Shown piece after piece: positions 1-64,000 of a stretch of DNA of 64,000 bases (position 1 is the stretch's first letter; every line of letters starts with the position of its first letter). Source of the stretch: a virus. The stretch lies in IMG/VR virus record IMGVR_UViG_3300032315_001715, positions 310,001 through 374,000 of that record. One strand, written 5' to 3'. The position numbers and the translations under genes are program-made. The notes under the pieces are model-generated. The model was given only the letters and a program-made list of their open reading frames with translations. It was not told the origin of the DNA and made no database searches.

Positions 1-174
1 GGCCTCAAACAGGATGGATCCAGGACGATCATCACCAAACCTCTCCCTGCACCATGCTCGCATGTCTCCGATCTGCGTCATGCGTTCCTTGGGGATCGAC
101 ACGCAATGTCCCAACACATATCGAATGAGATCTGGCCGGGAATACCCGGTGAAATCGTCCCGTTCGGTTTGCAT
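1..174 (-). CDS. Hypothetical protein, N-terminal part (runs off window)
   Basis: Reading the minus strand from an ATG at 174-172 gives 58 uninterrupted codons (MQTERDDFTGYS... ending ...SILFEA) up to the window edge. The ATG overlaps the TGA stop of the upstream glutathionylspermidine-synthase-like gene by one base (TGATG), so the two are probably translationally coupled and this is the last visible gene of the ligase-GSPS operon. I recognise no domain in this fragment; it is charged and soluble-looking. Confidence 0.6.
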   Translation of the reverse strand, partial: MQTERDDFTGYSRPDLIRYVLGHCVSIPKERMTQIGDMRAWCRERFGDDRPGSILFEA

Positions 175-1322
175 CACAGGAACCAGTGCGGTACCACGCG
201 GCTGCGATCACGAACGATCTCCCGATCATGATCACGAACGATCATGCCGGCGGATTTGTTACCTACCACCCAGCTACCAATCACCGCATGATTACCGTCC
301 TGCTTGAACAGGTTGGCACGCTGCTGATAGATCCTGCGGCCCTGGTAAATGCCATCGGTCTTGTCCACTACTTGCCCAGAGCTAACAATGTCAATGTTTG
401 CGCCCTCGCGGCTCAGCAGAGGCTTGGCAACGTAATCCGTGGTCATCTCCTCGGCGGTCCACTTGGCCGGCAGGATGTTGGGGTGGTCCGGGAACATCTC
501 ATGTAGGATTGGCAGGATGCCCTTGTTGCTAAGGATCATCTTCCAAACGGGCTCAACGATACCGCTGACGTCGTTGCGTGTATAGCTGCCGAAGTCATCG
601 TCCGTCATCCACTCCCAGGGATAGAGCTTGAACCAATACTTGATCTGACGATCCTCTAGGTCCACGAACTTGCCATCCAGCCAGCCGATCTTGGCAAGAT
701 CGATGAAATCCGTGTCCATGCCGGCCTGCGTGGCCAGGTCTTGTAGATACCGACAGGTTTGGCGCTCCTCCTCGTTTTCCTCGTAGCCAGCAAAGTAAAA
801 GCGCTCACCCGGGGTCATGATGGTGCGAAGCTCACCAAATCGTTCCTGTAGCTTTTCGTGCAGGCTGTTGAACTGATCGCAGCCCTTGTGGGTGTCCTGC
901 AACCAGAACCACTGCATCAGCGCGCTTTCAATCACCATAGTGGGCGTATCGGCGTTGTATTCCAGCATCTTGGGCAGCGACTTGCCATCGTAGGCAAAGT
1001 CAAAACGCCCATACAGGCTCGGATCCTGACGAGCCCAGCTCCACTGGATGTAATCGTGATAGAGCACGGGAATGCCCATCTTTTTCATGAGGTCGGTGTC
1101 CTTGAACACACGATCCACGGCTTCGATGCAGCGATCATGGCACTCTTCCGTGGCAGCTTCAAGCTCGTCCACTTCAGCAGCGGTGAACTCATAGGCCACG
1201 CTTTCGTCCCAATAGGTGCCATCGCCACCGTCGGCTGGCAATCCAGCCGTGTGGTAGGTAAACCCGATTTCTTCAGCCCGCTCGGTCCAATTAGCCCGAG
1301 GCTTAACCACATGTCGCTTCAT
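174..1322 (-). CDS. Glutathionylspermidine-synthase-like ATP-grasp ligase (YgiC/YjfC family)
   Basis: The 382-residue protein matches the short, amidase-less glutathionylspermidine-synthase family represented by E. coli YgiC and YjfC (about 386 residues). Recognisable family segments include NADTPT, the FKLYPWEWM stretch, SNKGILPILHEMFPDHPNILPA, and KPLLSREGAN followed by IGSWVV near the C terminus. Members use ATP to make amide bonds; the true substrate of the YgiC/YjfC branch is not settled, so glutathionylspermidine is not assured. A longer start exists at 1367, but ATG 1322 is preceded by GCAGGAG at good spacing and lies one base from the stop of the DUF1190 gene. The DUF350-DUF1190-GSPS order is the same as in the bacterial yjfLMC locus. 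Confidence 0.9.
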   Translation of the reverse strand: MKRHVVKPRANWTERAEEIGFTYHTAGLPADGGDGTYWDESVAYEFTAAEVDELEAATEECHDRCIEAVDRVFKDTDLMKKMGIPVLYHDYIQWSWARQDPSLYGRFDFAYDGKSLPKMLEYNADTPTMVIESALMQWFWLQDTHKGCDQFNSLHEKLQERFGELRTIMTPGERFYFAGYEENEEERQTCRYLQDLATQAGMDTDFIDLAKIGWLDGKFVDLEDRQIKYWFKLYPWEWMTDDDFGSYTRNDVSGIVEPVWKMILSNKGILPILHEMFPDHPNILPAKWTAEEMTTDYVAKPLLSREGANIDIVSSGQVVDKTDGIYQGRRIYQQRANLFKQDGNHAVIGSWVVGNKSAGMIVRDHDREIVRDRSRVVPHWFL

Positions 1323-1323
1323 G

Positions 1324-1941
1324 TTATGCTCCTGCTGCTCCCGAGCCTGCTCTGCCAAATCCACCACGTGCGGCTGCGCTCGGCGCTGCTACCGCTGCTC
1401 TACCTGCTGCAGGTGCGGGTGAACTGATGCCTGATCGCGCTGCACCTGAGCTCATACCGCTACCAAGGCTGCCAGAGGAGTAAGGAACGCCACCGCCGTG
1501 GAAGCTGCCGACAAACACCGCTGATCCGCCCGACCGTGTACCACCTGCTACCACCTGGCGACCGTCGCGTTCACGATCCGTGGCAGGATTTTGATATCCC
1601 TGCAGGTACACAGGCCTCGTGGTGTCTAATGCGCGGCCAACCATGAAACCGACCATGGCGGGAAGCCAAACGTCAGTTGAACCGGTGCTGACATTGTTGC
1701 AGCGCTCATGTCCGCGGTCCATGCAGGATTCCTGGCTGGAATATCGTGGACCAGTTGCGATGTGATTTCCAAGGGCTTGGGCATATCGTGTATCGCAATC
1801 AGTGCCGCCTGACGATCGACACTGTTCGATGGATTCATAAATGGCCTGTCCTTCTCGAGGGGTGTCGTCATTGCATGCCGCAAGGGCAACCGCACTGACA
1901 GTCCCAAGAAGTACCAAGGCAATCTGTCTTGAATGTTTCAT
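1324..1941 (-). CDS. DUF1190 lipoprotein (YgiB/YjfM-like)
   Basis: 205 residues starting with a lipoprotein signal (MKHSRQIALVLLGTVSAVALAAC, lipobox LAAC with Cys22), so probably exported and lipidated. The middle has the Cys-containing repeats of the YgiB/DUF1190 family (spaced C..C pairs near QCRSSGGTDC and SCMDRGHERC) and the WLPAMVGFMVGR hydrophobic segment. The C terminus is Gly/Ser/Ala-rich and ends in the RGGFG motif also seen in YgiB. A good Shine-Dalgarno (CGGAGACAAC) precedes the ATG, and a sigma70-like promoter lies at 1959-1986. It sits between DUF350 and the ATP-grasp gene, as in bacteria. Confidence 0.85.
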   Translation of the reverse strand: MKHSRQIALVLLGTVSAVALAACNDDTPREGQAIYESIEQCRSSGGTDCDTRYAQALGNHIATGPRYSSQESCMDRGHERCNNVSTGSTDVWLPAMVGFMVGRALDTTRPVYLQGYQNPATDRERDGRQVVAGGTRSGGSAVFVGSFHGGGVPYSSGSLGSGMSSGAARSGISSPAPAAGRAAVAAPSAAARGGFGRAGSGAAGA

Positions 1942-1958
1942 GTTGTCTCCGTAGTGCT

Positions 1959-1986
1959 ATTATAGCAGGTTCCTGCTTTCGGTCAA
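1959..1986 (-). promoter_or_regulatory. Sigma70-like promoter for DUF1190-GSPS
   Basis: On the minus strand TTGACC, a 16-base spacer ending in TGC, then a perfect TATAAT. It lies 18 bases upstream of the DUF1190 start. The same architecture occurs before the DNA ligase gene. Confidence 0.75.
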
Positions 1987-1990
1987 TGGT

Positions 1991-2386
1991 TTAATAGACC
2001 AAACAAGCAGCTTGCAGGATCCCAATGGCCATGCTGCCACCACCCAGCATCACGGCATTGGCCATGCACTCGTCCGATGCGATCTTCTTTTGCAGGTTAC
2101 CAAACACAAAGTTCAGCAGTTCCCACATGCCTAGCTGAACTACCAGGCTGATGGCGCACCAAACGAGCTTGTCCGTCCATCCGGTGCTGTGGATGATCAC
2201 GCTGCTCATGGCGATCACCATGCCCACGGCAGTGCCTAGATAGCTGATGGCCGCCGCGGTGTTGCCCTCGCGGATCAGCTTGATCTCGTCATACGGCGTG
2301 ACCAGCTTGTATGCGTAAAGTGCCAGTGCCAACATGGCAATGCTGGAAAGGAAATAAATGAGGAAATTTGGCAGTGTGCTGAGCAT
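1991..2386 (-). CDS. DUF350 inner-membrane protein (YjfL-like)
   Basis: 131 residues with about four hydrophobic segments (residues ~7-27, ~48-66, ~74-94, ~110-130). The central TAAAISYLGTAVGMVIAMSS is typical of DUF350, whose members are predicted inner-membrane proteins of unknown activity. In E. coli the yjfL gene accompanies yjfM (DUF1190) and yjfC (GSPS-like), exactly the order here. The association suggests that membrane, lipoprotein and ligase act together on an envelope or peptide substrate; this is inference. Confidence 0.85.
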   Translation of the reverse strand: MLSTLPNFLIYFLSSIAMLALALYAYKLVTPYDEIKLIREGNTAAAISYLGTAVGMVIAMSSVIIHSTGWTDKLVWCAISLVVQLGMWELLNFVFGNLQKKIASDECMANAVMLGGGSMAIGILQAACLVY

Positions 2387-2408
2387 GATTGTCTCCTTTG
2401 TGCTCGTT

Positions 2409-2651
2409 TTATGCCCAGGTTAGCTGGGCTAGAAAAATGTACGGTCCAGTGGTCATCAACAGTTCGTCATAGGGTTTCATGCCTAGCTTTGATGAACTAA
2501 CACGCCTGATCCACCATGATCGAACGCCCGGGCCGTGGCTACGACCTATGTTAGCTCGACACCAGGTTTTCAATGCTTGCAATTCATCACGATCATCCGG
2601 ACGAAAGACCAGCACCGGCAACCCTTGATAAGTGTCCGAATAGCTTTTCAA
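2409..2651 (-). CDS. Hypothetical protein, 80 aa
   Basis: The reading frame starts with TTG at 2651, overlapping the TGA stop of the upstream membrane protein (TTGA), and runs 80 codons. Trp/Arg-rich centre (VRSWWIRRV) with no domain I recognise. It is kept because it tiles perfectly between neighbours of the ligase operon; the non-ATG start and weak Shine-Dalgarno make the exact N terminus uncertain. Confidence 0.5.
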   Translation of the reverse strand: MKSYSDTYQGLPVLVFRPDDRDELQALKTWCRANIGRSHGPGVRSWWIRRVSSSKLGMKPYDELLMTTGPYIFLAQLTWA

Positions 2652-2836
2652 AAGAACGGCTCTCGGCGCTGCGTCGGCAGTTTCCCGCGGAATTTACGGT
2701 CAACCCATCGGCGAAATCGTCCAAGGGTTTGACCAAAAGCACGGCTTCCCATCCACATCATACCGATCGCCATGCCAAGCAACGGCGGCATCGCTAAAAA
2801 CATCGCCATTAACAACCAATTAGTCATGGCTGTCAT
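2648..2836 (-). CDS. Small membrane protein, 62 aa
   Basis: One long hydrophobic segment near the N terminus (residues ~6-29, Met/Leu-rich with GMAIGMMWMG) followed by a strongly basic tail (GRFRRWVDRKFRGK). This suggests an N-out/C-in single-pass inner-membrane peptide. Its start overlaps the end of the preceding 72-aa gene by 17 bases and its stop overlaps the following TTG start. No family recognised. Confidence 0.55.
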   Translation of the reverse strand: MTAMTNWLLMAMFLAMPPLLGMAIGMMWMGSRAFGQTLGRFRRWVDRKFRGKLPTQRREPFF

Positions 2837-3038
2837 TCCATCTGAGTATTGCTAGGGTGCGATCAAAATCACACATGGCAAAGTGCTCGGCTTGCTTTCT
2901 CAAATTTTGGTCATAAATCAGGCACAGCAACTCCGGTCGAGTCGTCTCGAGATTGCCGGCTACCTTGCTGTCGTAGACCGCATCAATTGCCCGACCTAGA
3001 TCATCATCTGACATGGCTAGCAGCCATCCATTAAGCAT
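2820..3038 (-). CDS. Hypothetical protein, 72 aa
   Basis: Its ATG overlaps the ligase stop by one base (TGATG), which indicates coupled translation directly behind DNA ligase. The product is helical-looking and mildly acidic, with two Cys and no signal or membrane segment. I do not recognise the family. The tight tiling with the ligase supports it as a real gene. Confidence 0.6.
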   Translation of the reverse strand: MLNGWLLAMSDDDLGRAIDAVYDSKVAGNLETTRPELLCLIYDQNLRKQAEHFAMCDFDRTLAILRWNDSHD

Positions 3039-4441
3039 CAGATCTTCTCCCCCGGTTCCCAGCCACGGAATTGCATGAACACCGGAAACCGCAGGCTCCA
3101 GCTATCGCCCTTTTGGCTCTTGGTTAGTGCATCTCCCTTGATTTCAACGATACGGCCCAAGACGGCGTTGCGATCAGCCCAGATCGCATCTCGCAGCTCT
3201 TCACTATAACCGCCGCCAACCGTTACCTCGACCAGCTTGCCTTGATCTGTGCCTCGGCAAATCAATCCGCCCAAAGTGTTGGCAAACTTGCTTTCAGGCT
3301 TGCCGGGTTCAAATCCAATCACTTCTAGATCAACGGTGATCCATGGCTTGATCTTTAGCCATGCATCGGTGCGCTTGGTTCGATATGTGGACGACGGGTC
3401 CTTGATCATCACGCCCTCATAGCCAGCCTCGATGGTCTCAGCGTTGAACTCCTTGAGGGCCTGTTGGCCTTCCTTGGTATTGAGATCAACCCTAAGCTTG
3501 GGTACCACGTAGATAGCACCGCTAGAAATCTCATCCAGTAATGGCTGGAATTCCACCAACGCTTCATGCCGTTGTGTTTGCGTAAGATTGCACTCTCCGG
3601 CAAGGAAATCCGCCATGGGTAAGCAATCAAACAGCGCGAGCTTGGCATCCTTGGTATCGGCCTTGCCCTTGCCTCGATTGAGCTGCTTCATCAGGGCCTG
3701 GAAGCTGCGGCTGGTCATCTCGCCGTCTAATACCATGCTACACTTGAGGCTAGGTAACAGCTTGGCTTGCATGGCTGCGATATGCTCAAAATTGGTGTTG
3801 ATGCGCCCTTCTCGAGTGTAGTGTGTGACCTCGTTGCGCTCCTTGTCGAGGAAGCTCAACACCCGCACACCGTCGAGCTTGATATCAATCAGCTTGGAGC
3901 CGATCATTTTCTTGGGATGGTCTTCGCCGTTCTTAGCCAACTGGCAGCTGAACTCCGGGATGATATAGGGTTCAGCTGCGGCGCCGTTTTTGCCCAAGAC
4001 CTTGTTGATGGTGCTGTCAGTGCAGCCGCATTTGAAATCCTTCAGCAAAACGCGGCGATAAAACCCGTTCCAATCCCGAACGTTGGCGGTATCAGATGCG
4101 GCACGCAATGCATCTCGAGCGGCATTGCCGCTGAGCTCACGGGTTTCTAGCTTGGCCGCGATCGCCTTGAAATCATTCCAGGTGAATGTGCTGGCTGGTT
4201 GTGGCGCATCGTCCTCATCGGTGATCAACGGGGCCTTTCGCACGCCATATGTGCGCAGCGCATCATACGCCATGAGAGCTCCTTCAAAGAACTCAATCAA
4301 TCCTGCATCCCAAGCTGCTTGGATGATGTGCTCCTTGTGACCACGAGCAGAGACCGATTCCAGCGCGTAGATTACATCGGCAGCGGTGAGCAGATTTAGC
4401 GAGGATGGATCAAAGTCGTCGTCGGAATGGGCATCGGCCAT
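3038..4441 (-). CDS. ATP-dependent DNA ligase, T4 gp30-like
   Basis: 467 residues, close to T4 gp30 (487). Residues ~1-175 form the helical DNA-binding region. Nucleotidyltransferase motif I is IKLDGVR with the AMP-accepting Lys188; LDGE (motif III region) follows near 240, EGVMIKD (motif IV) near 340 and WLKIKPW (motif V) near 360. The OB domain ends the protein. It seals nicks during phage DNA replication and repair. AAGGAG stands 6 bases before the ATG, and a consensus promoter lies at 4467-4494, so this is the first gene of the minus-strand operon running to the window edge. Confidence 0.95.
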   Translation of the reverse strand: MADAHSDDDFDPSSLNLLTAADVIYALESVSARGHKEHIIQAAWDAGLIEFFEGALMAYDALRTYGVRKAPLITDEDDAPQPASTFTWNDFKAIAAKLETRELSGNAARDALRAASDTANVRDWNGFYRRVLLKDFKCGCTDSTINKVLGKNGAAAEPYIIPEFSCQLAKNGEDHPKKMIGSKLIDIKLDGVRVLSFLDKERNEVTHYTREGRINTNFEHIAAMQAKLLPSLKCSMVLDGEMTSRSFQALMKQLNRGKGKADTKDAKLALFDCLPMADFLAGECNLTQTQRHEALVEFQPLLDEISSGAIYVVPKLRVDLNTKEGQQALKEFNAETIEAGYEGVMIKDPSSTYRTKRTDAWLKIKPWITVDLEVIGFEPGKPESKFANTLGGLICRGTDQGKLVEVTVGGGYSEELRDAIWADRNAVLGRIVEIKGDALTKSQKGDSWSLRFPVFMQFRGWEPGEKI

Positions 4442-4466
4442 GTTATTCTCCTTGTTGCGTTGCTAG

Positions 4467-4494
4467 ATTATAGCACGGATTGCAGCATGGTCAA
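4467..4494 (-). promoter_or_regulatory. Sigma70-like promoter for the ligase operon
   Basis: Minus strand: TTGACC, 16-base spacer ending TGC, TATAAT. The -10 box is 26 bases upstream of the ligase ATG. It has near-consensus boxes and the same extended TGC as the promoter at 1959-1986. Confidence 0.8.
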
Positions 4495-4544
4495 GCGATT
4501 TAATCCTGGATGGTGCGGCACCGCATGGATCCGTTGGATGGATT

Positions 4545-4990
4545 ACGCTGTGTTTGCGGTTGGCTGGGGTCATAGACCATATCTCCCCCGCGGTTAAATG
4601 GGGGAGATGTATCGTGGCTGCGTACAGGCAGTTTCCACAGACCGAATTTTCATGCTGCTTATTAAAGCGTCTGGCGGTTGTCCGGTACCAGAATCACATG
4701 CACATCTTGGATTTTTTTTAATCCAACAGCGGGGGAGCAAAGCAGGGTATTCGATCAACCTGCTTGCGCTTGATCGTTAACAACGTCAGTTAGAGCGATC
4801 CGTTTTGTCAGCCGGCTTCACCGGAGAAGATAATTTCGTGACCTCGATGCCGCCTTGATCAACTATACCGAGCTCGGGCTGGGGAGATTTATACGTTGGC
4901 ACAGCCGTGCTTCTCGGTCGCCCGCAGCGGGCATTTGTTCGCGTTCCTGACGGTAACCGTCCCTTCCGCGAGTGGATTCAGTACCACCAT
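4545..4990 (-). ncRNA. Large structured noncoding RNA, copy A
   Basis: No credible gene occupies 4442-5090. The minus strand aligns end to end with the plus strand of 54875-55330. Invariant blocks in the same order include GCGGAAGG, AGGAACGCGAACAA, GAAGCACGGCTGTGCC, ATCTTCTCCGGTGA, GGATCGCTCTA, TAACGATCA, AGATGTGCAT, CTGGTACCGG and CAACCGCCAG. Between them are hairpins whose arms differ but still pair: here GACGG/CCGTC, GCCCG/CGGGC, GGATT/AATCC, GCTT/AAGC and CTCCCCC/GGGGGAG. The best-conserved core is 4575-4987 (413 nt). Compensatory changes in at least four stems argue for a functional RNA rather than a protein. The class is not recognised. It lies between a terminator (5058-5083) and the ligase promoter, so it is probably an independent transcript. 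Confidence 0.8.
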
Positions 4991-5057
4991 GTCATGTCTG
5001 CTATATGAAGTTTGTGATGTTACCGGCATTTGAGGTTTGGTTACAAATGATAAAATA

Positions 5058-5083
5058 GAAAGCGGGCCAAAAGGCCCGCTTTC
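5058..5083 (-). terminator. Rho-independent terminator behind the 289-aa gene
   Basis: Perfect 11-bp inverted repeat (GAAAGCGGGCC / GGCCCGCTTTC) with a 4-base AAAA loop, 8 bases after the minus-strand stop at 5091. The flanks give a T-rich tail in both directions, so it may work bidirectionally. Confidence 0.85.
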
Positions 5084-5090
5084 TTTTGGT

Positions 5091-5960
5091 TTATCCTTTC
5101 CAGTCGGATGGAGGTTTGCATCCGCTGGCATCATATGCAGGAAATGGATTAGCCTGGTATGACACATCACGCTTCTTTCGAAGCCTGATGCCCATTTTCT
5201 CCAGGTTCTTGGCCGTGTTGTAATACATGGCCAGCACAGCATCCGGTTGGTTTGGATTAGCCCTGCTGAACTGCGTGGTCTGCGTTTGCCACGTCGTGGC
5301 ATTGCCGAATCCGGTGCCAACATCCTGTGTTACCGGGCTGCTGGTTAGGCTTTGCTGCATTGCGGCGCCGATGATGCCGCCACTGGTCTTGACCTCGGCA
5401 GAATTCATGGGCATTGCCGCAGCAGCAGATTTTACCATGCTGGCATTGATGCGCCGATCGCTTGATTCGGTTAACGCTGCGCCCACCCATGTGTTATTGA
5501 TGGATGATATCTGTGACCCGTAACCTATAAGTCCTCGCGTCATGTAGTAGTCTTCGTGCCGTGTTGGTTCGACATATTCCGAAAATACCATCGCACCAAT
5601 GACCCCGGTATTGGAAGTGCTGCCGCCTATGGCATTAACATAGCTGTCCCTGCTGCGGCTGAAGAAGAACTCCGCAGCTTCTTGGTTGCTGATCTTCCAC
5701 CCAGGAATGCTGATGGTATCCTGTGCATTGACAACGTATCCTTGGCTGCTTGGACCGGCAGGCTTGCCTTCCAGTATGTCAAGTCCGTCAACACTCAGTA
5801 TGAACAATGCACGCGATTGCGTGTTGTTCCTGATATCGATGGTATAGTTGTTGCCTTCCCTGCCTTCGATCCAGACAGCACCATTGTGATAGTATTCATC
5901 GGCAGGGGTCCGACCCCTAGGACGCACGATCATCTCGTAGCGCCTTGCGTTGTCTAGCAT
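5091..5960 (-). CDS. Hypothetical virion/surface-type protein, 289 aa
   Basis: Globular protein without signal or membrane segments. The N-terminal half contains a pattern I have seen in phage and bacterial proteins of unknown role (WIEGREGNNYTIDIRNN ... VLSVDGLDILEGKPA ... GYVV ... ISIPGW), probably a beta-sandwich. The C-terminal half is Ser/Thr/Gln-rich. It follows the VWA-domain gene 11 bases downstream with an AAGGAG-type ribosome site and ends at a strong terminator, so the two form a small operon. A structural or cell-surface role is a guess. Confidence 0.7.
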   Translation of the reverse strand: MLDNARRYEMIVRPRGRTPADEYYHNGAVWIEGREGNNYTIDIRNNTQSRALFILSVDGLDILEGKPAGPSSQGYVVNAQDTISIPGWKISNQEAAEFFFSRSRDSYVNAIGGSTSNTGVIGAMVFSEYVEPTRHEDYYMTRGLIGYGSQISSINNTWVGAALTESSDRRINASMVKSAAAAMPMNSAEVKTSGGIIGAAMQQSLTSSPVTQDVGTGFGNATTWQTQTTQFSRANPNQPDAVLAMYYNTAKNLEKMGIRLRKKRDVSYQANPFPAYDASGCKPPSDWKG

Positions 5961-5971
5961 GTTGCTGCTCC

Positions 5972-6736
5972 TTACTTCATCGACTTCAGTTCGTCGGTGG
6001 TGTAGAGACCAGTGCTGTAAAGCTCTGCCGTTGAAACGCCTGCTGACTTTGCCATGCGCATGCGCGAGGTGCTAGCACTGACCGAGGCCATCGTTGCACC
6101 CATGTTGGCGGTAGAGTAGTTAACGCTGTTCGCCGCGCTCATGCCAAACCTGCTACCAACGCTGAATGCGTCGATGTTGGCACCGAGGAACGTAAAGGTC
6201 CAGTCAGCCTTTTCGGCCGCAGCAACCATGTCCTTGATCTGTTGGTTGTTGAACCTGCGAGAACTGTTTTCCTCACCATCGGTCATTATGGTGATGATCA
6301 CACCGGGGCGGTCCTTCTTTTTGCTAGCAGCAAGCACCGCATTGACGCTGTTGATGGTTTCGCCAATGGCATCCAACAGATTGGTGCCGCCCGCTGGGGT
6401 ATAACCGGCATGATCAAGCATTGGAACTTCTGAAAGAGGTCGTCCTTGATAAACGGTATTAACCTTATAGCCTTCGAATTTCACCAACGTAAGATAACCA
6501 GCTCCGGCAGTTGCTTCAGCGGCCTTTTGCCCTTGGACGAATTCGTTGAATCCGACGATGGTGGTGTCTCGGCAGATCCCCATGCTGCCGCTTTCGTCAA
6601 GAACGATGGCGATCAAGGTACCGTTCTTGCCGGCCTTCTTGAACTTGATCGGATTTGATTGTGCATCGGGGGTTGAGATCTGGACTGCGGCATTAACATT
6701 GACGGCAAGGCCAGGAAAAGGATTTGGTAAGTTCAT
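5972..6736 (-). CDS. von Willebrand factor A domain protein
   Basis: 254 residues. The MIDAS metal site DESGS (Asp47, Ser49, Ser51) follows a hydrophobic beta strand (LIAIVL), and the TIMTDGEENSS segment near 150 supplies the later MIDAS loop. VWA domains bind partners through a metal ion; phage versions of this TerY-like type have no established role. The first ~35 residues are low-complexity and the last ~60 Ser/Met-rich. Two perfect hairpins (6761-6778, 6794-6817) lie in the 5' leader, and GAAGG precedes the ATG. Confidence 0.85.
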   Translation of the reverse strand: MNLPNPFPGLAVNVNAAVQISTPDAQSNPIKFKKAGKNGTLIAIVLDESGSMGICRDTTIVGFNEFVQGQKAAEATAGAGYLTLVKFEGYKVNTVYQGRPLSEVPMLDHAGYTPAGGTNLLDAIGETINSVNAVLAASKKKDRPGVIITIMTDGEENSSRRFNNQQIKDMVAAAEKADWTFTFLGANIDAFSVGSRFGMSAANSVNYSTANMGATMASVSASTSRMRMAKSAGVSTAELYSTGLYTTDELKSMK

Positions 6737-6760
6737 GTTTTACCTTCGAGGGCTTTACTG

Positions 6761-6817
6761 CCGAGAATCACCTCTCGGTCTTTCTGCCTCAGATATGTGA
6801 GCACCATTGCTCACATA
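6761..6817 (-). promoter_or_regulatory. Two-hairpin 5' leader of the VWA gene
   Basis: Two perfect inverted repeats upstream of the VWA start: TATGTGAGC/GCTCACATA with a 6-base loop (6794-6817) and CCGAGA/TCTCGG with a 6-base loop (6761-6778). Neither is followed by a T-run, so they look like leader structures, not terminators. Confidence 0.45.
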
Positions 6818-6847
6818 ATATTATGCACAAATGTAGGTTAACTTTCA

Positions 6848-6914
6848 ATAAATATTGATGCGATTCACGGGATGGCAGTCCCTAATCGCTCTATAACTTG
6901 ATAGGAGTTACAGC
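6848..6914 (+). promoter_or_regulatory. Late-type box plus 30-nt hairpin leader (copy 1)
   Basis: AATAAATA at 6848-6855, then a 30-nt hairpin at 6860-6889: outer stem GCGATT/AATCGC, inner stem GGGA/TCCC, loop TGGCAG, with CAC and T bulges. After it come TCTATA and a ribosome site AGGAG before the ATG at 6917. The same arrangement with a different but still paired outer stem is found on the minus strand at 37503-37532. Confidence 0.55.
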
Positions 6915-6916
6915 AA

Positions 6917-7058
6917 ATGGATGCTAATCCATATTTATCAAACAAGTATTCTAAATGGTATTATCAAATAGTTGATCAAGCATGATGGATTAAGAAAACA
7001 ATTTGCAACGGATCCCGGGGATGGTTGGATTTTAGGTAAGGGCAAAACCAAGATCTAA
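6917..7058 (+). pseudogene. Decayed HNH-type homing endonuclease remnant
   Basis: The ATG at 6917 (AGGAG 10 bases upstream) opens 22 codons, MDANPYLSNKYSKWYYQIVD..., the usual beginning of phage HNH endonucleases. It then hits TGA at 6983-6985. In another frame, 6981-7058 encodes HDGLRKQFATDP-GDGWILGKGK and stops with TAA, which resembles the C-terminal tail of the same kind of protein. The catalytic HNH core is missing. I read this as an internal deletion with frameshift, leaving both ends. The fragment directly abuts the 3' end of the bilin reductase gene on the other strand. Confidence 0.55.
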
Positions 7059-7060
7059 GA

Positions 7061-7678
7061 TCAACCTATTGTTGGAAAAAGTATCTCATTCATGAATTCG
7101 TCTGCACGTTCGGTCCCAAGGAGATTGACCAATGCCTTGCGGGTATGTTCATTTCGACGCTGTTGTAGACAATATCTATTCTGTCCAGCAACGATCGCCG
7201 TACGATCTCCCAAGCTGCCCAGGGTTGGTAGATAATGGACCAGCACTCGAACGGCTTCGTCGCCGATCAACCGCATCTCGTCGGGCGACGGTCGACATGC
7301 TAGCCAGTGCGGAGAAAAGATGTCTCCCCAGTCGGGCCGTTCGCGTGCGCGACCAACATCGATTTCTAAAAAAGGGTTGGTCGGTGCCGCCACCGGACTG
7401 AGATCCATAAACACGCCGGTGATCTTGTTTTCACCGGCGATCACATCAAAACCGTAGATCGGTGACGGGTCGTTTGCATGGGGAAACACGCAGCAATGCA
7501 CCACGCAGAAACGATCTTGGTTGAAGATTTCGACATGTGCTAGCCTAAATCGAGGGCTGCGGAATCTATGGTTTTCCCAGCCATAATCCGGTGTTGGTAT
7601 TGGAACAGCACCATGCTGATGCTCAATGACCTTGAGCAATCGTCGAGCTATTATCTCGACGAGATCAATGCAGCTCAT
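7061..7678 (-). CDS. Ferredoxin-dependent bilin reductase (PcyA/PcyX-like)
   Basis: 205 residues aligning along their length with phycocyanobilin:ferredoxin oxidoreductase. Family stretches: FRLAHVEI, VVHCCVFPHAND, YGFDVIAGENKITGVFMDLSPV, RPDWGDIFS, and near the C terminus AGQNRYCLQQRRNEHTR. The PcyA catalytic trio is present as Glu50, His61 and Asp78 (E76/H88/D105 in PcyA numbering). This fits the PcyA/PcyX type better than PebS, which lacks that combination. It reduces biliverdin with electrons from ferredoxin to a phycobilin; the exact product cannot be read from sequence. The start at 7678 is chosen over 7735 because the latter would overlap heme oxygenase by 71 bases; with 7678 the overlap is 14 bases. 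Confidence 0.88.
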   Translation of the reverse strand: MSCIDLVEIIARRLLKVIEHQHGAVPIPTPDYGWENHRFRSPRFRLAHVEIFNQDRFCVVHCCVFPHANDPSPIYGFDVIAGENKITGVFMDLSPVAAPTNPFLEIDVGRARERPDWGDIFSPHWLACRPSPDEMRLIGDEAVRVLVHYLPTLGSLGDRTAIVAGQNRYCLQQRRNEHTRKALVNLLGTERADEFMNEILFPTIG

Positions 7679-8231
7679 AGAGCTCGTTATAGATCTTGAT
7701 GGAATATTCGAATGCTTTTTTGGCTTCGACCGCATCTCGATCCCAAACCATGTTTAGCACGGTTTTTCGAACATAATCAACACATGCTCGGGGATCTCGG
7801 AATTCAAGATGCTTTTTTGGGAGGAATTGCAGCTTCTTTGCAATCATCTGTCCGCCATATAACCAACCAAGATAATGTGTATAGATATGCCCGTTGAGTT
7901 GTCCATGTAGATGTGGAAGATAATGGGTATTCAGATACCTGGCATATTCCAATGTGGACGGGCATGCAGTGACGCTGCATGCAGGACCGTTGGCAATATC
8001 TTGAACCAGAAGATGTCGGCGATTGAGATCGCTTGGGAACTGCATCTTGGTTTCAATGGCATCGGCAATCAAATATAGCTGATAACAATAGTTCTTGTAG
8101 ATTAGAGGATCTATTGACGCGTTGAGCAAGTCCTGTGCAAGCCGAGTGTGCTCAGCTTGATCGTGTAGATCGGCGCACGAGCTGCGCAGGTCTTGTTGTG
8201 AGATAGATTCCATCCAAAATAATGTTTTCAT
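7665..8231 (-). CDS. Heme oxygenase (biliverdin-forming)
   Basis: 188 residues, all-helical heme oxygenase fold. The proximal heme ligand is His23 in DLHDQAEH, and the distal-helix glycines are in GWLYGGQ (GDLSGGQ in HO-1). It opens heme to biliverdin, iron and CO using electrons from ferredoxin or a similar donor, which directly supplies the substrate of the bilin reductase encoded next. ATG 8231 overlaps the stop of the RyR-domain gene (ATGA). The three genes form one operon, probably read from the late-type box at 8797-8804. Confidence 0.9.
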   Translation of the reverse strand: MKTLFWMESISQQDLRSSCADLHDQAEHTRLAQDLLNASIDPLIYKNYCYQLYLIADAIETKMQFPSDLNRRHLLVQDIANGPACSVTACPSTLEYARYLNTHYLPHLHGQLNGHIYTHYLGWLYGGQMIAKKLQFLPKKHLEFRDPRACVDYVRKTVLNMVWDRDAVEAKKAFEYSIKIYNELYELH

Positions 8232-8791
8232 TTCTTGGATAATTTCAAGTTCATTCTGTCAAGAATTTCCATTAAAGTGACCATGCGCTGATACTCTACC
8301 TTTTTGTAGCTTTCTGGTAGAGAATCCCAGTCCTTGCATGTTGGGCTGGTCTTGTCTCGATGGCTGTGTTTTTGTCCATATCGCCAACCTTCGTCGGTTC
8401 GTTTCCGCAACCAATGGTTATGGTTCATCTTAGCAGCTTCGAGAGCAATGGCCTTGACCAAATCCTCGGCTATCTCATTAGACCGAGTATCAGCCACCGG
8501 CTCTTGGCTCCAGTGTATGGTAAAATCACCGTCTGGGTTGCGATCACTATAGCTTTTAGCGATATCGGTTGCTTCCTCAGCGGTGAGATCCCTGGCGAGC
8601 ACCGCAACATAATGATTGGTTTTACCGTCCTTTCTTCGATAAAAAGATATCTGTCCGTCGGTTGGCATGGTTTCCGTTGAGGCTGAAATTCCGGGAGGAC
8701 CAGCGTCGCTAATGCAGCGAATCCAGCATATTAGCGATTCATCGGGCAATTCGTAATTAGTATCGAGGCAGATGTACGGATGGTTGAACAT
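8228..8791 (-). CDS. RyR-domain protein, 187 aa
   Basis: The C-terminal ~65 residues (AAKMNHNHWLRKRTDEGWRYG ... TSPTCKDWDSLPESYKKVEYQ) match the RyR domain, named after ryanodine receptor repeats but common in bacteria and phages. Hallmarks are H..W...R..EGW.YG and P...LPE..K..E. RyR domains are thought to bind nucleotide-like ligands. The N-terminal ~110 residues are not recognised. It is first in the operon with heme oxygenase and bilin reductase, but a functional link is unproven. A GTAAATAA box ends just before its start codon. Confidence 0.8.
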   Translation of the reverse strand: MFNHPYICLDTNYELPDESLICWIRCISDAGPPGISASTETMPTDGQISFYRRKDGKTNHYVAVLARDLTAEEATDIAKSYSDRNPDGDFTIHWSQEPVADTRSNEIAEDLVKAIALEAAKMNHNHWLRKRTDEGWRYGQKHSHRDKTSPTCKDWDSLPESYKKVEYQRMVTLMEILDRMNLKLSKK

Positions 8792-8796
8792 CCTTT

Positions 8797-8804
8797 ATTT
8801 ACCA
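8797..8804 (-). promoter_or_regulatory. Late-type promoter box before RyR-HO-bilin operon
   Basis: Minus strand GGTAAATA, 5 bases before the ATG at 8791, a variant of the T4-like late box. It would place the transcript start at or next to the start codon. Confidence 0.45.
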
Positions 8805-9431
8805 AGTGGTGCCGTCCCAGCCGACCCTTTTCCAAATATTGGTAATTCCGTCATATGTGCCTGAACACCAATAAAAATACCCAACGCTGAAAGCGATCTT
8901 GTTTAGCACGTCGCCCGGTTGCCCGACGGATGATGATGGCACCGATGCAACGAACACCGACGCTGGCCCGGTTGGCCCGGTTGGGCCACCGGGATTACCC
9001 CGTGGTCCGGTCGGCCCAAGAGAACCTGGTGTACCAGCTGGACCAGTAATGGCTGATCCTGTTAAGAAATGCACTATATCTATGGTAGCGTTTTCTATCG
9101 GTGCCGTGCTAAAGTTTATTTGATTGCCAATGATTGAATAGTTGGTCACTGCGGTCTGGACAAGACCATCAACGTTTACGATCATGTTGTAAACGCTAAC
9201 CGGAGTTAGGCTCATGGTAAATGTGGACGTTATACCGTTGCCTAAGAAGGTGTCAACCGTGAGTGCTGTTAAGAGAACTCCAGCCGGACCTTGTGACCCA
9301 GTTGGACCAGACGGTCCGGTTGGCCCAGTACGGCTCATGATCCATGCTTCTTGTGCTTCGCTGTATGTCCAGCTTCGGCTACCAAGGGAATATATCTGAC
9401 CGTCAGATGGACTCGAAGGAAATGCTGTCAT
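8799..9431 (-). CDS. Collagen-like short fibre protein
   Basis: 210 residues with two Gly-X-Y tracts (residues ~34-51 and ~129-157, rich in GPTGP), which would form collagen-like triple helices. These flank a beta-rich block (TALTVDTFLGNGITSTFTMS ... NFSTAP) like repeats in cyanophage fibre proteins. The C terminus ends with an aromatic trimer-tip-like segment (KRVGWDGTTW). It is probably a trimeric tail or head fibre. An AATAAATA box precedes the gene. Confidence 0.8.
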   Translation of the reverse strand: MTAFPSSPSDGQIYSLGSRSWTYSEAQEAWIMSRTGPTGPSGPTGSQGPAGVLLTALTVDTFLGNGITSTFTMSLTPVSVYNMIVNVDGLVQTAVTNYSIIGNQINFSTAPIENATIDIVHFLTGSAITGPAGTPGSLGPTGPRGNPGGPTGPTGPASVFVASVPSSSVGQPGDVLNKIAFSVGYFYWCSGTYDGITNIWKRVGWDGTTW

Positions 9432-9438
9432 TGTGATC

Positions 9439-9446
9439 TATTTATT
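9439..9446 (-). promoter_or_regulatory. Late promoter box for collagen-like gene
   Basis: Minus strand AATAAATA, 7 bases before the ATG at 9431. The sequence ATAAATAGATC is shared with the box before the gene at 31327-31524. Confidence 0.6.
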
Positions 9447-9496
9447 GGTTTTGCTACCACTAAATATCGTGTTCTATTAGCATGGAGAAACATCTA

Positions 9497-10300
9497 ATGA
9501 TGATGAGATTTTTGTTAGCAGCAATGCTAACAATGGCGGTAATACCTGTGGTCGCCGCACAACAGTTGCCCCCAAGGCAGCCAGCATTGTGCGCTGAGCA
9601 AGCACCTTACGGATTTCCTCAGGTTATGCGCCCAAATTCGTCGCTGATATGCAGAACCGCATATATTCTTCTTCATGATAACGATGCGCGTGTTGCACCG
9701 TGGGTAGCATACACGCTTACGGCTGAGAATGTGCTTGGATGTGAACCTCGGGTTAATGCGTTTTCTCCGGATCAAAGCCTGCATCGTGGACAGCGGGCAG
9801 AGTTGGTTGACTATGCGAACAGCGGTTTTGATACCGGGCACATGGCTAATAACGCTGATATGAGCTGGAATCAGCAGGTTGCTCGCGAAAGCTTCATACT
9901 CAGCAACATGGCCCCGCAGATACCAGCCCTCAATCGCGGGGCATGGAGACAGCTTGAATCAGCCATCAGGGGATGGGCGTTTAACAGCAATCATAGCTTG
10001 ACCATTTACACCGGATCGATATATGATCTAAACGGTCGCAGGATTGGGCCAAATGGGGTTGTCGTTCCTCGGGCATTTTACAAGATAGTGATTAATAACG
10101 CAACGCGCCAAAGCCTTGCATTTGTTTTTCCGCACCAAGATATCAACGATTTTCGAACCGTGCAATCTACGGTAGCCGATGTTGAAACTTTGTCAGGCAT
10201 TCGATTTTTCGTGCCAGATGACAAAGCGATTCGCCACGGTGTATGGCCGGTCGAAATGGCACCTCTGATGGCAGCTAGGCGAGCACGCTGTAGGAGTTGA
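9497..10300 (+). CDS. Secreted DNA/RNA non-specific endonuclease (NUC1 family)
   Basis: The N terminus (MMMRFLLAAMLTMAV-IPVVAAQ) is a signal peptide with an AxA-like cleavage site, so the enzyme is exported. The core DTGHMANNADM is the beta-beta-alpha-metal nuclease motif (DRGH in most relatives, DTGH here) with catalytic His, followed by SNMAPQ and N.G.W..LE. ATG 9497 is chosen because GGAG lies 9 bases upstream; the ATG at 9482 contains that GGAG. Two Cys pairs fit a periplasmic protein. It could degrade host or competing DNA outside the cytoplasm or after lysis. Confidence 0.85.
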   Translation: MMMRFLLAAMLTMAVIPVVAAQQLPPRQPALCAEQAPYGFPQVMRPNSSLICRTAYILLHDNDARVAPWVAYTLTAENVLGCEPRVNAFSPDQSLHRGQRAELVDYANSGFDTGHMANNADMSWNQQVARESFILSNMAPQIPALNRGAWRQLESAIRGWAFNSNHSLTIYTGSIYDLNGRRIGPNGVVVPRAFYKIVINNATRQSLAFVFPHQDINDFRTVQSTVADVETLSGIRFFVPDDKAIRHGVWPVEMAPLMAARRARCRS

Positions 10301-10331
10301 CCTTTTCGACGCCTTGTGATACGCTTTGATC

Positions 10332-10802
10332 ATGTTGTATAGATCTCCAGACGCCCTTCCCTGGGTTTTCCAAGCCTCATCGATCTTCATCGCTGGAGGT
10401 ATCAGTGATTGCCCGGACTGGCAAACCGAACTGGTATCCATGATGGATACCGACAAGCATGACGTGGTTAATCCACGAAGGATTGGCGGGTTTGATAAGA
10501 CCGGGGCCACGGCCGAGGAGCAGATTAAATGGGAACATTCGGCACTTGCCCACGTGGAAAACTGCATCTTTTGGTTTCCAAAAGAAACACTGTGTCCTAT
10601 AACCCTGTTTGAGCTTGGAAAGATGCTTGAAAAGGCACGAAAGGATCCCATCATCAAGCTGGCTATCGGATGGCATCCCGAGTATGCCCGTGCGTTTGAT
10701 TTGCAGGTCCAGATTTCACTCATGGGCATGAAAAAGCAGATCATCCATGCTGCTCCCGGTTGGGACGAACTATGCAGTGTGATCAAGACAACCTGGGGCT
10801 AA
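10332..10802 (+). CDS. Nucleoside 2-deoxyribosyltransferase-like protein
   Basis: 156 residues. IFIAGGISDCPDWQ is the GGI/S nucleotide-binding start of the NDT-like family, and ENCIFWFPKETLCPITLFELG with Glu in FELG is the catalytic region. NPRR and EEQIKWEHSAL complete the pattern of the phage/bacterial subgroup. The family cleaves N-glycosidic bonds of (deoxy)nucleosides or nucleotides, so nucleotide salvage or base modification is possible. ATG 10332 is preferred to TTG 10326. It overlaps the next frame. Confidence 0.75.
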   Translation: MLYRSPDALPWVFQASSIFIAGGISDCPDWQTELVSMMDTDKHDVVNPRRIGGFDKTGATAEEQIKWEHSALAHVENCIFWFPKETLCPITLFELGKMLEKARKDPIIKLAIGWHPEYARAFDLQVQISLMGMKKQIIHAAPGWDELCSVIKTTWG

Positions 10803-11017
10803 CCGCCCGATGGGTTAACTGTCAATTCTATGGTAAAAATCGCTATTGGATCCATCATGCGAAACAATGGTGCGTGGAAAAGTTTGGAGAATCCTCCAAA
10901 TCTGGACAGTGGATCATGTATGTAACACCGGCTAAAATGACATACGACTCGGCACGAGTGGTGACTTTCTTTAAAAGTCAACAAGACATGGCGTGGTTCA
11001 ATCTAACATGGGATTGA
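10772..11017 (+). CDS. Hypothetical protein, 81 aa
   Basis: The frame opens inside the end of the deoxyribosyltransferase-like gene (TTG 10760 or ATG 10772) and ends at 11017. The product is small and aromatic (ARWVNCQFYGKNRYWIHHAKQW) without membrane segments; no family recognised. The ATG start gives a 31-base overlap, so the true start is uncertain. The tRNA promoter begins in its last codons. Confidence 0.55.
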   Translation: MQCDQDNLGLTARWVNCQFYGKNRYWIHHAKQWCVEKFGESSKSGQWIMYVTPAKMTYDSARVVTFFKSQQDMAWFNLTWD

Positions 11018-11041
11018 CACTCCGCTGATGATGTGTTAAAT
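11014..11041 (+). promoter_or_regulatory. Sigma70-like promoter for the tRNA pair
   Basis: TTGACA, 16-base spacer, TTAAAT; the -10 box ends 10 bases before the first tRNA. With the terminator at 11273-11304 this defines a tRNA transcription unit. Confidence 0.65.
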
Positions 11042-11050
11042 TCACTAAAT

Positions 11051-11125
11051 GCTTTGCTGTGCTGGTGGACAGCCGGAGGCCTCTAAAACCTCGCAGTGAT
11101 GGTTCAATTCCGTCGCAGAGCACCA
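11051..11125 (+). tRNA. tRNA with CUA anticodon (amber-decoding), first
   Basis: 75 nt with encoded CCA. Acceptor GCTTTGC/GCAGAGC (one G-T pair), discriminator A, T stem GATGG/CCGTC with loop TTCAATT. The D arm has only three good pairs and unusual bases at 14 and 21. The anticodon arm has four pairs (GAGG/CCTC), a C-A mismatch at 31-39, and loop CTCTAAA, giving T33, anticodon CTA and A37. This would decode UAG. The amino acid cannot be deduced safely. Confidence 0.75.
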
Positions 11126-11130
11126 AGTTT

Positions 11131-11206
11131 GCTTCCATAGTTCAGTGGTCAGAACGGAGACCTCTAAATTCTCTTGTCGCAGGTTCGAATCCTGCTGGAA
11201 GCGCCA
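11131..11206 (+). tRNA. tRNA with CUA anticodon (amber-decoding), second
   Basis: 76 nt with encoded CCA. Perfect acceptor GCTTCCA/TGGAAGC, discriminator G, D stem GTTC/GAAC, T stem GCAGG/CCTGC with TTCGAAT. The anticodon arm has GAGA/TCTC plus a C-T mismatch at 31-39 and loop CTCTAAA (T33, CTA, A37), the same loop as its neighbour although the bodies differ. It is a well-formed cloverleaf and better supported than the first. It would read UAG codons. Confidence 0.85.
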
Positions 11207-11272
11207 ACATAAATAGGAACGATGATGAGCGAGCTGTAGAACCACCTTAAGACACACATCGATTTAACCTTG

Positions 11273-11304
11273 AACCTGCATGGCTTCTGTCATGCAGGTT
11301 TTTT
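11273..11304 (+). terminator. Terminator of the tRNA unit
   Basis: Perfect 10-bp stem AACCTGCATG/CATGCAGGTT, 8-base loop, then TTTTC. It ends tRNA transcription just before the next gene. Confidence 0.9.
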
Positions 11305-11332
11305 CTTGACCTCAAATCCAAAGGAGAAACAA

Positions 11333-11719
11333 ATGGAGGAAATACTCGAGGAAATACGCGGTATAGCACCGGGCTGGGCCGGGCCAACTACCAAAGCACC
11401 GAACCCTTGGATAGTGGAGAATTTTGAAACCATTATTGCAAGGCATCTTCATTCGGTTCGAAATCCTGATGAGATTGAAATTGATCCAGATGACGGTGCA
11501 ATAACGATTTACTGGTCCAGTCGTGAGCTCAAGCAAACCTTCTCATTATCGTTCCAGTCTAGAACAACGATCATTGGGGTTCTAACGGATCTTCACAATT
11601 ACACGGGATATCCACCGTGGCGACTGCCAATTGAGGATTTGGGATCCATACAAGAAAAGCTAAATCACCCCGCGGTTAAAATACTAACAACCATTGCTAA
11701 CCACAACAGGAGCGAATGA
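11333..11719 (+). CDS. Hypothetical protein, 128 aa
   Basis: ATG 11333 is set by AAGGAG 6 bases upstream; the longer frame from 11270 would run through the terminator hairpin. The product has a helical N terminus (MEEILEEIRGIAP) and a beta-rich middle (IDPDDGAITIYWSSRELKQTFSLSF). Cytoplasmic-looking, no family recognised. Its stop is 4 bases before the next start, so the two are co-transcribed. Confidence 0.65.
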   Translation: MEEILEEIRGIAPGWAGPTTKAPNPWIVENFETIIARHLHSVRNPDEIEIDPDDGAITIYWSSRELKQTFSLSFQSRTTIIGVLTDLHNYTGYPPWRLPIEDLGSIQEKLNHPAVKILTTIANHNRSE

Positions 11720-11720
11720 T

Positions 11721-12305
11721 ATGACCACAGAAATCGCATGCAAGGACGCTATTTTCCATTTTAACAAGCATCATTTAGTGGATCCAACCACTCCGCCGTG
11801 GACCATCAAGACCGGCGGCAAGACCTATTACGTGAATCACGTTGAGTGTAACTTACCTTGGAGCACCAAGGAAACACCTGATAATGCCAGCACCAAGGGC
11901 GCAATCAAGATCAAGAAAGCGCTGCTGATCATCAACGACAGCAACGACGCCGAGCTTCGACAGCTTACCAACGGAGATCTTTCAAGGATACGGGCCAACA
12001 AAAGAAACTATGCCAGGATCCTTGTCAGCAGCCGCAAGGACGAGATCAAGGAGTATCTCAAGAAAAACTCCATCTCTCACGGTAAGATCGTACCGGTCTC
12101 TGGTAGCTGCGGATCTTCGTTTGATTTGATTGATATCAAGAATAAATCGGACATGGTGCTGTTATCCCTGTCATTCCATGATTGTTATCGTATCCTTCAA
12201 CCAAATGAAGTTTACTACAAGGTCTATGACGATCCTGATCTTCTTGCTCGCCTCGATGCTGACGATTACTATGACGGCGACAATGATGACGACTCTGAAG
12301 AATAA
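11721..12305 (+). CDS. Conserved phage hypothetical protein, 194 aa
   Basis: Soluble protein with Lys-rich centre and a very acidic tail (DADDYYDGDNDDDSEE), a tail type often seen in phage DNA-mimic or DNA-associated proteins. The segment VECNLPWSTKETPDNASTKG is one I associate with conserved T4-like phage proteins of unknown role. Start chosen at ATG 11721 after AGGAGCGAATGAT; an in-frame upstream start (11694) would overlap the previous gene more. Confidence 0.65.
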   Translation: MTTEIACKDAIFHFNKHHLVDPTTPPWTIKTGGKTYYVNHVECNLPWSTKETPDNASTKGAIKIKKALLIINDSNDAELRQLTNGDLSRIRANKRNYARILVSSRKDEIKEYLKKNSISHGKIVPVSGSCGSSFDLIDIKNKSDMVLLSLSFHDCYRILQPNEVYYKVYDDPDLLARLDADDYYDGDNDDDSEE

Positions 12306-12317
12306 CTAGACCGTGCC

Positions 12318-13184
12318 ATGTTTACATCGCAAAATACAGTCATGAAACCAAAGATATTAACAGTAGGGCATGCTTGCCTAGATATCGTGCATACCGTCCA
12401 GCTGATACCAAAATCAAACACCAAGGTTGCTAGCGACAGGGTGCAGATACAGGTAGGGGGTAATGCGGCTAATGCTGCGGTTGCACTGTGTGATCTAGGA
12501 GCTAGTGCTGATCTATGTACGGTGCTTGGTCGGGATTCACACCCTTTCACCCGGATACTGTTAGCATTGCTAAAGGAACGATGCGTTGGCGTCAATTACT
12601 GTCGATTTGACGAGGTCCAGGATTGCCCGAATTCAACCATCATGGTATTGCCAAATGGTGAACGGGCTATCGTAAACTGGCAAGCAGATGAAATACGATC
12701 TGCCGTGTCAGCACCGGCATCTCTAGACCCATATCAAATGGTCATTGCCGATGCATATCGATTACCAATGATTCGACAGATATTTGCCCTGGCTCGAAGC
12801 AAGGGTGTGCCGACCATGCTTGATGTTGACGGAGTGTTACCTGACATTGGACTGCTACCTTCGGCTGACCATATATGGTTTAGCCAAGAAGCGTGGCGAT
12901 GCCAGCGGATATCATTATCGGATTTACAGGCTAGATTTGGAGGCATCGTTGGTGTAACCGACGGCGATCGTCCGGTAACCTGGATTGATCGAGATGGCAA
13001 GATACGATATCATCAGCCGCCCCAAGTTATTGCTAAAAATACGCTTGGGGCAGGCGACGTGTTTCGAGCTAGATTAGCTCTTGGGCTTTGCTTGAACGAA
13101 TCCGTCAAAGATGCGATTAATGCCGCTTGCATAACCGCAGGTGAGCACATTATCGAACAACCGCTAACTAGGACCATCCAATGA
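12318..13184 (+). CDS. PfkB-family sugar/nucleoside kinase
   Basis: 288 residues of the ribokinase/PfkB fold. The first signature is QVGGNAANAAVAL with DLGA (residues ~44-60). The second is NTLGAGDVFRARLALGL with the catalytic base Asp in GAGD near residue 246. It transfers phosphate from ATP to a sugar or nucleoside; the substrate is not clear. A second ATG (MKPKILTVGHAC) 24 bases downstream is also possible. Its stop overlaps the start of the RlmN-like gene (ATGA), so the two proteins are made together. Confidence 0.85.
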   Translation: MFTSQNTVMKPKILTVGHACLDIVHTVQLIPKSNTKVASDRVQIQVGGNAANAAVALCDLGASADLCTVLGRDSHPFTRILLALLKERCVGVNYCRFDEVQDCPNSTIMVLPNGERAIVNWQADEIRSAVSAPASLDPYQMVIADAYRLPMIRQIFALARSKGVPTMLDVDGVLPDIGLLPSADHIWFSQEAWRCQRISLSDLQARFGGIVGVTDGDRPVTWIDRDGKIRYHQPPQVIAKNTLGAGDVFRARLALGLCLNESVKDAINAACITAGEHIIEQPLTRTIQ

Positions 13185-14032
13185 AAACCCTAACCAGCAA
13201 CGTTGATTCCAGCGTAAATTTCATCGAAAAGGAATTAACTGGGTTCATCGAAAGCCGATATGTCAGGCGGCGTCGAGAATATTTCATTGCGTATCTCAGC
13301 AGCCAGACCGGTTGCAATCGAGGATGCAAGATGTGCCATCTCACCGCTACTAAGCAAACGCAATCCACAAATTGTGATCTGCAGGATTTTGTTGATCAGC
13401 TTGAAACAGTGTTTGCACACTACGACAAGGATTTACCTGCCGATTACATCCATGTAAACTGGATGGCTAGGGGAGAACCACTGGCTAATCCTACTGTTAC
13501 AGAGACTGGCACCGAATTGCTGATTAGATTGGGACAAATGGCTAGATCCAGGAATCTGCCTATCAAGTTCAATGTATCTACCATCATGCCGTTGACCATG
13601 AGAAAATCGTTGGTTGAGGTCTTCCCCGTGATAACACCGACCATTTATTATAGCATCTATTCGGCTAACCAGGACTTCCGTAACAAGTGGTTACCCGGAG
13701 CAATGCCGATTGATCGATCACTGAAAATGCTGGCCGAATATCAAAGATTCAGCAAAAAGATCATCAAATTTCACGGCGCGTTTATCAAGGACGAAAATGA
13801 TCGAGAAAAAGATGTATTAAATATGCTCACAGCCATACAACAGCACGGCATAGTTGGGGAATTCAACATCGTGAGATACAATCCATTTAGCGATGATCAG
13901 GGTGTTGAAAGTCCGTATCTAAAGCAGATCATGCAGTTGATCGCCGAGCGCATGCCATGCAAGATCATCCCTAGGGTTGGCGAGGATGTTTATGCCAGCT
14001 GCGGAACGTTTGTCGGAGAGGGTACCATTTGA
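13181..14032 (+). CDS. RlmN/Cfr-like radical SAM enzyme
   Basis: 283 residues. The [4Fe-4S] motif is C45-x3-C49-x2-C52 in TGCNRGCKMCHLTAT, the spacing of RlmN. VNWMARGEPLANP corresponds to the MGMGEPL SAM-binding region, and SCG at Cys274 near the C terminus is in the place of the methyl-carrying cysteine. RlmN methylates A2503 of 23S rRNA and A37 of some tRNAs. This protein is about 100 residues shorter than RlmN and lacks part of the N-terminal domain, so its substrate may differ. Note that both nearby tRNAs have A37. Confidence 0.8.
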   Translation: MKTLTSNVDSSVNFIEKELTGFIESRYVRRRREYFIAYLSSQTGCNRGCKMCHLTATKQTQSTNCDLQDFVDQLETVFAHYDKDLPADYIHVNWMARGEPLANPTVTETGTELLIRLGQMARSRNLPIKFNVSTIMPLTMRKSLVEVFPVITPTIYYSIYSANQDFRNKWLPGAMPIDRSLKMLAEYQRFSKKIIKFHGAFIKDENDREKDVLNMLTAIQQHGIVGEFNIVRYNPFSDDQGVESPYLKQIMQLIAERMPCKIIPRVGEDVYASCGTFVGEGTI

Positions 14033-14268
14033 TGATAACGATACTATCAACTACCCCTGATATGATCCATACTGGCATTAAGGATGGCAATGATGGAAAG
14101 CAGATATGCATAGCCATGGCACAGGATGTTGTTGACGCCATACGCTGGGTGCAAGAACATCGCAAGAAAATGGAAGCAGAAATTGAGCTTCGTAACAGCA
14201 CCCCAGCATTGGCCAGTGCGTGGGATCAGTATCAGGTCATGCTTCGCATAGTGATGGACGATGTCTAA
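14032..14268 (+). CDS. Hypothetical protein, 78 aa
   Basis: The ATG overlaps the stop of the RlmN-like gene by one base (TGATG). The product is mostly helical with a coiled-coil-like stretch (IRWVQEHRKKMEAEIELRN). No family recognised. Position suggests co-expression with the kinase and radical SAM genes. Confidence 0.6.
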   Translation: MITILSTTPDMIHTGIKDGNDGKQICIAMAQDVVDAIRWVQEHRKKMEAEIELRNSTPALASAWDQYQVMLRIVMDDV

Positions 14269-14272
14269 CAGA

Positions 14273-14280
14273 TATAAATA
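14273..14280 (+). promoter_or_regulatory. Late promoter box for the spanin genes
   Basis: TATAAATA, the exact T4 late consensus, only 5 bases before the ATG at 14286, implying a leaderless or nearly leaderless message. Confidence 0.7.
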
Positions 14281-14285
14281 CTAAT

Positions 14286-14864
14286 ATGTTTAGTGGACTA
14301 ACCAGCAAGCTGTTAATAGCGCAGATGGTAGTGATCATTTGCATGGCTACGGCAGGATATTTTTATTTTAATCATAGCCAATCGGTTATTACTGGTCTAA
14401 CGGCTGATAAAACACGACTAGAACTAGCTGTACAAACCCAAGAAGCAACAATCGCCGCTCAACAAGAGGCAGCAAGCCGGCAGAATACCGAAAGCGTTCA
14501 GTTACAACGACGCCTTGTTGATGCCGAGACCCAACGACGCACACTGGAAACAAGGCTTAGAAGCCAAAATTTAGAAGCCATGGCTAGGACTAACAGCGCG
14601 GATCTCGAACAGCGTATTAATAGAGCAACAACGCAAGCCTTCCGTGACATTGAAAATCTAACAAGACCAACTGACAGACCGGTGCCGGCAGCAACACCGC
14701 CGCAGCCCACAACCTTGCCGGCAACGTCTCAGCCGTCTGGTTCAACCAATCCTCGGATCGCGCCAGCGGCGATAACACAGCCGACGGTCCTTCCGGCAAC
14801 GTCTCAGCCGTCTGGTTCAACCAATCCTCAGCCTCCACCGAGGCCGCCGAGGCAATACCCATGA
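14286..14864 (+). CDS. Putative inner-membrane spanin (i-spanin-like)
   Basis: 192 residues: a single N-terminal transmembrane helix (residues ~9-27, LLIAQMVVIICMATAGYFYF), then a ~90-residue Gln/Glu/Arg-rich coiled coil, then a Pro/Thr/Ser-rich tail. This is the plan of Rz-type i-spanins, which span the periplasm and fuse the two membranes at lysis. The tail contains a 37-bp exact direct repeat (14718-14754 and 14793-14829). A lipoprotein gene starts inside its stop (ATGA) and a holin gene follows, completing a lysis cassette. Confidence 0.7.
   Translation: MFSGLTSKLLIAQMVVIICMATAGYFYFNHSQSVITGLTADKTRLELAVQTQEATIAAQQEAASRQNTESVQLQRRLVDAETQRRTLETRLRSQNLEAMARTNSADLEQRINRATTQAFRDIENLTRPTDRPVPAATPPQPTTLPATSQPSGSTNPRIAPAAITQPTVLPATSQPSGSTNPQPPPRPPRQYP
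14718..14829 (+). repeat. In-frame 37-bp direct repeat in the spanin tail
   Basis: Two identical 37-base copies, 75 bases (25 codons) apart, encode the repeated peptide ATSQPSGSTNP in the Pro-rich tail. This is recent internal duplication within a coding sequence, not a mobile element. Confidence 0.8.
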
Positions 14865-15223
14865 TGAAATCCCTAATATCCATAGCATCTATTCTTTTTC
14901 TAACCGCATGTTCATCGTCGGGTAACATCAGAATAACTTCTAGACCACTTGAAATTGATATTACTAGGACCGCTGATCCGACCGGGATACAAATGCTTCC
15001 GGTGAATTTCAGGGTGGTTACCCGAGAAACTCTTGCATCGTTTATGGATGAATTGTCCAGAAGCCAGGGAAATTCATCCCCGGTTTTTATCGCCATTACC
15101 ACCAGGGATTATGAAAATCTAAGCTTGAATCTTTCAGATTTACGGCGATACATCGAGCAACAACAAGCGGTAATCATTTACTATCGACAGCTGACAACAC
15201 GTAATCCAACCGGTAATCAATGA
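14861..15223 (+). CDS. Putative outer-membrane spanin lipoprotein (o-spanin-like)
   Basis: 120 residues with a lipoprotein signal (ISIASILFLTACSSS, lipid-modified Cys in LTAC). The rest (LPVNFRVVTRETLASFMDEL ... VFIAITTRDYENLSLNLSDLRRYIEQQQAVIIYYR) resembles a phage lipoprotein family placed beside i-spanin-like genes in T4 relatives. Overlap of start and upstream stop (ATGA) is typical of Rz/Rz1-like pairs. ATG 14861 or 14864 could be used. Confidence 0.65.
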   Translation: MMKSLISIASILFLTACSSSGNIRITSRPLEIDITRTADPTGIQMLPVNFRVVTRETLASFMDELSRSQGNSSPVFIAITTRDYENLSLNLSDLRRYIEQQQAVIIYYRQLTTRNPTGNQ

Positions 15224-15287
15224 GCATTTAATTATATCCATACCGACCTTTAAATATCATTATTAAGTTAAAAGGTCCAGATGTAAC

Positions 15288-15788
15288 ATGCCAATTTCCG
15301 GTACAAATAATATGCCACCGATCGATGAGGCTGATCCACAGCCTCGCCGTACTGCTCAGGACGAAATCGATCTGATGGATCCACATAATACCACATTATC
15401 GGGAAGTTCTAACTCGGTGCAATCTTCGTCTGAGGCCCAACAATCGGGAGCCACAATGTCTTATACCCAAAATCAACGATCAGATTCGCCAGGCCAGATC
15501 AACATTGACCATTCCATGAAAATACAAGAAGAACACTGGATCAAATCATATTGGAGACCTGCCATGGGCTGGCTGTATATGTTGATTTGTTTTGTGGATT
15601 TTGTGGTGTTTCCGGCGTTGGCCATGTTTTTACCGGCCTTTTTCTCCGGAGTTGGTATTACAATGCCATATACCGCATGGCAAAGCCTGTCGTTAAGCAA
15701 CGGTGGATTGGTCCATGTTGCCTTTGGTGCGATATTGGGTGTTACAGCATGGAGCCGAGGCCAGGAAAAGCTTAATGGTACTAGATGA
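15288..15788 (+). CDS. Putative holin
   Basis: 166 residues: a hydrophilic ~80-residue N terminus, then WRPAMGWLYMLICFVDFVVFP and two further hydrophobic segments ending in a short charged tail (WSRGQEKLNG). The W-R-P start and three-helix hairpin fit a phage holin family with three transmembrane segments. It follows the two spanin-like genes, supporting a role in timing of lysis. A TTTAAATA-like box lies ~35 bases upstream. Confidence 0.75.
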   Translation: MPISGTNNMPPIDEADPQPRRTAQDEIDLMDPHNTTLSGSSNSVQSSSEAQQSGATMSYTQNQRSDSPGQINIDHSMKIQEEHWIKSYWRPAMGWLYMLICFVDFVVFPALAMFLPAFFSGVGITMPYTAWQSLSLSNGGLVHVAFGAILGVTAWSRGQEKLNGTR

Positions 15789-15802
15789 TGTGTTAGGATT
15801 GG

Positions 15803-15907
15803 TTACTTGTAGATATACGGATCCCTCTTTCTCATTTCCTTTAGTTTACGCTTAAAAGCAAAATGATCCTGGATCTTTTGATACAATCTAGCTATGAAAT
15901 TAAACAT
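15803..15907 (-). CDS. Small basic phage protein, 34 aa
   Basis: Too short for routine gene finding, but clear: ATG 15907 after AGAAAGGAAGCAAC, product MFNFIARLYQKIQDHFAF... ending KEMRKRDPYIYK, stop TAA at 15803. Tiny basic proteins ending in RDPFIYK-like tails are common in cyanophages and pelagiphages; function unknown. Its start overlaps the end of the SGNH-like gene by 8 bases, making it the last gene of the biosynthetic operon. Confidence 0.7.
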   Translation of the reverse strand: MFNFIARLYQKIQDHFAFKRKLKEMRKRDPYIYK

Positions 15908-16856
15908 GTTGCTTCCTTTCTAACGGTAGAAGATCTTTAAATCTTCTCTTTTTAATTGAATTTTTTTGATTTGAAAGATGTTGATGCAGATATTCTGCCC
16001 ATGCGCCGTGACTGATGGGGCTTGGATGCCAATTGATCATGCGATCATTTTTATCCACGTATTGATCGATGTATGATTTGAATGACCCTTGATCCTTGAG
16101 TATGAACCGTTCCTTGATCATATCCCATTGGAGCTTTAAGATGTCGATCTTGTTTTCCCAGTTATTCAACGGATCAGTCCAGCCTCCGAACTTGGATATA
16201 TCCCACGATTCAATGGTATCTTTGATGTTCACCGATTTCCACATCGATGGATTTGCGGATGGTGTTTCGTAAAACGCATTGAAGCAATGATAGTTGATCT
16301 TGTGGTGATCACAAAATAGCTTTAGATTATGATTTTGTTCAATAAATCTAGAGATGTATTCAGCTTCGGTCCAAAGATGTCGAACATGCATTTTAAAATA
16401 GCTCTTGGCTGCACTAGATACATAATAGGATGTTTCCCGCATGGCCGGCCATATGGTTTGCATGTATGTGTAACCATTTTCGTCGATGATCACATTTTTT
16501 CGTTCAGGGCTTGACCATCCGATCATTACCAGTAAATCGTTAGTAGGTCTTCCAGGTATGACATAGTTCTTTAGTAACCATGAAATGGTTGACTCGTATA
16601 TCCCATCGTTGCTTCTAGCTGGCCAGCCAAGATTTACGTTTTCGCATCCAATTTTTTCTGCTAGGATGGTCGGCCAAATTCTTGGTATCCGATAGTAATC
16701 ATTTTCTTGATCTGTATCAAACCGCCCTTTTTTGTAACGGTTGCCCATGCCGTAGCCTTTTTTTCCCGGACCAGCAAGAAATTCCGGAGCCATGATTTCG
16801 CTGCCGTATGTCCAACTGTCGCCATTGGTTACCAATGTTCGGATCGTATTAAGCAT
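15900..16856 (-). CDS. SGNH/GDSL-like protein, copy 1
   Basis: 318 residues. The N terminus has GDSWTYGSE (Ser nucleophile in block I) and the C terminus WHPSPISHGAWAEYLHQHL supplies the late catalytic His, as in SGNH hydrolases of a phage-associated branch. It resembles the gene at 21939-22742 (CSWTAG start, HHPMIKGHQTWATYLHQ end). SGNH enzymes remove or transfer acyl groups from sugars or lipids. It lies in the biosynthetic operon with 8-base overlaps on both sides, so a role in modifying the pathway's glycan is plausible. Confidence 0.7.
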   Translation of the reverse strand: MLNTIRTLVTNGDSWTYGSEIMAPEFLAGPGKKGYGMGNRYKKGRFDTDQENDYYRIPRIWPTILAEKIGCENVNLGWPARSNDGIYESTISWLLKNYVIPGRPTNDLLVMIGWSSPERKNVIIDENGYTYMQTIWPAMRETSYYVSSAAKSYFKMHVRHLWTEAEYISRFIEQNHNLKLFCDHHKINYHCFNAFYETPSANPSMWKSVNIKDTIESWDISKFGGWTDPLNNWENKIDILKLQWDMIKERFILKDQGSFKSYIDQYVDKNDRMINWHPSPISHGAWAEYLHQHLSNQKNSIKKRRFKDLLPLERKQHV

Positions 16857-17529
16857 GTAAACCTCCCATGATCGATATGTTTCGTATTGCGGCCCATTTC
16901 CATAACAACGCTCCTAGACTGGCGGTTTGATAAGCCGGATCTAGATTAGAGGTTTGTACCATTTTCCACAATGACTCGTCGTCATATGCCAGTGAAACAC
17001 GCGACATGGTATCAATGTCAGCTGACCGGCCAACAAACATCGAGTCGTTAATTGACCATAGCCCGTTGCCAAATACGTCCTTTTTGACAGCTGATCGTAT
17101 CACACCGCCCCATTCGACTGAATTTCTCTTACCGAGCATTATCCTCGACGTCATTTCGGTTGACCGCAGACCTTGCAACGATCTAACCATAACTAAATCA
17201 AAACGTTGATTGTTTTCAATCTCATGGTTTTTCTTGTTGAGAATTGAAAGATACATTGCTCGAAGATGATCGGTATGTTGATATAGATGTGCGTCGGTGA
17301 TGCCTGGCCCGTGATTAACGATGTCACCTAGGTGATGTCGCCGAGGATTTCTCGTTGGTGATGATCTAGTAACATTGAAATTCATCGGGAAAACCCCAGT
17401 ATCGTTACCAACAACATGGGTAAAAATGGTGATAGTCGCATTGTCAACGGGTGGTAACGGCTCGATCTCCGATCGAGAGTCGTCGGATACACCATATATA
17501 CATACAGCAATGTTGTTATATGATTTCAT
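16849..17529 (-). CDS. Glycosyltransferase-like protein, 226 aa
   Basis: Starts MKSYNNIAVCIYGVSDDSR at ATG 17529 (the longer start at 17559 would overlap the previous gene more). The layout resembles the next upstream gene: an N-terminal strand with CIYG, FTHVVGND, then a basic central region with FDLVMVRSLQGL and a WSINDSMFVG segment similar to DIFFWADS. I take it for a diverged member of the same glycosyltransferase-like family. Confidence in fold is moderate and donor and acceptor are unknown. Confidence 0.5.
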   Translation of the reverse strand: MKSYNNIAVCIYGVSDDSRSEIEPLPPVDNATITIFTHVVGNDTGVFPMNFNVTRSSPTRNPRRHHLGDIVNHGPGITDAHLYQHTDHLRAMYLSILNKKNHEIENNQRFDLVMVRSLQGLRSTEMTSRIMLGKRNSVEWGGVIRSAVKKDVFGNGLWSINDSMFVGRSADIDTMSRVSLAYDDESLWKMVQTSNLDPAYQTASLGALLWKWAAIRNISIMGGLHA

Positions 17530-18286
17530 AGTTGTCGATTCGCCCCTTGAGATCGACATAGTCTTTTGATCTCATGACTTTGATATTTGGCCAGGATGAC
17601 CGAATGAGTAATCCGCAGCTTTTAAAGTAATAATATAAGGCTAATTCTGGAGGATAGTCTAGTTTGTTCGGATCGTTGTTTATGTAATCAGCTTCAATGA
17701 ATGGTAGATGATCATGAAATGCCGCTGCTTGATCATAAGTTGCACTGTCTGCCCAGAAAAATATGTCGCTGATCCTAAATGCATTCCATTCCTTCTCCCA
17801 AAATGGATGCGTGATATAAACCGTATTTGGTTGCGGTGGTTTGATATCAATGGGGATGGTGAAAAATAGATCGGATCGCATCCTTATCACCACGTCGTAC
17901 CGTGTATTGGTACTTATTTCGTGTTGCCTTTTTAGATGGGCACATTTCATTAGGCTGTTGAATTGATCCAATGACCAACAGCATATGGGATTTTTGACCT
18001 CATAAAATTCGCTAGGCACGGATAGCTTTGATTCAAACACGAATGATTTTGGTTTTAGTGTTTGTATTATTTCGGCTTTTTCTTCGTTTGTTAGTAACAC
18101 AGGATCAAATGATAATGCATGTCCATTTTGATTGCTGGTCCAAATCTGCCTTGGCATGGAGTTGTAGTCCCAAAAATGAAAGAAAACATCAATATTTGCA
18201 TTGAGATGGGACAGGTTATCAAACCAATTTTGATAACAGGTTTTCCACTGCCTAGCTTGACCACTTAAACATAGAGCTATTTTCAT
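17516..18286 (-). CDS. Glycosyltransferase-like protein, 256 aa
   Basis: Starts MKIALCLSGQARQWKTCYQNW at ATG 18286, the usual beginning of a family found in polysaccharide loci. IDVFFHFWDYN follows, then YDVVIRMRSDLFF (aspartates in a DxD-like context) and WNAFRISDIFFWADS. The family is assumed to transfer sugars, but substrate is unknown. ATG overlaps the stop of the KbaZ-like gene by 4 bases. Confidence 0.7.
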   Translation of the reverse strand: MKIALCLSGQARQWKTCYQNWFDNLSHLNANIDVFFHFWDYNSMPRQIWTSNQNGHALSFDPVLLTNEEKAEIIQTLKPKSFVFESKLSVPSEFYEVKNPICCWSLDQFNSLMKCAHLKRQHEISTNTRYDVVIRMRSDLFFTIPIDIKPPQPNTVYITHPFWEKEWNAFRISDIFFWADSATYDQAAAFHDHLPFIEADYINNDPNKLDYPPELALYYYFKSCGLLIRSSWPNIKVMRSKDYVDLKGRIDNYEII

Positions 18287-19269
18287 CGGAAATTCTCCGT
18301 GTAATCGTCTAGTAATCCAGTTACGGTTGTTTGTAACATCGATTGATAGCCGGTTTGATCGATCTTTAACATTTCGTTGACGAGATTTGAGTTCTGATGG
18401 TAGTGGCCGGCAATGATGGTCTTCCATGCATTGTCAGCATCGGTGCTTGACAGCCATCGTTGCCATTTATCTCCGTTAATAACCTCGTTGGAAAATTGAT
18501 TCCATAGTTTCGACAGTTGATTACGACAACAATGTGTGTGTAGAACCCGGGTTTGCATGGCACCTAGTTGTGGAGCAATATTCATGGCATCAACTCCGGC
18601 CTTGGCCCTTGATCTTATTTGATCATTGGTTAGATAATCAGCGTTGTGTTCCTTGAATAGAAACCCACGCTCATGGACCATGTCTGTTAGTTTCTTAACA
18701 CGATCAACATCAAATGTCCCGACCTGCTTATCCTTAACAAGGCTACCGGTCTGTGCGACCACAAATCGGATATTGTTCCGGTATGGTTCTAGTAGATCAA
18801 GGTCCTTGGATAGGGTCTCGTCGATGCATGCTTCTCCGATGTTTTCTTCTGAACCGTATTCAAGCATCATGTGTGGTGCTTGCTTGAGAATGTGTTCTAT
18901 CAAGGATATTGCGGTTCGTTCTCTCTGATACAGAACCTTGCTTGGATCCACATGTATGAGATCTATTCCGTTATCAATGTCAGTATCAATGGTTCTCATG
19001 ACTTGGGCAATGGCTGCGGCCTGATCCAACCCTTGATCAGCATTCTTGAAATATGGTCCGCAGTGATCTCTGCATACCAGCACATTTGCTCCTGAGCTGC
19101 GAACCCTATTGATTAGTTCAGCTGTAGTACAAACATACCCGCCCTGATAATCTACCTGATTCCTGGACGCAACCATCATAAATGGTTGATCTTTCAATTT
19201 GGAATAATCACAGATGATGTCGATGAGATCTAGGCTCATCGGACCAAGTCCCAGCTTAGGTAGTTCCAT
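18283..19269 (-). CDS. KbaZ/GatZ-like tagatose-bisphosphate aldolase family protein
   Basis: 328 residues. MVASRNQVDYQGGYVCTTAELINRV near the N terminus and CRDHCGPYF are the signature of the GatZ/KbaZ family; IDLIHVDPSK, VAQTG and FKEHNADYL follow in order. In enterobacteria GatZ/KbaZ support the class II tagatose-1,6-bisphosphate aldolase. Related stand-alone proteins occur in glycan and natural-product loci. The neighbours (shikimate-dehydrogenase-like, nucleotidyltransferase-kinase) suggest an early carbon-skeleton step, which is inference. Confidence 0.75.
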   Translation of the reverse strand: MELPKLGLGPMSLDLIDIICDYSKLKDQPFMMVASRNQVDYQGGYVCTTAELINRVRSSGANVLVCRDHCGPYFKNADQGLDQAAAIAQVMRTIDTDIDNGIDLIHVDPSKVLYQRERTAISLIEHILKQAPHMMLEYGSEENIGEACIDETLSKDLDLLEPYRNNIRFVVAQTGSLVKDKQVGTFDVDRVKKLTDMVHERGFLFKEHNADYLTNDQIRSRAKAGVDAMNIAPQLGAMQTRVLHTHCCRNQLSKLWNQFSNEVINGDKWQRWLSSTDADNAWKTIIAGHYHQNSNLVNEMLKIDQTGYQSMLQTTVTGLLDDYTENFR

Positions 19270-19984
19270 GGGTAAGTTCCTTCTCTAGCCTATCAAATTC
19301 GTTTGGATCGATTGATATACCGGTATAGATATTAAATTGTCGTATGAACTGATATTTATAAAAGATTAATCCTCCAACATAATCAGTACCGGTTGTTAAA
19401 CACTGATTGGCTAGGGATCCGGGCTTGGTGGCAAGATCTATGACCAATCTGGATCCTGGTATCATTTCTAATGGCGACTCTGGGATAGATGTACCGGCAG
19501 CGGTTGCATTTATGATCACATCGGCCGGTTGGTGTCTTTCTTCCCAGTTACCCAAGGATCTAGAAAACATGGTTGCTCGGCCATTAATCATCCGATGTAT
19601 CATTGATCCTATGGATCCGTTACCTAGTATGGTTACTCGATCATTGTCATTAATCATCGAAAGAACATGCTCAGCTCCGGCGAGATCAGCGTTGTATCCA
19701 ATTAATTTCCCGTTATCAACTAACACGGTATTGCAAGTATTGTGCTGCTTGACAGAATCGTCGACCTTGTTAAGCAAGGGTATTATCGTTTTCTTGAACG
19801 GCATGCTGATGCTGATACCGCACAGATGTCCCTGTGCAATCTCGGTGTTAATGGTGGACTGTAGATCTACACACGCAAGGGCGGTGTAATGATGTCCTGT
19901 CAGTTGGAAGTCATTGAAAAACCTGTTGTAAAAATAAGTTCCGGTTTTTCCTGGATGGGATGCTAGACTAATGAATCTATGCAT
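19256..19984 (-). CDS. Shikimate-dehydrogenase-like enzyme
   Basis: 242 residues with the AroE layout. The substrate domain has ISISMPFKK with the catalytic Lys64 and NTCNTVL; NAD in GYNADLAGA gives Asp100, the partner acid. The dinucleotide domain has ILGNGSIG. GLIFYKYQ replaces the usual GMLVHQ ending. The key residues are kept, so it probably reduces or oxidises a keto group on a shikimate- or quinate-like ring with NAD(P). Start at ATG 19984 gives an 8-base overlap with the gene before; 19996 is also possible. Confidence 0.8.
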   Translation of the reverse strand: MHRFISLASHPGKTGTYFYNRFFNDFQLTGHHYTALACVDLQSTINTEIAQGHLCGISISMPFKKTIIPLLNKVDDSVKQHNTCNTVLVDNGKLIGYNADLAGAEHVLSMINDNDRVTILGNGSIGSMIHRMINGRATMFSRSLGNWEERHQPADVIINATAAGTSIPESPLEMIPGSRLVIDLATKPGSLANQCLTTGTDYVGGLIFYKYQFIRQFNIYTGISIDPNEFDRLEKELTHGTT

Positions 19985-21509
19985 TTGACAGTTCACTGAA
20001 TAACTTTAGACCTAGGCACCATAGCAGATCGTTAAATGGCGGGGCATGCAACGGTGCCATGTTCCAGAAAATCAACGGCACCAACTGTTCAACTTTTTTG
20101 GTATCCATGCCCATATCTGATGTAAAAGCTAGAATGGTATCCCTGGCATTCTCAATATCAACACTTGGGACGGTGAGTTCGTAGTTGCCTTTTCCGTCAT
20201 TGGTAACTGAAAATTCGTTCTTTTTGATTTTCGAATAATCAATGATGCAGCCGCCTAACAGCTTGGATAGGTCATAATAGATATCACCGGCAAAGCTTTC
20301 CTGTCCGAAGCGTGGACGCCAGTCGATCGCACGCAATCCGCCGTCTGGTTTGACTATTATGTTATCAAACTGTAGATCGCCGTGTATCCATGCGGGTCGA
20401 TTTTCCGTAGCGAGATATTCCCAATTTATCGAGCTGAGATAGTCGCTCCAATTACCAACTACCACACCATTGACGCTTTTCGCGTGTAGCACCGGCCTGT
20501 GTTCGTTAACAAATACCAGTATTCGATCCCTGGATTTAGTTCGATAGAATTCCATGCAAGAATCTCGAAAGTTACCGGTCGGTACGGATTTCCACACGTC
20601 GGTCTTGAGCCACGTGAGCACGCGAGGTAACAGGTCCGGCGACATTGAGTGATACGCGGTGTCGCCGTCGATCTTATCATACACCAACATCTGATCAACG
20701 AATTCGACGTTTTGTGGTACCACAGTATCTCCGATCTTTTCGGCACGGATTTTCCGCTGCTTCATGTGTTCCCAGATTGCAGCCCATTTCAATACCTTAC
20801 CGTTGACCATCCATATCATTTCATCCTTCTTGGTGAAATCATAGGGTTCTGATTTTCTCACGGCTGTAAGATAGTCATCTCTGTTCCCCATGTCAATCCA
20901 GCTTTTCAGCGGATGCAGCTCGCCGCCAGTGTTCAACGAATCTATGAATTCCGTGGATTCAGTTTTGATCAATCGATCGAAAAACCCTCGATGATCGGCA
21001 ATGTACATCAATCCGGTAAATGCGGTCCAGTCCTCATTTTGCGTCTGCTTAAAGGATATTTCCAGTTTGTGGTTTGATTTCCTAAACATGGTGTATAGGT
21101 CTGATCGATCTGTTGGGACCAATTTGGTAAAATAGGTATCCTTGGATAATTGACCGATCGGTAAGCTGTCATTGAAATACGTGTCACATGCAACATACCA
21201 GAACGGACTGGCAATGCTGGCTTGGCACTCGCGCAAGGTGTGTGCGGTACCTGCACTTGCTCCCTTGTAATTTTCGATCTCAACAAATTCAATGGAACGA
21301 TCCTGATACATGGCTTGGATCAGAGATTTCACTTGCCAGTTATAGTGACCAATGGGTATTATGAACCTGGTATCGTGCGGAAACGCATCAATGATATGTG
21401 CAATGATTGGCTTACCGAGATATGGTAGCATGCATTTGTGCATGCGATCAACGAGATTGCCCATCCTAGATCCCGTACCAGCAGTTGGTATGACAACGGT
21501 TTCAGGCAT
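19977..21509 (-). CDS. Sugar nucleotidyltransferase fused to APH-like kinase
   Basis: 510 residues in two domains. N-terminal ~240: a nucleotidyltransferase with IPTAGTGSRMG (nucleotide loop), KCMLPYLGKP and CDTYFND. C-terminal ~270: an aminoglycoside-phosphotransferase/choline-kinase fold with WIHGDLQFDNIIV (catalytic loop) and LRAIDWRPRFG (metal loop, DWR in place of DFE). Such fusions phosphorylate a small alcohol or sugar and activate it as a nucleotide adduct, comparable in logic to LicA plus LicC. ATG 21509 chosen; 21530 and 21548 are alternatives. Stop is TAG. Confidence 0.8.
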   Translation of the reverse strand: MPETVVIPTAGTGSRMGNLVDRMHKCMLPYLGKPIIAHIIDAFPHDTRFIIPIGHYNWQVKSLIQAMYQDRSIEFVEIENYKGASAGTAHTLRECQASIASPFWYVACDTYFNDSLPIGQLSKDTYFTKLVPTDRSDLYTMFRKSNHKLEISFKQTQNEDWTAFTGLMYIADHRGFFDRLIKTESTEFIDSLNTGGELHPLKSWIDMGNRDDYLTAVRKSEPYDFTKKDEMIWMVNGKVLKWAAIWEHMKQRKIRAEKIGDTVVPQNVEFVDQMLVYDKIDGDTAYHSMSPDLLPRVLTWLKTDVWKSVPTGNFRDSCMEFYRTKSRDRILVFVNEHRPVLHAKSVNGVVVGNWSDYLSSINWEYLATENRPAWIHGDLQFDNIIVKPDGGLRAIDWRPRFGQESFAGDIYYDLSKLLGGCIIDYSKIKKNEFSVTNDGKGNYELTVPSVDIENARDTILAFTSDMGMDTKKVEQLVPLIFWNMAPLHAPPFNDLLWCLGLKLFSELSNA

Positions 21510-21942
21510 GTTCAGATGCGATCCGCCCATTACCTCGCCGAGAATCATCTTGCAGCCTGATCACATCGTCTAGCTCTGGTGTGCTGGCCTCGATAAATAC
21601 CAAGTCGCTAATAGCAATAACCCGATGTATGGTGCCCGGATTGATGTCGAAGCTCATGCCTGGTTTGAGATCATGTGCGGTAACATCTTCTAGATACCAT
21701 TCGAGGGTTTCAGCAGTTAGCCGGCCTCCGAGGTAATCGTTGATCGGAAATGGACGATTTCCTAAAATTAGAATACCTTCTCCACTTAGCACATAGTTGG
21801 TTTCTTTCTTCTGTTGATGCACTTGCAAGCTCGATCGATGACCAGCGGTGAACAGTATTTTCTTAAGGGCGTATGGCATTCTAATACCGTCGGAGATCCA
21901 TTCCTCTTGTCCCCATGGTTTTGAAACTATCTTCGGTGTCAT
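21502..21942 (-). CDS. Mannose-6-phosphate-isomerase-type cupin
   Basis: 146 residues, one cupin barrel. KPWGQEEW at the start, LQVHQQKKETNYVLSGEG (His/Glu metal ligands), the PGTIHRV motif (second His) and FIEASTPELDDVIRLQDD at the end match the C-terminal cupin of type II phosphomannose isomerases. It may isomerise a phosphosugar or bind a nucleotide sugar. Start overlaps the preceding stop by 4 bases (ATGA). Confidence 0.85.
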   Translation of the reverse strand: MTPKIVSKPWGQEEWISDGIRMPYALKKILFTAGHRSSLQVHQQKKETNYVLSGEGILILGNRPFPINDYLGGRLTAETLEWYLEDVTAHDLKPGMSFDINPGTIHRVIAISDLVFIEASTPELDDVIRLQDDSRRGNGRIASEHA

Positions 21943-22742
21943 GACTGGATTACCTCATTTTTTGTTGTGAGCACAGGTTCGTATATCCTTAGGTATGCTT
22001 GATGCAAATATGTAGCCCAAGTTTGGTGACCTTTTATCATGGGATGATGGCATTGGCTCAGCGGTATGTTGTTATCGACACAAAATTTTAACATGCTGGA
22101 ATTTTCGTGCATATCAACAAATCTAGCATCATTTAGATATGCAAATTCCGTGGGAAATTCTTTCAAATGGTCTATACTGCTATTCGGAAAACACATGCCA
22201 CCGATGCTATTGAAAAATAAGAATTTAATTTGAAGATTTTCCAGAATATTAGCCATTACATAGACGTTTTGCAAATGTTTTCTGATGCATTCTCGTTCAT
22301 CAGTTAGATACTGATTTTTGATGTTCTGATACAGATCCAACTGGTTTTTAAGAAAGGATGGAAAGGAATTAGCAGCCCACTGATTTGAAAATTTTTGCCA
22401 AGTATTCATGTTACACCAGTTTCTGGTGTTTCGATATGACACAAATACCTCATCTCGTTCAATCGATGTCCATCCCAATACCACCAATAGTTCGTGTCGT
22501 TGATCGGTTGGCCAGTTGCGAATAAATTCGATGGTTCGCCGCATCATCCGTGTGTTGCTGCCGCCTCCATATCCGTCATTAACATGATCGGCATTCATCA
22601 GGGCGGCCAGTCGTTGTGGCCACGACAACAGCCGCTGCACATTTTCTACCTTATCAGGTGATGATGCGGCGATCATCGGGTCCGATTCGATGCCATTACC
22701 CGCCGTCCAGCTGCAACCATTTGCATAGATAAACTTGATCAT
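21939..22742 (-). CDS. SGNH/GDSL-like protein, copy 2
   Basis: 267 residues from ATG 22742 (MIKFIYANGCSWTAG). CSW replaces the GDSW of the paralogue at 15900-16856. WTSIERDEV near residue 80 parallels WSSPERKNV in that protein, and HHPMIKGHQTWATYLHQ near the end gives the late His. Same family, probably an acyl transfer or hydrolysis role on the product of the operon. It starts 15 bases after the radical SAM stop. Confidence 0.7.
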   Translation of the reverse strand: MIKFIYANGCSWTAGNGIESDPMIAASSPDKVENVQRLLSWPQRLAALMNADHVNDGYGGGSNTRMMRRTIEFIRNWPTDQRHELLVVLGWTSIERDEVFVSYRNTRNWCNMNTWQKFSNQWAANSFPSFLKNQLDLYQNIKNQYLTDERECIRKHLQNVYVMANILENLQIKFLFFNSIGGMCFPNSSIDHLKEFPTEFAYLNDARFVDMHENSSMLKFCVDNNIPLSQCHHPMIKGHQTWATYLHQAYLRIYEPVLTTKNEVIQS

Positions 22743-22756
22743 CGGAGCAACTTGTA

Positions 22757-24151
22757 TTATTTCACAACAATGGTTTTGCAAAGTTGATAAAATTGCGCAA
22801 GCTCGGGGAATGTACTGATGAAGTTGGTACCTCTCCTCTTGTCGTGCTCATCAACAAATACTGCAAAGTCTCTTCTAGCGGCATTGATGCTGATGTTTTC
22901 ATTTCGATGGGGCGGAGCCTTGGTAAAGTTTATTAGCCGCTCGAGGTGTAGGATTTCATAGTGCATGAAATGTCCGGCCTTGGAAGTATCAGTGTTGGCC
23001 TTCATGAACTCCATTGCAGGATCAAGATCATTTTTATGCTCGTTGGTTAATATCGAAAGGCACTGATGATGTGGGTATCGCAGGATGGATATGTCGAGGC
23101 TTAGTCTGGTAGTACCATGCTTGGCCTTCAACCCCAGCAGATCAGATAACAGCGTGGTATATGTGGTGATGCTAAACACGTTGGCGGTGCTCATTATGGT
23201 CACGCGACAATCTGGTATTTCGGTTAAAAATTGATCTATCGTTGCGTACCATCTCTTATAATCAAGACCAAACCTTCCATATTCTGCTGCCGCTCCGGCA
23301 GCATCGACGCTGGTAAACAGATTAAAGCTCTTGATCTTTTTTTCGACTATTAGATGCTTCACCTTCTCCATGAATGGGTTAAGCTTTGAATCCGGTACAC
23401 ATGCATTGGTGTTTACAGCAAGCTCGAGCTGTGGTTGTGGACGTTCACTTAGGAAATCCAACACCTTGAAAGTATCATTGGCCAGCAGCGGCTCACCACC
23501 TGTTATGCGGAAGATTCGCAAATCCTTGACCAATGAGGGCCACCAATCCCAGAACGCTTCAACATAGGGATTATGCTCCTTGTGATGTATCGGCATTTCC
23601 TTGTTAGCTCGATACCACTCGAGATTATTAAATTTGCCGGAAGTTGGATACGGTCCGTGGTGTTCTATTTCTTCGGTCCAACGGCTTGAATAGACCGGAG
23701 AACAATACGAACACTTGAAATTGCAAATGTTGCTGAAGCTTACTTCTACATATGATGGGTTGATGTTACGCTCGGGAACATTATTGACGATTTCTCCCAT
23801 GCGATCGGCGCTCCATGGAGCAGCTGACTTGGCTACGCGATCGGAAAAGAATTCGTCCTTGTCGTAGTTTGGTAGATCCTCGACATTCCAGCAATACTGG
23901 CATTCGGTCGGTCTTTTGCCGTCGATCATGTCTTTTCTTTGCTGTTTTTTGAACTGTGTGTTGTGCAGGGCAGATGGGTCCTTTGCAAGCTCGTCAAGTG
24001 GTACCAGATGTGTTCTCGGGTGGTGGCAGCTATGGGTCCGTCCATTGTGGAGATGAAGGGTTACTTGGGTCCATTTTGCCGCACAAAAGCTAGGGCTCAC
24101 GTTGTTTAAGTCCTTCTTAACCTCTGCATATGCATCTTTTGGGTCTCTCAT
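22757..24151 (-). CDS. Radical SAM protein with extra Fe-S cysteines (twitch/SPASM type)
   Basis: 464 residues and first gene of the operon. The radical SAM cluster is C143-x3-C147-x2-C150 in SNICNFKCSYCSP; ITGGEPLL is the GGE SAM motif. N-terminal cysteines (FCAAKWTQV, SCHHP, CQYCW) resemble the auxiliary-cluster region of phage twitch-domain radical SAM proteins. The reaction is unknown; related phage enzymes sit in glycan loci. A similar N terminus begins at 63855 at the end of this window. Confidence 0.8.
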   Translation of the reverse strand: MRDPKDAYAEVKKDLNNVSPSFCAAKWTQVTLHLHNGRTHSCHHPRTHLVPLDELAKDPSALHNTQFKKQQRKDMIDGKRPTECQYCWNVEDLPNYDKDEFFSDRVAKSAAPWSADRMGEIVNNVPERNINPSYVEVSFSNICNFKCSYCSPVYSSRWTEEIEHHGPYPTSGKFNNLEWYRANKEMPIHHKEHNPYVEAFWDWWPSLVKDLRIFRITGGEPLLANDTFKVLDFLSERPQPQLELAVNTNACVPDSKLNPFMEKVKHLIVEKKIKSFNLFTSVDAAGAAAEYGRFGLDYKRWYATIDQFLTEIPDCRVTIMSTANVFSITTYTTLLSDLLGLKAKHGTTRLSLDISILRYPHHQCLSILTNEHKNDLDPAMEFMKANTDTSKAGHFMHYEILHLERLINFTKAPPHRNENISINAARRDFAVFVDEHDKRRGTNFISTFPELAQFYQLCKTIVVK

Positions 24152-24182
24152 GGATTTCTTACCTGTTCAATAAATTTAGTAT

Positions 24183-24212
24183 ATGATACTGGCCTAGACG
24201 GACGATCGTCAA
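24183..24212 (-). promoter_or_regulatory. Promoter of the biosynthetic operon
   Basis: Minus strand TTGACG, 18-base spacer, TATCAT, with the -10 box about 30 bases upstream of the radical SAM start. It lies between the divergent operon and the carbamoyltransferase gene. Confidence 0.5.
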
Positions 24213-24282
24213 TGTTCCTCTGATTGACCATCCGTAATGATCAACGTTAACATGCTTTTAACGTCTAGGAGCGCAGAATGAT

Positions 24283-25776
24283 ATGATCGTTTGGGGAACA
24301 AGCTTTGGTAGCCATGATGCTGCACTATCGGTGATAGACCTGGCGACGGATCGTATCGTTTTTGCCAGCCACTCCGAAAGATTTTCCGGCCGAAAGGACG
24401 ATCCTAATCTTTGCCAGGAGTTAATTGATCACGCGGTGACTTCCTACGGACTGCCGCACAAGATATTTTATTATGAGAATCCGTGGAAAAAGAAGCTGCG
24501 ATATCTAGCAAGCGGCCAAATTAGGCATATTTTTGAAGATAGTCCAAAAACCAGCATGGTTAAGCTCGGTATTGATGCACCGATACATTATGTTGATCAT
24601 CATCATAGCCATGCTGCTGCTGGTTATTACACATCTGGATATAGCAACGCAACGATCGTTGTGGTTGATGCTATCGGTGAGCTAGCAACACTAACCATTT
24701 GGGACGGTGTTGGCACGACACTAACCTGCCGATATCAACAGGATTATCCCCATAGCTTGGGCCTGTTTTACAGTGCCATGACCGAGGCAGCGGGATTCAA
24801 ACCGGTCGGTGAGGAATACATTTTCATGGGTAAAGCTGCCTATGGAGATCCGTCAGTGATGTCTGATTTTTTGCAGGAAAATTTCCTTGATTTTGATAAT
24901 AATCGGCGTATCGTTGGACTTCGACACAACTTACATGCAGGTGCGAGACATCTGCTACCAACCGATATTTCTCCTGAGGATCTGGCTGCAGGTGCCCAGC
25001 ATGTTTACGAGCTAGCGTTGCATCGAGCATTAACATGGGCATGGCAGAATCTATCCAGCTCTAACTTGGTCCTCATGGGAGGGTGTGCCTTAAACTGCGT
25101 AGCCAATACAAATATTTCCAAGTGGCACGGTTGGCGCAATGTTTGGATCATGCCGAATCCCGGCGATGCCGGCAGTGCGATTGGTGCGGTGTTAGCCCGT
25201 ACCAGACGTTCGATCATCTGGGATGGCCCGTATCTAGGGTACGAAATCACCGGGGATTATCCGATAAAATCCGCATTGTCAGCATTGAATACCGGTGGTA
25301 TTGCCGCCGTGGCCAATGGCCGCGCTGAATTTGGTCCCCGAGCACTGGGAAATCGCAGCATTCTCGCTGATCCACGGATACCTGACATTAAATTGCAAAT
25401 GAATTGGTTGAAAAAGAGAGACCAGTTTAGGCCATTTGCGGCAGCCATACCAGAACATCTAGCCCACGAATACTTTGTAATCCCCCAGAACACATCAAGT
25501 CCATACATGCAATATGTGTTCGAGGCCAAGGATCGATCCAGGTTTCCTGGAATGGTGCATGTTGATGGCACTTCGAGGATACAAACCGTTAATCATCAAC
25601 AACATCCGAAATTTTATCAGCTATTGATGGAATGGTATAATGAAACCGGTTGTCCGATGTTGATCAATACCAGCTTAAACATCAAGAATCAGCCGTTGGT
25701 CAACACGGAGCAACATGCCCAAGATTTCGGCCTAAAATACGGTATCCCTGTATTAACCAGGGATATATCGGTATAA
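24283..25776 (+). CDS. O-carbamoyltransferase (NodU/TobZ family)
   Basis: 497 residues in the two-domain carbamoyltransferase layout. The Kae1-like domain has the metal site DHHHSHAAAGYY (His106-110), SEGE-like GEEYIFMGKAAYG, and GGCALNC. The C-terminal domain has GRAEFGPRALGNRSILADPR and LINTSLN. It makes carbamoyl-adenylate from carbamoyl phosphate and ATP and transfers the carbamoyl group to a hydroxyl, usually on a sugar. Being divergent from the ten-gene biosynthetic operon, it probably decorates the same product. AGGAG precedes ATG 24283. Confidence 0.9.
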   Translation: MIVWGTSFGSHDAALSVIDLATDRIVFASHSERFSGRKDDPNLCQELIDHAVTSYGLPHKIFYYENPWKKKLRYLASGQIRHIFEDSPKTSMVKLGIDAPIHYVDHHHSHAAAGYYTSGYSNATIVVVDAIGELATLTIWDGVGTTLTCRYQQDYPHSLGLFYSAMTEAAGFKPVGEEYIFMGKAAYGDPSVMSDFLQENFLDFDNNRRIVGLRHNLHAGARHLLPTDISPEDLAAGAQHVYELALHRALTWAWQNLSSSNLVLMGGCALNCVANTNISKWHGWRNVWIMPNPGDAGSAIGAVLARTRRSIIWDGPYLGYEITGDYPIKSALSALNTGGIAAVANGRAEFGPRALGNRSILADPRIPDIKLQMNWLKKRDQFRPFAAAIPEHLAHEYFVIPQNTSSPYMQYVFEAKDRSRFPGMVHVDGTSRIQTVNHQQHPKFYQLLMEWYNETGCPMLINTSLNIKNQPLVNTEQHAQDFGLKYGIPVLTRDISV

Positions 25777-25779
25777 ATA
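25772..25779 (+). promoter_or_regulatory. Late promoter box for the histone-like gene
   Basis: TATAAATA overlapping the stop codon of the carbamoyltransferase gene; a 30-base leader with AAGGAGG follows. Confidence 0.65.
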
Positions 25780-25808
25780 CCACGTTAATCCAAAAGGAGG
25801 ATATAATA

Positions 25809-25997
25809 ATGAGCGTTCATGATCAAATTGTTGCGCATTTCAATGCGTATCTATCAGAGCATACCAAGTTTGAAGACAAGGGTGTAAAGGCATCTGCTGC
25901 GCGGGCTCGCAAGGCCCTCGGTGAGATTGGCAAGCTTTCCAAGGCACGCCGTGCTGAAATCCAGGAATCCAAGAATTCTGCTGCTCCAAAGGAGTAA
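25809..25997 (+). CDS. Histone H1-like (Hc1-type) DNA-binding protein
   Basis: 62 residues, Lys/Arg/Ala-rich. KGVKASAARARKALGEIGKLSKARRAEIQESKN matches the Hc1-like family (GKGNKAAGTR..RK..QE.K.LA...R..IQ..KN) found in bacteria and many phages, which condenses or coats DNA. Start at 25809 is fixed by a strong AAGGAGG; the longer frame from 25650 overlaps the carbamoyltransferase. It is under a late box, suggesting a role in packaging or virion DNA. Confidence 0.8.
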   Translation: MSVHDQIVAHFNAYLSEHTKFEDKGVKASAARARKALGEIGKLSKARRAEIQESKNSAAPKE

Positions 25998-26000
25998 TCG

Positions 26001-26645
26001 ATGCTGGATACAATCTGTGACGTCTTAAAGGCCTCATATTCCCGTGGATGGATAACCACCAGAGACGGCAATGCTAGCCTGCGACGTCGCAGCCAGCCGT
26101 GGATGTATGTAACTCCGACTGGTGCGCGAAAGCAATCGCTCACCAGCGAGCAGATGCTCAAGTTACAATTCCCTGATTCTGACGACGGGCTAGAACAGCC
26201 GTGGGAACACATGTCCCGGGTCGACGACGAATATCAGCGTAAGATCGTCGGTCTTAATCCGACCGGGGAATTACCATTCCATTATTTGTTGCAAAGCAAG
26301 CTGTCGACCAGCAACCGAGTGGTGGTTCATTTGCATTGTACCTACACCGTAGCTGCTATAAGACGCGGGATTGATCTACAAAACCTGCGCAATGACTTTC
26401 CCGAGCTCAACGGCTTGACCCGTGTTGGTCCAAATGTTCCGTTTTTGGATGCTAGGACCGAAAATCTCGGTAGATCCGTTTACCGTGCGTTTTCGCCGGA
26501 TGAGAACGGCAAGCTAAAATACGACATCGTGGGCGTTGTCGGGCATGGTGTTGTTGCGGTTGATATTGATCCGTGGCGGGCCTTTGAGCACGCAGAACGC
26601 CTGGAGCATATATCTCAGATAGTGTTAGCGTCCGGCGTTTGGTAA
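26001..26645 (+). CDS. Class II aldolase/adducin family protein
   Basis: 214 residues. DGNASLR near the N terminus, VTPTGARK, the zinc pair in VHLHCTYTVA, and VGHGVVAVDIDPWRAFEHAERLEH (third His region) match the fuculose-1-phosphate aldolase/MtnB fold. It may cleave or dehydrate a phosphosugar. It begins 3 bases after the histone-like stop, with AAAGGAG inside the preceding codons, so the two are translated from one message. Substrate unknown. Confidence 0.85.
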   Translation: MLDTICDVLKASYSRGWITTRDGNASLRRRSQPWMYVTPTGARKQSLTSEQMLKLQFPDSDDGLEQPWEHMSRVDDEYQRKIVGLNPTGELPFHYLLQSKLSTSNRVVVHLHCTYTVAAIRRGIDLQNLRNDFPELNGLTRVGPNVPFLDARTENLGRSVYRAFSPDENGKLKYDIVGVVGHGVVAVDIDPWRAFEHAERLEHISQIVLASGVW

Positions 26646-26654
26646 ACTCCGGTC

Positions 26655-26682
26655 TTGACAACGACAATCAATCTGCTATATT
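26655..26682 (+). promoter_or_regulatory. Sigma70-like promoter for phosphoesterase-sigma genes
   Basis: TTGACA, 16-base spacer ending TGC, TATATT; about 50 bases upstream of the phosphoesterase start. Confidence 0.75.
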
Positions 26683-26734
26683 TCCCTAGCTCTCAGACCA
26701 ACTCTCTGGATTTCACGGGGACCGATCAAACAAC

Positions 26735-27313
26735 ATGGTAAACATTTTTCTCGTCAGCGACACTCACTTCGGTCATAAGAACATCTGTCTGTTCAACGGA
26801 CCGGACGGAAGTCCACTGCGTCCATGGGATGATCCCGATGAGATGGACGAGGCCATGGTCGAAAGATGGAACGGTGTGGTTAAACCAAATGACGTGGTTT
26901 ATCACCTCGGTGACGTGGTGATGAACCGCCGATGTCTTGCTACCGTTGCCCGGCTCAACGGAGACAAACGGCTAATACTCGGTAATCACGATATTTTTGA
27001 TCACAGCGACTATCTCGTGCATTTCAAACGGTTGCACGGTAGTTACAAGCTGGACAACTTCCTGCTAACCCATATACCGGTGCATATTGACTCAGTTGCC
27101 CATTGGACTGAATGTAACATCCACGGGCATGTACATGCCCACGATATTCCCAGTGGCAAGTATTTCAACGTCAGCGTGGAAATGATCGGCTACACGCCGA
27201 TTAGCCTTGAGGATGCTAGGGTTCGAATCAGGGAAAAGCAGGAAAAATATAAGGTTGACATGCAGCAGAATGATGCTAATTTGCCAATTGAAAATAGGAG
27301 AACTGCCGAGTGA
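26735..27313 (+). CDS. Calcineurin-like metallophosphoesterase
   Basis: 192 residues with all blocks of the family: SDTHFGH (Asp/His), LGDVVMN, GNHD, a final LTHIPVH and IHGHVHAH. It hydrolyses phosphoesters or cyclic nucleotides; the exact substrate is not evident. It is the first gene after the promoter at 26655 and its stop overlaps the GTG start of the sigma factor, so both are made early together. Confidence 0.9.
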   Translation: MVNIFLVSDTHFGHKNICLFNGPDGSPLRPWDDPDEMDEAMVERWNGVVKPNDVVYHLGDVVMNRRCLATVARLNGDKRLILGNHDIFDHSDYLVHFKRLHGSYKLDNFLLTHIPVHIDSVAHWTECNIHGHVHAHDIPSGKYFNVSVEMIGYTPISLEDARVRIREKQEKYKVDMQQNDANLPIENRRTAE

Positions 27314-28767
27314 CAACACCTACCGCTACTAAAGTTCGTTCAATTCGTCGCGACGAGGGCTATCAGGATCCAATCAAGCTTTATCTCAAGGATGTGGGCA
27401 AGGCTCCATTGCTGACCCATAAGCAAGAGATCGAAATTAGCCAAACCATCGAAGCTTCGAAGCAGGCCATCACTGATCGGCTTCTTGGGATCCCCTTGAC
27501 CATTGCTACCGTTACATCCTGGATTGATGCTGCACGCATCAATGGACAGGATGCCCTCGAGGTGTTTGATATTGAACTGGATGATACCGACTCGGTTAGT
27601 CCAGACTTTCTAATACAGCTCGATCAGGTCAAGGAACTTTGTGAACGCTATCATACCGACGTGTCGAATATCGAACTGAGATCCCAGTTGGTCGAAATGT
27701 TCAACGAGCTTCCGTTGAATCCTGCTAGCATTGGCCATCTCATGGAGCAGATGATCGGCTTTAACAAGCAGGTCGTAACCATTGACGGTGAAATGCTGCG
27801 CCTGGCCGAAAGCTGCGGGATCAAGCGAGAGGAATGGCTCAAGGACTATCTGTTGAATGACGATCTTTCATGGATCGAGGCTTGTGCCGGGCGATCGTAC
27901 GAACTAATGCGAACGACATATCATGAAAAAATGTCCACCATTGCAGATCGAATCAATGAGATCAACGGTCTTACCGGGATGAGCCTTCGAGAGCTCCGAG
28001 AAACCGTCAAGGATTTGCGGGTACAAGCCAAGATCAAGGAAGCCGCTATCCAACGAATGGTTACTTCCAATCTGCGTCTCGTGGTTAGCGTGGCCAAGCG
28101 ATACAATCAAAACAACCCAACAACCCTGCTCGATCTAGTGCAGGAAGGCAACATCGGCCTGATCAAGGCCGTTGAAAAGTTCAAATGGCGCCTAGGCTAT
28201 CGGTTTAGCACATATGCTACTTGGTGGATTCGCCAGGCTATCATCAAGGCTACTACCGAACACAGCAAGACCATTCGGGTGCCTAGCCACGTTCTTGATG
28301 CGATCAAGAAGATCAATCGGGCTGCCAAGGAATATGTGAGCTCACACGGTTACGAGCCAAGTGATGCTGAGCTTGGCAAGCTGGTTGGCATGGATCCCGA
28401 AAAGGTCAATCGCATGCTACAGGTTGCCAAGGATCCGATCAGCCTCGAAACTCCGGTCGGTGATGATGAGGACTCAAACATCGGCAACTATATCGAGGAT
28501 CATTCCGCAATTGATGCCATTGAAAAGATCAACGATGACGATGTTGCTCGTGTGGTGGCCGAAGCACTCGGCACGCTAAACAGTCGAGAAGAGCGCGTAA
28601 TCCGCATGCGGTTTGGTATCGGTACCATGGACGAGCACACCCTGGAGGAGATTGGTAAGCGGTTTAACGTAACCCGTGAGCGGGTTCGACAGATCGAAGC
28701 CAAGGCCTTGCAGCGCCTGCAGACCCCGCAGCGCCTCAAGGAGCTCGAGTCGGCACTCGAGGACTAA
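27310..28767 (+). CDS. RpoD-like sigma70 factor (primary-sigma architecture)
   Basis: 485 residues starting with GTG, overlapping the phosphoesterase stop. DPIKLYLKDVGKAPLLT (residues ~20-36) is region 1.2. A ~200-residue divergent insert follows. NLRLVVSVAKRYNQN ... DLVQEGNIGLIKAVEKFKWRLGYRFSTYATWWIRQAI is region 2 with near-complete RpoD identity. Region 3 has TIRVPSHVLDAIKKI, and region 4 ends with LEEIGKRFNVTRERVRQIEAKAL (HTH for -35). Region 1.1 is missing, as is much of the non-conserved region of bacterial RpoD (usually over 600 residues). It should direct host RNA polymerase to TTGAC/TATAAT promoters. A full RpoD-type sigma is unusual for a phage. Confidence 0.9.
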   Translation: MTTPTATKVRSIRRDEGYQDPIKLYLKDVGKAPLLTHKQEIEISQTIEASKQAITDRLLGIPLTIATVTSWIDAARINGQDALEVFDIELDDTDSVSPDFLIQLDQVKELCERYHTDVSNIELRSQLVEMFNELPLNPASIGHLMEQMIGFNKQVVTIDGEMLRLAESCGIKREEWLKDYLLNDDLSWIEACAGRSYELMRTTYHEKMSTIADRINEINGLTGMSLRELRETVKDLRVQAKIKEAAIQRMVTSNLRLVVSVAKRYNQNNPTTLLDLVQEGNIGLIKAVEKFKWRLGYRFSTYATWWIRQAIIKATTEHSKTIRVPSHVLDAIKKINRAAKEYVSSHGYEPSDAELGKLVGMDPEKVNRMLQVAKDPISLETPVGDDEDSNIGNYIEDHSAIDAIEKINDDDVARVVAEALGTLNSREERVIRMRFGIGTMDEHTLEEIGKRFNVTRERVRQIEAKALQRLQTPQRLKELESALED

Positions 28768-28782
28768 ATGTCCGACCATGAT

Positions 28783-28814
28783 TCTCTGCGGTTGATAGCG
28801 ATCAACCGCAGAGA
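28783..28814 (+). other. Long perfect hairpin after the sigma gene
   Basis: 14-bp inverted repeat (TCTCTGCGGTTGAT / ATCAACCGCAGAGA) with a 4-base loop, starting 16 bases after the sigma stop. No T-run follows in the plus direction. It may be an RNA stability or processing element, or a weak terminator. Confidence 0.6.
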
Positions 28815-28876
28815 TGCGGCAAATCACATGTCTTATGGTGGAGCAATATCTGGCAGGATCGCGATCGACGTAATAT

Positions 28877-29425
28877 TTATATTGAAATATTCAATCGATC
28901 ATTGATGACATTCCAATTGATGCAACGTAAAATACCTCTAATATATTTTCGTTTAGCATCACCACCCTGATAATCGAGCAGATACGCATGCTCCCAGATG
29001 TCCAAGGGCATGATCACGTCGTTCTTCCAGCTTTGATTCTTTAGGGTTTTGATCGCCCCATCTCGGGCCATGTAAACCCATCCACTGCCCTGGAACTTAG
29101 CAGCTTCTTCTACCAATGCATCCCTGAAATCTTCAAAGCTGCCGTGTATTTTTTCAATCAGCTCGAGGCTAGCTCCCTTGGCTTGATTGTTAACCTTTGG
29201 TGGTTGTAGCTGTGGCCAAAATAGGTTATGCAGCATCGCACCTGCACGATTGAACTCGGGATCGCCCTCGCCCTTGTTAAACCTATCAACGTATCCACGA
29301 CTCAACACGTCGTAGTGCAGCTTAACGGTTTCTCGACCCATCACCGGTTCAAGCGCATCGTGCTTGTACGGGAGATCAACCAGGGAGAGAGTTTCCTTGG
29401 CTTCTAATATGTGTTGGAATCTCAT
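28877..29425 (-). CDS. Iron/manganese superoxide dismutase-like protein
   Basis: 182 residues with Fe/Mn-SOD ligands in order: His in VKLHYDVLSRGYVDRFN, His in RAGAMLHNLFWPQ, Asp and His in PLDIWEHAYLLDY. FKDALVEEAAKFQGSGWVYM corresponds to the F...F..GSGW.WL family segment. It converts superoxide to peroxide in the cytoplasm. It is diverged (LHY instead of HHxxY), so activity should be tested. A TAAATAA box precedes the ATG by 5 bases. Confidence 0.85.
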   Translation of the reverse strand: MRFQHILEAKETLSLVDLPYKHDALEPVMGRETVKLHYDVLSRGYVDRFNKGEGDPEFNRAGAMLHNLFWPQLQPPKVNNQAKGASLELIEKIHGSFEDFRDALVEEAAKFQGSGWVYMARDGAIKTLKNQSWKNDVIMPLDIWEHAYLLDYQGGDAKRKYIRGILRCINWNVINDRLNISI

Positions 29426-29430
29426 GTCAT

Positions 29431-29438
29431 TATTTACC
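29431..29438 (-). promoter_or_regulatory. Late-type box for the SOD gene
   Basis: Minus strand GGTAAATA, 5 bases upstream of the ATG at 29425. Confidence 0.5.
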
Positions 29439-29500
29439 GATTATTGACCCGAGTTAATAACTACCAATATAATTCGATATCCATTATAGGGGGTAACAGC

Positions 29501-29722
29501 ATGGGCAGGCGCAGCACCATTGAAAAAAATAGAGTTTATGTTGAATGTACCGATGCTTACCGTCGAGTTAAAGGGCAGATAATATCCAGGGACGAAAATG
29601 TGCTGACCGTTGAACTCCCGACCGGGGCTGTCATGGAATTAACTCGTCGGAATCACAAGGGAATATATGCATTCCAAGCTGGGTTGTTGGAATTTATCTC
29701 GGACGGCAAGTTAGTGGTTTAG
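29501..29722 (+). CDS. Small hypothetical protein, 73 aa (paralogue of 38196-38417)
   Basis: ATG 29501 follows TAGGGGGTAACAGC. The product looks like a small beta-barrel: VYVECTDAYRRVKGQIISRDENVLTVELPTG. The gene at 38196-38417 is similar in length and pattern (VKVTCIDNGKTIDAILVDRFQEKIVVELPGG), so they are probable paralogues of an OB/Sm-like fold. Function unknown. The stop is TAG. Confidence 0.6.
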   Translation: MGRRSTIEKNRVYVECTDAYRRVKGQIISRDENVLTVELPTGAVMELTRRNHKGIYAFQAGLLEFISDGKLVV

Positions 29723-29727
29723 AGCCA

Positions 29728-30078
29728 CTAGATCGGTGTGATTTGACCGGTAAAAATAAAATTGCTGGTACCGTTGTTGCTTGTTACTACAACAGAATCG
29801 TTGGAATTAATACAGATCTGTTGTAGATACAAGCTATGCCCATAGTGCAACGTTGATTGGTAAGCTATGTAACTTTCAGAAGACAGAACGTTACCGCTGG
29901 TTACAAGTGCAACGCTAACGGTATCATTCTCGGTTCCTTGGTTCATGCAAAAGATCGTGCCGATCGCAGTTTCATTCTTTGGTGGGCCAATCATGGATGG
30001 TATCGTGGTTGGCTGATAGAGAACACTAGGAATTCCTGCGATTGGCTTGATTTCCTTGAGCACCGGTTGCTTTGGCAT
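29728..30078 (-). CDS. Putative structural protein, 116 aa
   Basis: Pro-rich N terminus, then a Ser/Thr/Asn-rich beta-type sequence (NDTVSVALVTSGNVLSSESYIAY ... SNNGTSNFIFTGQITPI) typical of small tail-associated phage proteins. No enzyme motif. CATAAATA stands 4 bases before its ATG. Stop is TAG. Confidence 0.6.
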   Translation of the reverse strand: MPKQPVLKEIKPIAGIPSVLYQPTTIPSMIGPPKNETAIGTIFCMNQGTENDTVSVALVTSGNVLSSESYIAYQSTLHYGHSLYLQQICINSNDSVVVTSNNGTSNFIFTGQITPI

Positions 30079-30082
30079 AGCG

Positions 30083-30090
30083 TATTTATG
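30083..30090 (-). promoter_or_regulatory. Late promoter box for the 116-aa gene
   Basis: Minus strand CATAAATA, 4 bases before the ATG at 30078. Confidence 0.6.
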
Positions 30091-30095
30091 CCATG

Positions 30096-30746
30096 TTATT
30101 TCATGGTTCGAGCTAGGTCGAACTTAGTCGTCCCAAGATGGCGTATCTCTCGGCTTAGATCGGTGTCGATCTGTATGGTATAGCCAGCAGCCCTGGCCTT
30201 GGTGCAAAAATAAAAGTCCTCACCTATGTGATCATTAAACTCGTCGTGCCACGACACTTCAAACCATGGCTTGTCAAGGCTCTTATGTACTTCGGTTTTA
30301 ACCAGCATGCATCCCATCCCGACTCCTTCAACCTCAACCAGTTGATCACCTTGGACATTGTATCCGAGCCAGCTGTCCCAATCGCCGATAGAACGATATG
30401 CTACACCCTTGAATGGATAGGTTCGGGTGGAATAGTTGCAAGCAACAATATCCGTGTTGTGTGATAACAGAGTCTCGATGCAGTTAACCGGAAACATCAT
30501 ATCACTATCAAGCCACATGATGTGCGTTGCATCACTTGATATGGCCGTTTCAGCAAGACGCTGTCTTTGTTTAGAAATCAAGCTGCCCGTTTCCATTAGG
30601 ACATTGACCTTGATGCCAACACTGTTGCAAAATTGGACCAATTGTATCAGATTATAGGCAAATAAGCTGTGAATGCTGTCGCGGCATGGCACGCATATCG
30701 AGATCTTGCTGCTCTTGCTGTTCTTGCTGTTTAATTTAAGTTTCAT
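30096..30746 (-). CDS. GT-A fold glycosyltransferase-like protein
   Basis: 216 residues. ISICVPCRDSIHSLFAY is the N-terminal nucleotide-binding strand, and HIMWLDSDMMFP holds the DxD-type metal motif. GVGMGCMLVKTEVH and GEDFYFCTKARAAGY match the later part of family-2-like enzymes of phages. It transfers a sugar from a nucleotide donor; the target (DNA, virion protein or cell surface) is not shown. It is followed 2 bases away by the end of the 175-aa gene, with which it shares direction. Confidence 0.8.
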   Translation of the reverse strand: MKLKLNSKNSKSSKISICVPCRDSIHSLFAYNLIQLVQFCNSVGIKVNVLMETGSLISKQRQRLAETAISSDATHIMWLDSDMMFPVNCIETLLSHNTDIVACNYSTRTYPFKGVAYRSIGDWDSWLGYNVQGDQLVEVEGVGMGCMLVKTEVHKSLDKPWFEVSWHDEFNDHIGEDFYFCTKARAAGYTIQIDTDLSREIRHLGTTKFDLARTMK

Positions 30747-30748
30747 CG

Positions 30749-31276
30749 TTAACCGTTCGGAACACCGTTGGTGTTTACGCCAAGCGTTTCTTCAACCTCA
30801 GCGGTTGTATTCTTGATCAATGCTGCATATCGAATGCAGATTCGAGCAGCATCCTCAAATGCATCAACTGGCAAGCATGTCATCTTGTCCATGGTATCTT
30901 TGGTGGTCCGCCCGATGGTCATCAGTTCTAACGCTGCCTGTCGTCCGAGATAATTGGACCAATATTCAGACTCCTGATCAGAATATTCTGAAATGATAGC
31001 GTTTCTCATATCAGGGTCGATGTCGCTGTACCATGCAACCGCTTGTTGATACTTTTGATTGAGCTCTGTAATGGTCCGCCGGGTATCTATGTGACTATCA
31101 TCGTAAGAGCCTTCCAATTTATCAATCTGCGCACGTAGCTGTTCTATTTCTTTCATCACCGCGACAATTTGTCGCGCCGGGGTCGGATAAGCCTCTAGAA
31201 AGAAATGTTCAAATTCGTAGTCAGATCGTCCGGTTGGAATAGAATTTAGGATTTTGATAATTTCGGTGATGTCCAT
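30749..31276 (-). CDS. Hypothetical protein, 175 aa
   Basis: Mostly helical, with a coiled-coil-like central stretch (MKEIEQLRAQIDKLEGSYDD) and a C-terminal helical region. No signal or membrane segment. GGAAAGGACC precedes the ATG. It is upstream of the glycosyltransferase-like gene (2-base gap). No family recognised. Confidence 0.6.
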   Translation of the reverse strand: MDITEIIKILNSIPTGRSDYEFEHFFLEAYPTPARQIVAVMKEIEQLRAQIDKLEGSYDDSHIDTRRTITELNQKYQQAVAWYSDIDPDMRNAIISEYSDQESEYWSNYLGRQAALELMTIGRTTKDTMDKMTCLPVDAFEDAARICIRYAALIKNTTAEVEETLGVNTNGVPNG

Positions 31277-31326
31277 GATAAGGTCCTTTCCAATAAATTG
31301 TATGGAAACCCTGTTGAACGATCAAG

Positions 31327-31524
31327 TTAAATGTAGTCGTACGGGCCGGTGCGTCCGCCAAACGTGGATGACAGCGTGATTGTTCCGGATGATACACCTA
31401 TATACGACCCTAGAGTTGCTCGTAGGCTGACATTAGATCCAGCTGACGCTGTGATATTGGTATAGGCTTTATACACTCCGCCCATTCTAATGGCTGACCC
31501 GGTGTTTGGAATCGCAATTGGCAT
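31327..31524 (-). CDS. Small putative virion protein, 65 aa
   Basis: Gly/Ser/Thr-rich beta-type peptide (MPIAIPNTGSAIRMGGVYKAY ... GGRTGPYDYI), similar in style to small structural proteins of T4-like marine phages. GATAAATA lies 4 bases before the ATG, the usual late setting for such genes here. Confidence 0.6.
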   Translation of the reverse strand: MPIAIPNTGSAIRMGGVYKAYTNITASAGSNVSLRATLGSYIGVSSGTITLSSTFGGRTGPYDYI

Positions 31525-31528
31525 GATC

Positions 31529-31536
31529 TATTTATC
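31529..31536 (-). promoter_or_regulatory. Late promoter box for the 65-aa gene
   Basis: Minus strand GATAAATA then GATC and ATG. The spacing is 4 bases. Confidence 0.6.
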
Positions 31537-31553
31537 AACCTTTTATGATTTTA

Positions 31554-32531
31554 TCAAGAACTTCTGCTGGCAATGTATTGCCGAACGCTGCCAACTGTTA
31601 CCAGCCCATCGGGTCCTCGTAAAATTGGATTAGCTCGCGCTACCGCCTGGGGGCTGAGATTTGGATGATTTCCAATGACATAATCATCTGGCTTACCAAC
31701 TGCGGCTGGATAAAAAGTTGAAAGATATAGATCACCGGTGGTTGGATTGGCCGGTAGTCGAACGCTGCGGTAATACTGGGTGACCGGTCCGCACATCTGT
31801 TCCCCAGGTGACATCTGCAGGATTTGTTCGGTGCTGTACCCCAGGCCTCGTGCGGTACTCGGCATTATCTGTATTAATCCGGCAGCCTGTGTACCAGGAT
31901 TCAATGCAGTCACTCCGTTTCTACCGCCAGGTGCATAATTGGTCCCCAAGCCGCTTTCTATCTGCATGATCGCAAGTATGCTGTCGGCTGGAACATTCTT
32001 TTCCTTGGCAAGATTATCAAGGCATTCCATGAATCTAGCATCGTTGCGATAGTTTTCTGGCAATCGGGCGCGCGCCGCATCGCTGATTGGTTGGTACCCA
32101 ACACCGTCTCCTCCCGGAGTAATGCGATTGGCCGGTGTGGTCGACACAGGCTCTCCTGGGCTACCAGCGGTGGCATTTTGTATTCCACCACCACCCGACC
32201 AGCTTCCGGTCCCGGTATCGCGAGGATTGGTCTGCGGGCCACCTGGTAGCTCTATCGACACAGCAGCACGGCTTGGTGCAAGTTCTAGGGCAGCGGTTTC
32301 TGGCACCGGCGTTTCTCGGTAATCAATTAGCTCGACCTTGGTTTCAAATCCACCAGGAGTTTTGACATATATCCCGTTGTCCCCTGCCCTGATTTCCCAA
32401 TTACCGCCTAATACTATCTTGTCAGCATACAAAACTGCACCCTGGCCGCCTACACCGCCAAACGAATTGGCCTGTACCTGATTAGCGGTTATTTGATTGG
32501 CGGTTATGCTGTCAGCATTTACATCGGTCAT
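31554..32531 (-). CDS. Virion-associated lytic transglycosylase (SLT-like)
   Basis: 325 residues. N-terminal ~70 residues (NADSITANQITANQVQANSFGG ... GNWEIRAGDNGIYV) look like a baseplate/tail repeat domain. A Pro/Gly-rich linker follows to ~145. The C-terminal domain has ILAIMQIESGLGTNY with catalytic Glu192, and AAGLIQIMPSTARGLGY, the Slt70-type signature. It would cut peptidoglycan during injection or lysis. A GTTAAATA late-type box lies about 20 bases upstream with GAGGAAAAA as the ribosome site. Confidence 0.85.
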   Translation of the reverse strand: MTDVNADSITANQITANQVQANSFGGVGGQGAVLYADKIVLGGNWEIRAGDNGIYVKTPGGFETKVELIDYRETPVPETAALELAPSRAAVSIELPGGPQTNPRDTGTGSWSGGGGIQNATAGSPGEPVSTTPANRITPGGDGVGYQPISDAARARLPENYRNDARFMECLDNLAKEKNVPADSILAIMQIESGLGTNYAPGGRNGVTALNPGTQAAGLIQIMPSTARGLGYSTEQILQMSPGEQMCGPVTQYYRSVRLPANPTTGDLYLSTFYPAAVGKPDDYVIGNHPNLSPQAVARANPILRGPDGLVTVGSVRQYIASRSS

Positions 32532-32579
32532 GATTTTTCCTCGGTCTTATGGTATTTAACGACCCGTTAACCGGTATCT

Positions 32580-32957
32580 TTAGAATAGCTCTGGATGTTT
32601 CTTGCTGTATAGACGCATTATTTGACCAGCAACAGAATTGGCCTCGTCTTCTTGGGGGCTGCCTGTCTTACCAGAATCCTGTGATAGCTCTCCGTTTAGA
32701 TCCTGCCGATAATGTACCAATTCATGTGCGAGGCTTCTAAGAACGTCCAATATGTGCCGATGTTTTGGATACAGATGTATTCGTTTATTGCCAGGGCTAT
32801 AAGCTGCAAAGCTGTTTGATTCTTTATTGGTTATATGACGATCTATGAGGCGCACGTCTGGTACGGTTTTGAGTTCCAGATGCTCGCACGCAAATCGAAT
32901 GAAATCGATCAGGGTCGACGCAGGATTTTCACCATGTATTAGATCCATCATTTTCAT
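32580..32957 (-). CDS. Zinc metallopeptidase-like protein (HExxH)
   Basis: 125 residues. LRSLAHELVHYRQDL holds the HELVH zinc motif (residues 78-82), and EDEANSVAGQIM downstream can supply the third ligand Glu. This is the plan of small SprT/IrrE-like gluzincins found in phages. It could process a phage or host protein. CATAAATA precedes it by 7 bases. Confidence 0.75.
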   Translation of the reverse strand: MKMMDLIHGENPASTLIDFIRFACEHLELKTVPDVRLIDRHITNKESNSFAAYSPGNKRIHLYPKHRHILDVLRSLAHELVHYRQDLNGELSQDSGKTGSPQEDEANSVAGQIMRLYSKKHPELF

Positions 32958-32964
32958 CGTATGG

Positions 32965-32972
32965 TATTTATG
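32965..32972 (-). promoter_or_regulatory. Late promoter box for the peptidase gene
   Basis: Minus strand CATAAATA, 7 bases upstream of the ATG at 32957. Confidence 0.6.
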
Positions 32973-33048
32973 GTTGACGTGCCGATTCTATAATGCAAAC
33001 TACTGAGACGGATCAATGTTGTATTTTTATCATCGAGGAATCAAGACA

Positions 33049-33198
33049 ATGCTAGGGCTAATTTATTATGTGCTGTTACTTGTGGTGGTACATCAATTGG
33101 TAGTATCAGCAGCAACTGGCCACTACCTTGTGGTGTTTTTGTGTGCGATAATTGGCGCTCTGCTTACGACGATCAAGCAGCAGAGCGTCAAATCTTGA
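33049..33198 (+). CDS. Small membrane protein, 49 aa
   Basis: Two hydrophobic segments (MLGLIYYVLLLVVVHQLVV and YLVVFLCAIIGALL) separated by a short loop; the tail is basic. ATG 33049 is preferred to 33016 because GAGGAA stands 8 bases upstream. It could affect membrane potential or serve as a lysis regulator, but nothing in sequence proves this. Confidence 0.5.
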   Translation: MLGLIYYVLLLVVVHQLVVSAATGHYLVVFLCAIIGALLTTIKQQSVKS

Positions 33199-33208
33199 AC
33201 TAAAATAA

Positions 33209-33508
33209 TTAGACCGATGTGCTAGTCAGACTTGATGCCTTGCTCTTACGAGGAGATCTCGCCTTCTTTTCTGCTGGCACCGCTGTTGGATCCTTGGGTT
33301 TCTTGGTCCTGGGAGATTTCTTTTTTGATTCAGCGACCGGTGCAGGAGCAGGATCAGCACTAAGAACTACATATCGCGAATCAGCAATGATCGTAGCTGG
33401 TTGTGATGCTGCAACAACTGGTGCTGGGCTGCTTTCGACTGGCTTGGCAGCCGGCGGCGGAGCTGGGGTTTCGGATAACCAGTTTAGCAGTCGTTTGAAT
33501 ATATTCAT
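33209..33508 (-). CDS. Pro/Ala/Lys-rich basic protein, 99 aa
   Basis: The N terminus MNIFKRLLNWLSETP can form an amphipathic helix. The rest is low complexity: Pro/Ala-rich, then a very basic tail (SKKKSPRTKKPKDP, KKARSPRKSK) like histone H1 tails. It may bind nucleic acid or acidic surfaces. AAGGAGGAG gives strong translation. It overlaps no other credible gene. Confidence 0.6.
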   Translation of the reverse strand: MNIFKRLLNWLSETPAPPPAAKPVESSPAPVVAASQPATIIADSRYVVLSADPAPAPVAESKKKSPRTKKPKDPTAVPAEKKARSPRKSKASSLTSTSV

Positions 33509-33583
33509 GGGTATTCTCCTCCTTGTATTCCATTATATATCCAGGTTTTTTGATTGTATAATCAAAATATTTGAATTGACCCA

Positions 33584-33612
33584 TTGACCCACCGATTTCC
33601 GATATCTACAAT
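33584..33612 (+). promoter_or_regulatory. Sigma70-like promoter for the 78-aa HTH gene
   Basis: TTGACC, 17-base spacer, TACAAT; 48 bases before the ATG. AAGGAG lies in between. Confidence 0.7.
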
Positions 33613-33659
33613 GGAGATCTTAGCAACGGGACCACGATCCCAATCACAAGGAGAATAAC

Positions 33660-33896
33660 ATGACCAAAATCACTGCAAATGCCAAGACTCGTCTGCTGTC
33701 CTATCTGAAAAACGGCAAGACGTTGACCGTAGCCCAGGCCCGCAGCCGATTCAAGATTGCCAATCCGACCGCTCGAATTTCTGATCTACGTGCTGATGGT
33801 GCAAACATCGTCACCGAGATGCGCGAAGGTCGCGATGGTATTGAGCGTGCAGTGTACAGCCTGGCGCCGACGCGCCGGGTCCGCGCTCGCGCCTAA
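33660..33896 (+). CDS. Small helix-turn-helix protein, 78 aa
   Basis: SYLKNGKTLTVAQARSRFKIANPTARISDLRADG reads as a winged-helix/HTH of the type used by small phage regulators (sequence .. GK.LT..QA...F.I.NPTARI.DLR..G). The tail is basic (PTRRVRARA). It has its own promoter (33584) and terminator (33916), so it is an independently expressed DNA-binding protein, probably a regulator or nucleoid-associated factor. Confidence 0.75.
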   Translation: MTKITANAKTRLLSYLKNGKTLTVAQARSRFKIANPTARISDLRADGANIVTEMREGRDGIERAVYSLAPTRRVRARA

Positions 33897-33915
33897 TCGG
33901 TAACACATTATCGAA

Positions 33916-33946
33916 CAGAATGCCCGGAGAAATTCCGGGCATTCTG
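33916..33946 (+). terminator. Terminator of the HTH gene
   Basis: Perfect 13-bp stem (CAGAATGCCCGGA / TCCGGGCATTCTG) with a 5-base loop, 19 bases after the stop; only a short TT follows. Confidence 0.8.
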
Positions 33947-33963
33947 TTGATCAGAGGAGATTA

Positions 33964-34239
33964 ATGGAAAGCTACCAGACCTGGATCACCAACTGTCCGG
34001 CAGATGATGCGTTTGAACGATTGGTTAGGTATTGCCACGAGGATCCAGATGGATCTTATACGATCGGTCCGCCACATGAAACGGTTTCTTTTTGCCAAAA
34101 TGGATCATACATATATTATTCTGGAATTGAAATTATATCTGATCGTTCACGGGGCTGCACGGTTTCTGAGCTCGAAAGCATGGATTATCGTGGAATATAC
34201 AAATGTTTACCAACTAACCCTACTAAAGTTGATATATAA
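33964..34239 (+). CDS. Hypothetical protein, 91 aa
   Basis: ATG after GAGGAGATTA. Soluble, Cys- and Tyr-containing, acidic. No recognised family. First of three small genes (to 34785) reading into the peroxiredoxin region. Confidence 0.6.
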   Translation: MESYQTWITNCPADDAFERLVRYCHEDPDGSYTIGPPHETVSFCQNGSYIYYSGIEIISDRSRGCTVSELESMDYRGIYKCLPTNPTKVDI

Positions 34240-34270
34240 TCAGGTTTAGGCACAGGGAGAACTGACCAAC

Positions 34271-34495
34271 ATGGCATTTGAACGAAAAGGATTAAAAACA
34301 TTGGTCGAAGGATCTCCCAGGATCCTAAGCTACATAACCGATGATACCGCAACAACGGTATCAAAACGCTATTATTTTCAGGATATCAGAGATAATTTAG
34401 CGTTTGGAGATTGGATCTTTGTTACCACTAGCACCGGTGGTGTTATTTTGCATGTGGATGAGATCGACCCTCTTGAACTGGGATCGCCTCGATGA
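34271..34495 (+). CDS. Hypothetical protein, 74 aa
   Basis: AGGGAGAAC precedes the ATG. Beta-rich small protein (LSYITDDTATTVSKRYYFQDIRDNLAFGDWIFVTTS). Its stop overlaps the next start (ATGA). No family recognised. Confidence 0.6.
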   Translation: MAFERKGLKTLVEGSPRILSYITDDTATTVSKRYYFQDIRDNLAFGDWIFVTTSTGGVILHVDEIDPLELGSPR

Positions 34496-34785
34496 GCGCC
34501 AACAGTTTTGTTAAATCCATGTTGTTTAACGAGCTCCGCTGGAGGACTAGATTAACTGATGGGGATATTACCATCATTGTTGATTCATTCATGGAACAGA
34601 TCGAACGGCGCCGGCACACCATTGTACCGACATACCTCACTGATAACATGTACGAAACACAAAAATACATCGATCCGGATATTGAATTCAACAAGGCGAA
34701 CAGCCTTTATAAATCGGCACTGGCAGAATACAACAAACAGTCGGCTAGGCCTGCTGATTTGGATGAAACAAGCGGATTTTGGTGA
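34492..34785 (+). CDS. Hypothetical protein, 97 aa
   Basis: Coupled to the preceding 74-aa gene by a 4-base overlap. Helical, soluble, with no motif I recognise. It ends ~90 bases before the peroxiredoxin gene. Confidence 0.55.
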   Translation: MSANSFVKSMLFNELRWRTRLTDGDITIIVDSFMEQIERRRHTIVPTYLTDNMYETQKYIDPDIEFNKANSLYKSALAEYNKQSARPADLDETSGFW

Positions 34786-34872
34786 TTCGTGCTCGAGGAT
34801 TGATGTTTATTGCTACACCGATCATCTTGTGATATTATAAATTTCACCATCCATATCATAATAGGAGACAAC

Positions 34873-35463
34873 ATGAAGGGTATTGGAGAAAAGATTGCAC
34901 CGTTCCAATTCGTTGGCGTAAAGCCAAAGTTTAACAATCATGAGGAAAACGGCGAATCTGCATTTGAAACCATAACGGAATCTAGCTTCCCGGGAAAGTG
35001 GAAGATCATTTACTATTACCCAAAGGATTTTACCTTTGTCTGCCCAACTGAGATCGTCGCGTTTGATCAGCTAGCTGCTGACTTTGCCGATCGAAATACC
35101 GTACTTCTAGGTGGCAGCACCGATAATGAGTTTTGCAAGCTAGCATGGCGACAGGCACATCCAGATCTAAATCGTCTAGGGCATTGGAGCTTTGCTGACA
35201 CGCTGCCCCCGTATGGATCGGCTCCGACGGATGAAGGATTTTATCGAGGGAACCTAATCGATCAGCTTGGTATCAGGGATCCTACTGCCGGTGTGGCCCT
35301 GCGTGTTACCTATATCGTTGATCCGGATAACGTCATCCAGCATGTCAGTGCTAACAATCTCAACGTTGGTCGAAATCCGGCGGAAACCTTGAGAATCCTC
35401 GACGCCCTTCAAACCGGTGAGCTATGTGGCTGTAATCGAGACGTCGGCGGCTGTACCCTTTGA
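34873..35463 (+). CDS. 2-Cys peroxiredoxin (AhpC/Prx1-like)
   Basis: 196 residues from ATG 34873 (AGGAGACAAC upstream). YYPKDFTFVCPTE holds the peroxidatic Cys57, with the Pro and Thr of PxxxT(S)xxC context. The C terminus has GCNRDVGGCTL, giving resolving Cys. It reduces peroxides using a thiol partner and would remove the product of the phage SOD. The gene is closed by a strong terminator. Confidence 0.9.
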   Translation: MKGIGEKIAPFQFVGVKPKFNNHEENGESAFETITESSFPGKWKIIYYYPKDFTFVCPTEIVAFDQLAADFADRNTVLLGGSTDNEFCKLAWRQAHPDLNRLGHWSFADTLPPYGSAPTDEGFYRGNLIDQLGIRDPTAGVALRVTYIVDPDNVIQHVSANNLNVGRNPAETLRILDALQTGELCGCNRDVGGCTL

Positions 35464-35480
35464 TCAATTAGTTGATTTTT

Positions 35481-35515
35481 AAATAAAAGCAGGCAGTGGT
35501 TGCCTGCTTTTATTT
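35481..35515 (+). terminator. Terminator of the peroxiredoxin gene
   Basis: Perfect 15-bp stem AAATAAAAGCAGGCA/TGCCTGCTTTTATTT with a 5-base loop and a T-rich 3' arm. Confidence 0.9.
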
Positions 35516-35522
35516 TGATTAG

Positions 35523-35551
35523 TTGATGCAATCATCTTCAGGTCTTATAAT
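35523..35551 (+). promoter_or_regulatory. Sigma70-like promoter for clpP-like gene
   Basis: TTGATG, 17-base spacer, TATAAT; 28 bases before the ATG at 35580. Confidence 0.7.
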
Positions 35552-35579
35552 TAAATCAACAGCATCATTGGAGAAATAA

Positions 35580-36134
35580 ATGGCCAAGGAAGACGCGTCG
35601 TCTATGGATCTAGAAGATCACAACATACATCTTTTCATGGATGACTTTGACAGCAAAACCGTAAAACCTGTCATTGAATTCATCATGCAGAAGAATCTCC
35701 TACCAACTGCTAAACGACCCAAGCATCTAACCCTGATGATCAACAGCCCTGGTGGCGATCTCAATGCTGCATTTGCATTAATAGATATCATGCGAGGCAG
35801 TTCAATTCCGGTACATACCGTTGGTATTGGGCAAATTGCCAGTTGTGGATTGCTGACATTCATGAGCGGCAAAAAGGGCAAAAGAATGCTCACCCCGAAT
35901 ACCAGCATACTCAGCCATCAATATAGCTGGGGCGGTTATGGCAAGGAGCACGAGTTATTTGCTAGGGTTCGAGAGTTTGAACTAACGAGCGAACGGCTCA
36001 TGGCACACTATCGCAAATGTACCGGTCTTGATGACAAGGTCATCAAGAAATTGTTGCTGCCTCCTGAAGATGTTTGGCTCGATGCCGAACAAGCTGTTAA
36101 GTATGGCATAGCTGACGAAATCAAGGAAATCTAA
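35580..36134 (+). CDS. ClpP-like serine protease
   Basis: 184 residues. INSPGGDLNAAFALIDIM is the oxyanion-loop region; GIGQIASCGLLTFMSG has the nucleophile Ser88 (ASCG instead of the usual ASMG); ILSHQYSWG has His113. A downstream Asp completes the triad. Phage ClpP relatives act as prohead or maturation proteases or in regulated proteolysis. The next gene begins 1 base after its stop. Confidence 0.85.
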   Translation: MAKEDASSMDLEDHNIHLFMDDFDSKTVKPVIEFIMQKNLLPTAKRPKHLTLMINSPGGDLNAAFALIDIMRGSSIPVHTVGIGQIASCGLLTFMSGKKGKRMLTPNTSILSHQYSWGGYGKEHELFARVREFELTSERLMAHYRKCTGLDDKVIKKLLLPPEDVWLDAEQAVKYGIADEIKEI

Positions 36135-36135
36135 C

Positions 36136-36783
36136 ATGGCATCATTTTTTGATCAAACGGTGTCGGCCGTCACCGAAAGGCCTACGATGGTCTACGGGCT
36201 GAAATTTTTTCCAAATCTCGAGCCCATCGTGGATAATAATCAGGATACTCCGGCATTTGGATGGCCGTCCGGACCAGAGGTCTCAGATTGTAATCTGTCC
36301 GTGGTCTCCGATGTGATCAAACGCCTTGGGAATCGCTGCCGAGTGATACTGGAAATTGGTGTGCATCGAAATGAAGGCCGAAGCATGACCAACATATTAA
36401 TGGACAATCGACCAGTTGGATCAACGTATATCGGGGTGGATATTAACGATAAAAGTTATCTAAACGACCAGTCCACGGGCATTTATACCATTCGATCCAA
36501 TAGCCACGATCAACAAAAGATCCGTGCAGCATTGATGGAAATCGGTGTTCAGCAGATAGATCTGCTGATGATCGACGGCTGGCACAGCGTTAATACCTGC
36601 GTGAATGATTGGGCTTATACCAATCTCCTAAGTGATCACGGTGTGGTCATCCTGCATGATACCAATGCACATCCCGGGTGTGTTGCATTGTTCCATGCGG
36701 TTGACGAGGATTTGTTTGTCAAGTCTAGATTTTGCGACGACGATAACGACATGGGCATTGCTACGTTTTGGAAGAAAAGCTAA
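36136..36783 (+). CDS. Class I SAM methyltransferase-like protein
   Basis: 215 residues. VILEIGVHRNEGRSMTNIL is motif I (E.G.), TYIGVDINDK motif II with acidic residue, IDLLMIDGWHSVNTCVNDW the Methyltransf_24-type DG.H signature, and GVVILHDTNAH the late strand. The DGxH...D pattern is that of small-molecule or sugar O-methyltransferases. Substrate unknown. AAGGAAATC inside the clpP-like end serves as ribosome site. Confidence 0.8.
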   Translation: MASFFDQTVSAVTERPTMVYGLKFFPNLEPIVDNNQDTPAFGWPSGPEVSDCNLSVVSDVIKRLGNRCRVILEIGVHRNEGRSMTNILMDNRPVGSTYIGVDINDKSYLNDQSTGIYTIRSNSHDQQKIRAALMEIGVQQIDLLMIDGWHSVNTCVNDWAYTNLLSDHGVVILHDTNAHPGCVALFHAVDEDLFVKSRFCDDDNDMGIATFWKKS

Positions 36784-36842
36784 GAACACTTGATTTCTAC
36801 TTGCGATAGTGTTAAAAAGCATTCTCAGCAAGGAGATATAGC

Positions 36843-37052
36843 ATGTTTTTCCAGCGTGATACGAAGTTTTACATCGGTCCTCTTTCTGACGTGCAGATTG
36901 ATAGCTTGCAAGCACGTCCAGAGCTGCGATCAAGTGGAATCGCATGCATGGCTTGGGACGGTAAGGTTGAGACGTATCTAACCATCCCTGCTATTGAGCC
37001 GAATCTAGAGATCCTGCGCGATCTCAAACGGATGGACATAATCAACACATGA
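36843..37052 (+). CDS. Hypothetical protein, 69 aa
   Basis: AAGGAGATATAGC precedes the ATG. Small soluble protein; its stop overlaps the next start (ATGA). No family recognised. Confidence 0.6.
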   Translation: MFFQRDTKFYIGPLSDVQIDSLQARPELRSSGIACMAWDGKVETYLTIPAIEPNLEILRDLKRMDIINT

Positions 37053-37477
37053 CGATGCATATGGTCCACCCGGGATTAACCACCCTCAATACCAGAAAGA
37101 CCAAGAAAAAGCCTTCTGTTAAACAGCAACAGGTTACAGCCAAGCACGATGCTTGGCTGCGTGCCCAGGGAGTGCATCCGGAGCAGCTTGCAATGCGCAA
37201 GGACTCAAAACCAAATAAACTACAATTAAATCTTTCAGTTGATCGATCTGGCCCACAGTGCAATAACGGGTTTGCGCCAGCAGGCGCCAAGAACAGTGTG
37301 TTTGACAGCCAATGGAAAAAGACGTATGACGACGATCCATCTATGGCAGCTAGGGAAGAAACCGCCCTTAAAAAGGCTGAGGCCAAGACTAAACGGATAG
37401 CACCAGCCTATTCAAAAGGCGCATACCAATACATTACATCAACTGACAGTTTGCAAGATATTGGTAAGAAAAAATAA
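37049..37477 (+). CDS. Conserved phage hypothetical protein, 142 aa
   Basis: Basic, low-hydrophobicity protein. AKHDAWLRAQGVHPEQLAMRK is a segment I associate with many phage proteins of unknown function. Lys-rich N and C termini. It is coupled to the gene before by ATGA. The minus strand at its 3' side carries the second hairpin leader. Confidence 0.65.
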   Translation: MTMHMVHPGLTTLNTRKTKKKPSVKQQQVTAKHDAWLRAQGVHPEQLAMRKDSKPNKLQLNLSVDRSGPQCNNGFAPAGAKNSVFDSQWKKTYDDDPSMAAREETALKKAEAKTKRIAPAYSKGAYQYITSTDSLQDIGKKK

Positions 37478-37548
37478 CATGTTGCTCCTTTGAAGCGATA
37501 GAGTAGTCAGGGACTGCAATCCCGTGGACTACATTTATTTATAACAAT
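37478..37548 (-). promoter_or_regulatory. Late-type box plus 30-nt hairpin leader (copy 2), gene missing
   Basis: Minus strand: TATAAATAAAT, then a 30-nt hairpin at 37532-37503 with outer stem GTAGTC/GACTAC, inner stem GGGA/TCCC and loop TTGCAG. TCTATCGCTTCA, AAGGAG and an ATG at 37480 follow. The order matches 6848-6919 on the plus strand, but the outer stem is different and still pairs. The ORF after the ATG is only 13 codons, antisense to the neighbouring gene, so the original gene seems to have been lost. Confidence 0.55.
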
Positions 37549-37562
37549 ATACAACTTATCAC

Positions 37563-37591
37563 TTGACGGTAGTGCCCGCTACTGCTATATT
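37563..37591 (+). promoter_or_regulatory. Sigma70-like promoter
   Basis: TTGACG, 17-base spacer ending TGC, TATATT. No gene with a good start follows on this strand until 38196; see the small RNA candidate. Confidence 0.65.
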
Positions 37592-37597
37592 CTTTGA

Positions 37598-37705
37598 GAG
37601 TCAATATGACCAATCTCAAGGAAGGTAACGGTCGCGGCCGTACCTAGATCCTACAAGGTGGTCAACCATTCTTCAAACGCCAGTCGGTCGTCGACTGGCT
37701 TTTTT
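37598..37705 (+). ncRNA. Candidate small RNA between promoter and terminator
   Basis: From about 7 bases after the promoter at 37563-37591 to a stem of GCCAGTCG/CGACTGGC (37679-37699) followed by TTTTTT. The predicted transcript is ~108 nt and could also encode MTNLKEGNGRGRT (37606-37647, stop TAG). Its 3' half is antisense to the last codons of the gene at 37651-38124. The terminator lies within that reading frame, so coincidence is possible. Confidence 0.35.
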
Positions 37706-38124
37706 GCGCCAGCGATCATTCGGTCCGGCATGAATTCCTGGAATTCATTGATAACACAGCACTTCTTGGGCCAGGTATTGGTAACAAACGTTTCTTTGAT
37801 TTTTTTTGAGATCTCAACTGAATGCTGATCTAGAAAACTGCGGGAATCAATGCCGTTGGATTGATTCCAGTTGGCATGTGCGGCTTGATATCTGCAAATG
37901 CCTGGACTGGCTTTCCACGAACCTATGTGTTCACTCAACTGAAACTCCCACAAGGAGTATCTAGTCAACAGATTTTCAGAATATCGATCCTCATATTTTT
38001 TTACAAACGGTATGAATAACTTATAATAACCGTGGGTATTTTTTTTATATTCGTCGACATTGAACTGCTCATAAAAGCCAACGTTGGTGCTTTTTCTAAA
38101 ATCGACTCTCATCATTAGGTACAT
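37651..38124 (-). CDS. Hypothetical protein, 157 aa
   Basis: ATG 38124 after AAGGATTGATTG. Aromatic, charged, soluble protein (NVGFYEQFNVDEYKKNTHGYYKLF) with two adjacent Cys near the C terminus. No family recognised. Stop is TAG. Stands alone on the minus strand. Confidence 0.6.
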   Translation of the reverse strand: MYLMMRVDFRKSTNVGFYEQFNVDEYKKNTHGYYKLFIPFVKKYEDRYSENLLTRYSLWEFQLSEHIGSWKASPGICRYQAAHANWNQSNGIDSRSFLDQHSVEISKKIKETFVTNTWPKKCCVINEFQEFMPDRMIAGAKKPVDDRLAFEEWLTTL

Positions 38125-38195
38125 CAATCAATCCTTGACATTTGGTCTATCATGTGTTATTTAATAATAATACACGTAAGCTGAAGGTGTAAGCA

Positions 38196-38417
38196 ATGCG
38201 ATATTCGAATCCAGTTCAACGAGATCAACCAGTTAAGGTGACCTGCATTGACAACGGGAAAACCATTGATGCGATCCTAGTGGATCGATTCCAGGAGAAG
38301 ATTGTCGTTGAACTACCTGGTGGTATTCGAATGACCATGCATAGACATCAAACGCAAACGAATATATACATTACAAACAACAGTGGGATGGAATTCCAAT
38401 GCAAACTAACAACGTAA
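38196..38417 (+). CDS. Small hypothetical protein, 73 aa (paralogue of 29501-29722)
   Basis: Beta-barrel-like sequence VKVTCIDNGKTIDAILVDRFQEKIVVELPGGIRMTMHRH, similar in length and pattern to the product at 29501-29722. Overlaps the following gene by 19 bases. Function unknown; an OB/Sm-like nucleic-acid-binding fold is a guess. Confidence 0.6.
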   Translation: MRYSNPVQRDQPVKVTCIDNGKTIDAILVDRFQEKIVVELPGGIRMTMHRHQTQTNIYITNNSGMEFQCKLTT

Positions 38418-38710
38418 ACGCAGCAGCCAATACCACACCGGCTACTTTTCCGAAACCGTTGTTTTCTTATATCGGTCGAATGTACCATGCCGTGGTTGCC
38501 GCAGGGATACCGGTTGGTTCTCTTAATCGAGATCGTGCTGACACGGTGGTAAGGGATCTATCAAGGACCAATTGGAAGAAAGATAATCTTGACATACACG
38601 CCATGTGGAACAGCGGTGGTGATACGTGGGGACAACTGATCAAGGATGTTAAGAGCTATGCAAAGGATGTAAGCAAGCACCAACGATCGGAAAAATCGAC
38701 CAAAACCTGA
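38399..38710 (+). CDS. Hypothetical protein, 103 aa
   Basis: Soluble, with Asn/Ala/Thr-rich N terminus and a basic helical C terminus (KDVKSYAKDVSKHQRSEKSTK). It starts inside the previous gene's end. The order suggests co-expression with the small barrel protein. No family recognised. Confidence 0.55.
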   Translation: MQTNNVNAAANTTPATFPKPLFSYIGRMYHAVVAAGIPVGSLNRDRADTVVRDLSRTNWKKDNLDIHAMWNSGGDTWGQLIKDVKSYAKDVSKHQRSEKSTKT

Positions 38711-38789
38711 CTGCACCGGCAGTTGCATCCTCCATGAACATAGATTGATGTTATCGACGATCTATAAACATAATTTTGGAGGATGTGAA

Positions 38790-38876
38790 ATGTTACGATA
38801 TATTGAAATACGTGCCGCTGAAGGCGGTGATGATAGCAAGCTGTTTGTTCGAGATTTGGCTAATATGGTCCGTTGA
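38790..38876 (+). pseudogene. Fragment resembling a peptide chain release factor
   Basis: 28 codons after a good ribosome site (GGAGGATGTGAA): MLRYIEIRAAEGGDDS-KLFVRDLANMVR, then TGA. IEIRA.EGG.D...F..DL is the well-known segment of the PCRF domain of bacterial class I release factors and their phage relatives. The remaining domains, including GGQ, are absent here. Either a relic of a longer gene or a retained micropeptide. Confidence 0.45.
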
Positions 38877-38882
38877 TAAATA
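38875..38882 (+). promoter_or_regulatory. Late promoter box for the glucosaminidase gene
   Basis: GATAAATA, 5 bases before the ATG at 38888 and overlapping the stop of the release-factor fragment. Confidence 0.6.
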
Positions 38883-38887
38883 ACTAC

Positions 38888-39850
38888 ATGCTGCTCAATG
38901 AAATATGGCCAGATGATGATTTAATAGATCTTACCGAGGCTGGCATCAAGGATCGCCTCGGTAAGTTTGCCATGGCTGGTGCCCTGGGCGCAGGATTGCT
39001 AGGCGGCGGGTACGGCGTTGGAAAATTGATAGGCGGAGCAGGCAATGCTCCGCAGCCTGCGGCAATTAGTTCTAACCCGTCGGTATCATCTCCCGAAACC
39101 CCCGATCCAACCGCGAATCGCCCATCTACTCAGACCGCTGCTTTCGGGGGTAATCAGGTTCGTGCAGGCGGTGATCCGCACGCCGGCTATCCGAGCGCGC
39201 TGCATTCACAGTCGTCGGCACAACGTCTCGATAGAATTAGAAATTTTACCAATTCGTTGAGACCGTTGATGCAACATGCTAATTCAGTCATACTGGCTGA
39301 CAGGAATAAGCTGATTAGGATTTCGGCTCTTGGTAATCGCGCTACCAACAATGATCGAGCTTGGCTGACCCATCAGATGCAGAGATATGATGTGGAACAG
39401 ATCGGTGCAAATGGTCAACGACGGCCCATGTCTGAGCTAATACGAGACCTGCTGATGAGGATTGACATCATTCCGGATGATCTAGCCATGGCACAAGCTG
39501 CATTGGAAACTGGATGGGGAACGAGTGATCTTGCTAGACAAGGCAATAATTTGTTCGGGCAAAAAGCCACCGGACGGCACCAGGATGCGCAGAAAATACG
39601 CAACGTTGACGGGCTTGATTATAGATCGTACACCAATCCTAGTCTCAGCATCCAAAGCTACACCCATAACCTCAATACACATCCGAGATATGCGGATTTT
39701 AGGCAAGCCAGAGCGCAGCTACGTCGTCAACAGGGAATGAACCCGCAGCTCATGGCAAGGGAATTATCAAAACATCTGCAGGCCTATAGCACCAGCCCAA
39801 CCTATATGGCTGATTTAAATCGAGTGATGAACACCTTGCGTGGTATATGA
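38888..39850 (+). CDS. Glucosaminidase-domain lytic enzyme (FlgJ/Bax-like)
   Basis: 320 residues. An N-terminal Gly/Ala hydrophobic stretch (KFAMAGALGAGLLGGGYGVGKLIGG) may insert in a membrane. A Pro/Ser linker follows. The C-terminal ~160 residues match the glucosaminidase family: MAQAALETGWGTS with catalytic Glu, NNLFGQKA, YRSYTNPSLSIQSY and HPRY. It cuts peptidoglycan glycan strands. ATG 38888 preferred over TTG 38873. A second murein-cutting enzyme in the window beside the SLT at 31554. Confidence 0.8.
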   Translation: MLLNEIWPDDDLIDLTEAGIKDRLGKFAMAGALGAGLLGGGYGVGKLIGGAGNAPQPAAISSNPSVSSPETPDPTANRPSTQTAAFGGNQVRAGGDPHAGYPSALHSQSSAQRLDRIRNFTNSLRPLMQHANSVILADRNKLIRISALGNRATNNDRAWLTHQMQRYDVEQIGANGQRRPMSELIRDLLMRIDIIPDDLAMAQAALETGWGTSDLARQGNNLFGQKATGRHQDAQKIRNVDGLDYRSYTNPSLSIQSYTHNLNTHPRYADFRQARAQLRRQQGMNPQLMARELSKHLQAYSTSPTYMADLNRVMNTLRGI

Positions 39851-39888
39851 TTATTGATCATTTTGTAGAAATTTGATTAAAATCAATA

Positions 39889-40275
39889 ATGATCGATATC
39901 AGCATTATCACCGGAAAAATATTCACATCAACTCCGAGCCCTAGCAACGCTAATCCCAAAAGGATGTATGTTAAAATATTTCCTGGCTCGTTTAGCTTGC
40001 AAGCACCTCGGCCCAAGAAGGCAAAGGTGTTGTCTGGGGAACTATTAGTACGATACAGTGGTAGGGAGTGGCCTATCAAGAAAAATGGTGAATTGGTTGG
40101 TGATCAAGGTTTCCTTCAGGGAATATCAACATTGCTTAGGACCGCTAATCTGATAAACGTTGAAGATATCGTGTGGAGCGATAGTCAACGGACAATCAAG
40201 GATACCGTAACCATTAAGGTTGGTAGCAAGCTAGCCCAGGAGATCATTGATCGAGGATGGGCTCAACTGGAATAA
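39889..40275 (+). CDS. Hypothetical protein, 128 aa
   Basis: Mixed alpha/beta soluble protein, basic in the middle (RPKKAKVLSGELLVRYSGREWPIKK), ending KLAQEIIDRGWAQLE. No recognised domain. AATAAATA at 40271-40278 overlaps its stop and serves the next gene. Confidence 0.55.
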   Translation: MIDISIITGKIFTSTPSPSNANPKRMYVKIFPGSFSLQAPRPKKAKVLSGELLVRYSGREWPIKKNGELVGDQGFLQGISTLLRTANLINVEDIVWSDSQRTIKDTVTIKVGSKLAQEIIDRGWAQLE

Positions 40276-40278
40276 ATA
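40271..40278 (+). promoter_or_regulatory. Late promoter box for the Dps-like gene
   Basis: AATAAATA with a 25-base leader containing GGGGATG before the ATG at 40304. Confidence 0.55.
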
Positions 40279-40303
40279 TCACTTGATATAACGGGGATGT
40301 TCC

Positions 40304-40747
40304 ATGGATAATCTAGTAAACGGCCTTAAGGTGCTCCTAGCATCAGATTTTGTTTTGTATCTCAAGACACATTCGGCACACTGGAATGTAAAGGGCATGT
40401 TTTTCAAAGAGCTGCACGAGCTGTTTGGAGATCAATACCAAGATCTCTGGAACAACGTTGATACCATTGCCGAAAAAATACGCATGCTAGATGCCGAAGT
40501 TACGCTAACACCCCAGGAACAACAAAGCCTATCAATAATTGAGCCAGATCAGCTGATACAAGACGGTGTTGGTTATTGTAAGACCCTGCTAAATGATCAC
40601 AACCGCATGATCATGCTGCTAAACAAGGTCTTTGTCCTTGCCGAAGCTGATCGGAATCAAGCGGTGATGAATTATATCGCAGATAGGCTGGATGCCCATG
40701 CAAAGCATCGTTGGTTCTTAAAAGCGACAATTGATCGCGCAGTTTGA
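40304..40747 (+). CDS. Dps/ferritin-like protein
   Basis: 147 residues. THSAHWNVKGMFFKELHELFGDQYQDLWNNVDTIAEKIRML is the Dps ferroxidase region (His in HWNV, then D..DTIAERI). The end (DAHAKHRWFLKATI) matches AxxxHxWxLRA of Dps. Dps dodecamers store iron and protect DNA from peroxide. The gene belongs with SOD and peroxiredoxin as an oxidative-stress set. Confidence 0.85.
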   Translation: MDNLVNGLKVLLASDFVLYLKTHSAHWNVKGMFFKELHELFGDQYQDLWNNVDTIAEKIRMLDAEVTLTPQEQQSLSIIEPDQLIQDGVGYCKTLLNDHNRMIMLLNKVFVLAEADRNQAVMNYIADRLDAHAKHRWFLKATIDRAV

Positions 40748-40767
40748 CAATTAATCTAAACATATAT

Positions 40768-40876
40768 TATAAATACCTTCTGACAGGGTTAGAAGGGGTC
40801 CCAAAGCTAAAACTCCTTCCATAGGGTTGAAAGGCCCGCTGTGGGTTAATAGCCTCCAAATTGGAAGGGTAGATAG
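40768..40876 (+). promoter_or_regulatory. Late box and structured leader of the SAM decarboxylase gene
   Basis: TATAAATA at 40768-40775 overlaps a sigma70-like arrangement (TTGACA at 40744, TTATAA at 40767). The ~100-nt leader can form CTTCT/AGAAG early. CCTTCC (40815-40820) pairs with GGAAGG (40863-40868), which is the ribosome site 8 bases before the ATG, enclosing a branched domain. This would hide the ribosome site, as in a translational switch. Confidence 0.5.
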
Positions 40877-41296
40877 ATGGACTGTTTTGAACACTTTATC
40901 CGTGATGCCGGTAGCATCTATGTCGGCAATCATCTCATCGTGGATCTATGGGGAATTGAAAACCATTTCAATCCGGATGAAATTACCGAGACTTTTATAC
41001 ATTCATGCCAAGATGCTGGTGCAACCGTCTTATTCAGCCATTGTCATCCTTTTGGACCAGATTGCGGAACTACCGGGGTCATAGTATTGGCTGAAAGCCA
41101 TCTAAGCTGGCATCATTATCCAGAGGTCAACATGATCAGCATAGACATTTTCATGTGCGGCGTTGCTGATCCAACGAAAGCCATGCCTCGGATCAGGGAT
41201 TTTTGGCGTCCAACCCATATGGACAAATCCAATCTTAGGCGAGGATGCGTTGAGGAGCACAAGCTGGTTAAGCGATTGACAGGTGCTGATTCGTAG
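40877..41296 (+). CDS. S-adenosylmethionine decarboxylase (SpeD-like)
   Basis: 139 residues, typical of the small prokaryotic class. GVIVLAESHLSWHHYPEVNMISIDIFMCG holds the self-cleavage site Glu73-Ser74 (Ser becomes the pyruvoyl cofactor), catalytic His, and Cys in FMCG. It decarboxylates SAM to supply aminopropyl groups for spermidine. With the glutathionylspermidine-synthase-like gene at 174-1322 it points to polyamine metabolism. Stop is TAG. Confidence 0.9.
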   Translation: MDCFEHFIRDAGSIYVGNHLIVDLWGIENHFNPDEITETFIHSCQDAGATVLFSHCHPFGPDCGTTGVIVLAESHLSWHHYPEVNMISIDIFMCGVADPTKAMPRIRDFWRPTHMDKSNLRRGCVEEHKLVKRLTGADS

Positions 41297-41304
41297 TGTA
41301 TGAT
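41276..41304 (+). promoter_or_regulatory. Sigma70-like promoter at the end of speD
   Basis: TTGACA, 17-base spacer, TATGAT, overlapping the last codons of the SAM decarboxylase gene; 28 bases before the ATG at 41333. Confidence 0.65.
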
Positions 41305-41332
41305 GCATTGAGAACCATCGGAGCAATGTCAC

Positions 41333-41671
41333 ATGTTAACCTCACGGTATTCGATACAATGGGTTGGTCGCTGTCGCTATCAAACTGAGAGAGAAAAATC
41401 AGACAAGGTCTGGGGATGGTTTTATTATGTCGATCCTACCGCACCAGACTCGCGACAAACCTATGCCTATGTATTTTGGGGACCCACAGGTAAGACCCTG
41501 AATTTCAAGCGTCACGATGCTAGCCTATTTTCAATGACCAAGTTGGTTAGATCCAAAATTGATCGTAAATACCAAGAGATCACCGTCGACGAGTTTCAAT
41601 CTCTATGGCCGGATCTTTACGAAACCGTAAATAACAAGTTCATTTTCCATCTACTAGCCAACGACATATAA
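41333..41671 (+). CDS. WGR-like domain protein, 112 aa
   Basis: Tyr/Trp-rich protein with QWVGRCRYQTEREKSDKVWGWFYY and YVFWGPTGKTLNFKRHDAS, which resembles WGR domains (W-G-R near a basic strand) that bind nucleic acids. Only weakly matched. The IscA-like gene starts 4 bases downstream. Confidence 0.5.
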   Translation: MLTSRYSIQWVGRCRYQTEREKSDKVWGWFYYVDPTAPDSRQTYAYVFWGPTGKTLNFKRHDASLFSMTKLVRSKIDRKYQEITVDEFQSLWPDLYETVNNKFIFHLLANDI

Positions 41672-41675
41672 ATCC

Positions 41676-42011
41676 ATGCGCGATATTGTTAAAATCACCA
41701 ATGCTGCAAAAAGATACATCAATCAACGATGTGATGGCATTAATTCCGTCGTTGGCATACGGATCAACGGGAAAGGGTGTTCGGGCCATGCTTACGAATA
41801 TTCCCTTGTAGACCCGGCATCGGTTGGTCCAATGGACGAACTTATCACATGGAATGGTGGCGGATTGACGATTTCTGCCCTTAGCGTGATGTACATGATC
41901 GGATCTACCCTTGATGTGAAATCGTCCGCAATGGAAGAACATCTATATTGGACAAATCCCAATGCAGCTGATCATTGCGGCTGTGGTGAAAGTTTTTCAT
42001 TGAAATCGTGA
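41676..42011 (+). CDS. A-type iron-sulfur carrier (IscA/ErpA-like)
   Basis: 111 residues. Three conserved cysteines: Cys35 in NGKGCSGHAYEYSLVD and Cys101/Cys103 in HCGCGESFS, the ligands of A-type carriers. It would deliver Fe-S clusters to target proteins, and three radical SAM genes of the window would be clients. The ATG is 4 bases after the WGR-like stop. Confidence 0.9.
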   Translation: MRDIVKITNAAKRYINQRCDGINSVVGIRINGKGCSGHAYEYSLVDPASVGPMDELITWNGGGLTISALSVMYMIGSTLDVKSSAMEEHLYWTNPNAADHCGCGESFSLKS

Positions 42012-42040
42012 TTGCATGAGCTCACTCCGATTGATATAAT
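42012..42040 (+). promoter_or_regulatory. Sigma70-like promoter for the 212-aa gene
   Basis: TTGCAT, 17-base spacer, TATAAT; the -10 box lies only 6 bases before the ATG at 42047, so the message would be almost leaderless. Confidence 0.55.
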
Positions 42041-42046
42041 TAACGG

Positions 42047-42685
42047 ATGAGAACCACCTATACAAGCCGATTGTTTTACAACAAGTATCCGTACAAGATA
42101 GTGTTTGTGCGCAATGCAACCATCGGTGACCCGGACTATCATCTAGGCTGGACGATACATAACTGCAAATGTTGGCTAGACATCAACAACATCGATCATC
42201 GGATGTATAATCGGATACAATATCTTGGTCGACATGATCACCCAAAGACCAAGGTGGTTGTAACTGGTATCGTGTTTTTGTCATCAAAAAAATCATTTGA
42301 TAAAGTTATTAGGAAGTGGAAATCCGTTGTTGACAGCGTGGTCATTCCGTATGATCAATCCCACATTGATGTTTTAAAAAACAACACTAAAATATTGATT
42401 AGATCAACATATCTTTACAATAGATTCAAATACGTTGTTACATTTACTCGGGCATGGGAAGAATCGATAGACGATCTATCTGAGTGGATTGAGAACAGCT
42501 TTCTTGACAGGGATCAGGCTGACGGAGAGATAAAATATGCTAAAAACGGATGGAATCCGCGCATATATCTAACTTCCGAAGCCGATTTGGTCTTAACAAA
42601 GCTTACCTGGGGGGAGCGCATCAAGGAAATCACCGTTGTATGCACGATAGATGAGCTGGAGTCTAGCAAAAATCCCAAGCCATAA
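42047..42685 (+). CDS. Hypothetical protein, 212 aa
   Basis: The N terminus MRTTYTSRLFYNKYPYKI is one I associate with a protein family of marine/freshwater phages. Basic, aromatic, with WTIHNCKCWLDIN and a C-terminal EWIENSFL region. No catalytic motif recognised. It ends at the late box that serves the 864-aa fibre gene. Confidence 0.55.
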   Translation: MRTTYTSRLFYNKYPYKIVFVRNATIGDPDYHLGWTIHNCKCWLDINNIDHRMYNRIQYLGRHDHPKTKVVVTGIVFLSSKKSFDKVIRKWKSVVDSVVIPYDQSHIDVLKNNTKILIRSTYLYNRFKYVVTFTRAWEESIDDLSEWIENSFLDRDQADGEIKYAKNGWNPRIYLTSEADLVLTKLTWGERIKEITVVCTIDELESSKNPKP

Positions 42686-42688
42686 ATA
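42681..42688 (+). promoter_or_regulatory. Late promoter box for the 864-aa gene
   Basis: CATAAATA spanning the stop codon of the preceding gene; leader of 24 bases. Confidence 0.65.
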
Positions 42689-42712
42689 TGCGATATTGTT
42701 TGGACGATATCG

Positions 42713-45307
42713 ATGGATCTTCCTAGTTGGGTAACACTACCAAATCTTGGCACATATTCGCAGGACTATAGCTTTGACCTAAATCCATTGGTCATAAGTT
42801 TTTCCGCCGGATCAAATACCAATGTTGTTCTATTAAATGGGTCGTTGCCAATTGGGCTTAAATGGGTACAGGATGATGTTTCAAATTTCGTAACGATAAG
42901 CGGTGTTGCCCATCCGATCACGTCAACCATCAACGGGCAGTTCACATTTCGAATCATACAAACCGACGGTCAGTTGGCTGACCGAACATTTTATCTACAG
43001 CTTAACCCGTTGCCGGTATTGCCGAGCTGGGAAAATCAAGAAGGGTTTCTCGGATATCAGGGCAATGTTAATCCGAGCTCGTATCAATTGCTAGCAACAC
43101 CGCCGGCCGGTCAACACGTAACATATGGGTTGCTGACAACACCAACCGGTATGTCAATCAATTCGATCACCGGGTTGTTGACCTATAATGCCAGCGTTAT
43201 CAGCACCAATGCTTCGGTGATATTCAATGTTAGGGCATATGCTAGCTCTACGAGCAGCGACAAGGATTTCAGCATCGACGTCGTGGTAAATCCGTTAGCA
43301 CCAAAATGGACCACATCATCTGGGTCGATTGGCACCTACTACGGAAACGATTTCATCGAATTTAATTTTGAAGCCACTGATGTAACCGGTGCCGGTATAA
43401 CATATTCTTTGGTGTCAACCCCACCCGAATTCTCCCTAAGCCTATCATCGACCGGCGTTCTATATGGTCGATTTGAGAATCCAGTTGCTGAGACCACGTG
43501 GGCGTTCACGGTTAGGGCCGCCAGCACCAACGGTAACTCCGATCGAACCTTTTCGGTAACATTGGTACCGTCTGATCTGTACAGCTTGTTGGTCTGGGAG
43601 ACCAACGCAGATCTAGGCGAGATATACGAGGGGCAATACATTGAGCTGCTGATCAAAGCCCGAACCGAACGAAGAACCACGATAGTTTACAGTGTCGTCG
43701 GAGGATTGTTACCACCACATCTGATGCTGAATTCGACCGGCGCATTGATGATGGGATATGTTGACTATCATGCCATTGGCAAGACCTACATGTTTGATAT
43801 CCGAGCAACGGACGGATATCAAACCATCACCAGGCAGTTCGTGCTTAGGATCGAAAAACGATACAATGATCAGTTTTTTGGCGCATACATACCGATAACC
43901 GGTGAGCTGAGAGAAGCCTGGGCGTCGGATGTTTCCAACATCCGGGCCAGGGAACCCGGTACCGTGACGGTTAACAACATCATTGATATCATTGATCCGC
44001 CATTCATGAACATCGTCAACGGTGTTGTTACCGGATATAAAACACCGGATCAGTTGGTTGATCAAGCGTCTCCGTGGTTGCATACCATGGACCTTCGTTT
44101 AGGTGCGGTTAATAACTCCCATACCATCACGTCATCAATAGTACAAACATCGGACAATGTTGCCGTTCTAAGCACATTGTATCGAGAAATCGTTGACCAA
44201 CAAAATGGAGCAAATGTATCGGTCTATAGCCAGTCGGTTTACAATACCAACGTGCAAACCAATGGGATGGTCTATCCCATTAGTATTGAAAATCTAAGAA
44301 AAGCCTTCGTCGACGATCGCGGATATATCACCGGTGGTAGCGGCTCAGGATTGGTGTTGCAACCGGTATTGGACTGGAACACGGGTGCGTTAATCGACGC
44401 ATTGATCATAAAAAACGGCACGGGATACAAGAGCCCGCCGCAGCTAACCATTACCGGATCGGGTACTGGAGCAGCCGCTGCTGCCATTCTTGGATTGATT
44501 GATGTTAGCATAGTAAATGGTGGCCAAAATTGGCAGATCGGTGATATCATTAGCATACCAGGTAATCCATACGGCGGATTGGCCAAGATTTTGGTAACCC
44601 AGATCGGAACCAACGGGTCAATCGGCGCGGTATCGATCATCGATGCAGGTGATTATCGTCAGGTGCTTGCGGTCAATACCATCTCAATATACCAAGACGG
44701 CATCGCAGTATGTGTCATACAACCGACCTGGGGTATCGTTGCCGTAAACATTGCGTCAGGCGGAGCTGGGTATGGCTGTGGAATCAACATCGTAACCATC
44801 GGCGGAGAGATATTGCCTCCATGGCAGTCAACATATTTCCCGGCCATGGAGATCGGTAAGACACCGGTGGTCACCGCCAATCACGCCGCTGGCATCCTAA
44901 ACTACGAAACAGGATCTCTATGGGGGTCACCATGGACACCAAACTATCTGGTATTCAAATGGGAAGGCCTTAGATGGGTTGGTAGCACCATATTTGAAAG
45001 CGATGAAACCGGTTTTGATGGGGACACCACACAGTTTGAGGAAACCGAGGACGCCCGACTTACGGTCTTTGACAATCAACTGACGATCTTTAACACCGGA
45101 TCGGTGACGTTTGATTATTATGATCCGTTATATTACGACCTTTGGCAAACATGGGGAGGTACTCTCATCGATGAAGGAACCACCGTGTTTGATCTGTATT
45201 CAACGATATTTGATGCACTGAGACCTCGCCGATCGAGCAATACCTTGGTACAAAAATGGATCACCATGCAACATCGAGTCTACTCGGGCAACAACGCGGT
45301 TTGGTGA
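42713..45307 (+). CDS. Long virion protein with Ig-like (putative cadherin-type) repeats
   Basis: 864 residues. The start DLPSWVTLPNLGTYSQDYSF and four tandem ~90-residue repeats (... PSWENQEGFLGYQGN, ... APKWTTSSGSIGTYYGN, ... LLVWETNADLGEIYEG) resemble the Ig-like repeats in cyanophage T4-type virion proteins. Each carries a NG.LTYN/STGVLYG turn. The C-terminal half has GYKSPPQLTITGSGTGAAA-type repeats and a low-charge tail. Probably a long tail- or baseplate-attached fibre. Confidence 0.8.
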   Translation: MDLPSWVTLPNLGTYSQDYSFDLNPLVISFSAGSNTNVVLLNGSLPIGLKWVQDDVSNFVTISGVAHPITSTINGQFTFRIIQTDGQLADRTFYLQLNPLPVLPSWENQEGFLGYQGNVNPSSYQLLATPPAGQHVTYGLLTTPTGMSINSITGLLTYNASVISTNASVIFNVRAYASSTSSDKDFSIDVVVNPLAPKWTTSSGSIGTYYGNDFIEFNFEATDVTGAGITYSLVSTPPEFSLSLSSTGVLYGRFENPVAETTWAFTVRAASTNGNSDRTFSVTLVPSDLYSLLVWETNADLGEIYEGQYIELLIKARTERRTTIVYSVVGGLLPPHLMLNSTGALMMGYVDYHAIGKTYMFDIRATDGYQTITRQFVLRIEKRYNDQFFGAYIPITGELREAWASDVSNIRAREPGTVTVNNIIDIIDPPFMNIVNGVVTGYKTPDQLVDQASPWLHTMDLRLGAVNNSHTITSSIVQTSDNVAVLSTLYREIVDQQNGANVSVYSQSVYNTNVQTNGMVYPISIENLRKAFVDDRGYITGGSGSGLVLQPVLDWNTGALIDALIIKNGTGYKSPPQLTITGSGTGAAAAAILGLIDVSIVNGGQNWQIGDIISIPGNPYGGLAKILVTQIGTNGSIGAVSIIDAGDYRQVLAVNTISIYQDGIAVCVIQPTWGIVAVNIASGGAGYGCGINIVTIGGEILPPWQSTYFPAMEIGKTPVVTANHAAGILNYETGSLWGSPWTPNYLVFKWEGLRWVGSTIFESDETGFDGDTTQFEETEDARLTVFDNQLTIFNTGSVTFDYYDPLYYDLWQTWGGTLIDEGTTVFDLYSTIFDALRPRRSSNTLVQKWITMQHRVYSGNNAVW

Positions 45308-45318
45308 TATCGCTTGCC

Positions 45319-45326
45319 GATAAATA
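45319..45326 (+). promoter_or_regulatory. Late promoter box for the collagen-like fibre
   Basis: GATAAATA with a 24-base leader before the ATG at 45351. Confidence 0.65.
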
Positions 45327-45350
45327 ACACAAACACGCGGCGGAACGAGC

Positions 45351-47108
45351 ATGACATCAAATATCAACACATTCGGAATCAATGTTAATTTTCCGGTAAG
45401 CGGACTAAGCAACAACAGCCAGGGTTTTCGCGATAATTTCTCGGTTATCAAGGCTGGACTTAACATTGCCGGTGCTGAAATAACGGCATTGCAAGCCATT
45501 GCCACCAGCGGTATTACCGGTCCACAGGGACCGACTGGCCCCAATGGAGGTCCAACTGGTACTACCGGTCCGACCGGAACCATCGGATCGACCGGCCCTA
45601 GGGGGTTGCAGGGAATCGTTGGACCCCGAGGGGAAACTGGTTGGACCGGTCCGAGTGTTACCGGTCCGACAGGATCGACGTCGACGGTAACCGGTCCGAC
45701 CGGTTATACTGGCATTACTGGTCCAACCGGAAGTCTTGGTGCAACTGGCAACCAAGGTCCGACCGGGGCAGCATCAATCACGACAGGGCCAACTGGCAGC
45801 CGAGGTTTAACCGGATATACCGGCCCAACAGGTCGAGGATTCACTGGCCCGATCGGATCAGCAGGCGCTAGAGGCCCCACTGGTCCATCTGGACCTCGGG
45901 GTATCGTTGGTGCAACTGGTCCCAGAGGCATTGCTGGTCCAACGGGCAGGGTAGGTCCAAGCGTCACCGGTCCGATCGGACCGCCGGGCATTACCGGCCC
46001 GACCGGATCAAGAGGGTTGCTAGGAAGTACCGGCCCGGGTGCCAGCTTGCAAACTTCTTATAACTCCAGTGTCACCGGCGTAATAACCTTAAATGCCAGC
46101 GTGGGTCCTCTGACCGTAAAGGATGGATCTCCAACGGTCAGTGACCTTTTCAAGGTCACTGACTCAACCGGATCAATCGTTTATCTAGGTGCAAGCACGT
46201 CGGCGGTGTCGATAAACACAAACGTTGCAGCATCATTGACCACCGCTTGGAAAGTTCCGGGATACAACAGCAACCACCTGTTTAGCAACGAGATTGACGG
46301 TGCATCAAATACTAACACATTATATCTACAAAGCGCTGGCAACTTCAATGACGGCGGGCAAATTGTTTTTGGTACTGGATATCCAAACAGTGACGGCCGC
46401 CGAGAGGAATCAGCTAGGATCAGCCCGCAGGGATATGTTGGCATCGGGACAACAGACCCTGCACACAAGATTGACATCTACGCTCCAACAACCGCAAGCA
46501 TGAGGATTGGTACCGCCAATTCGTTGGCGGTATTTTCGGTATCAAGCGGACAGCTATCAATTAGTACCAATCCGTTGCACAACGTTAGGATTGGCGGAAC
46601 AACACTGGTTGTTAACACCGCCAGTGGCAATGTGGGAATTGGCACATCGTCTCCGATCGCAACATTGCAGATTAACAAAAGCAATCCAGGTGGTGTTGGA
46701 CCGATTTTAAGCCTTAGGAACGCCACCGGAAACGTCGGAGATACGGCACAAATACGATTTGATGTTGGTGGACTGTTACCGAACGGTACGATAGATTGGG
46801 TAACAGCAACCGGCGGTGATAGCCGCATGTCAATCAGCACCACCAGCAGCGGAGTTCTCGGTGAGAGATTGAGAATTGACGATGCGGGCAATGTTGGCAT
46901 AGGCACGACCGTGGCCACCTCGTCGTTGACGGTTGGCGGATTGATCGAAACACTCATCGGAGGCGTGAAGTTCCCCGATGGATCAGTACAGGACACATCA
47001 GCACTGGAATACACCATGGGCAATGTGATGAATTGGACCAGCAACGTTTACACGGTTGCCGATGCACTGGATCAGATTGCTGCTAGGATAACCGCGCTGG
47101 GCGGTTAA
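45351..47108 (+). CDS. Collagen-like fibre protein with QGFRDNF N terminus
   Basis: 585 residues. [40 protein letters not shown] is a known attachment-type N terminus of T4-like marine phage structural proteins. Residues ~55-230 are Gly-X-Y collagen repeats (GPTG, GPRG). The C-terminal part has [11 protein letters not shown]-like beta repeats and ends in a helical coil ([17 protein letters not shown]). A trimeric fibre is expected. Confidence 0.85.
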
Positions 47109-47120
47109 TGTAATGTTTTC

Positions 47121-47128
47121 AATAAATA
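47121..47128 (+). promoter_or_regulatory. Late promoter box for the 1044-aa gene
   Basis: AATAAATA with a 27-base leader carrying GGAGG before the ATG at 47156. Confidence 0.65.
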
Positions 47129-47155
47129 TCGTCACGCAGAAATTGGAGGATCATA

Positions 47156-55333: not shown

Positions 55334-57256
55334 ATGACGCAGGTAAATACCACACAAACAAATATCCCATCTGCGGAGCTCCGTGCAATGACTGATTTTT
55401 TCAAACCAACCAATCGACCTTCCAATCTGCATGAGACCCTGCAATACAGCAACGTTGGTCTTGCTGAAATGCGTGTTGCAGCAATGGCTGGTCCAGATGC
55501 TCCGCTGCATGTGTTCGTGGACAATACTGAACCCATGCCGGTGACGCTGGGATCAGAAACCATAACCATCATAGGTAACATCGCCGTACCCACCACGGTG
55601 AATGTTACATCCACGCCCACCGATCCCGTGCATGTGCATCTAACCGAGGTTGGATCCAGTGGGTTGCTCGACGTGGCTTATCTACCGGTTGGGCAATCTA
55701 CCTCACCATGGATCGTAGTTGGCAATGTGAACATAGCCACCACCAATGGTGGTATTGAGGTCAACAACGACACGGGTAATCCGTTGCGCATCATCGGCAA
55801 TGTCAACACCACGGTCATTAGCACGGTTTCTGTCACACAGGGAACCTCTCCTTGGGTGGTGATCGGCAACACCAACATCACCAATACACCTACCGTTGCG
55901 CTATCAAGCAACGCGGTCACGGCTACGCAGGGAACATCTCCTTGGGTGATGTCAGGCAACGTGAATGCCAGCATCACGGGCACGGTGACAACGACCGTCG
56001 TGGCAGGTGCCACGGATGCGTTTGGTAGGTTGAGGACCTCTGATGGGTTCACCCTGGGAGACTACAAGCATACATATGGAATTGATCCGAATTTCAGGGA
56101 CACCCTTATTAACGGCGGTACCGTCACCCACATACCCAACCAAGCAGCCGCAAGGCTTGCCACGAGCAACAACGTGGCCAGCCGTGCCATACACCAGACC
56201 AAGATGTACCACAACTACATGCCCGGTAAGAGCCAATTGATCGAAAGCACCATCAACTTTTACGAGGCCACGGCCAACGTGACCAAGCGCACGGGCTATT
56301 TCGACGATCTCAACGGCATCTACTTTGAGCAGACCGGTATCGGCGAGCTGGCATTTGTGATAAGGACCAACACCAGTGGCACTCCCAGCGATGTCCGACG
56401 GGTTACGCAATCCCAGTGGAACCAAAATACCTGCAACACCGCGATCGCGGGCACGTCAACCGACGGGTCTAACTACGGGGTATTTGGTACATGGAACCTG
56501 GATATCACCAAGACGCAGATATTCTGGACCGACTTCCAGTGGTTGGGCGTTGGGCGCGTGCGTTGTGGGTTCATCCACAACGGTGAGACCGTCGTAGCAC
56601 ATGAGTTCTACAACAGCAACAACCTACCAGTGGTGTACATGGCCAATCCAAATCTGCCCATTCGCTGTGAGATATTGAACACCGGTGTCACCGCAGGAGC
56701 GTTCTTTGACCAGATATGCTCCACGGTGATATCCGAGGGCGGATATTCGGAAAGTGGGATAGACTTTAGTATCAACTCTGGTACAACAGGTCAAGCAGTG
56801 ACCCTCGCCAACGGGGTGTATCCCATACTGGCCTGGAGGTTGAAGAACACGTTCAGGGGCTATCCTAACCGCGTGGTGGTTCGTCCCGGAAACATGAACA
56901 TCTATGCCGAAAACCGTCCTGCTTACTGGACGCTGATCAAGCTGGATAGCCTGAGCAACATAACCCTTGGTAGCAGCACCTGGACCAGCGCCGACGACGA
57001 CTCTGCCGTGGAATACAACCTCACCGCCACGGCATTCACCGGCGGCGACAGAATGGATGGAGGCTTACTGGGAACCACCAGCCCAGGCGGCAGGGGCACT
57101 GGTGTTGCTCCTATCAATAATCCTAGCTTGGCCAAGAAGAACTTCATCGCACAGAACCAGGATTCAACCAATAGCGAGATATATGTCCTGTGTGCCCAAG
57201 CAATTGGCGGCACGACCACGGTTTGGTGTGACGTTCAGTGGCGCGAGATCTACTAG
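55334..57256 (+). CDS. Large virion/fibre protein, 640 aa
   Basis: N-terminal ~45 residues helical, then repeats of a beta motif (SPWIVVGNVNI, TQGTSPWVVIGNTNI, TQGTSPWVMSGNVNA) up to ~215, then a ~420-residue globular beta-rich domain (KHTYGIDPNFRDTLINGGTV ... AYWTLIKLDSLSNITLGSSTW). This is similar in layout to phage neck or tail decorations with repeated stalks. It starts directly after ncRNA copy B; no clear Shine-Dalgarno is seen, so the RNA might affect its translation. Stop is TAG. Confidence 0.75.
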   Translation: MTQVNTTQTNIPSAELRAMTDFFKPTNRPSNLHETLQYSNVGLAEMRVAAMAGPDAPLHVFVDNTEPMPVTLGSETITIIGNIAVPTTVNVTSTPTDPVHVHLTEVGSSGLLDVAYLPVGQSTSPWIVVGNVNIATTNGGIEVNNDTGNPLRIIGNVNTTVISTVSVTQGTSPWVVIGNTNITNTPTVALSSNAVTATQGTSPWVMSGNVNASITGTVTTTVVAGATDAFGRLRTSDGFTLGDYKHTYGIDPNFRDTLINGGTVTHIPNQAAARLATSNNVASRAIHQTKMYHNYMPGKSQLIESTINFYEATANVTKRTGYFDDLNGIYFEQTGIGELAFVIRTNTSGTPSDVRRVTQSQWNQNTCNTAIAGTSTDGSNYGVFGTWNLDITKTQIFWTDFQWLGVGRVRCGFIHNGETVVAHEFYNSNNLPVVYMANPNLPIRCEILNTGVTAGAFFDQICSTVISEGGYSESGIDFSINSGTTGQAVTLANGVYPILAWRLKNTFRGYPNRVVVRPGNMNIYAENRPAYWTLIKLDSLSNITLGSSTWTSADDDSAVEYNLTATAFTGGDRMDGGLLGTTSPGGRGTGVAPINNPSLAKKNFIAQNQDSTNSEIYVLCAQAIGGTTTVWCDVQWREIY

Positions 57257-57313
57257 TGGCAACGGCAAGCCCGTAACAAGTTGTACATGCGTTGATCAGG
57301 TTGATAAAAGTTC

Positions 57314-57341
57314 TTGACCGATTGATCATTTGTGCTATAGT
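57314..57341 (+). promoter_or_regulatory. Sigma70-like promoter of the rpiB block
   Basis: TTGACC, 16-base spacer ending TGC, TATAGT; 33 bases before the ATG at 57375. Confidence 0.75.
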
Positions 57342-57374
57342 GATCCATGTAACGATGGGAAAGACCGCAAGCTG

Positions 57375-57647
57375 ATGCACGACAATTCACATGACGCCAC
57401 GGAAAGCCGCGTGGCACAATGGATCAACGCCAGGACAGGTCTGGGTAGCGGGAACGATCCAGTTGGTTTTGTGCTGGCCAGCTACGATCTCAAGATCCAG
57501 GAAATGGCTGAGATGCGGACAAAGCTTGCAGCCCTTGAAGAAATACTAGCCATGACGGCAAAGGTCTGCGGTCGCAACAACTGCAACTGCCCTCGATCCG
57601 ACCAGGTTAAAAAGCTGGTAAACGCATACATGGAGAAATTCGCATGA
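57375..57647 (+). CDS. Hypothetical protein, 90 aa
   Basis: ATG 57375 chosen because the promoter lies just upstream of it. N-terminal charged part, helical coil (IQEMAEMRTKLAALEEILAM), and a Cys-rich C terminus (VCGRNNCNCPRSDQ) that could bind metal. Stop overlaps the rpiB start (ATGA). No family recognised. Confidence 0.6.
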   Translation: MHDNSHDATESRVAQWINARTGLGSGNDPVGFVLASYDLKIQEMAEMRTKLAALEEILAMTAKVCGRNNCNCPRSDQVKKLVNAYMEKFA

Positions 57648-58126
57648 ATCTTGAGGAATATCGCAATGACACCAATCGTGGGTTCATCGTGGCCGTGGCC
57701 AGTGACCATGCTGGCGTTGACATGCGGGTGGCGATCAGGGATCTTTTGAGAAGTACCGGAGCTCGCGGTCATTACGTGATTGATTTTGGTCCGATGCCCG
57801 TCGACGGTCGTGTTGACTATCCGGATTATGCGGCCAAGGTGGCGGAGAGCGTGCTCTCCGGTGAAGCTGATCGAGGCATCCTCATCTGCGGATCCGGCAT
57901 CGGCATGAGCATGGCAGCCAATCGGCACAAGGGTATCCGTTGTGCCATGGTCAGCGATGTCACCTCTGCACGTCTCAGCAGGCAACACAACAATGCCAAC
58001 ATCCTTGCGCTTGGTGCTCGGCTAATCGGCCCTGATCTTGCCTGGGCAATCGTAGAGGAATGGCTCAAGACACCATATGAGGGCGGCAGGCATGACCAGC
58101 GCATCGCCAAGATGGATGTTATGTGA
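57644..58126 (+). CDS. rpiB: Ribose-5-phosphate isomerase B-like protein
   Basis: 160 residues. VAVASDHAGVDMRVAI, VDYPDYAAKVAESV, GILICGSGIGMSMAANRHKGIRCA (catalytic Cys region) and NNANILALGARLIG are the full set of RpiB motifs. It interconverts ribose-5-P and ribulose-5-P and so could feed PRPP for NAMPT and nucleotide synthesis. Coupled to genes on both sides by 4-base and 1-base overlaps. Confidence 0.9.
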   Translation: MNLEEYRNDTNRGFIVAVASDHAGVDMRVAIRDLLRSTGARGHYVIDFGPMPVDGRVDYPDYAAKVAESVLSGEADRGILICGSGIGMSMAANRHKGIRCAMVSDVTSARLSRQHNNANILALGARLIGPDLAWAIVEEWLKTPYEGGRHDQRIAKMDVM

Positions 58127-58437
58127 TGACCTCGGTAACGGAATGGCCAAAGCCCGTGTCGGACGAACTGGTGGCACGACAGCGTGAGCATTTGGAAAAT
58201 ATTGGTGGCAAGGTCACTGAAGGCCTGCGCAAAGCATTGGGGGCAGCACCCATCCCAACATCAACCAAAGCTTCACGGATGAAAGAGCTGCGTGATACGC
58301 TTGGTATCAGCGTGCAAGAAGCCAAGCGACAGGTGATCAGGGAAGACACACTTGCTGCCATTGATGGTGCTGAAACCATGGAAGATGTCAAGGCCATGCT
58401 CAAGACCATCGTGGAACACTGGCACATGAAATCCTAG
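58126..58437 (+). CDS. Hypothetical protein, 103 aa
   Basis: The ATG overlaps the rpiB stop by one base (TGATG). Helical and charged (VTEGLRKALGAAPIPTSTKASRMKELRDTLGISVQEAKRQVI). LRDTLGISVQEAKRQV resembles the ribosomal L7/L12 C-terminal-type helix motif but too weakly to call. Stop is TAG. Confidence 0.6.
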   Translation: MTSVTEWPKPVSDELVARQREHLENIGGKVTEGLRKALGAAPIPTSTKASRMKELRDTLGISVQEAKRQVIREDTLAAIDGAETMEDVKAMLKTIVEHWHMKS

Positions 58438-58444
58438 GTGGTTT

Positions 58445-58864
58445 CTAGCGAAACCATCCAACTGGCAGTCCATTGGCAATTCTGTGCTGCCATTCTTCCA
58501 CGGTGCCGGGATATCTCCAAGCCCACACTGCTACCATCAGCATGAACGCACCTAGGCCTGCGACCAACAAGATGTTACCCGTGGTCAAATAAAGCGTGAT
58601 CAAGCTGATGTCCATTGTTATCACCATCATCCACTTGGCACGGGTGGGAAACACACGCTTTTCGCTCCAGTTCCTGAGGAATGGACCAAACAGCCGATGA
58701 TTCATGATCCAATCGTGCCATCGTTTTGAACCCTTGGCAAAGCAAAATGCTGCCGCAACGGTGGGAGTGCTCCAGGGTATCCCCGGCGTTATAATACCGA
58801 TGTATGCAATGCCTAGGAAGATGAATCCAAGGCACATCCAGAAAATCTTTTTGATTCGTTCCAT
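58445..58864 (-). CDS. DUF454 (YbaN-like) membrane protein
   Basis: 139 residues. Two N-terminal hydrophobic segments around GFIFLGIAYIGIITPGIPWSTPT, then the family signature AAFCFAKGSKRWHDWIMNHRLFGPFLRNW, and two more membrane segments. DUF454 proteins are bacterial inner-membrane proteins of unknown role. ATG 58864 is preferred to 58894; CGTAAATA stands 5 bases before it. Stop is TAG. Confidence 0.85.
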   Translation of the reverse strand: MERIKKIFWMCLGFIFLGIAYIGIITPGIPWSTPTVAAAFCFAKGSKRWHDWIMNHRLFGPFLRNWSEKRVFPTRAKWMMVITMDISLITLYLTTGNILLVAGLGAFMLMVAVWAWRYPGTVEEWQHRIANGLPVGWFR

Positions 58865-58869
58865 GTGTG

Positions 58870-58877
58870 TATTTACG
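58870..58877 (-). promoter_or_regulatory. Late-type box for DUF454 gene
   Basis: Minus strand CGTAAATA, 5 bases upstream of the ATG at 58864. Confidence 0.5.
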
Positions 58878-58883
58878 ATGTTG

Positions 58884-58912
58884 TTGACAACCATCGAGAT
58901 GCGTGCTTTAAT
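58884..58912 (+). promoter_or_regulatory. Sigma70-like promoter of the GlyRS-like block
   Basis: TTGACA, 17-base spacer ending TGC, TTTAAT; 29 bases before the ATG at 58942. Confidence 0.7.
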
Positions 58913-58941
58913 CTACATGGATATCAATCGTAGGATTACAA

Positions 58942-59691
58942 ATGAAACCTCTCTATAACATCAACGGCCTTGTCCATTGGACGCAACGTGAAATCTCAAT
59001 GCGGGAAGCCATGCAAGAGAGATTTGCCGCGGAGGTGTTTGAGTGGCTTCGTGGAACCAATCCTGCTTGGCGGTTCGATCGCGTGGAAGCGCCCATCATG
59101 ATTCCCCGCACAATGATCAACCCTAACTACACCAACGACGATCTCTGGGTGTTTGAACGGCACGACGAGCACGAGCCTGAGCTGGTGGCACGACCAGAAA
59201 CCACACCCAGCACCTATGCCTGGATGGTTGACCAGCTGCAAGGCCACAACGGCATCCGCCTTCCCTGGTGCGTGTGGCAAAGCGGCAAGAGCTTCCGTGC
59301 TGAGCAGGACCAGGTGCTGAAGAACATGCGCCTCAAGGAATTCTACCAGATGGAATTCCAGTGCGCTTACTCCTCGGACACCGCCAACGACTATCATGCC
59401 GACTGCCTTGAACCCATGCGCAAGATGCTAGGGTCGGCGCTGGGCCTGCCCACCCGCGTGATTGCCAGCGACCGGCTGCCCAGCTACAGTGAAATCACCA
59501 TGGACGTGGAGGTGGATACCGGTGAGCGTTGGATGGAGGTTTGCTCTATCAGCCGTCGCACGGACTTTCCCATCAGGAACCGTTACCAGGGCAAGAAGGG
59601 CATCGTGGAGACCGACATCATGGTGCTTGAGATCGCCATTGGACTTGATCGCTGCGTGAACGCACGTACCATCGCTAACAGTCTGATCTAA
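58942..59691 (+). CDS. Glycyl-tRNA-synthetase-like catalytic domain, stand-alone
   Basis: 249 residues resembling the class II aminoacylation core of dimeric GlyRS. LVARPETTPSTYAWM (GlyRS LRPETAQ), motif 2 GKSFRAEQ (Phe118-Arg119-x-Glu121) with MRLKEFYQMEFQ, ME..SISRRTDFPI, and motif 3 EIAIGLDRCV. The usual ~100-residue anticodon-binding domain is missing. It may charge a small substrate or tRNA without anticodon recognition, as other aaRS paralogues do. It is upstream of an RNA ligase and Thg1-like gene. Confidence 0.8.
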   Translation: MKPLYNINGLVHWTQREISMREAMQERFAAEVFEWLRGTNPAWRFDRVEAPIMIPRTMINPNYTNDDLWVFERHDEHEPELVARPETTPSTYAWMVDQLQGHNGIRLPWCVWQSGKSFRAEQDQVLKNMRLKEFYQMEFQCAYSSDTANDYHADCLEPMRKMLGSALGLPTRVIASDRLPSYSEITMDVEVDTGERWMEVCSISRRTDFPIRNRYQGKKGIVETDIMVLEIAIGLDRCVNARTIANSLI

Positions 59692-59703
59692 GGAAAACAA
59701 GTG

Positions 59704-60093
59704 ATGAGCAAATGGATTATCTCTCCTGCCGTGAAGAAGAACATTGAAGAAAACTCCATGTGGACTAAAAACGGCCAAACGATCTGCAGGATCGAATGGT
59801 ATCGCTGGGGATCATGGAGCATGGAATCAGATCAACGCCCTGATGTTGATCTGGACAATCCCGATGGCTACGATGTCTATGGTTCCGATTACGATTGGGA
59901 GCTGGTTGATATGACCGACGGGGTCTCCGCGGAATGGGAATTCCCCGATGATATGGACGCTGCTGAACAAACTCGGATAGAAGAGCTCTACGACGAAGAG
60001 GGGTATTCGGGGCTTGAGGAGGATGGCTGGGATAATTCAGAAACCGAGGTTTTCATCCACGGGCTGCTTGAACTCACGGTCGAAACCGATTGA
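59704..60093 (+). CDS. Acidic hypothetical protein, 129 aa
   Basis: ATG 59704 after AAGGAAAACAAGTG. Very acidic with Trp and Tyr (YDVYGSDYDWELVDMTDG ... LEEDGWDNSETEVFIHG). No family I can name; acidic phage proteins of this type sometimes mimic DNA. Between the GlyRS-like and RNA ligase genes. Confidence 0.6.
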   Translation: MSKWIISPAVKKNIEENSMWTKNGQTICRIEWYRWGSWSMESDQRPDVDLDNPDGYDVYGSDYDWELVDMTDGVSAEWEFPDDMDAAEQTRIEELYDEEGYSGLEEDGWDNSETEVFIHGLLELTVETD

Positions 60094-60117
60094 CAATTCT
60101 GCGCATGCGTGTTATTG
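60090..60117 (+). promoter_or_regulatory. Possible promoter of the RNA ligase gene
   Basis: TTGACA (inside the stop region of the preceding gene), 16-base spacer, TTATTG; weak -10 box, 28 bases before the ATG at 60146. Confidence 0.45.
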
Positions 60118-60145
60118 TCATGCTTGAGAACATAGGAAGAACAAC

Positions 60146-61402
60146 ATGAGCACATTTTCCTGCCCGCTGGTTCGGGTATCCGAGGTCATTGACCATCCCA
60201 ATGCCGACCGGCTCAGTATCGTCAAGCTGGAAGGTCTGGGTTATACCTGCATCAGCGGCAAGCTGGAGGACGGTAGCCCGCGCTACAAGGCGGGAGACTG
60301 GGTGGTTTACATTCCCAGCGCCGCCATTTTGCCTGAATACCTGCTCAAGGAAATGGATTTCTGGAATGCAGAAACCCGCAAGGGTATGCTAGCAGGCAGC
60401 AACGGCGATCGGGTAAAGCCTCTCCGTTTGCGAGGCATCTTCAGCGAGGGTGTGCTGTATCCAGCATCAGTCACTGTGAATGACAACACTGAGATGATGC
60501 CTGAAGGTTATCTGCGCCGATACTGGCAAGTGGCCCTAGGAGAAAGCGATGGCGAGCTTTTGATGCGCATCGTGCGGCTCATGCCCGTGAATAAGCTGGA
60601 GGCTGTTGAGAGTATTGCCGGGCGCGATATGAGCGAACGTCTGGGCATCACCAAGTACGAGCCGCCCATCCCAGTCCACATGGCGGGTGAGGTAGCCAAC
60701 CTGTTTGACCACACCGTGCGCTACGATTTTGAGCGACTGGAGAGCGTGCCTGACATGTTTGCTTCAGACATGACGGTAACGGCCACTGAAAAGCTGCACG
60801 GAACCTTTTGCGCCATTGTCTATGAGCCTGGGCTAAACCACGCCGAGATGTTTGGCACCAACGGTGACATCATCGTCCACAGCAAGGGTCTCGGTGGTCA
60901 GGGCCTGGCGTTCAAGAACAACGCAGCCAATGACGGTAACCTCTATGTCAAGACCCTGCGCAAGCTGCTTGGTGACGGTCTGGAAGATCGCTTTCGCACC
61001 CTGGCCACCAGCTATGCTGGCAAGCGTTATGCCATCCTGGGCGAGATCTATGGAAAGGGTGTGCAGGACCTAGCCTATGGCACCAAGGAGCCTGAGTTCC
61101 GCATGTTTGATGTGATGGTGGATGATATCTTCCTACCACAGGACGAGCTGGGATTTGATCATTCATTGCATGGCATCCCGTTTGCACCCGTCCTCTACAA
61201 TGGACCGTTTAACATTGAGGCGCTTACCGCGGTGCGAGACGGCAAGACAACTGTAGGCGGAGATAACATCCGCGAAGGCATCGTGGTGCGTGCGGGTTGG
61301 TGGCAGCGCCATCCCATTCATGGTCGTCGGATCGCCAAGATGATCAGCCCTGACTACCTCTTGCGCAAGGTCAAGGGTGGCGAAGCAACGGAATATACCT
61401 AA
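60146..61402 (+). CDS. RNA ligase of the Rnl5 / Deinococcus DraRnl type
   Basis: 418 residues. N-terminal OB-like module (residues ~1-130, VIDHPNADRLSIVKLEGLGYTC), then the ligase domain: motif I EKLHGTF with Lys216 as AMP acceptor, GEIYGKGVQDL (IIIa region), EGIVVRAG (IV) and RIAKMISPDYL (V). The OB-then-NTase order is characteristic of the DraRnl family, which seals 3'-OH/5'-PO4 nicks in duplex RNA or RNA/DNA. Its presence near Thg1 and tRNAs suggests RNA repair during infection. Confidence 0.88.
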   Translation: MSTFSCPLVRVSEVIDHPNADRLSIVKLEGLGYTCISGKLEDGSPRYKAGDWVVYIPSAAILPEYLLKEMDFWNAETRKGMLAGSNGDRVKPLRLRGIFSEGVLYPASVTVNDNTEMMPEGYLRRYWQVALGESDGELLMRIVRLMPVNKLEAVESIAGRDMSERLGITKYEPPIPVHMAGEVANLFDHTVRYDFERLESVPDMFASDMTVTATEKLHGTFCAIVYEPGLNHAEMFGTNGDIIVHSKGLGGQGLAFKNNAANDGNLYVKTLRKLLGDGLEDRFRTLATSYAGKRYAILGEIYGKGVQDLAYGTKEPEFRMFDVMVDDIFLPQDELGFDHSLHGIPFAPVLYNGPFNIEALTAVRDGKTTVGGDNIREGIVVRAGWWQRHPIHGRRIAKMISPDYLLRKVKGGEATEYT

Positions 61403-61635
61403 TGGCAGGGAAAGGCACGGTCCTTGTGTGCGACGGAGACGGATACGGCGATTGCGGTGAGCCTGCGCTTTATGTCAGGCACACGCAGTTCGCCGGTAGC
61501 CACCCTTTCTGCATGTTACACGCCTTGGCCGAACGGGATTTCATGCAGTCTGATTCATACCAGTTCTGGGAAAAGCTTGGTCCTGGAACGGAAACCAACC
61601 AACAGACAGATGATGGGAAAAAAGACAGATGCTGA
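61402..61635 (+). CDS. Small Cys-rich protein, 77 aa
   Basis: ATG overlaps the RNA ligase stop by one base. VCDGDGYGDCGEPALYVRH ... HPFCMLHALAE contains three Cys and paired His arranged like a small zinc site. No family named. Its stop lies inside the next gene's start. Confidence 0.6.
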   Translation: MAGKGTVLVCDGDGYGDCGEPALYVRHTQFAGSHPFCMLHALAERDFMQSDSYQFWEKLGPGTETNQQTDDGKKDRC

Positions 61636-61877
61636 CCGTCAAGGAACTCATTGCCGAACTATCACTGCTTGATCCAGACGCCGTGGTGATCATGCAGCGC
61701 GACGGCGAGGGCAACGGCTACTCACCATGCTCTGGTGCCGAGGGCAATGGTGCATGGGATCGCAAGGAGCGTGAGTATGGTTACGCAACCCTTACTCCCG
61801 CGCTTGAAGAATCCGGATACTCTGAAGAAGATGTCATCGCCGGGGTCCCTGCGGTGGTGATCTATCCGGCATATTAA
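61629..61877 (+). CDS. Hypothetical protein, 82 aa
   Basis: TVKELIAELSLLDPDAVVIMQRDGEGNGYSPCSGAEG is a pattern found in many phage and bacterial small proteins (LI..L...DPDA.V.......G). It overlaps the preceding stop by 7 bases. Function unknown. Confidence 0.7.
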   Translation: MLTVKELIAELSLLDPDAVVIMQRDGEGNGYSPCSGAEGNGAWDRKEREYGYATLTPALEESGYSEEDVIAGVPAVVIYPAY

Positions 61878-61926
61878 GATGGCTGCTGGTGTTTGATAAG
61901 ATTTTTATATTGTTGGGAGCAACGTG

Positions 61927-62376
61927 ATGAAGAAGAAAGCTGTGATTAAAACTCTCAGTGCTGGGGTGATTGTCACCGATGGTGCCCAACTGCTGCTAGG
62001 ACATGTTACCGGATCTCGCCATTGGGACATTCCCAAGGGCAAGGTGGATCCTGGCGAATCCGAAATTGATGGTGCGGTGCGCGAGCTATACGAGGAAACC
62101 AGCATGGTGGTTGACCCCGCCGTGCTGGTAGGGCTCGGTACCTTTCCTTACAAGCGAACCAAGGATCTCAGCCTTTGGCTGTATCGCACTGACATCATGC
62201 CTGATCCCAAAACATTGGACTGTCTCAGCACCTTTGACTCTGGCAAGGGCGCAATGAAAAAGGAAATGGATGCGTTTGCGGTGGTGTCATGGGATAATGC
62301 CCGAAATTACGTGATCCCGGACATGTGGGCGGTGCTGGAAAAGGTCAAGGCACTGATCGATGGCAAGAAAGCCTAA
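61927..62376 (+). CDS. Nudix hydrolase
   Basis: 149 residues from ATG 61927. The Nudix box begins at GKVDPGESEIDGAVRELYEETSM, preceded by HWDIPKGK. HWDIPKG is typical of the Ap4A/NTP subgroup. It removes nucleoside diphosphate-X compounds, possibly damaged nucleotides, dinucleotides or RNA caps. Overlaps the next gene by 17 bases. Confidence 0.88.
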   Translation: MKKKAVIKTLSAGVIVTDGAQLLLGHVTGSRHWDIPKGKVDPGESEIDGAVRELYEETSMVVDPAVLVGLGTFPYKRTKDLSLWLYRTDIMPDPKTLDCLSTFDSGKGAMKKEMDAFAVVSWDNARNYVIPDMWAVLEKVKALIDGKKA

Positions 62377-62887
62377 AACTTCCCCGTCGACGCACGCATT
62401 TATTGTGTTAATGGGATGCGTGATACTGCATTTTCAGGTGGCTATGTTTGCACCAGATACTGTGTTTTGGTCGATTGTTTACGTAAGCCTAGCAGTTATT
62501 ACCATGATCCTAGCGATAGCTCCTTTTGTTGTCTCACGACGATGGGCAGTTTTGATCCTATCATGCTTTTATAGAAACTCCGTTCCGGTAGAGCTCATTG
62601 ACCATGAAGGTGATCGGTATTATAGCCTTGCTGGTACCGATTCTGATGGACGGCTCGCGGCCCCGGTTCATTGGTCAACAAACATTGGGCATTGCATGCT
62701 CAATGACGATGGCCGTGTTGATCCACGAAGCGACTCCTCATATGTGTATCTTTGGGCTCCGTTGCGGCGGAAAGAGCGTGTCTTCCATATGCTGCGGAAT
62801 GATTTTCCCGACCTTGCCCAGCTGGACGAGCTTGACGTGCAGGAATGCCGTGTTATTATGAGGAACGCTTACAAAAACGGAGATTAA
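62360..62887 (+). CDS. Membrane protein, 175 aa
   Basis: Two N-terminal transmembrane helices (~14-31 and ~36-60), then a ~110-residue soluble C terminus (ELIDHEGDRYYSLAGTDSDGRLAAPVHW ... FHMLRNDFPDLAQLDELDVQE). No family recognised. It is located between Nudix and Thg1-like genes, with tight spacing to both. Confidence 0.6.
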   Translation: MARKPKTSPSTHAFIVLMGCVILHFQVAMFAPDTVFWSIVYVSLAVITMILAIAPFVVSRRWAVLILSCFYRNSVPVELIDHEGDRYYSLAGTDSDGRLAAPVHWSTNIGHCMLNDDGRVDPRSDSSYVYLWAPLRRKERVFHMLRNDFPDLAQLDELDVQECRVIMRNAYKNGD

Positions 62888-62889
62888 CG

Positions 62890-63702
62890 ATGATCGGTGA
62901 TGCACTTGGCGACCGCATGAAAACCTACGAAGCACAGGAAACCGCCCGTCGGTTCCTTCCTGGTTTGCCCATTTATGCCCGCATTGACGGGCGTGGATTC
63001 AGCAAGTTCACCAAGGGCATGCAACGTCCGTATGATCCTCGCATGAGCGCTGCCATGGTCGACGCTACCAAGACGCTGGTTGAGCAAACCCATGCAACCA
63101 TTGGATATGTGCAAAGCGACGAGATCAGCCTCGTCTGGATCCCCACGGAGAACGGACACGGGTGGTTTGATGGCAAGACCATGAAGATGGCCAGCGTTCT
63201 AGCCGGCCTCACCACGGCGTCGTTCATCGGGGCAATGGCGGATCATTTTGATGACTGGGAAATGCTGTTGTTCAAGCTGCCGCACTTTGACGCCCGCGTG
63301 ATCAGCATGCCTAGTGAAACGGAAGCGGCTAACATGCTGCTGTGGCGAAACCTCGATGCTACCAAGAATGCCGTTAGCATGGCCGCAAGCCACTACTACA
63401 GCCACAAGGAGCTACACGGCAAGAACGGCAGCGAAAAGCAGGAGATGCTATTCCAAAAGGAGGTGAATTTCAACGATTATCCCTTTTTCTTCAAACGTGG
63501 AACGTTTGTTCGTCGGATGGCCACGGAGCGCACGCTCACTACCGACGAACTTGCTCGCATCCCGGAGAATCATCGGCCGTCAGCCGATCAACTCCTGGTG
63601 AGGACCGAGGTTGTTGATTTTGATCTTCCTCCTCTCAATCGGATCTCAAACCGTACCGATGTTTTGTTCCGTGCTGCCGATGTGGTGGTAAATATCGGGT
63701 AA
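62890..63702 (+). CDS. Thg1-like 3'-5' polymerase (tRNA-His guanylyltransferase family)
   Basis: 270 residues from ATG 62890, fixed by GGAG 9 bases upstream. YARIDGRGFSKFTKGMQRPYD has the first metal Asp33 and YVQSDEISLVW the second (Asp77, Glu78). HFDARVISMPSETEAANMLLWRNLDATKN is the conserved third block. Members add nucleotides in the 3'-to-5' direction to tRNA ends; bacterial and phage forms (TLPs) repair 5'-truncated tRNAs. It fits the RNA-repair theme with the Rnl5-type ligase upstream. Confidence 0.9.
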   Translation: MIGDALGDRMKTYEAQETARRFLPGLPIYARIDGRGFSKFTKGMQRPYDPRMSAAMVDATKTLVEQTHATIGYVQSDEISLVWIPTENGHGWFDGKTMKMASVLAGLTTASFIGAMADHFDDWEMLLFKLPHFDARVISMPSETEAANMLLWRNLDATKNAVSMAASHYYSHKELHGKNGSEKQEMLFQKEVNFNDYPFFFKRGTFVRRMATERTLTTDELARIPENHRPSADQLLVRTEVVDFDLPPLNRISNRTDVLFRAADVVVNIG

Positions 63703-63736
63703 CACAACCAGAGGACAACGCCGTGCATGCAACATC

Positions 63737-63775
63737 ACCTAGCGTAAACCCGTTGACATGGTCATAACGCTAGGT
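63737..63775 (+). promoter_or_regulatory. Inverted repeat flanking a TTGACA box
   Basis: ACCTAGCGT (63737-63745) and ACGCTAGGT (63767-63775) are perfect 9-base complements with TTGACA at 63753-63758 between them. No good -10 box follows at 16-18 bases. May be an operator-like dyad or RNA hairpin with a 21-base loop. Confidence 0.4.
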
Positions 63776-63854
63776 CGATCTCTATGGAAAATCGCGTTTA
63801 TCCAACATATATTTTCAATGAGATCAACAAGTTAATCTCAGCACCATCTAGCTC

Positions 63855-64000
63855 ATGCAGCATGGTAGCAATGTGACTAATCATACATCCTCAACCTGGT
63901 GCGGTCGCTTGTTTGGTGACTACCTGATGAATTGGTCACAGGGACAGTGGAGGTCCTGCTGCAAGATGCCCTGGGATGTTGTTCAATCTCACGGCACTTC
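63855..64000 (+). CDS. Radical SAM protein N terminus (runs off window)
   Basis: From ATG 63855 (or GTG 63873) the frame stays open to the window edge, giving MQHGSNVTNHTSSTWCGRLF... then WRSCCKMPWDVVQSHGT. The WC....  ..W..CC pattern resembles the start of phage twitch/SPASM radical SAM proteins such as the one at 22757-24151 (FCAAKWTQV ... SCHHP). Only ~48 residues are visible, so the call is tentative. Confidence 0.45.
   Translation, partial: MQHGSNVTNHTSSTWCGRLFGDYLMNWSQGQWRSCCKMPWDVVQSHGT

Follow-up and report, generated by a model that had tools for sequence, protein, structure and literature searches.

A 64,000-nt stretch of a jumbo-phage genome (the window; positions 310001-374000 of a 452,799-bp record, G000) very likely encodes members of a structured RNA family, here called family 1. 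Nine diverged members of this family are under selection for one conserved fold. At about 450 nt, family 1 is likely a previously uncatalogued large structured phage RNA, unrelated in sequence to ROOL and GOLLD. A new class of large phage RNA is a new structural target; its paralogues with copy-specific loop contacts provide a natural experiment on homotypic assembly, and an apparently unrelated RNA occupying this slot in sister phages suggests a common function open to genetic testing.

Results

Three copies in a jumbo-phage genome

Copies A, on the minus strand, and B, on the plus strand, are 71% identical over 438 nt. The alignment of two stretches about 50 kb apart in opposite orientation, one of them near the ligase gene, had been recognized in a preliminary description of the window and held. 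The count of two copies given there was too low: a third copy, C, lies outside the window at G000:15339-15789 (genome 15.3-15.8 kb), and at least six more phage lineages carry relatives. The starts given there, 4990 for A and 54870 for B, were too short, with the conserved 5' strand of pseudoknot PK1 lying upstream of both, and the end at 4545 slightly overshot the conserved 3' tail of A, which stops near 4553 (Table 1).

Based on a covariance model of the middle third of the RNA, the 452,799-bp record holds exactly three copies. Identity among them is 66-69%, and in an own-genome BLAST copy A retrieves B at E = 2e-38 and C at 7e-68. As A, B, and C cluster together on the tree, apart from the homologues of other phages, they were likely produced by apparently old duplications within this lineage. 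By terminase, the nearest cultivated relatives are the jumbo phages Phosso of Sinorhizobium (469 kb, 51% identity) and Atu_ph07 of Agrobacterium (490 kb, 49%), which places the virus among jumbo phages lacking any close cultivated relative.

Table 1. Coordinates of the family 1 RNA, its helices and pseudoknots (copy A), and neighboring features in the window.
Feature	Position	Strand	Basis or remark
RNA copy A, whole conserved element	4553..5001 (5' end 5001)	-	alignment and structure, nine members
RNA copy B, whole conserved element	54860..55319	+	alignment and structure, nine members
P1 hairpin (GGTGG/CCACT)	4971..4988	-	family helix 2
P2: CGCG/CGCG and GACGG/CCGTC around invariant purine-rich internal loop GAAGG/AGGAA	4940..4970	-	
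P3 (TGCCC/GGGCG)	4919..4933	-	family helix 5
P4 (CCGAG/CTCGG) enclosing P5 (GGCTG/CAGCC)	4868..4917	-	family helices 6, 7
P6 (TGATC/GGTCA)	4839..4861	-	pairs in all nine members
P7 and P8 (CCGGT/GCCGG; GATCG/CGATC with TAAC/GTTA)	4772..4824	-	helices 10-12
P9 (AAGCAGG/CCTGCTT)	4740..4765	-	
P10-P13 module with PK2	4651..4728	-	family helices 15-19
P15/P14 and terminal hairpin P16 (CTCCCC/GGGGAG)	4583..4639	-	
Conserved 3' tail (ATATGGTC ... CCAACCGCAAA)	4553..4582	-	conserved in nine members
PK1: GCAG (5001-4998) with P3 loop CTGC (4927-4924)	4924..5001	-	5 covarying family pairs
PK2: TGT (4728-4726) with ACA (4681-4679)	within 4651..4728	-	
PK3: TGCC (4901-4898, P5 loop) with GGCA (4851-4848, P6 loop)	4848..4901	-	family helix 8
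PK4: P9 loop ATCGAA (4755-4750) with TTCGGT (4646-4641)	4641..4755	-	5 covarying pairs
ATP-dependent DNA ligase gene, syntenic neighbor	3038..4441	-	Pfam PF01068
289-aa gene upstream of copy A, syntenic neighbor	5091..5960	-	used for finding relatives
Virion structural protein gene downstream of copy B	55334..57256	+	phrog_1645
Terminator-like hairpin of gene upstream of A	5057..5084	-	12 pairs, then ATTTTATCAT
Sigma-70-like ligase promoter, downstream of A	4467..4494	-	TTGACC-16-TATAAT, 11/12 consensus, TG-extended (extended -10)

Relatives of the RNA

Six more distinct members, all in uncultivated phage contigs (L135, L133, L191, L193, L205, and L204), were recovered with exact patterns and profile HMMs and by looking for the 289-aa gene that lies upstream of copy A. 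These and the three copies in G000 make up the nine-member set; L132, nearly identical to L133, was counted with it. The first exact pattern used (GGAACGCGAACAAA) returned 120 loci, mostly by chance. Two degenerate patterns about 90 nt apart both recovered the same 15 loci in IMG/VR, suggesting the family is likely well sampled there at that pattern depth.

Outside these contigs, blastn gave no match in INPHARED phages (queries A and L205) or in plasmids (query L205), and two patterns found none in 84,980 prokaryote genomes, a search that does not exclude diverged members. In the phages Phosso, Atu_ph07, and PA5oct, the best covariance-model hit, at 16.4 bits (E 0.18), was not convincing. Likewise, the literature searched, which did not extend to large computational catalogues and supplements, holds no report of the family 1 RNA, and it is possible that parts of it already stand unnamed in some computational catalogue.

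Covariation supports one fold

One structure of 22 helices and 106 bp, including four pseudoknots, fits the nine members. With the strands matched by hand, 99.0% of cells pair, versus 83.1% when the strands are taken from different members, and 54 base pairs are always paired and show a double change (tree-null mean 4.8, maximum 11, in 500 simulations). In a plain MAFFT alignment, 93.2% of cells are paired and 58 pairs are changed on both sides; shuffled alignments average 27 such pairs (0 of 500 reach 58) and sliding the columns by 1-3 leaves 9-15. RNAalifold predicted 103 pairs from five members, 33 with double changes, and 88 pairs from all nine, 37 with double changes.

The 22 helices were picked by inspecting the same alignment, so the curated covariation counts are somewhat optimistic. 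An unsupervised stem search of the nine aligned members is for this reason the safer result, and it agrees with the curated set, recovering nested and crossing helices alike. The automatic stem finder returned 9 stems with at least three covarying base pairs, against a mean of 1.0 and a maximum of 3 in 60 tree-evolved alignments; three of its stems have five covarying pairs, a number reached by none in the null alignments. Stability of single-sequence folding is only moderate for A and B (z of -1.7 and -2.2), but z reaches -3.4 for L135.

The cleanest example of covariation is P6, which pairs in nine of nine members with different sequences: TGATC/GGTCA, ACAGC/GCTGT, TCGTC/GGCGA, TGACC/GGTCA, CAACC/GGTTG, TTGTC/GACAA, TAACC/GGTTA, CAATC/GATTG, and CTGCC/GGCAG. 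Two pairings were not retained. A closing helix between the 5' end and a GGTC at the 3' end, predicted by RNAalifold from five sequences, is unsupported by further members, and TTGAT/ATCAA was set aside as an alternative pairing that competes with P8b and P13. Protein coding was also rejected, as no reading frame is open across members.

Most of what the preliminary description had read from sequence alone is borne out by this larger set. Three of the hairpins it listed as changed on both arms between A and B are P2b (GACGG/CCGTC versus GTTGG/CCAAC), P13 (GCTT/AAGC versus GACC/GGTC), and P10 (GGATT/AATCC versus GGACC/GGTCC), and further homologues agree with each. The fourth (GCCCG/CGGGC versus GGATG/CATCC) corresponds to P3 and held only in part: copy B is better supported as CGGAT/ATTCG, leaving CCATC in the loop for a pseudoknot. 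The reading as a structured RNA held, with covariation across nine members far above shuffled, slid, and tree-based nulls. So did the decision not to assign the element to a known class: four members searched against Rfam gave no match even at E<=5, and over the whole window only tRNA reached the gathering score. The reported absence of tmRNA and RNase P features held as well. No tRNA-like domain or tag frame of a tmRNA was seen, ARAGORN finds just two tRNAs in the window, and neither a tmRNA nor an RNase P RNA covariance model in Rfam is matched. Of the outcomes named beforehand as refuting, namely an Rfam class on the one hand and a lack of significant covariation or a conserved ORF on the other, neither occurred.

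Long invariant blocks lie in single-stranded regions or internal loops: GGAAGGG/CAGGAAC, GATGTRC, and the CCAACCAACCGCAAA tail. These could be protein sites, as would be expected if the RNA were a ribonucleoprotein scaffold or cofactor that binds a dedicated phage protein in the manner of OLE instead of forming an RNA-only particle. However, no dedicated protein gene is always adjacent to the RNA; among the neighboring genes, the ligase alone turns up repeatedly, near A-type copies, and it is missing beside B and C. An RNP scaffold is thus unlikely.

Pseudoknots and copy-specific pairing

PK1 joins the very 5' end of the RNA (GATGA and variants) to the P3 loop, and in PK4 the P9 loop pairs with a strand lying about 100 nt farther downstream; for both, the tree-null P is <0.001. 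PK2, between a strand before P10 and the P12 loop, has a tree-null P of about 0.01. PK3, between the P5 and P6 loops, is the weakest (P = 0.008 for pairing and 0.15 for double changes).

For PK1, 4, 5, and 5 of 5 positions pair within A, B, and C, respectively, and 2-3 pair across copies. For PK4, the counts are 6, 5, and 6 of 6 within copies and 1-5 across them. Given that these strands pair within copies and less well between them, the sequences imply that PK1 or PK4, if intermolecular, would be mainly homotypic. The strands of PK2 and PK3 would also pair between copies.

A stable position among changing neighbors

Next to the ligase gene, the RNA has kept a single ancestral position, although the genes around it otherwise vary. 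Copy A holds this slot, common to its relatives. An oxidoreductase gene separates the RNA from the ligase in L135 and L193, and in L205 the upstream 289-aa gene, whose product has no match in Pfam or PHROG, is missing. Copies B and C precede genes other than the ligase.

The position of A and most relatives directly upstream of the ligase gene raises the possibility of a cis-acting leader or regulator of the downstream gene, such as a riboswitch-like 5' UTR or an attenuator. Copy B, too, stops near a gene start, about 15 nt ahead of one possible start of the virion gene (55334); by eye, a start at 55388, preceded by GGAG, is possible instead. Nevertheless, a leader is very unlikely for the family. 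The ligase has a sigma-70-like site of its own 3' of copy A, and a TTGACA...TATAGT-like site can be seen in L133. A gene intervenes in two relatives, A, B, and C precede different genes, leaving no constant downstream gene, and 450 nt with four pseudoknots is larger than usual leaders, with no match in Rfam. Given the changing neighbors, the terminator-like hairpin of the upstream gene, and the promoter-like site of the ligase, the RNA is likely free-standing and trans-acting, with its function, transcription, and oligomeric state inferred; no transcript has been seen. For copy B alone, a leader role remains possible because it ends so close to the virion gene.

The same position of copy B, directly upstream of a virion structural gene, could fit a role in packaging or assembly like that of phi29 pRNA, for which abundance late in infection would be expected. 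This too is very unlikely, as the RNA is much longer than pRNA, its fold is unlike, and copy A adjoins a DNA-repair gene. No T4-type headful-packaging phage is known to use a packaging RNA.

No promoter common to the copies was recognized, nor a terminator 3' of the RNA; the transcription unit is accordingly only inferred. The motif AAGATGA, conserved just 5' of P1, was considered as a common phage promoter and rejected, being the 5' strand of PK1. Sequence right after the 3' end of the RNA diverges between members. Such divergent sequence, in a structured multi-copy RNA, would suit a guide or scaffold RNA of a phage RNA-guided nuclease (omega RNA or tracrRNA-like). That explanation is rated very unlikely on partial grounds: no nuclease gene is adjacent, and PF07282 (the TnpB/Cas12f zinc-ribbon), the one nuclease family searched with controls that worked, is absent from six phage records including G000. 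A search for PF18541 (RuvC_III) was empty, but so was its control.

Elsewhere in the window, two adjacent tRNAs with CUA anticodons, labeled tRNA-Pyl by ARAGORN, lie at 11051-11206 (+). TAG terminates only 9 of 69 stop-free stretches of at least 150 codons, and these two may be amber-suppressor tRNAs of the jumbo phage. The window also carries a NAD-salvage pair (51466-54387, +), encoding a nicotinamide phosphoribosyltransferase and an adenylyltransferase/NUDIX protein, and a glutathionylspermidine-synthase-like phage gene (174-1367, -; PF03738).

An endonuclease-like gene inserted in the RNA

In L132 (L132:1500-2820), an ORF at 2098-2748 (+) that matches phrog_15526 lies inside the RNA gene; by eye, we take it to be of the GIY-YIG type. 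The same phrog matches an L193 protein that scores as a homing endonuclease. The ORF is flanked on one side by a remnant of the 5' domain and on the other by a complete second 5' domain that continues into the remainder of the RNA; L133 and L134 have a shorter form without the ORF. In the remnant, the P2 strand TGCG cannot fully pair with the downstream CCCA, whereas the inner TGGG can; for PK1, the inner strand AGTGA can pair with TCACT of its own loop. Judging by these sequences, the RNA would resemble a homing target that was kept functional.

Three dispersed copies in both orientations, and a homing-endonuclease-like ORF inside one RNA gene, might also be explained by a mobile or self-splicing element, or the relic of one (group I/II intron-like, or an IStron), that spread to three places. 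This is very unlikely. The copies are intergenic and interrupt no gene, Rfam has no group I or II intron match, and A, B, and C are only 66-69% identical and so not recently mobile, with one copy in a fixed ancestral slot. The L132 ORF is in an insert with the RNA rebuilt behind it, making the RNA look like the target and not the vehicle.

In a separate observation, the ligase of L133, L132, L191, and L193 is split after KLDG by an intein-like stretch with a nested endonuclease-like ORF, with the host sequence picking up again after ...VHN CRIISILDK.

Family 2, a second RNA in the slot of copy A

Two further records, from the sister phages G001 (518 kb) and G002 (158 kb), encode a homologue of the 289-aa gene (44-46% identical) but lack family 1. 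There, the homologue is followed, in the slot of copy A, by a different gene-free stretch of about 550 nt, family 2. Each record has two family 2 copies (L212-L215), the second downstream of a 349-aa gene like the L204 endonuclease (phrog_8420). Across records and copies, family 2 is 68-83% identical to the G002 reference, and structure prediction on the four sequences gave 109 pairs, of which 26 show double changes. Family 2 has no Rfam match above the gathering score and no INPHARED match by blastn.

Both families share a genomic slot, are gene-free and multi-copy, and have a covarying structure. They differ in predicted fold and have no detectable sequence similarity; profile HMMs, BLAST, and a partial covariance model did not detect homology. 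As unrelated structured RNAs, each multi-copy, share the slot, one may have been replaced by another with a common role, a possibility that rests on few genomes and is best taken as a lead. It is also possible, on a bolder reading, that jumbo phages of this group reserve the slot and swap unrelated ornate RNAs through it; duplicated within genomes as orthogonal paralogues, these RNAs would form free-standing particles that share a role in infection.

In Phosso, a gene-free interval upstream of the threonyl-tRNA synthetase (PV764938.1, about 402.0-402.6 kb; L233:6190-6830) lies a few genes after the same pair of vWA-like and 289-aa genes. It contains the T-arm-like sequences GGTTCGAATCC and GGTTCAAGTCC and has no ARAGORN or Rfam match.

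Discussion

Proposed role of the family 1 RNA

We propose that the family 1 RNA gene would be transcribed as its own unit during infection and that the RNA would act in trans. It may work, much as ROOL and GOLLD do, as a compact RNA particle or an RNA-based scaffold, and it is probably monomeric or a homotypic oligomer; oligomerization is suggested by analogy. A particle function like that of ROOL or GOLLD is the reading we favor, if only by a narrow margin. The three paralogues in G000 would not be expected to mix through PK1 or PK4 contacts, as these strands pair within a copy and poorly between copies. In our opinion, multiple copies may either raise dosage or give separate particles that are not interchangeable.

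Comparison with known large RNAs

Few very large structured phage RNAs are known, and none has a known function. Phage-encoded phi29 pRNA is structured and builds a ring through loop-loop contacts; it is far shorter than family 1, has another fold, and is part of a packaging motor. OLE is, like family 1, large, highly structured, and unexplained. However, OLE, at about 600 nt, belongs to a bacterial ribonucleoprotein (PMC12054373), and family 1 does not match the OLE model in Rfam. In ICP1, a Vibrio phage without tRNAs, RNA-seq found the most abundant transcript to be a noncoding RNA of about 800 nt (PMC7567579). Here, as in family 1, a gene-free phage interval away from tRNAs would be the source of a large RNA; the ICP1 RNA was compared only via the INPHARED blastn with A and L205, without a match.

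ROOL and GOLLD were shown in 2025 to assemble into RNA-only nanocages (PMC12286853). GOLLD rises during lysis, and ROOL, though non-essential, is as abundant as 16S rRNA in one strain (PMC12286853). With GOLLD, family 1 shares being a large, ornate phage RNA of unknown function, but GOLLD is often >800 nt (PMC12286853), and family 1 has neither a match to its Rfam model nor a linkage to tRNAs. With ROOL, family 1 shares a large size, a phage origin, many helices, multiple pseudoknots, and the lack of a known partner (PMC12286853). Unlike family 1, ROOL env-120 is 659 nt long (PMC12286853), and ROOL often lies near tRNA islands; 18 of the 19 loci searched here have no tRNA, and near copy A there are just two, about 6 kb away. 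Family 1 further differs in having three paralogues in one genome and no match to the ROOL model. The comparison with these two RNAs, raised before any homologues were known, is thus apt in kind, while class membership is not met. Given the absence of a model match, the different length, and the lack of tRNA linkage, family 1 is likely a class of its own, similar in kind to ROOL and GOLLD yet separate from both.
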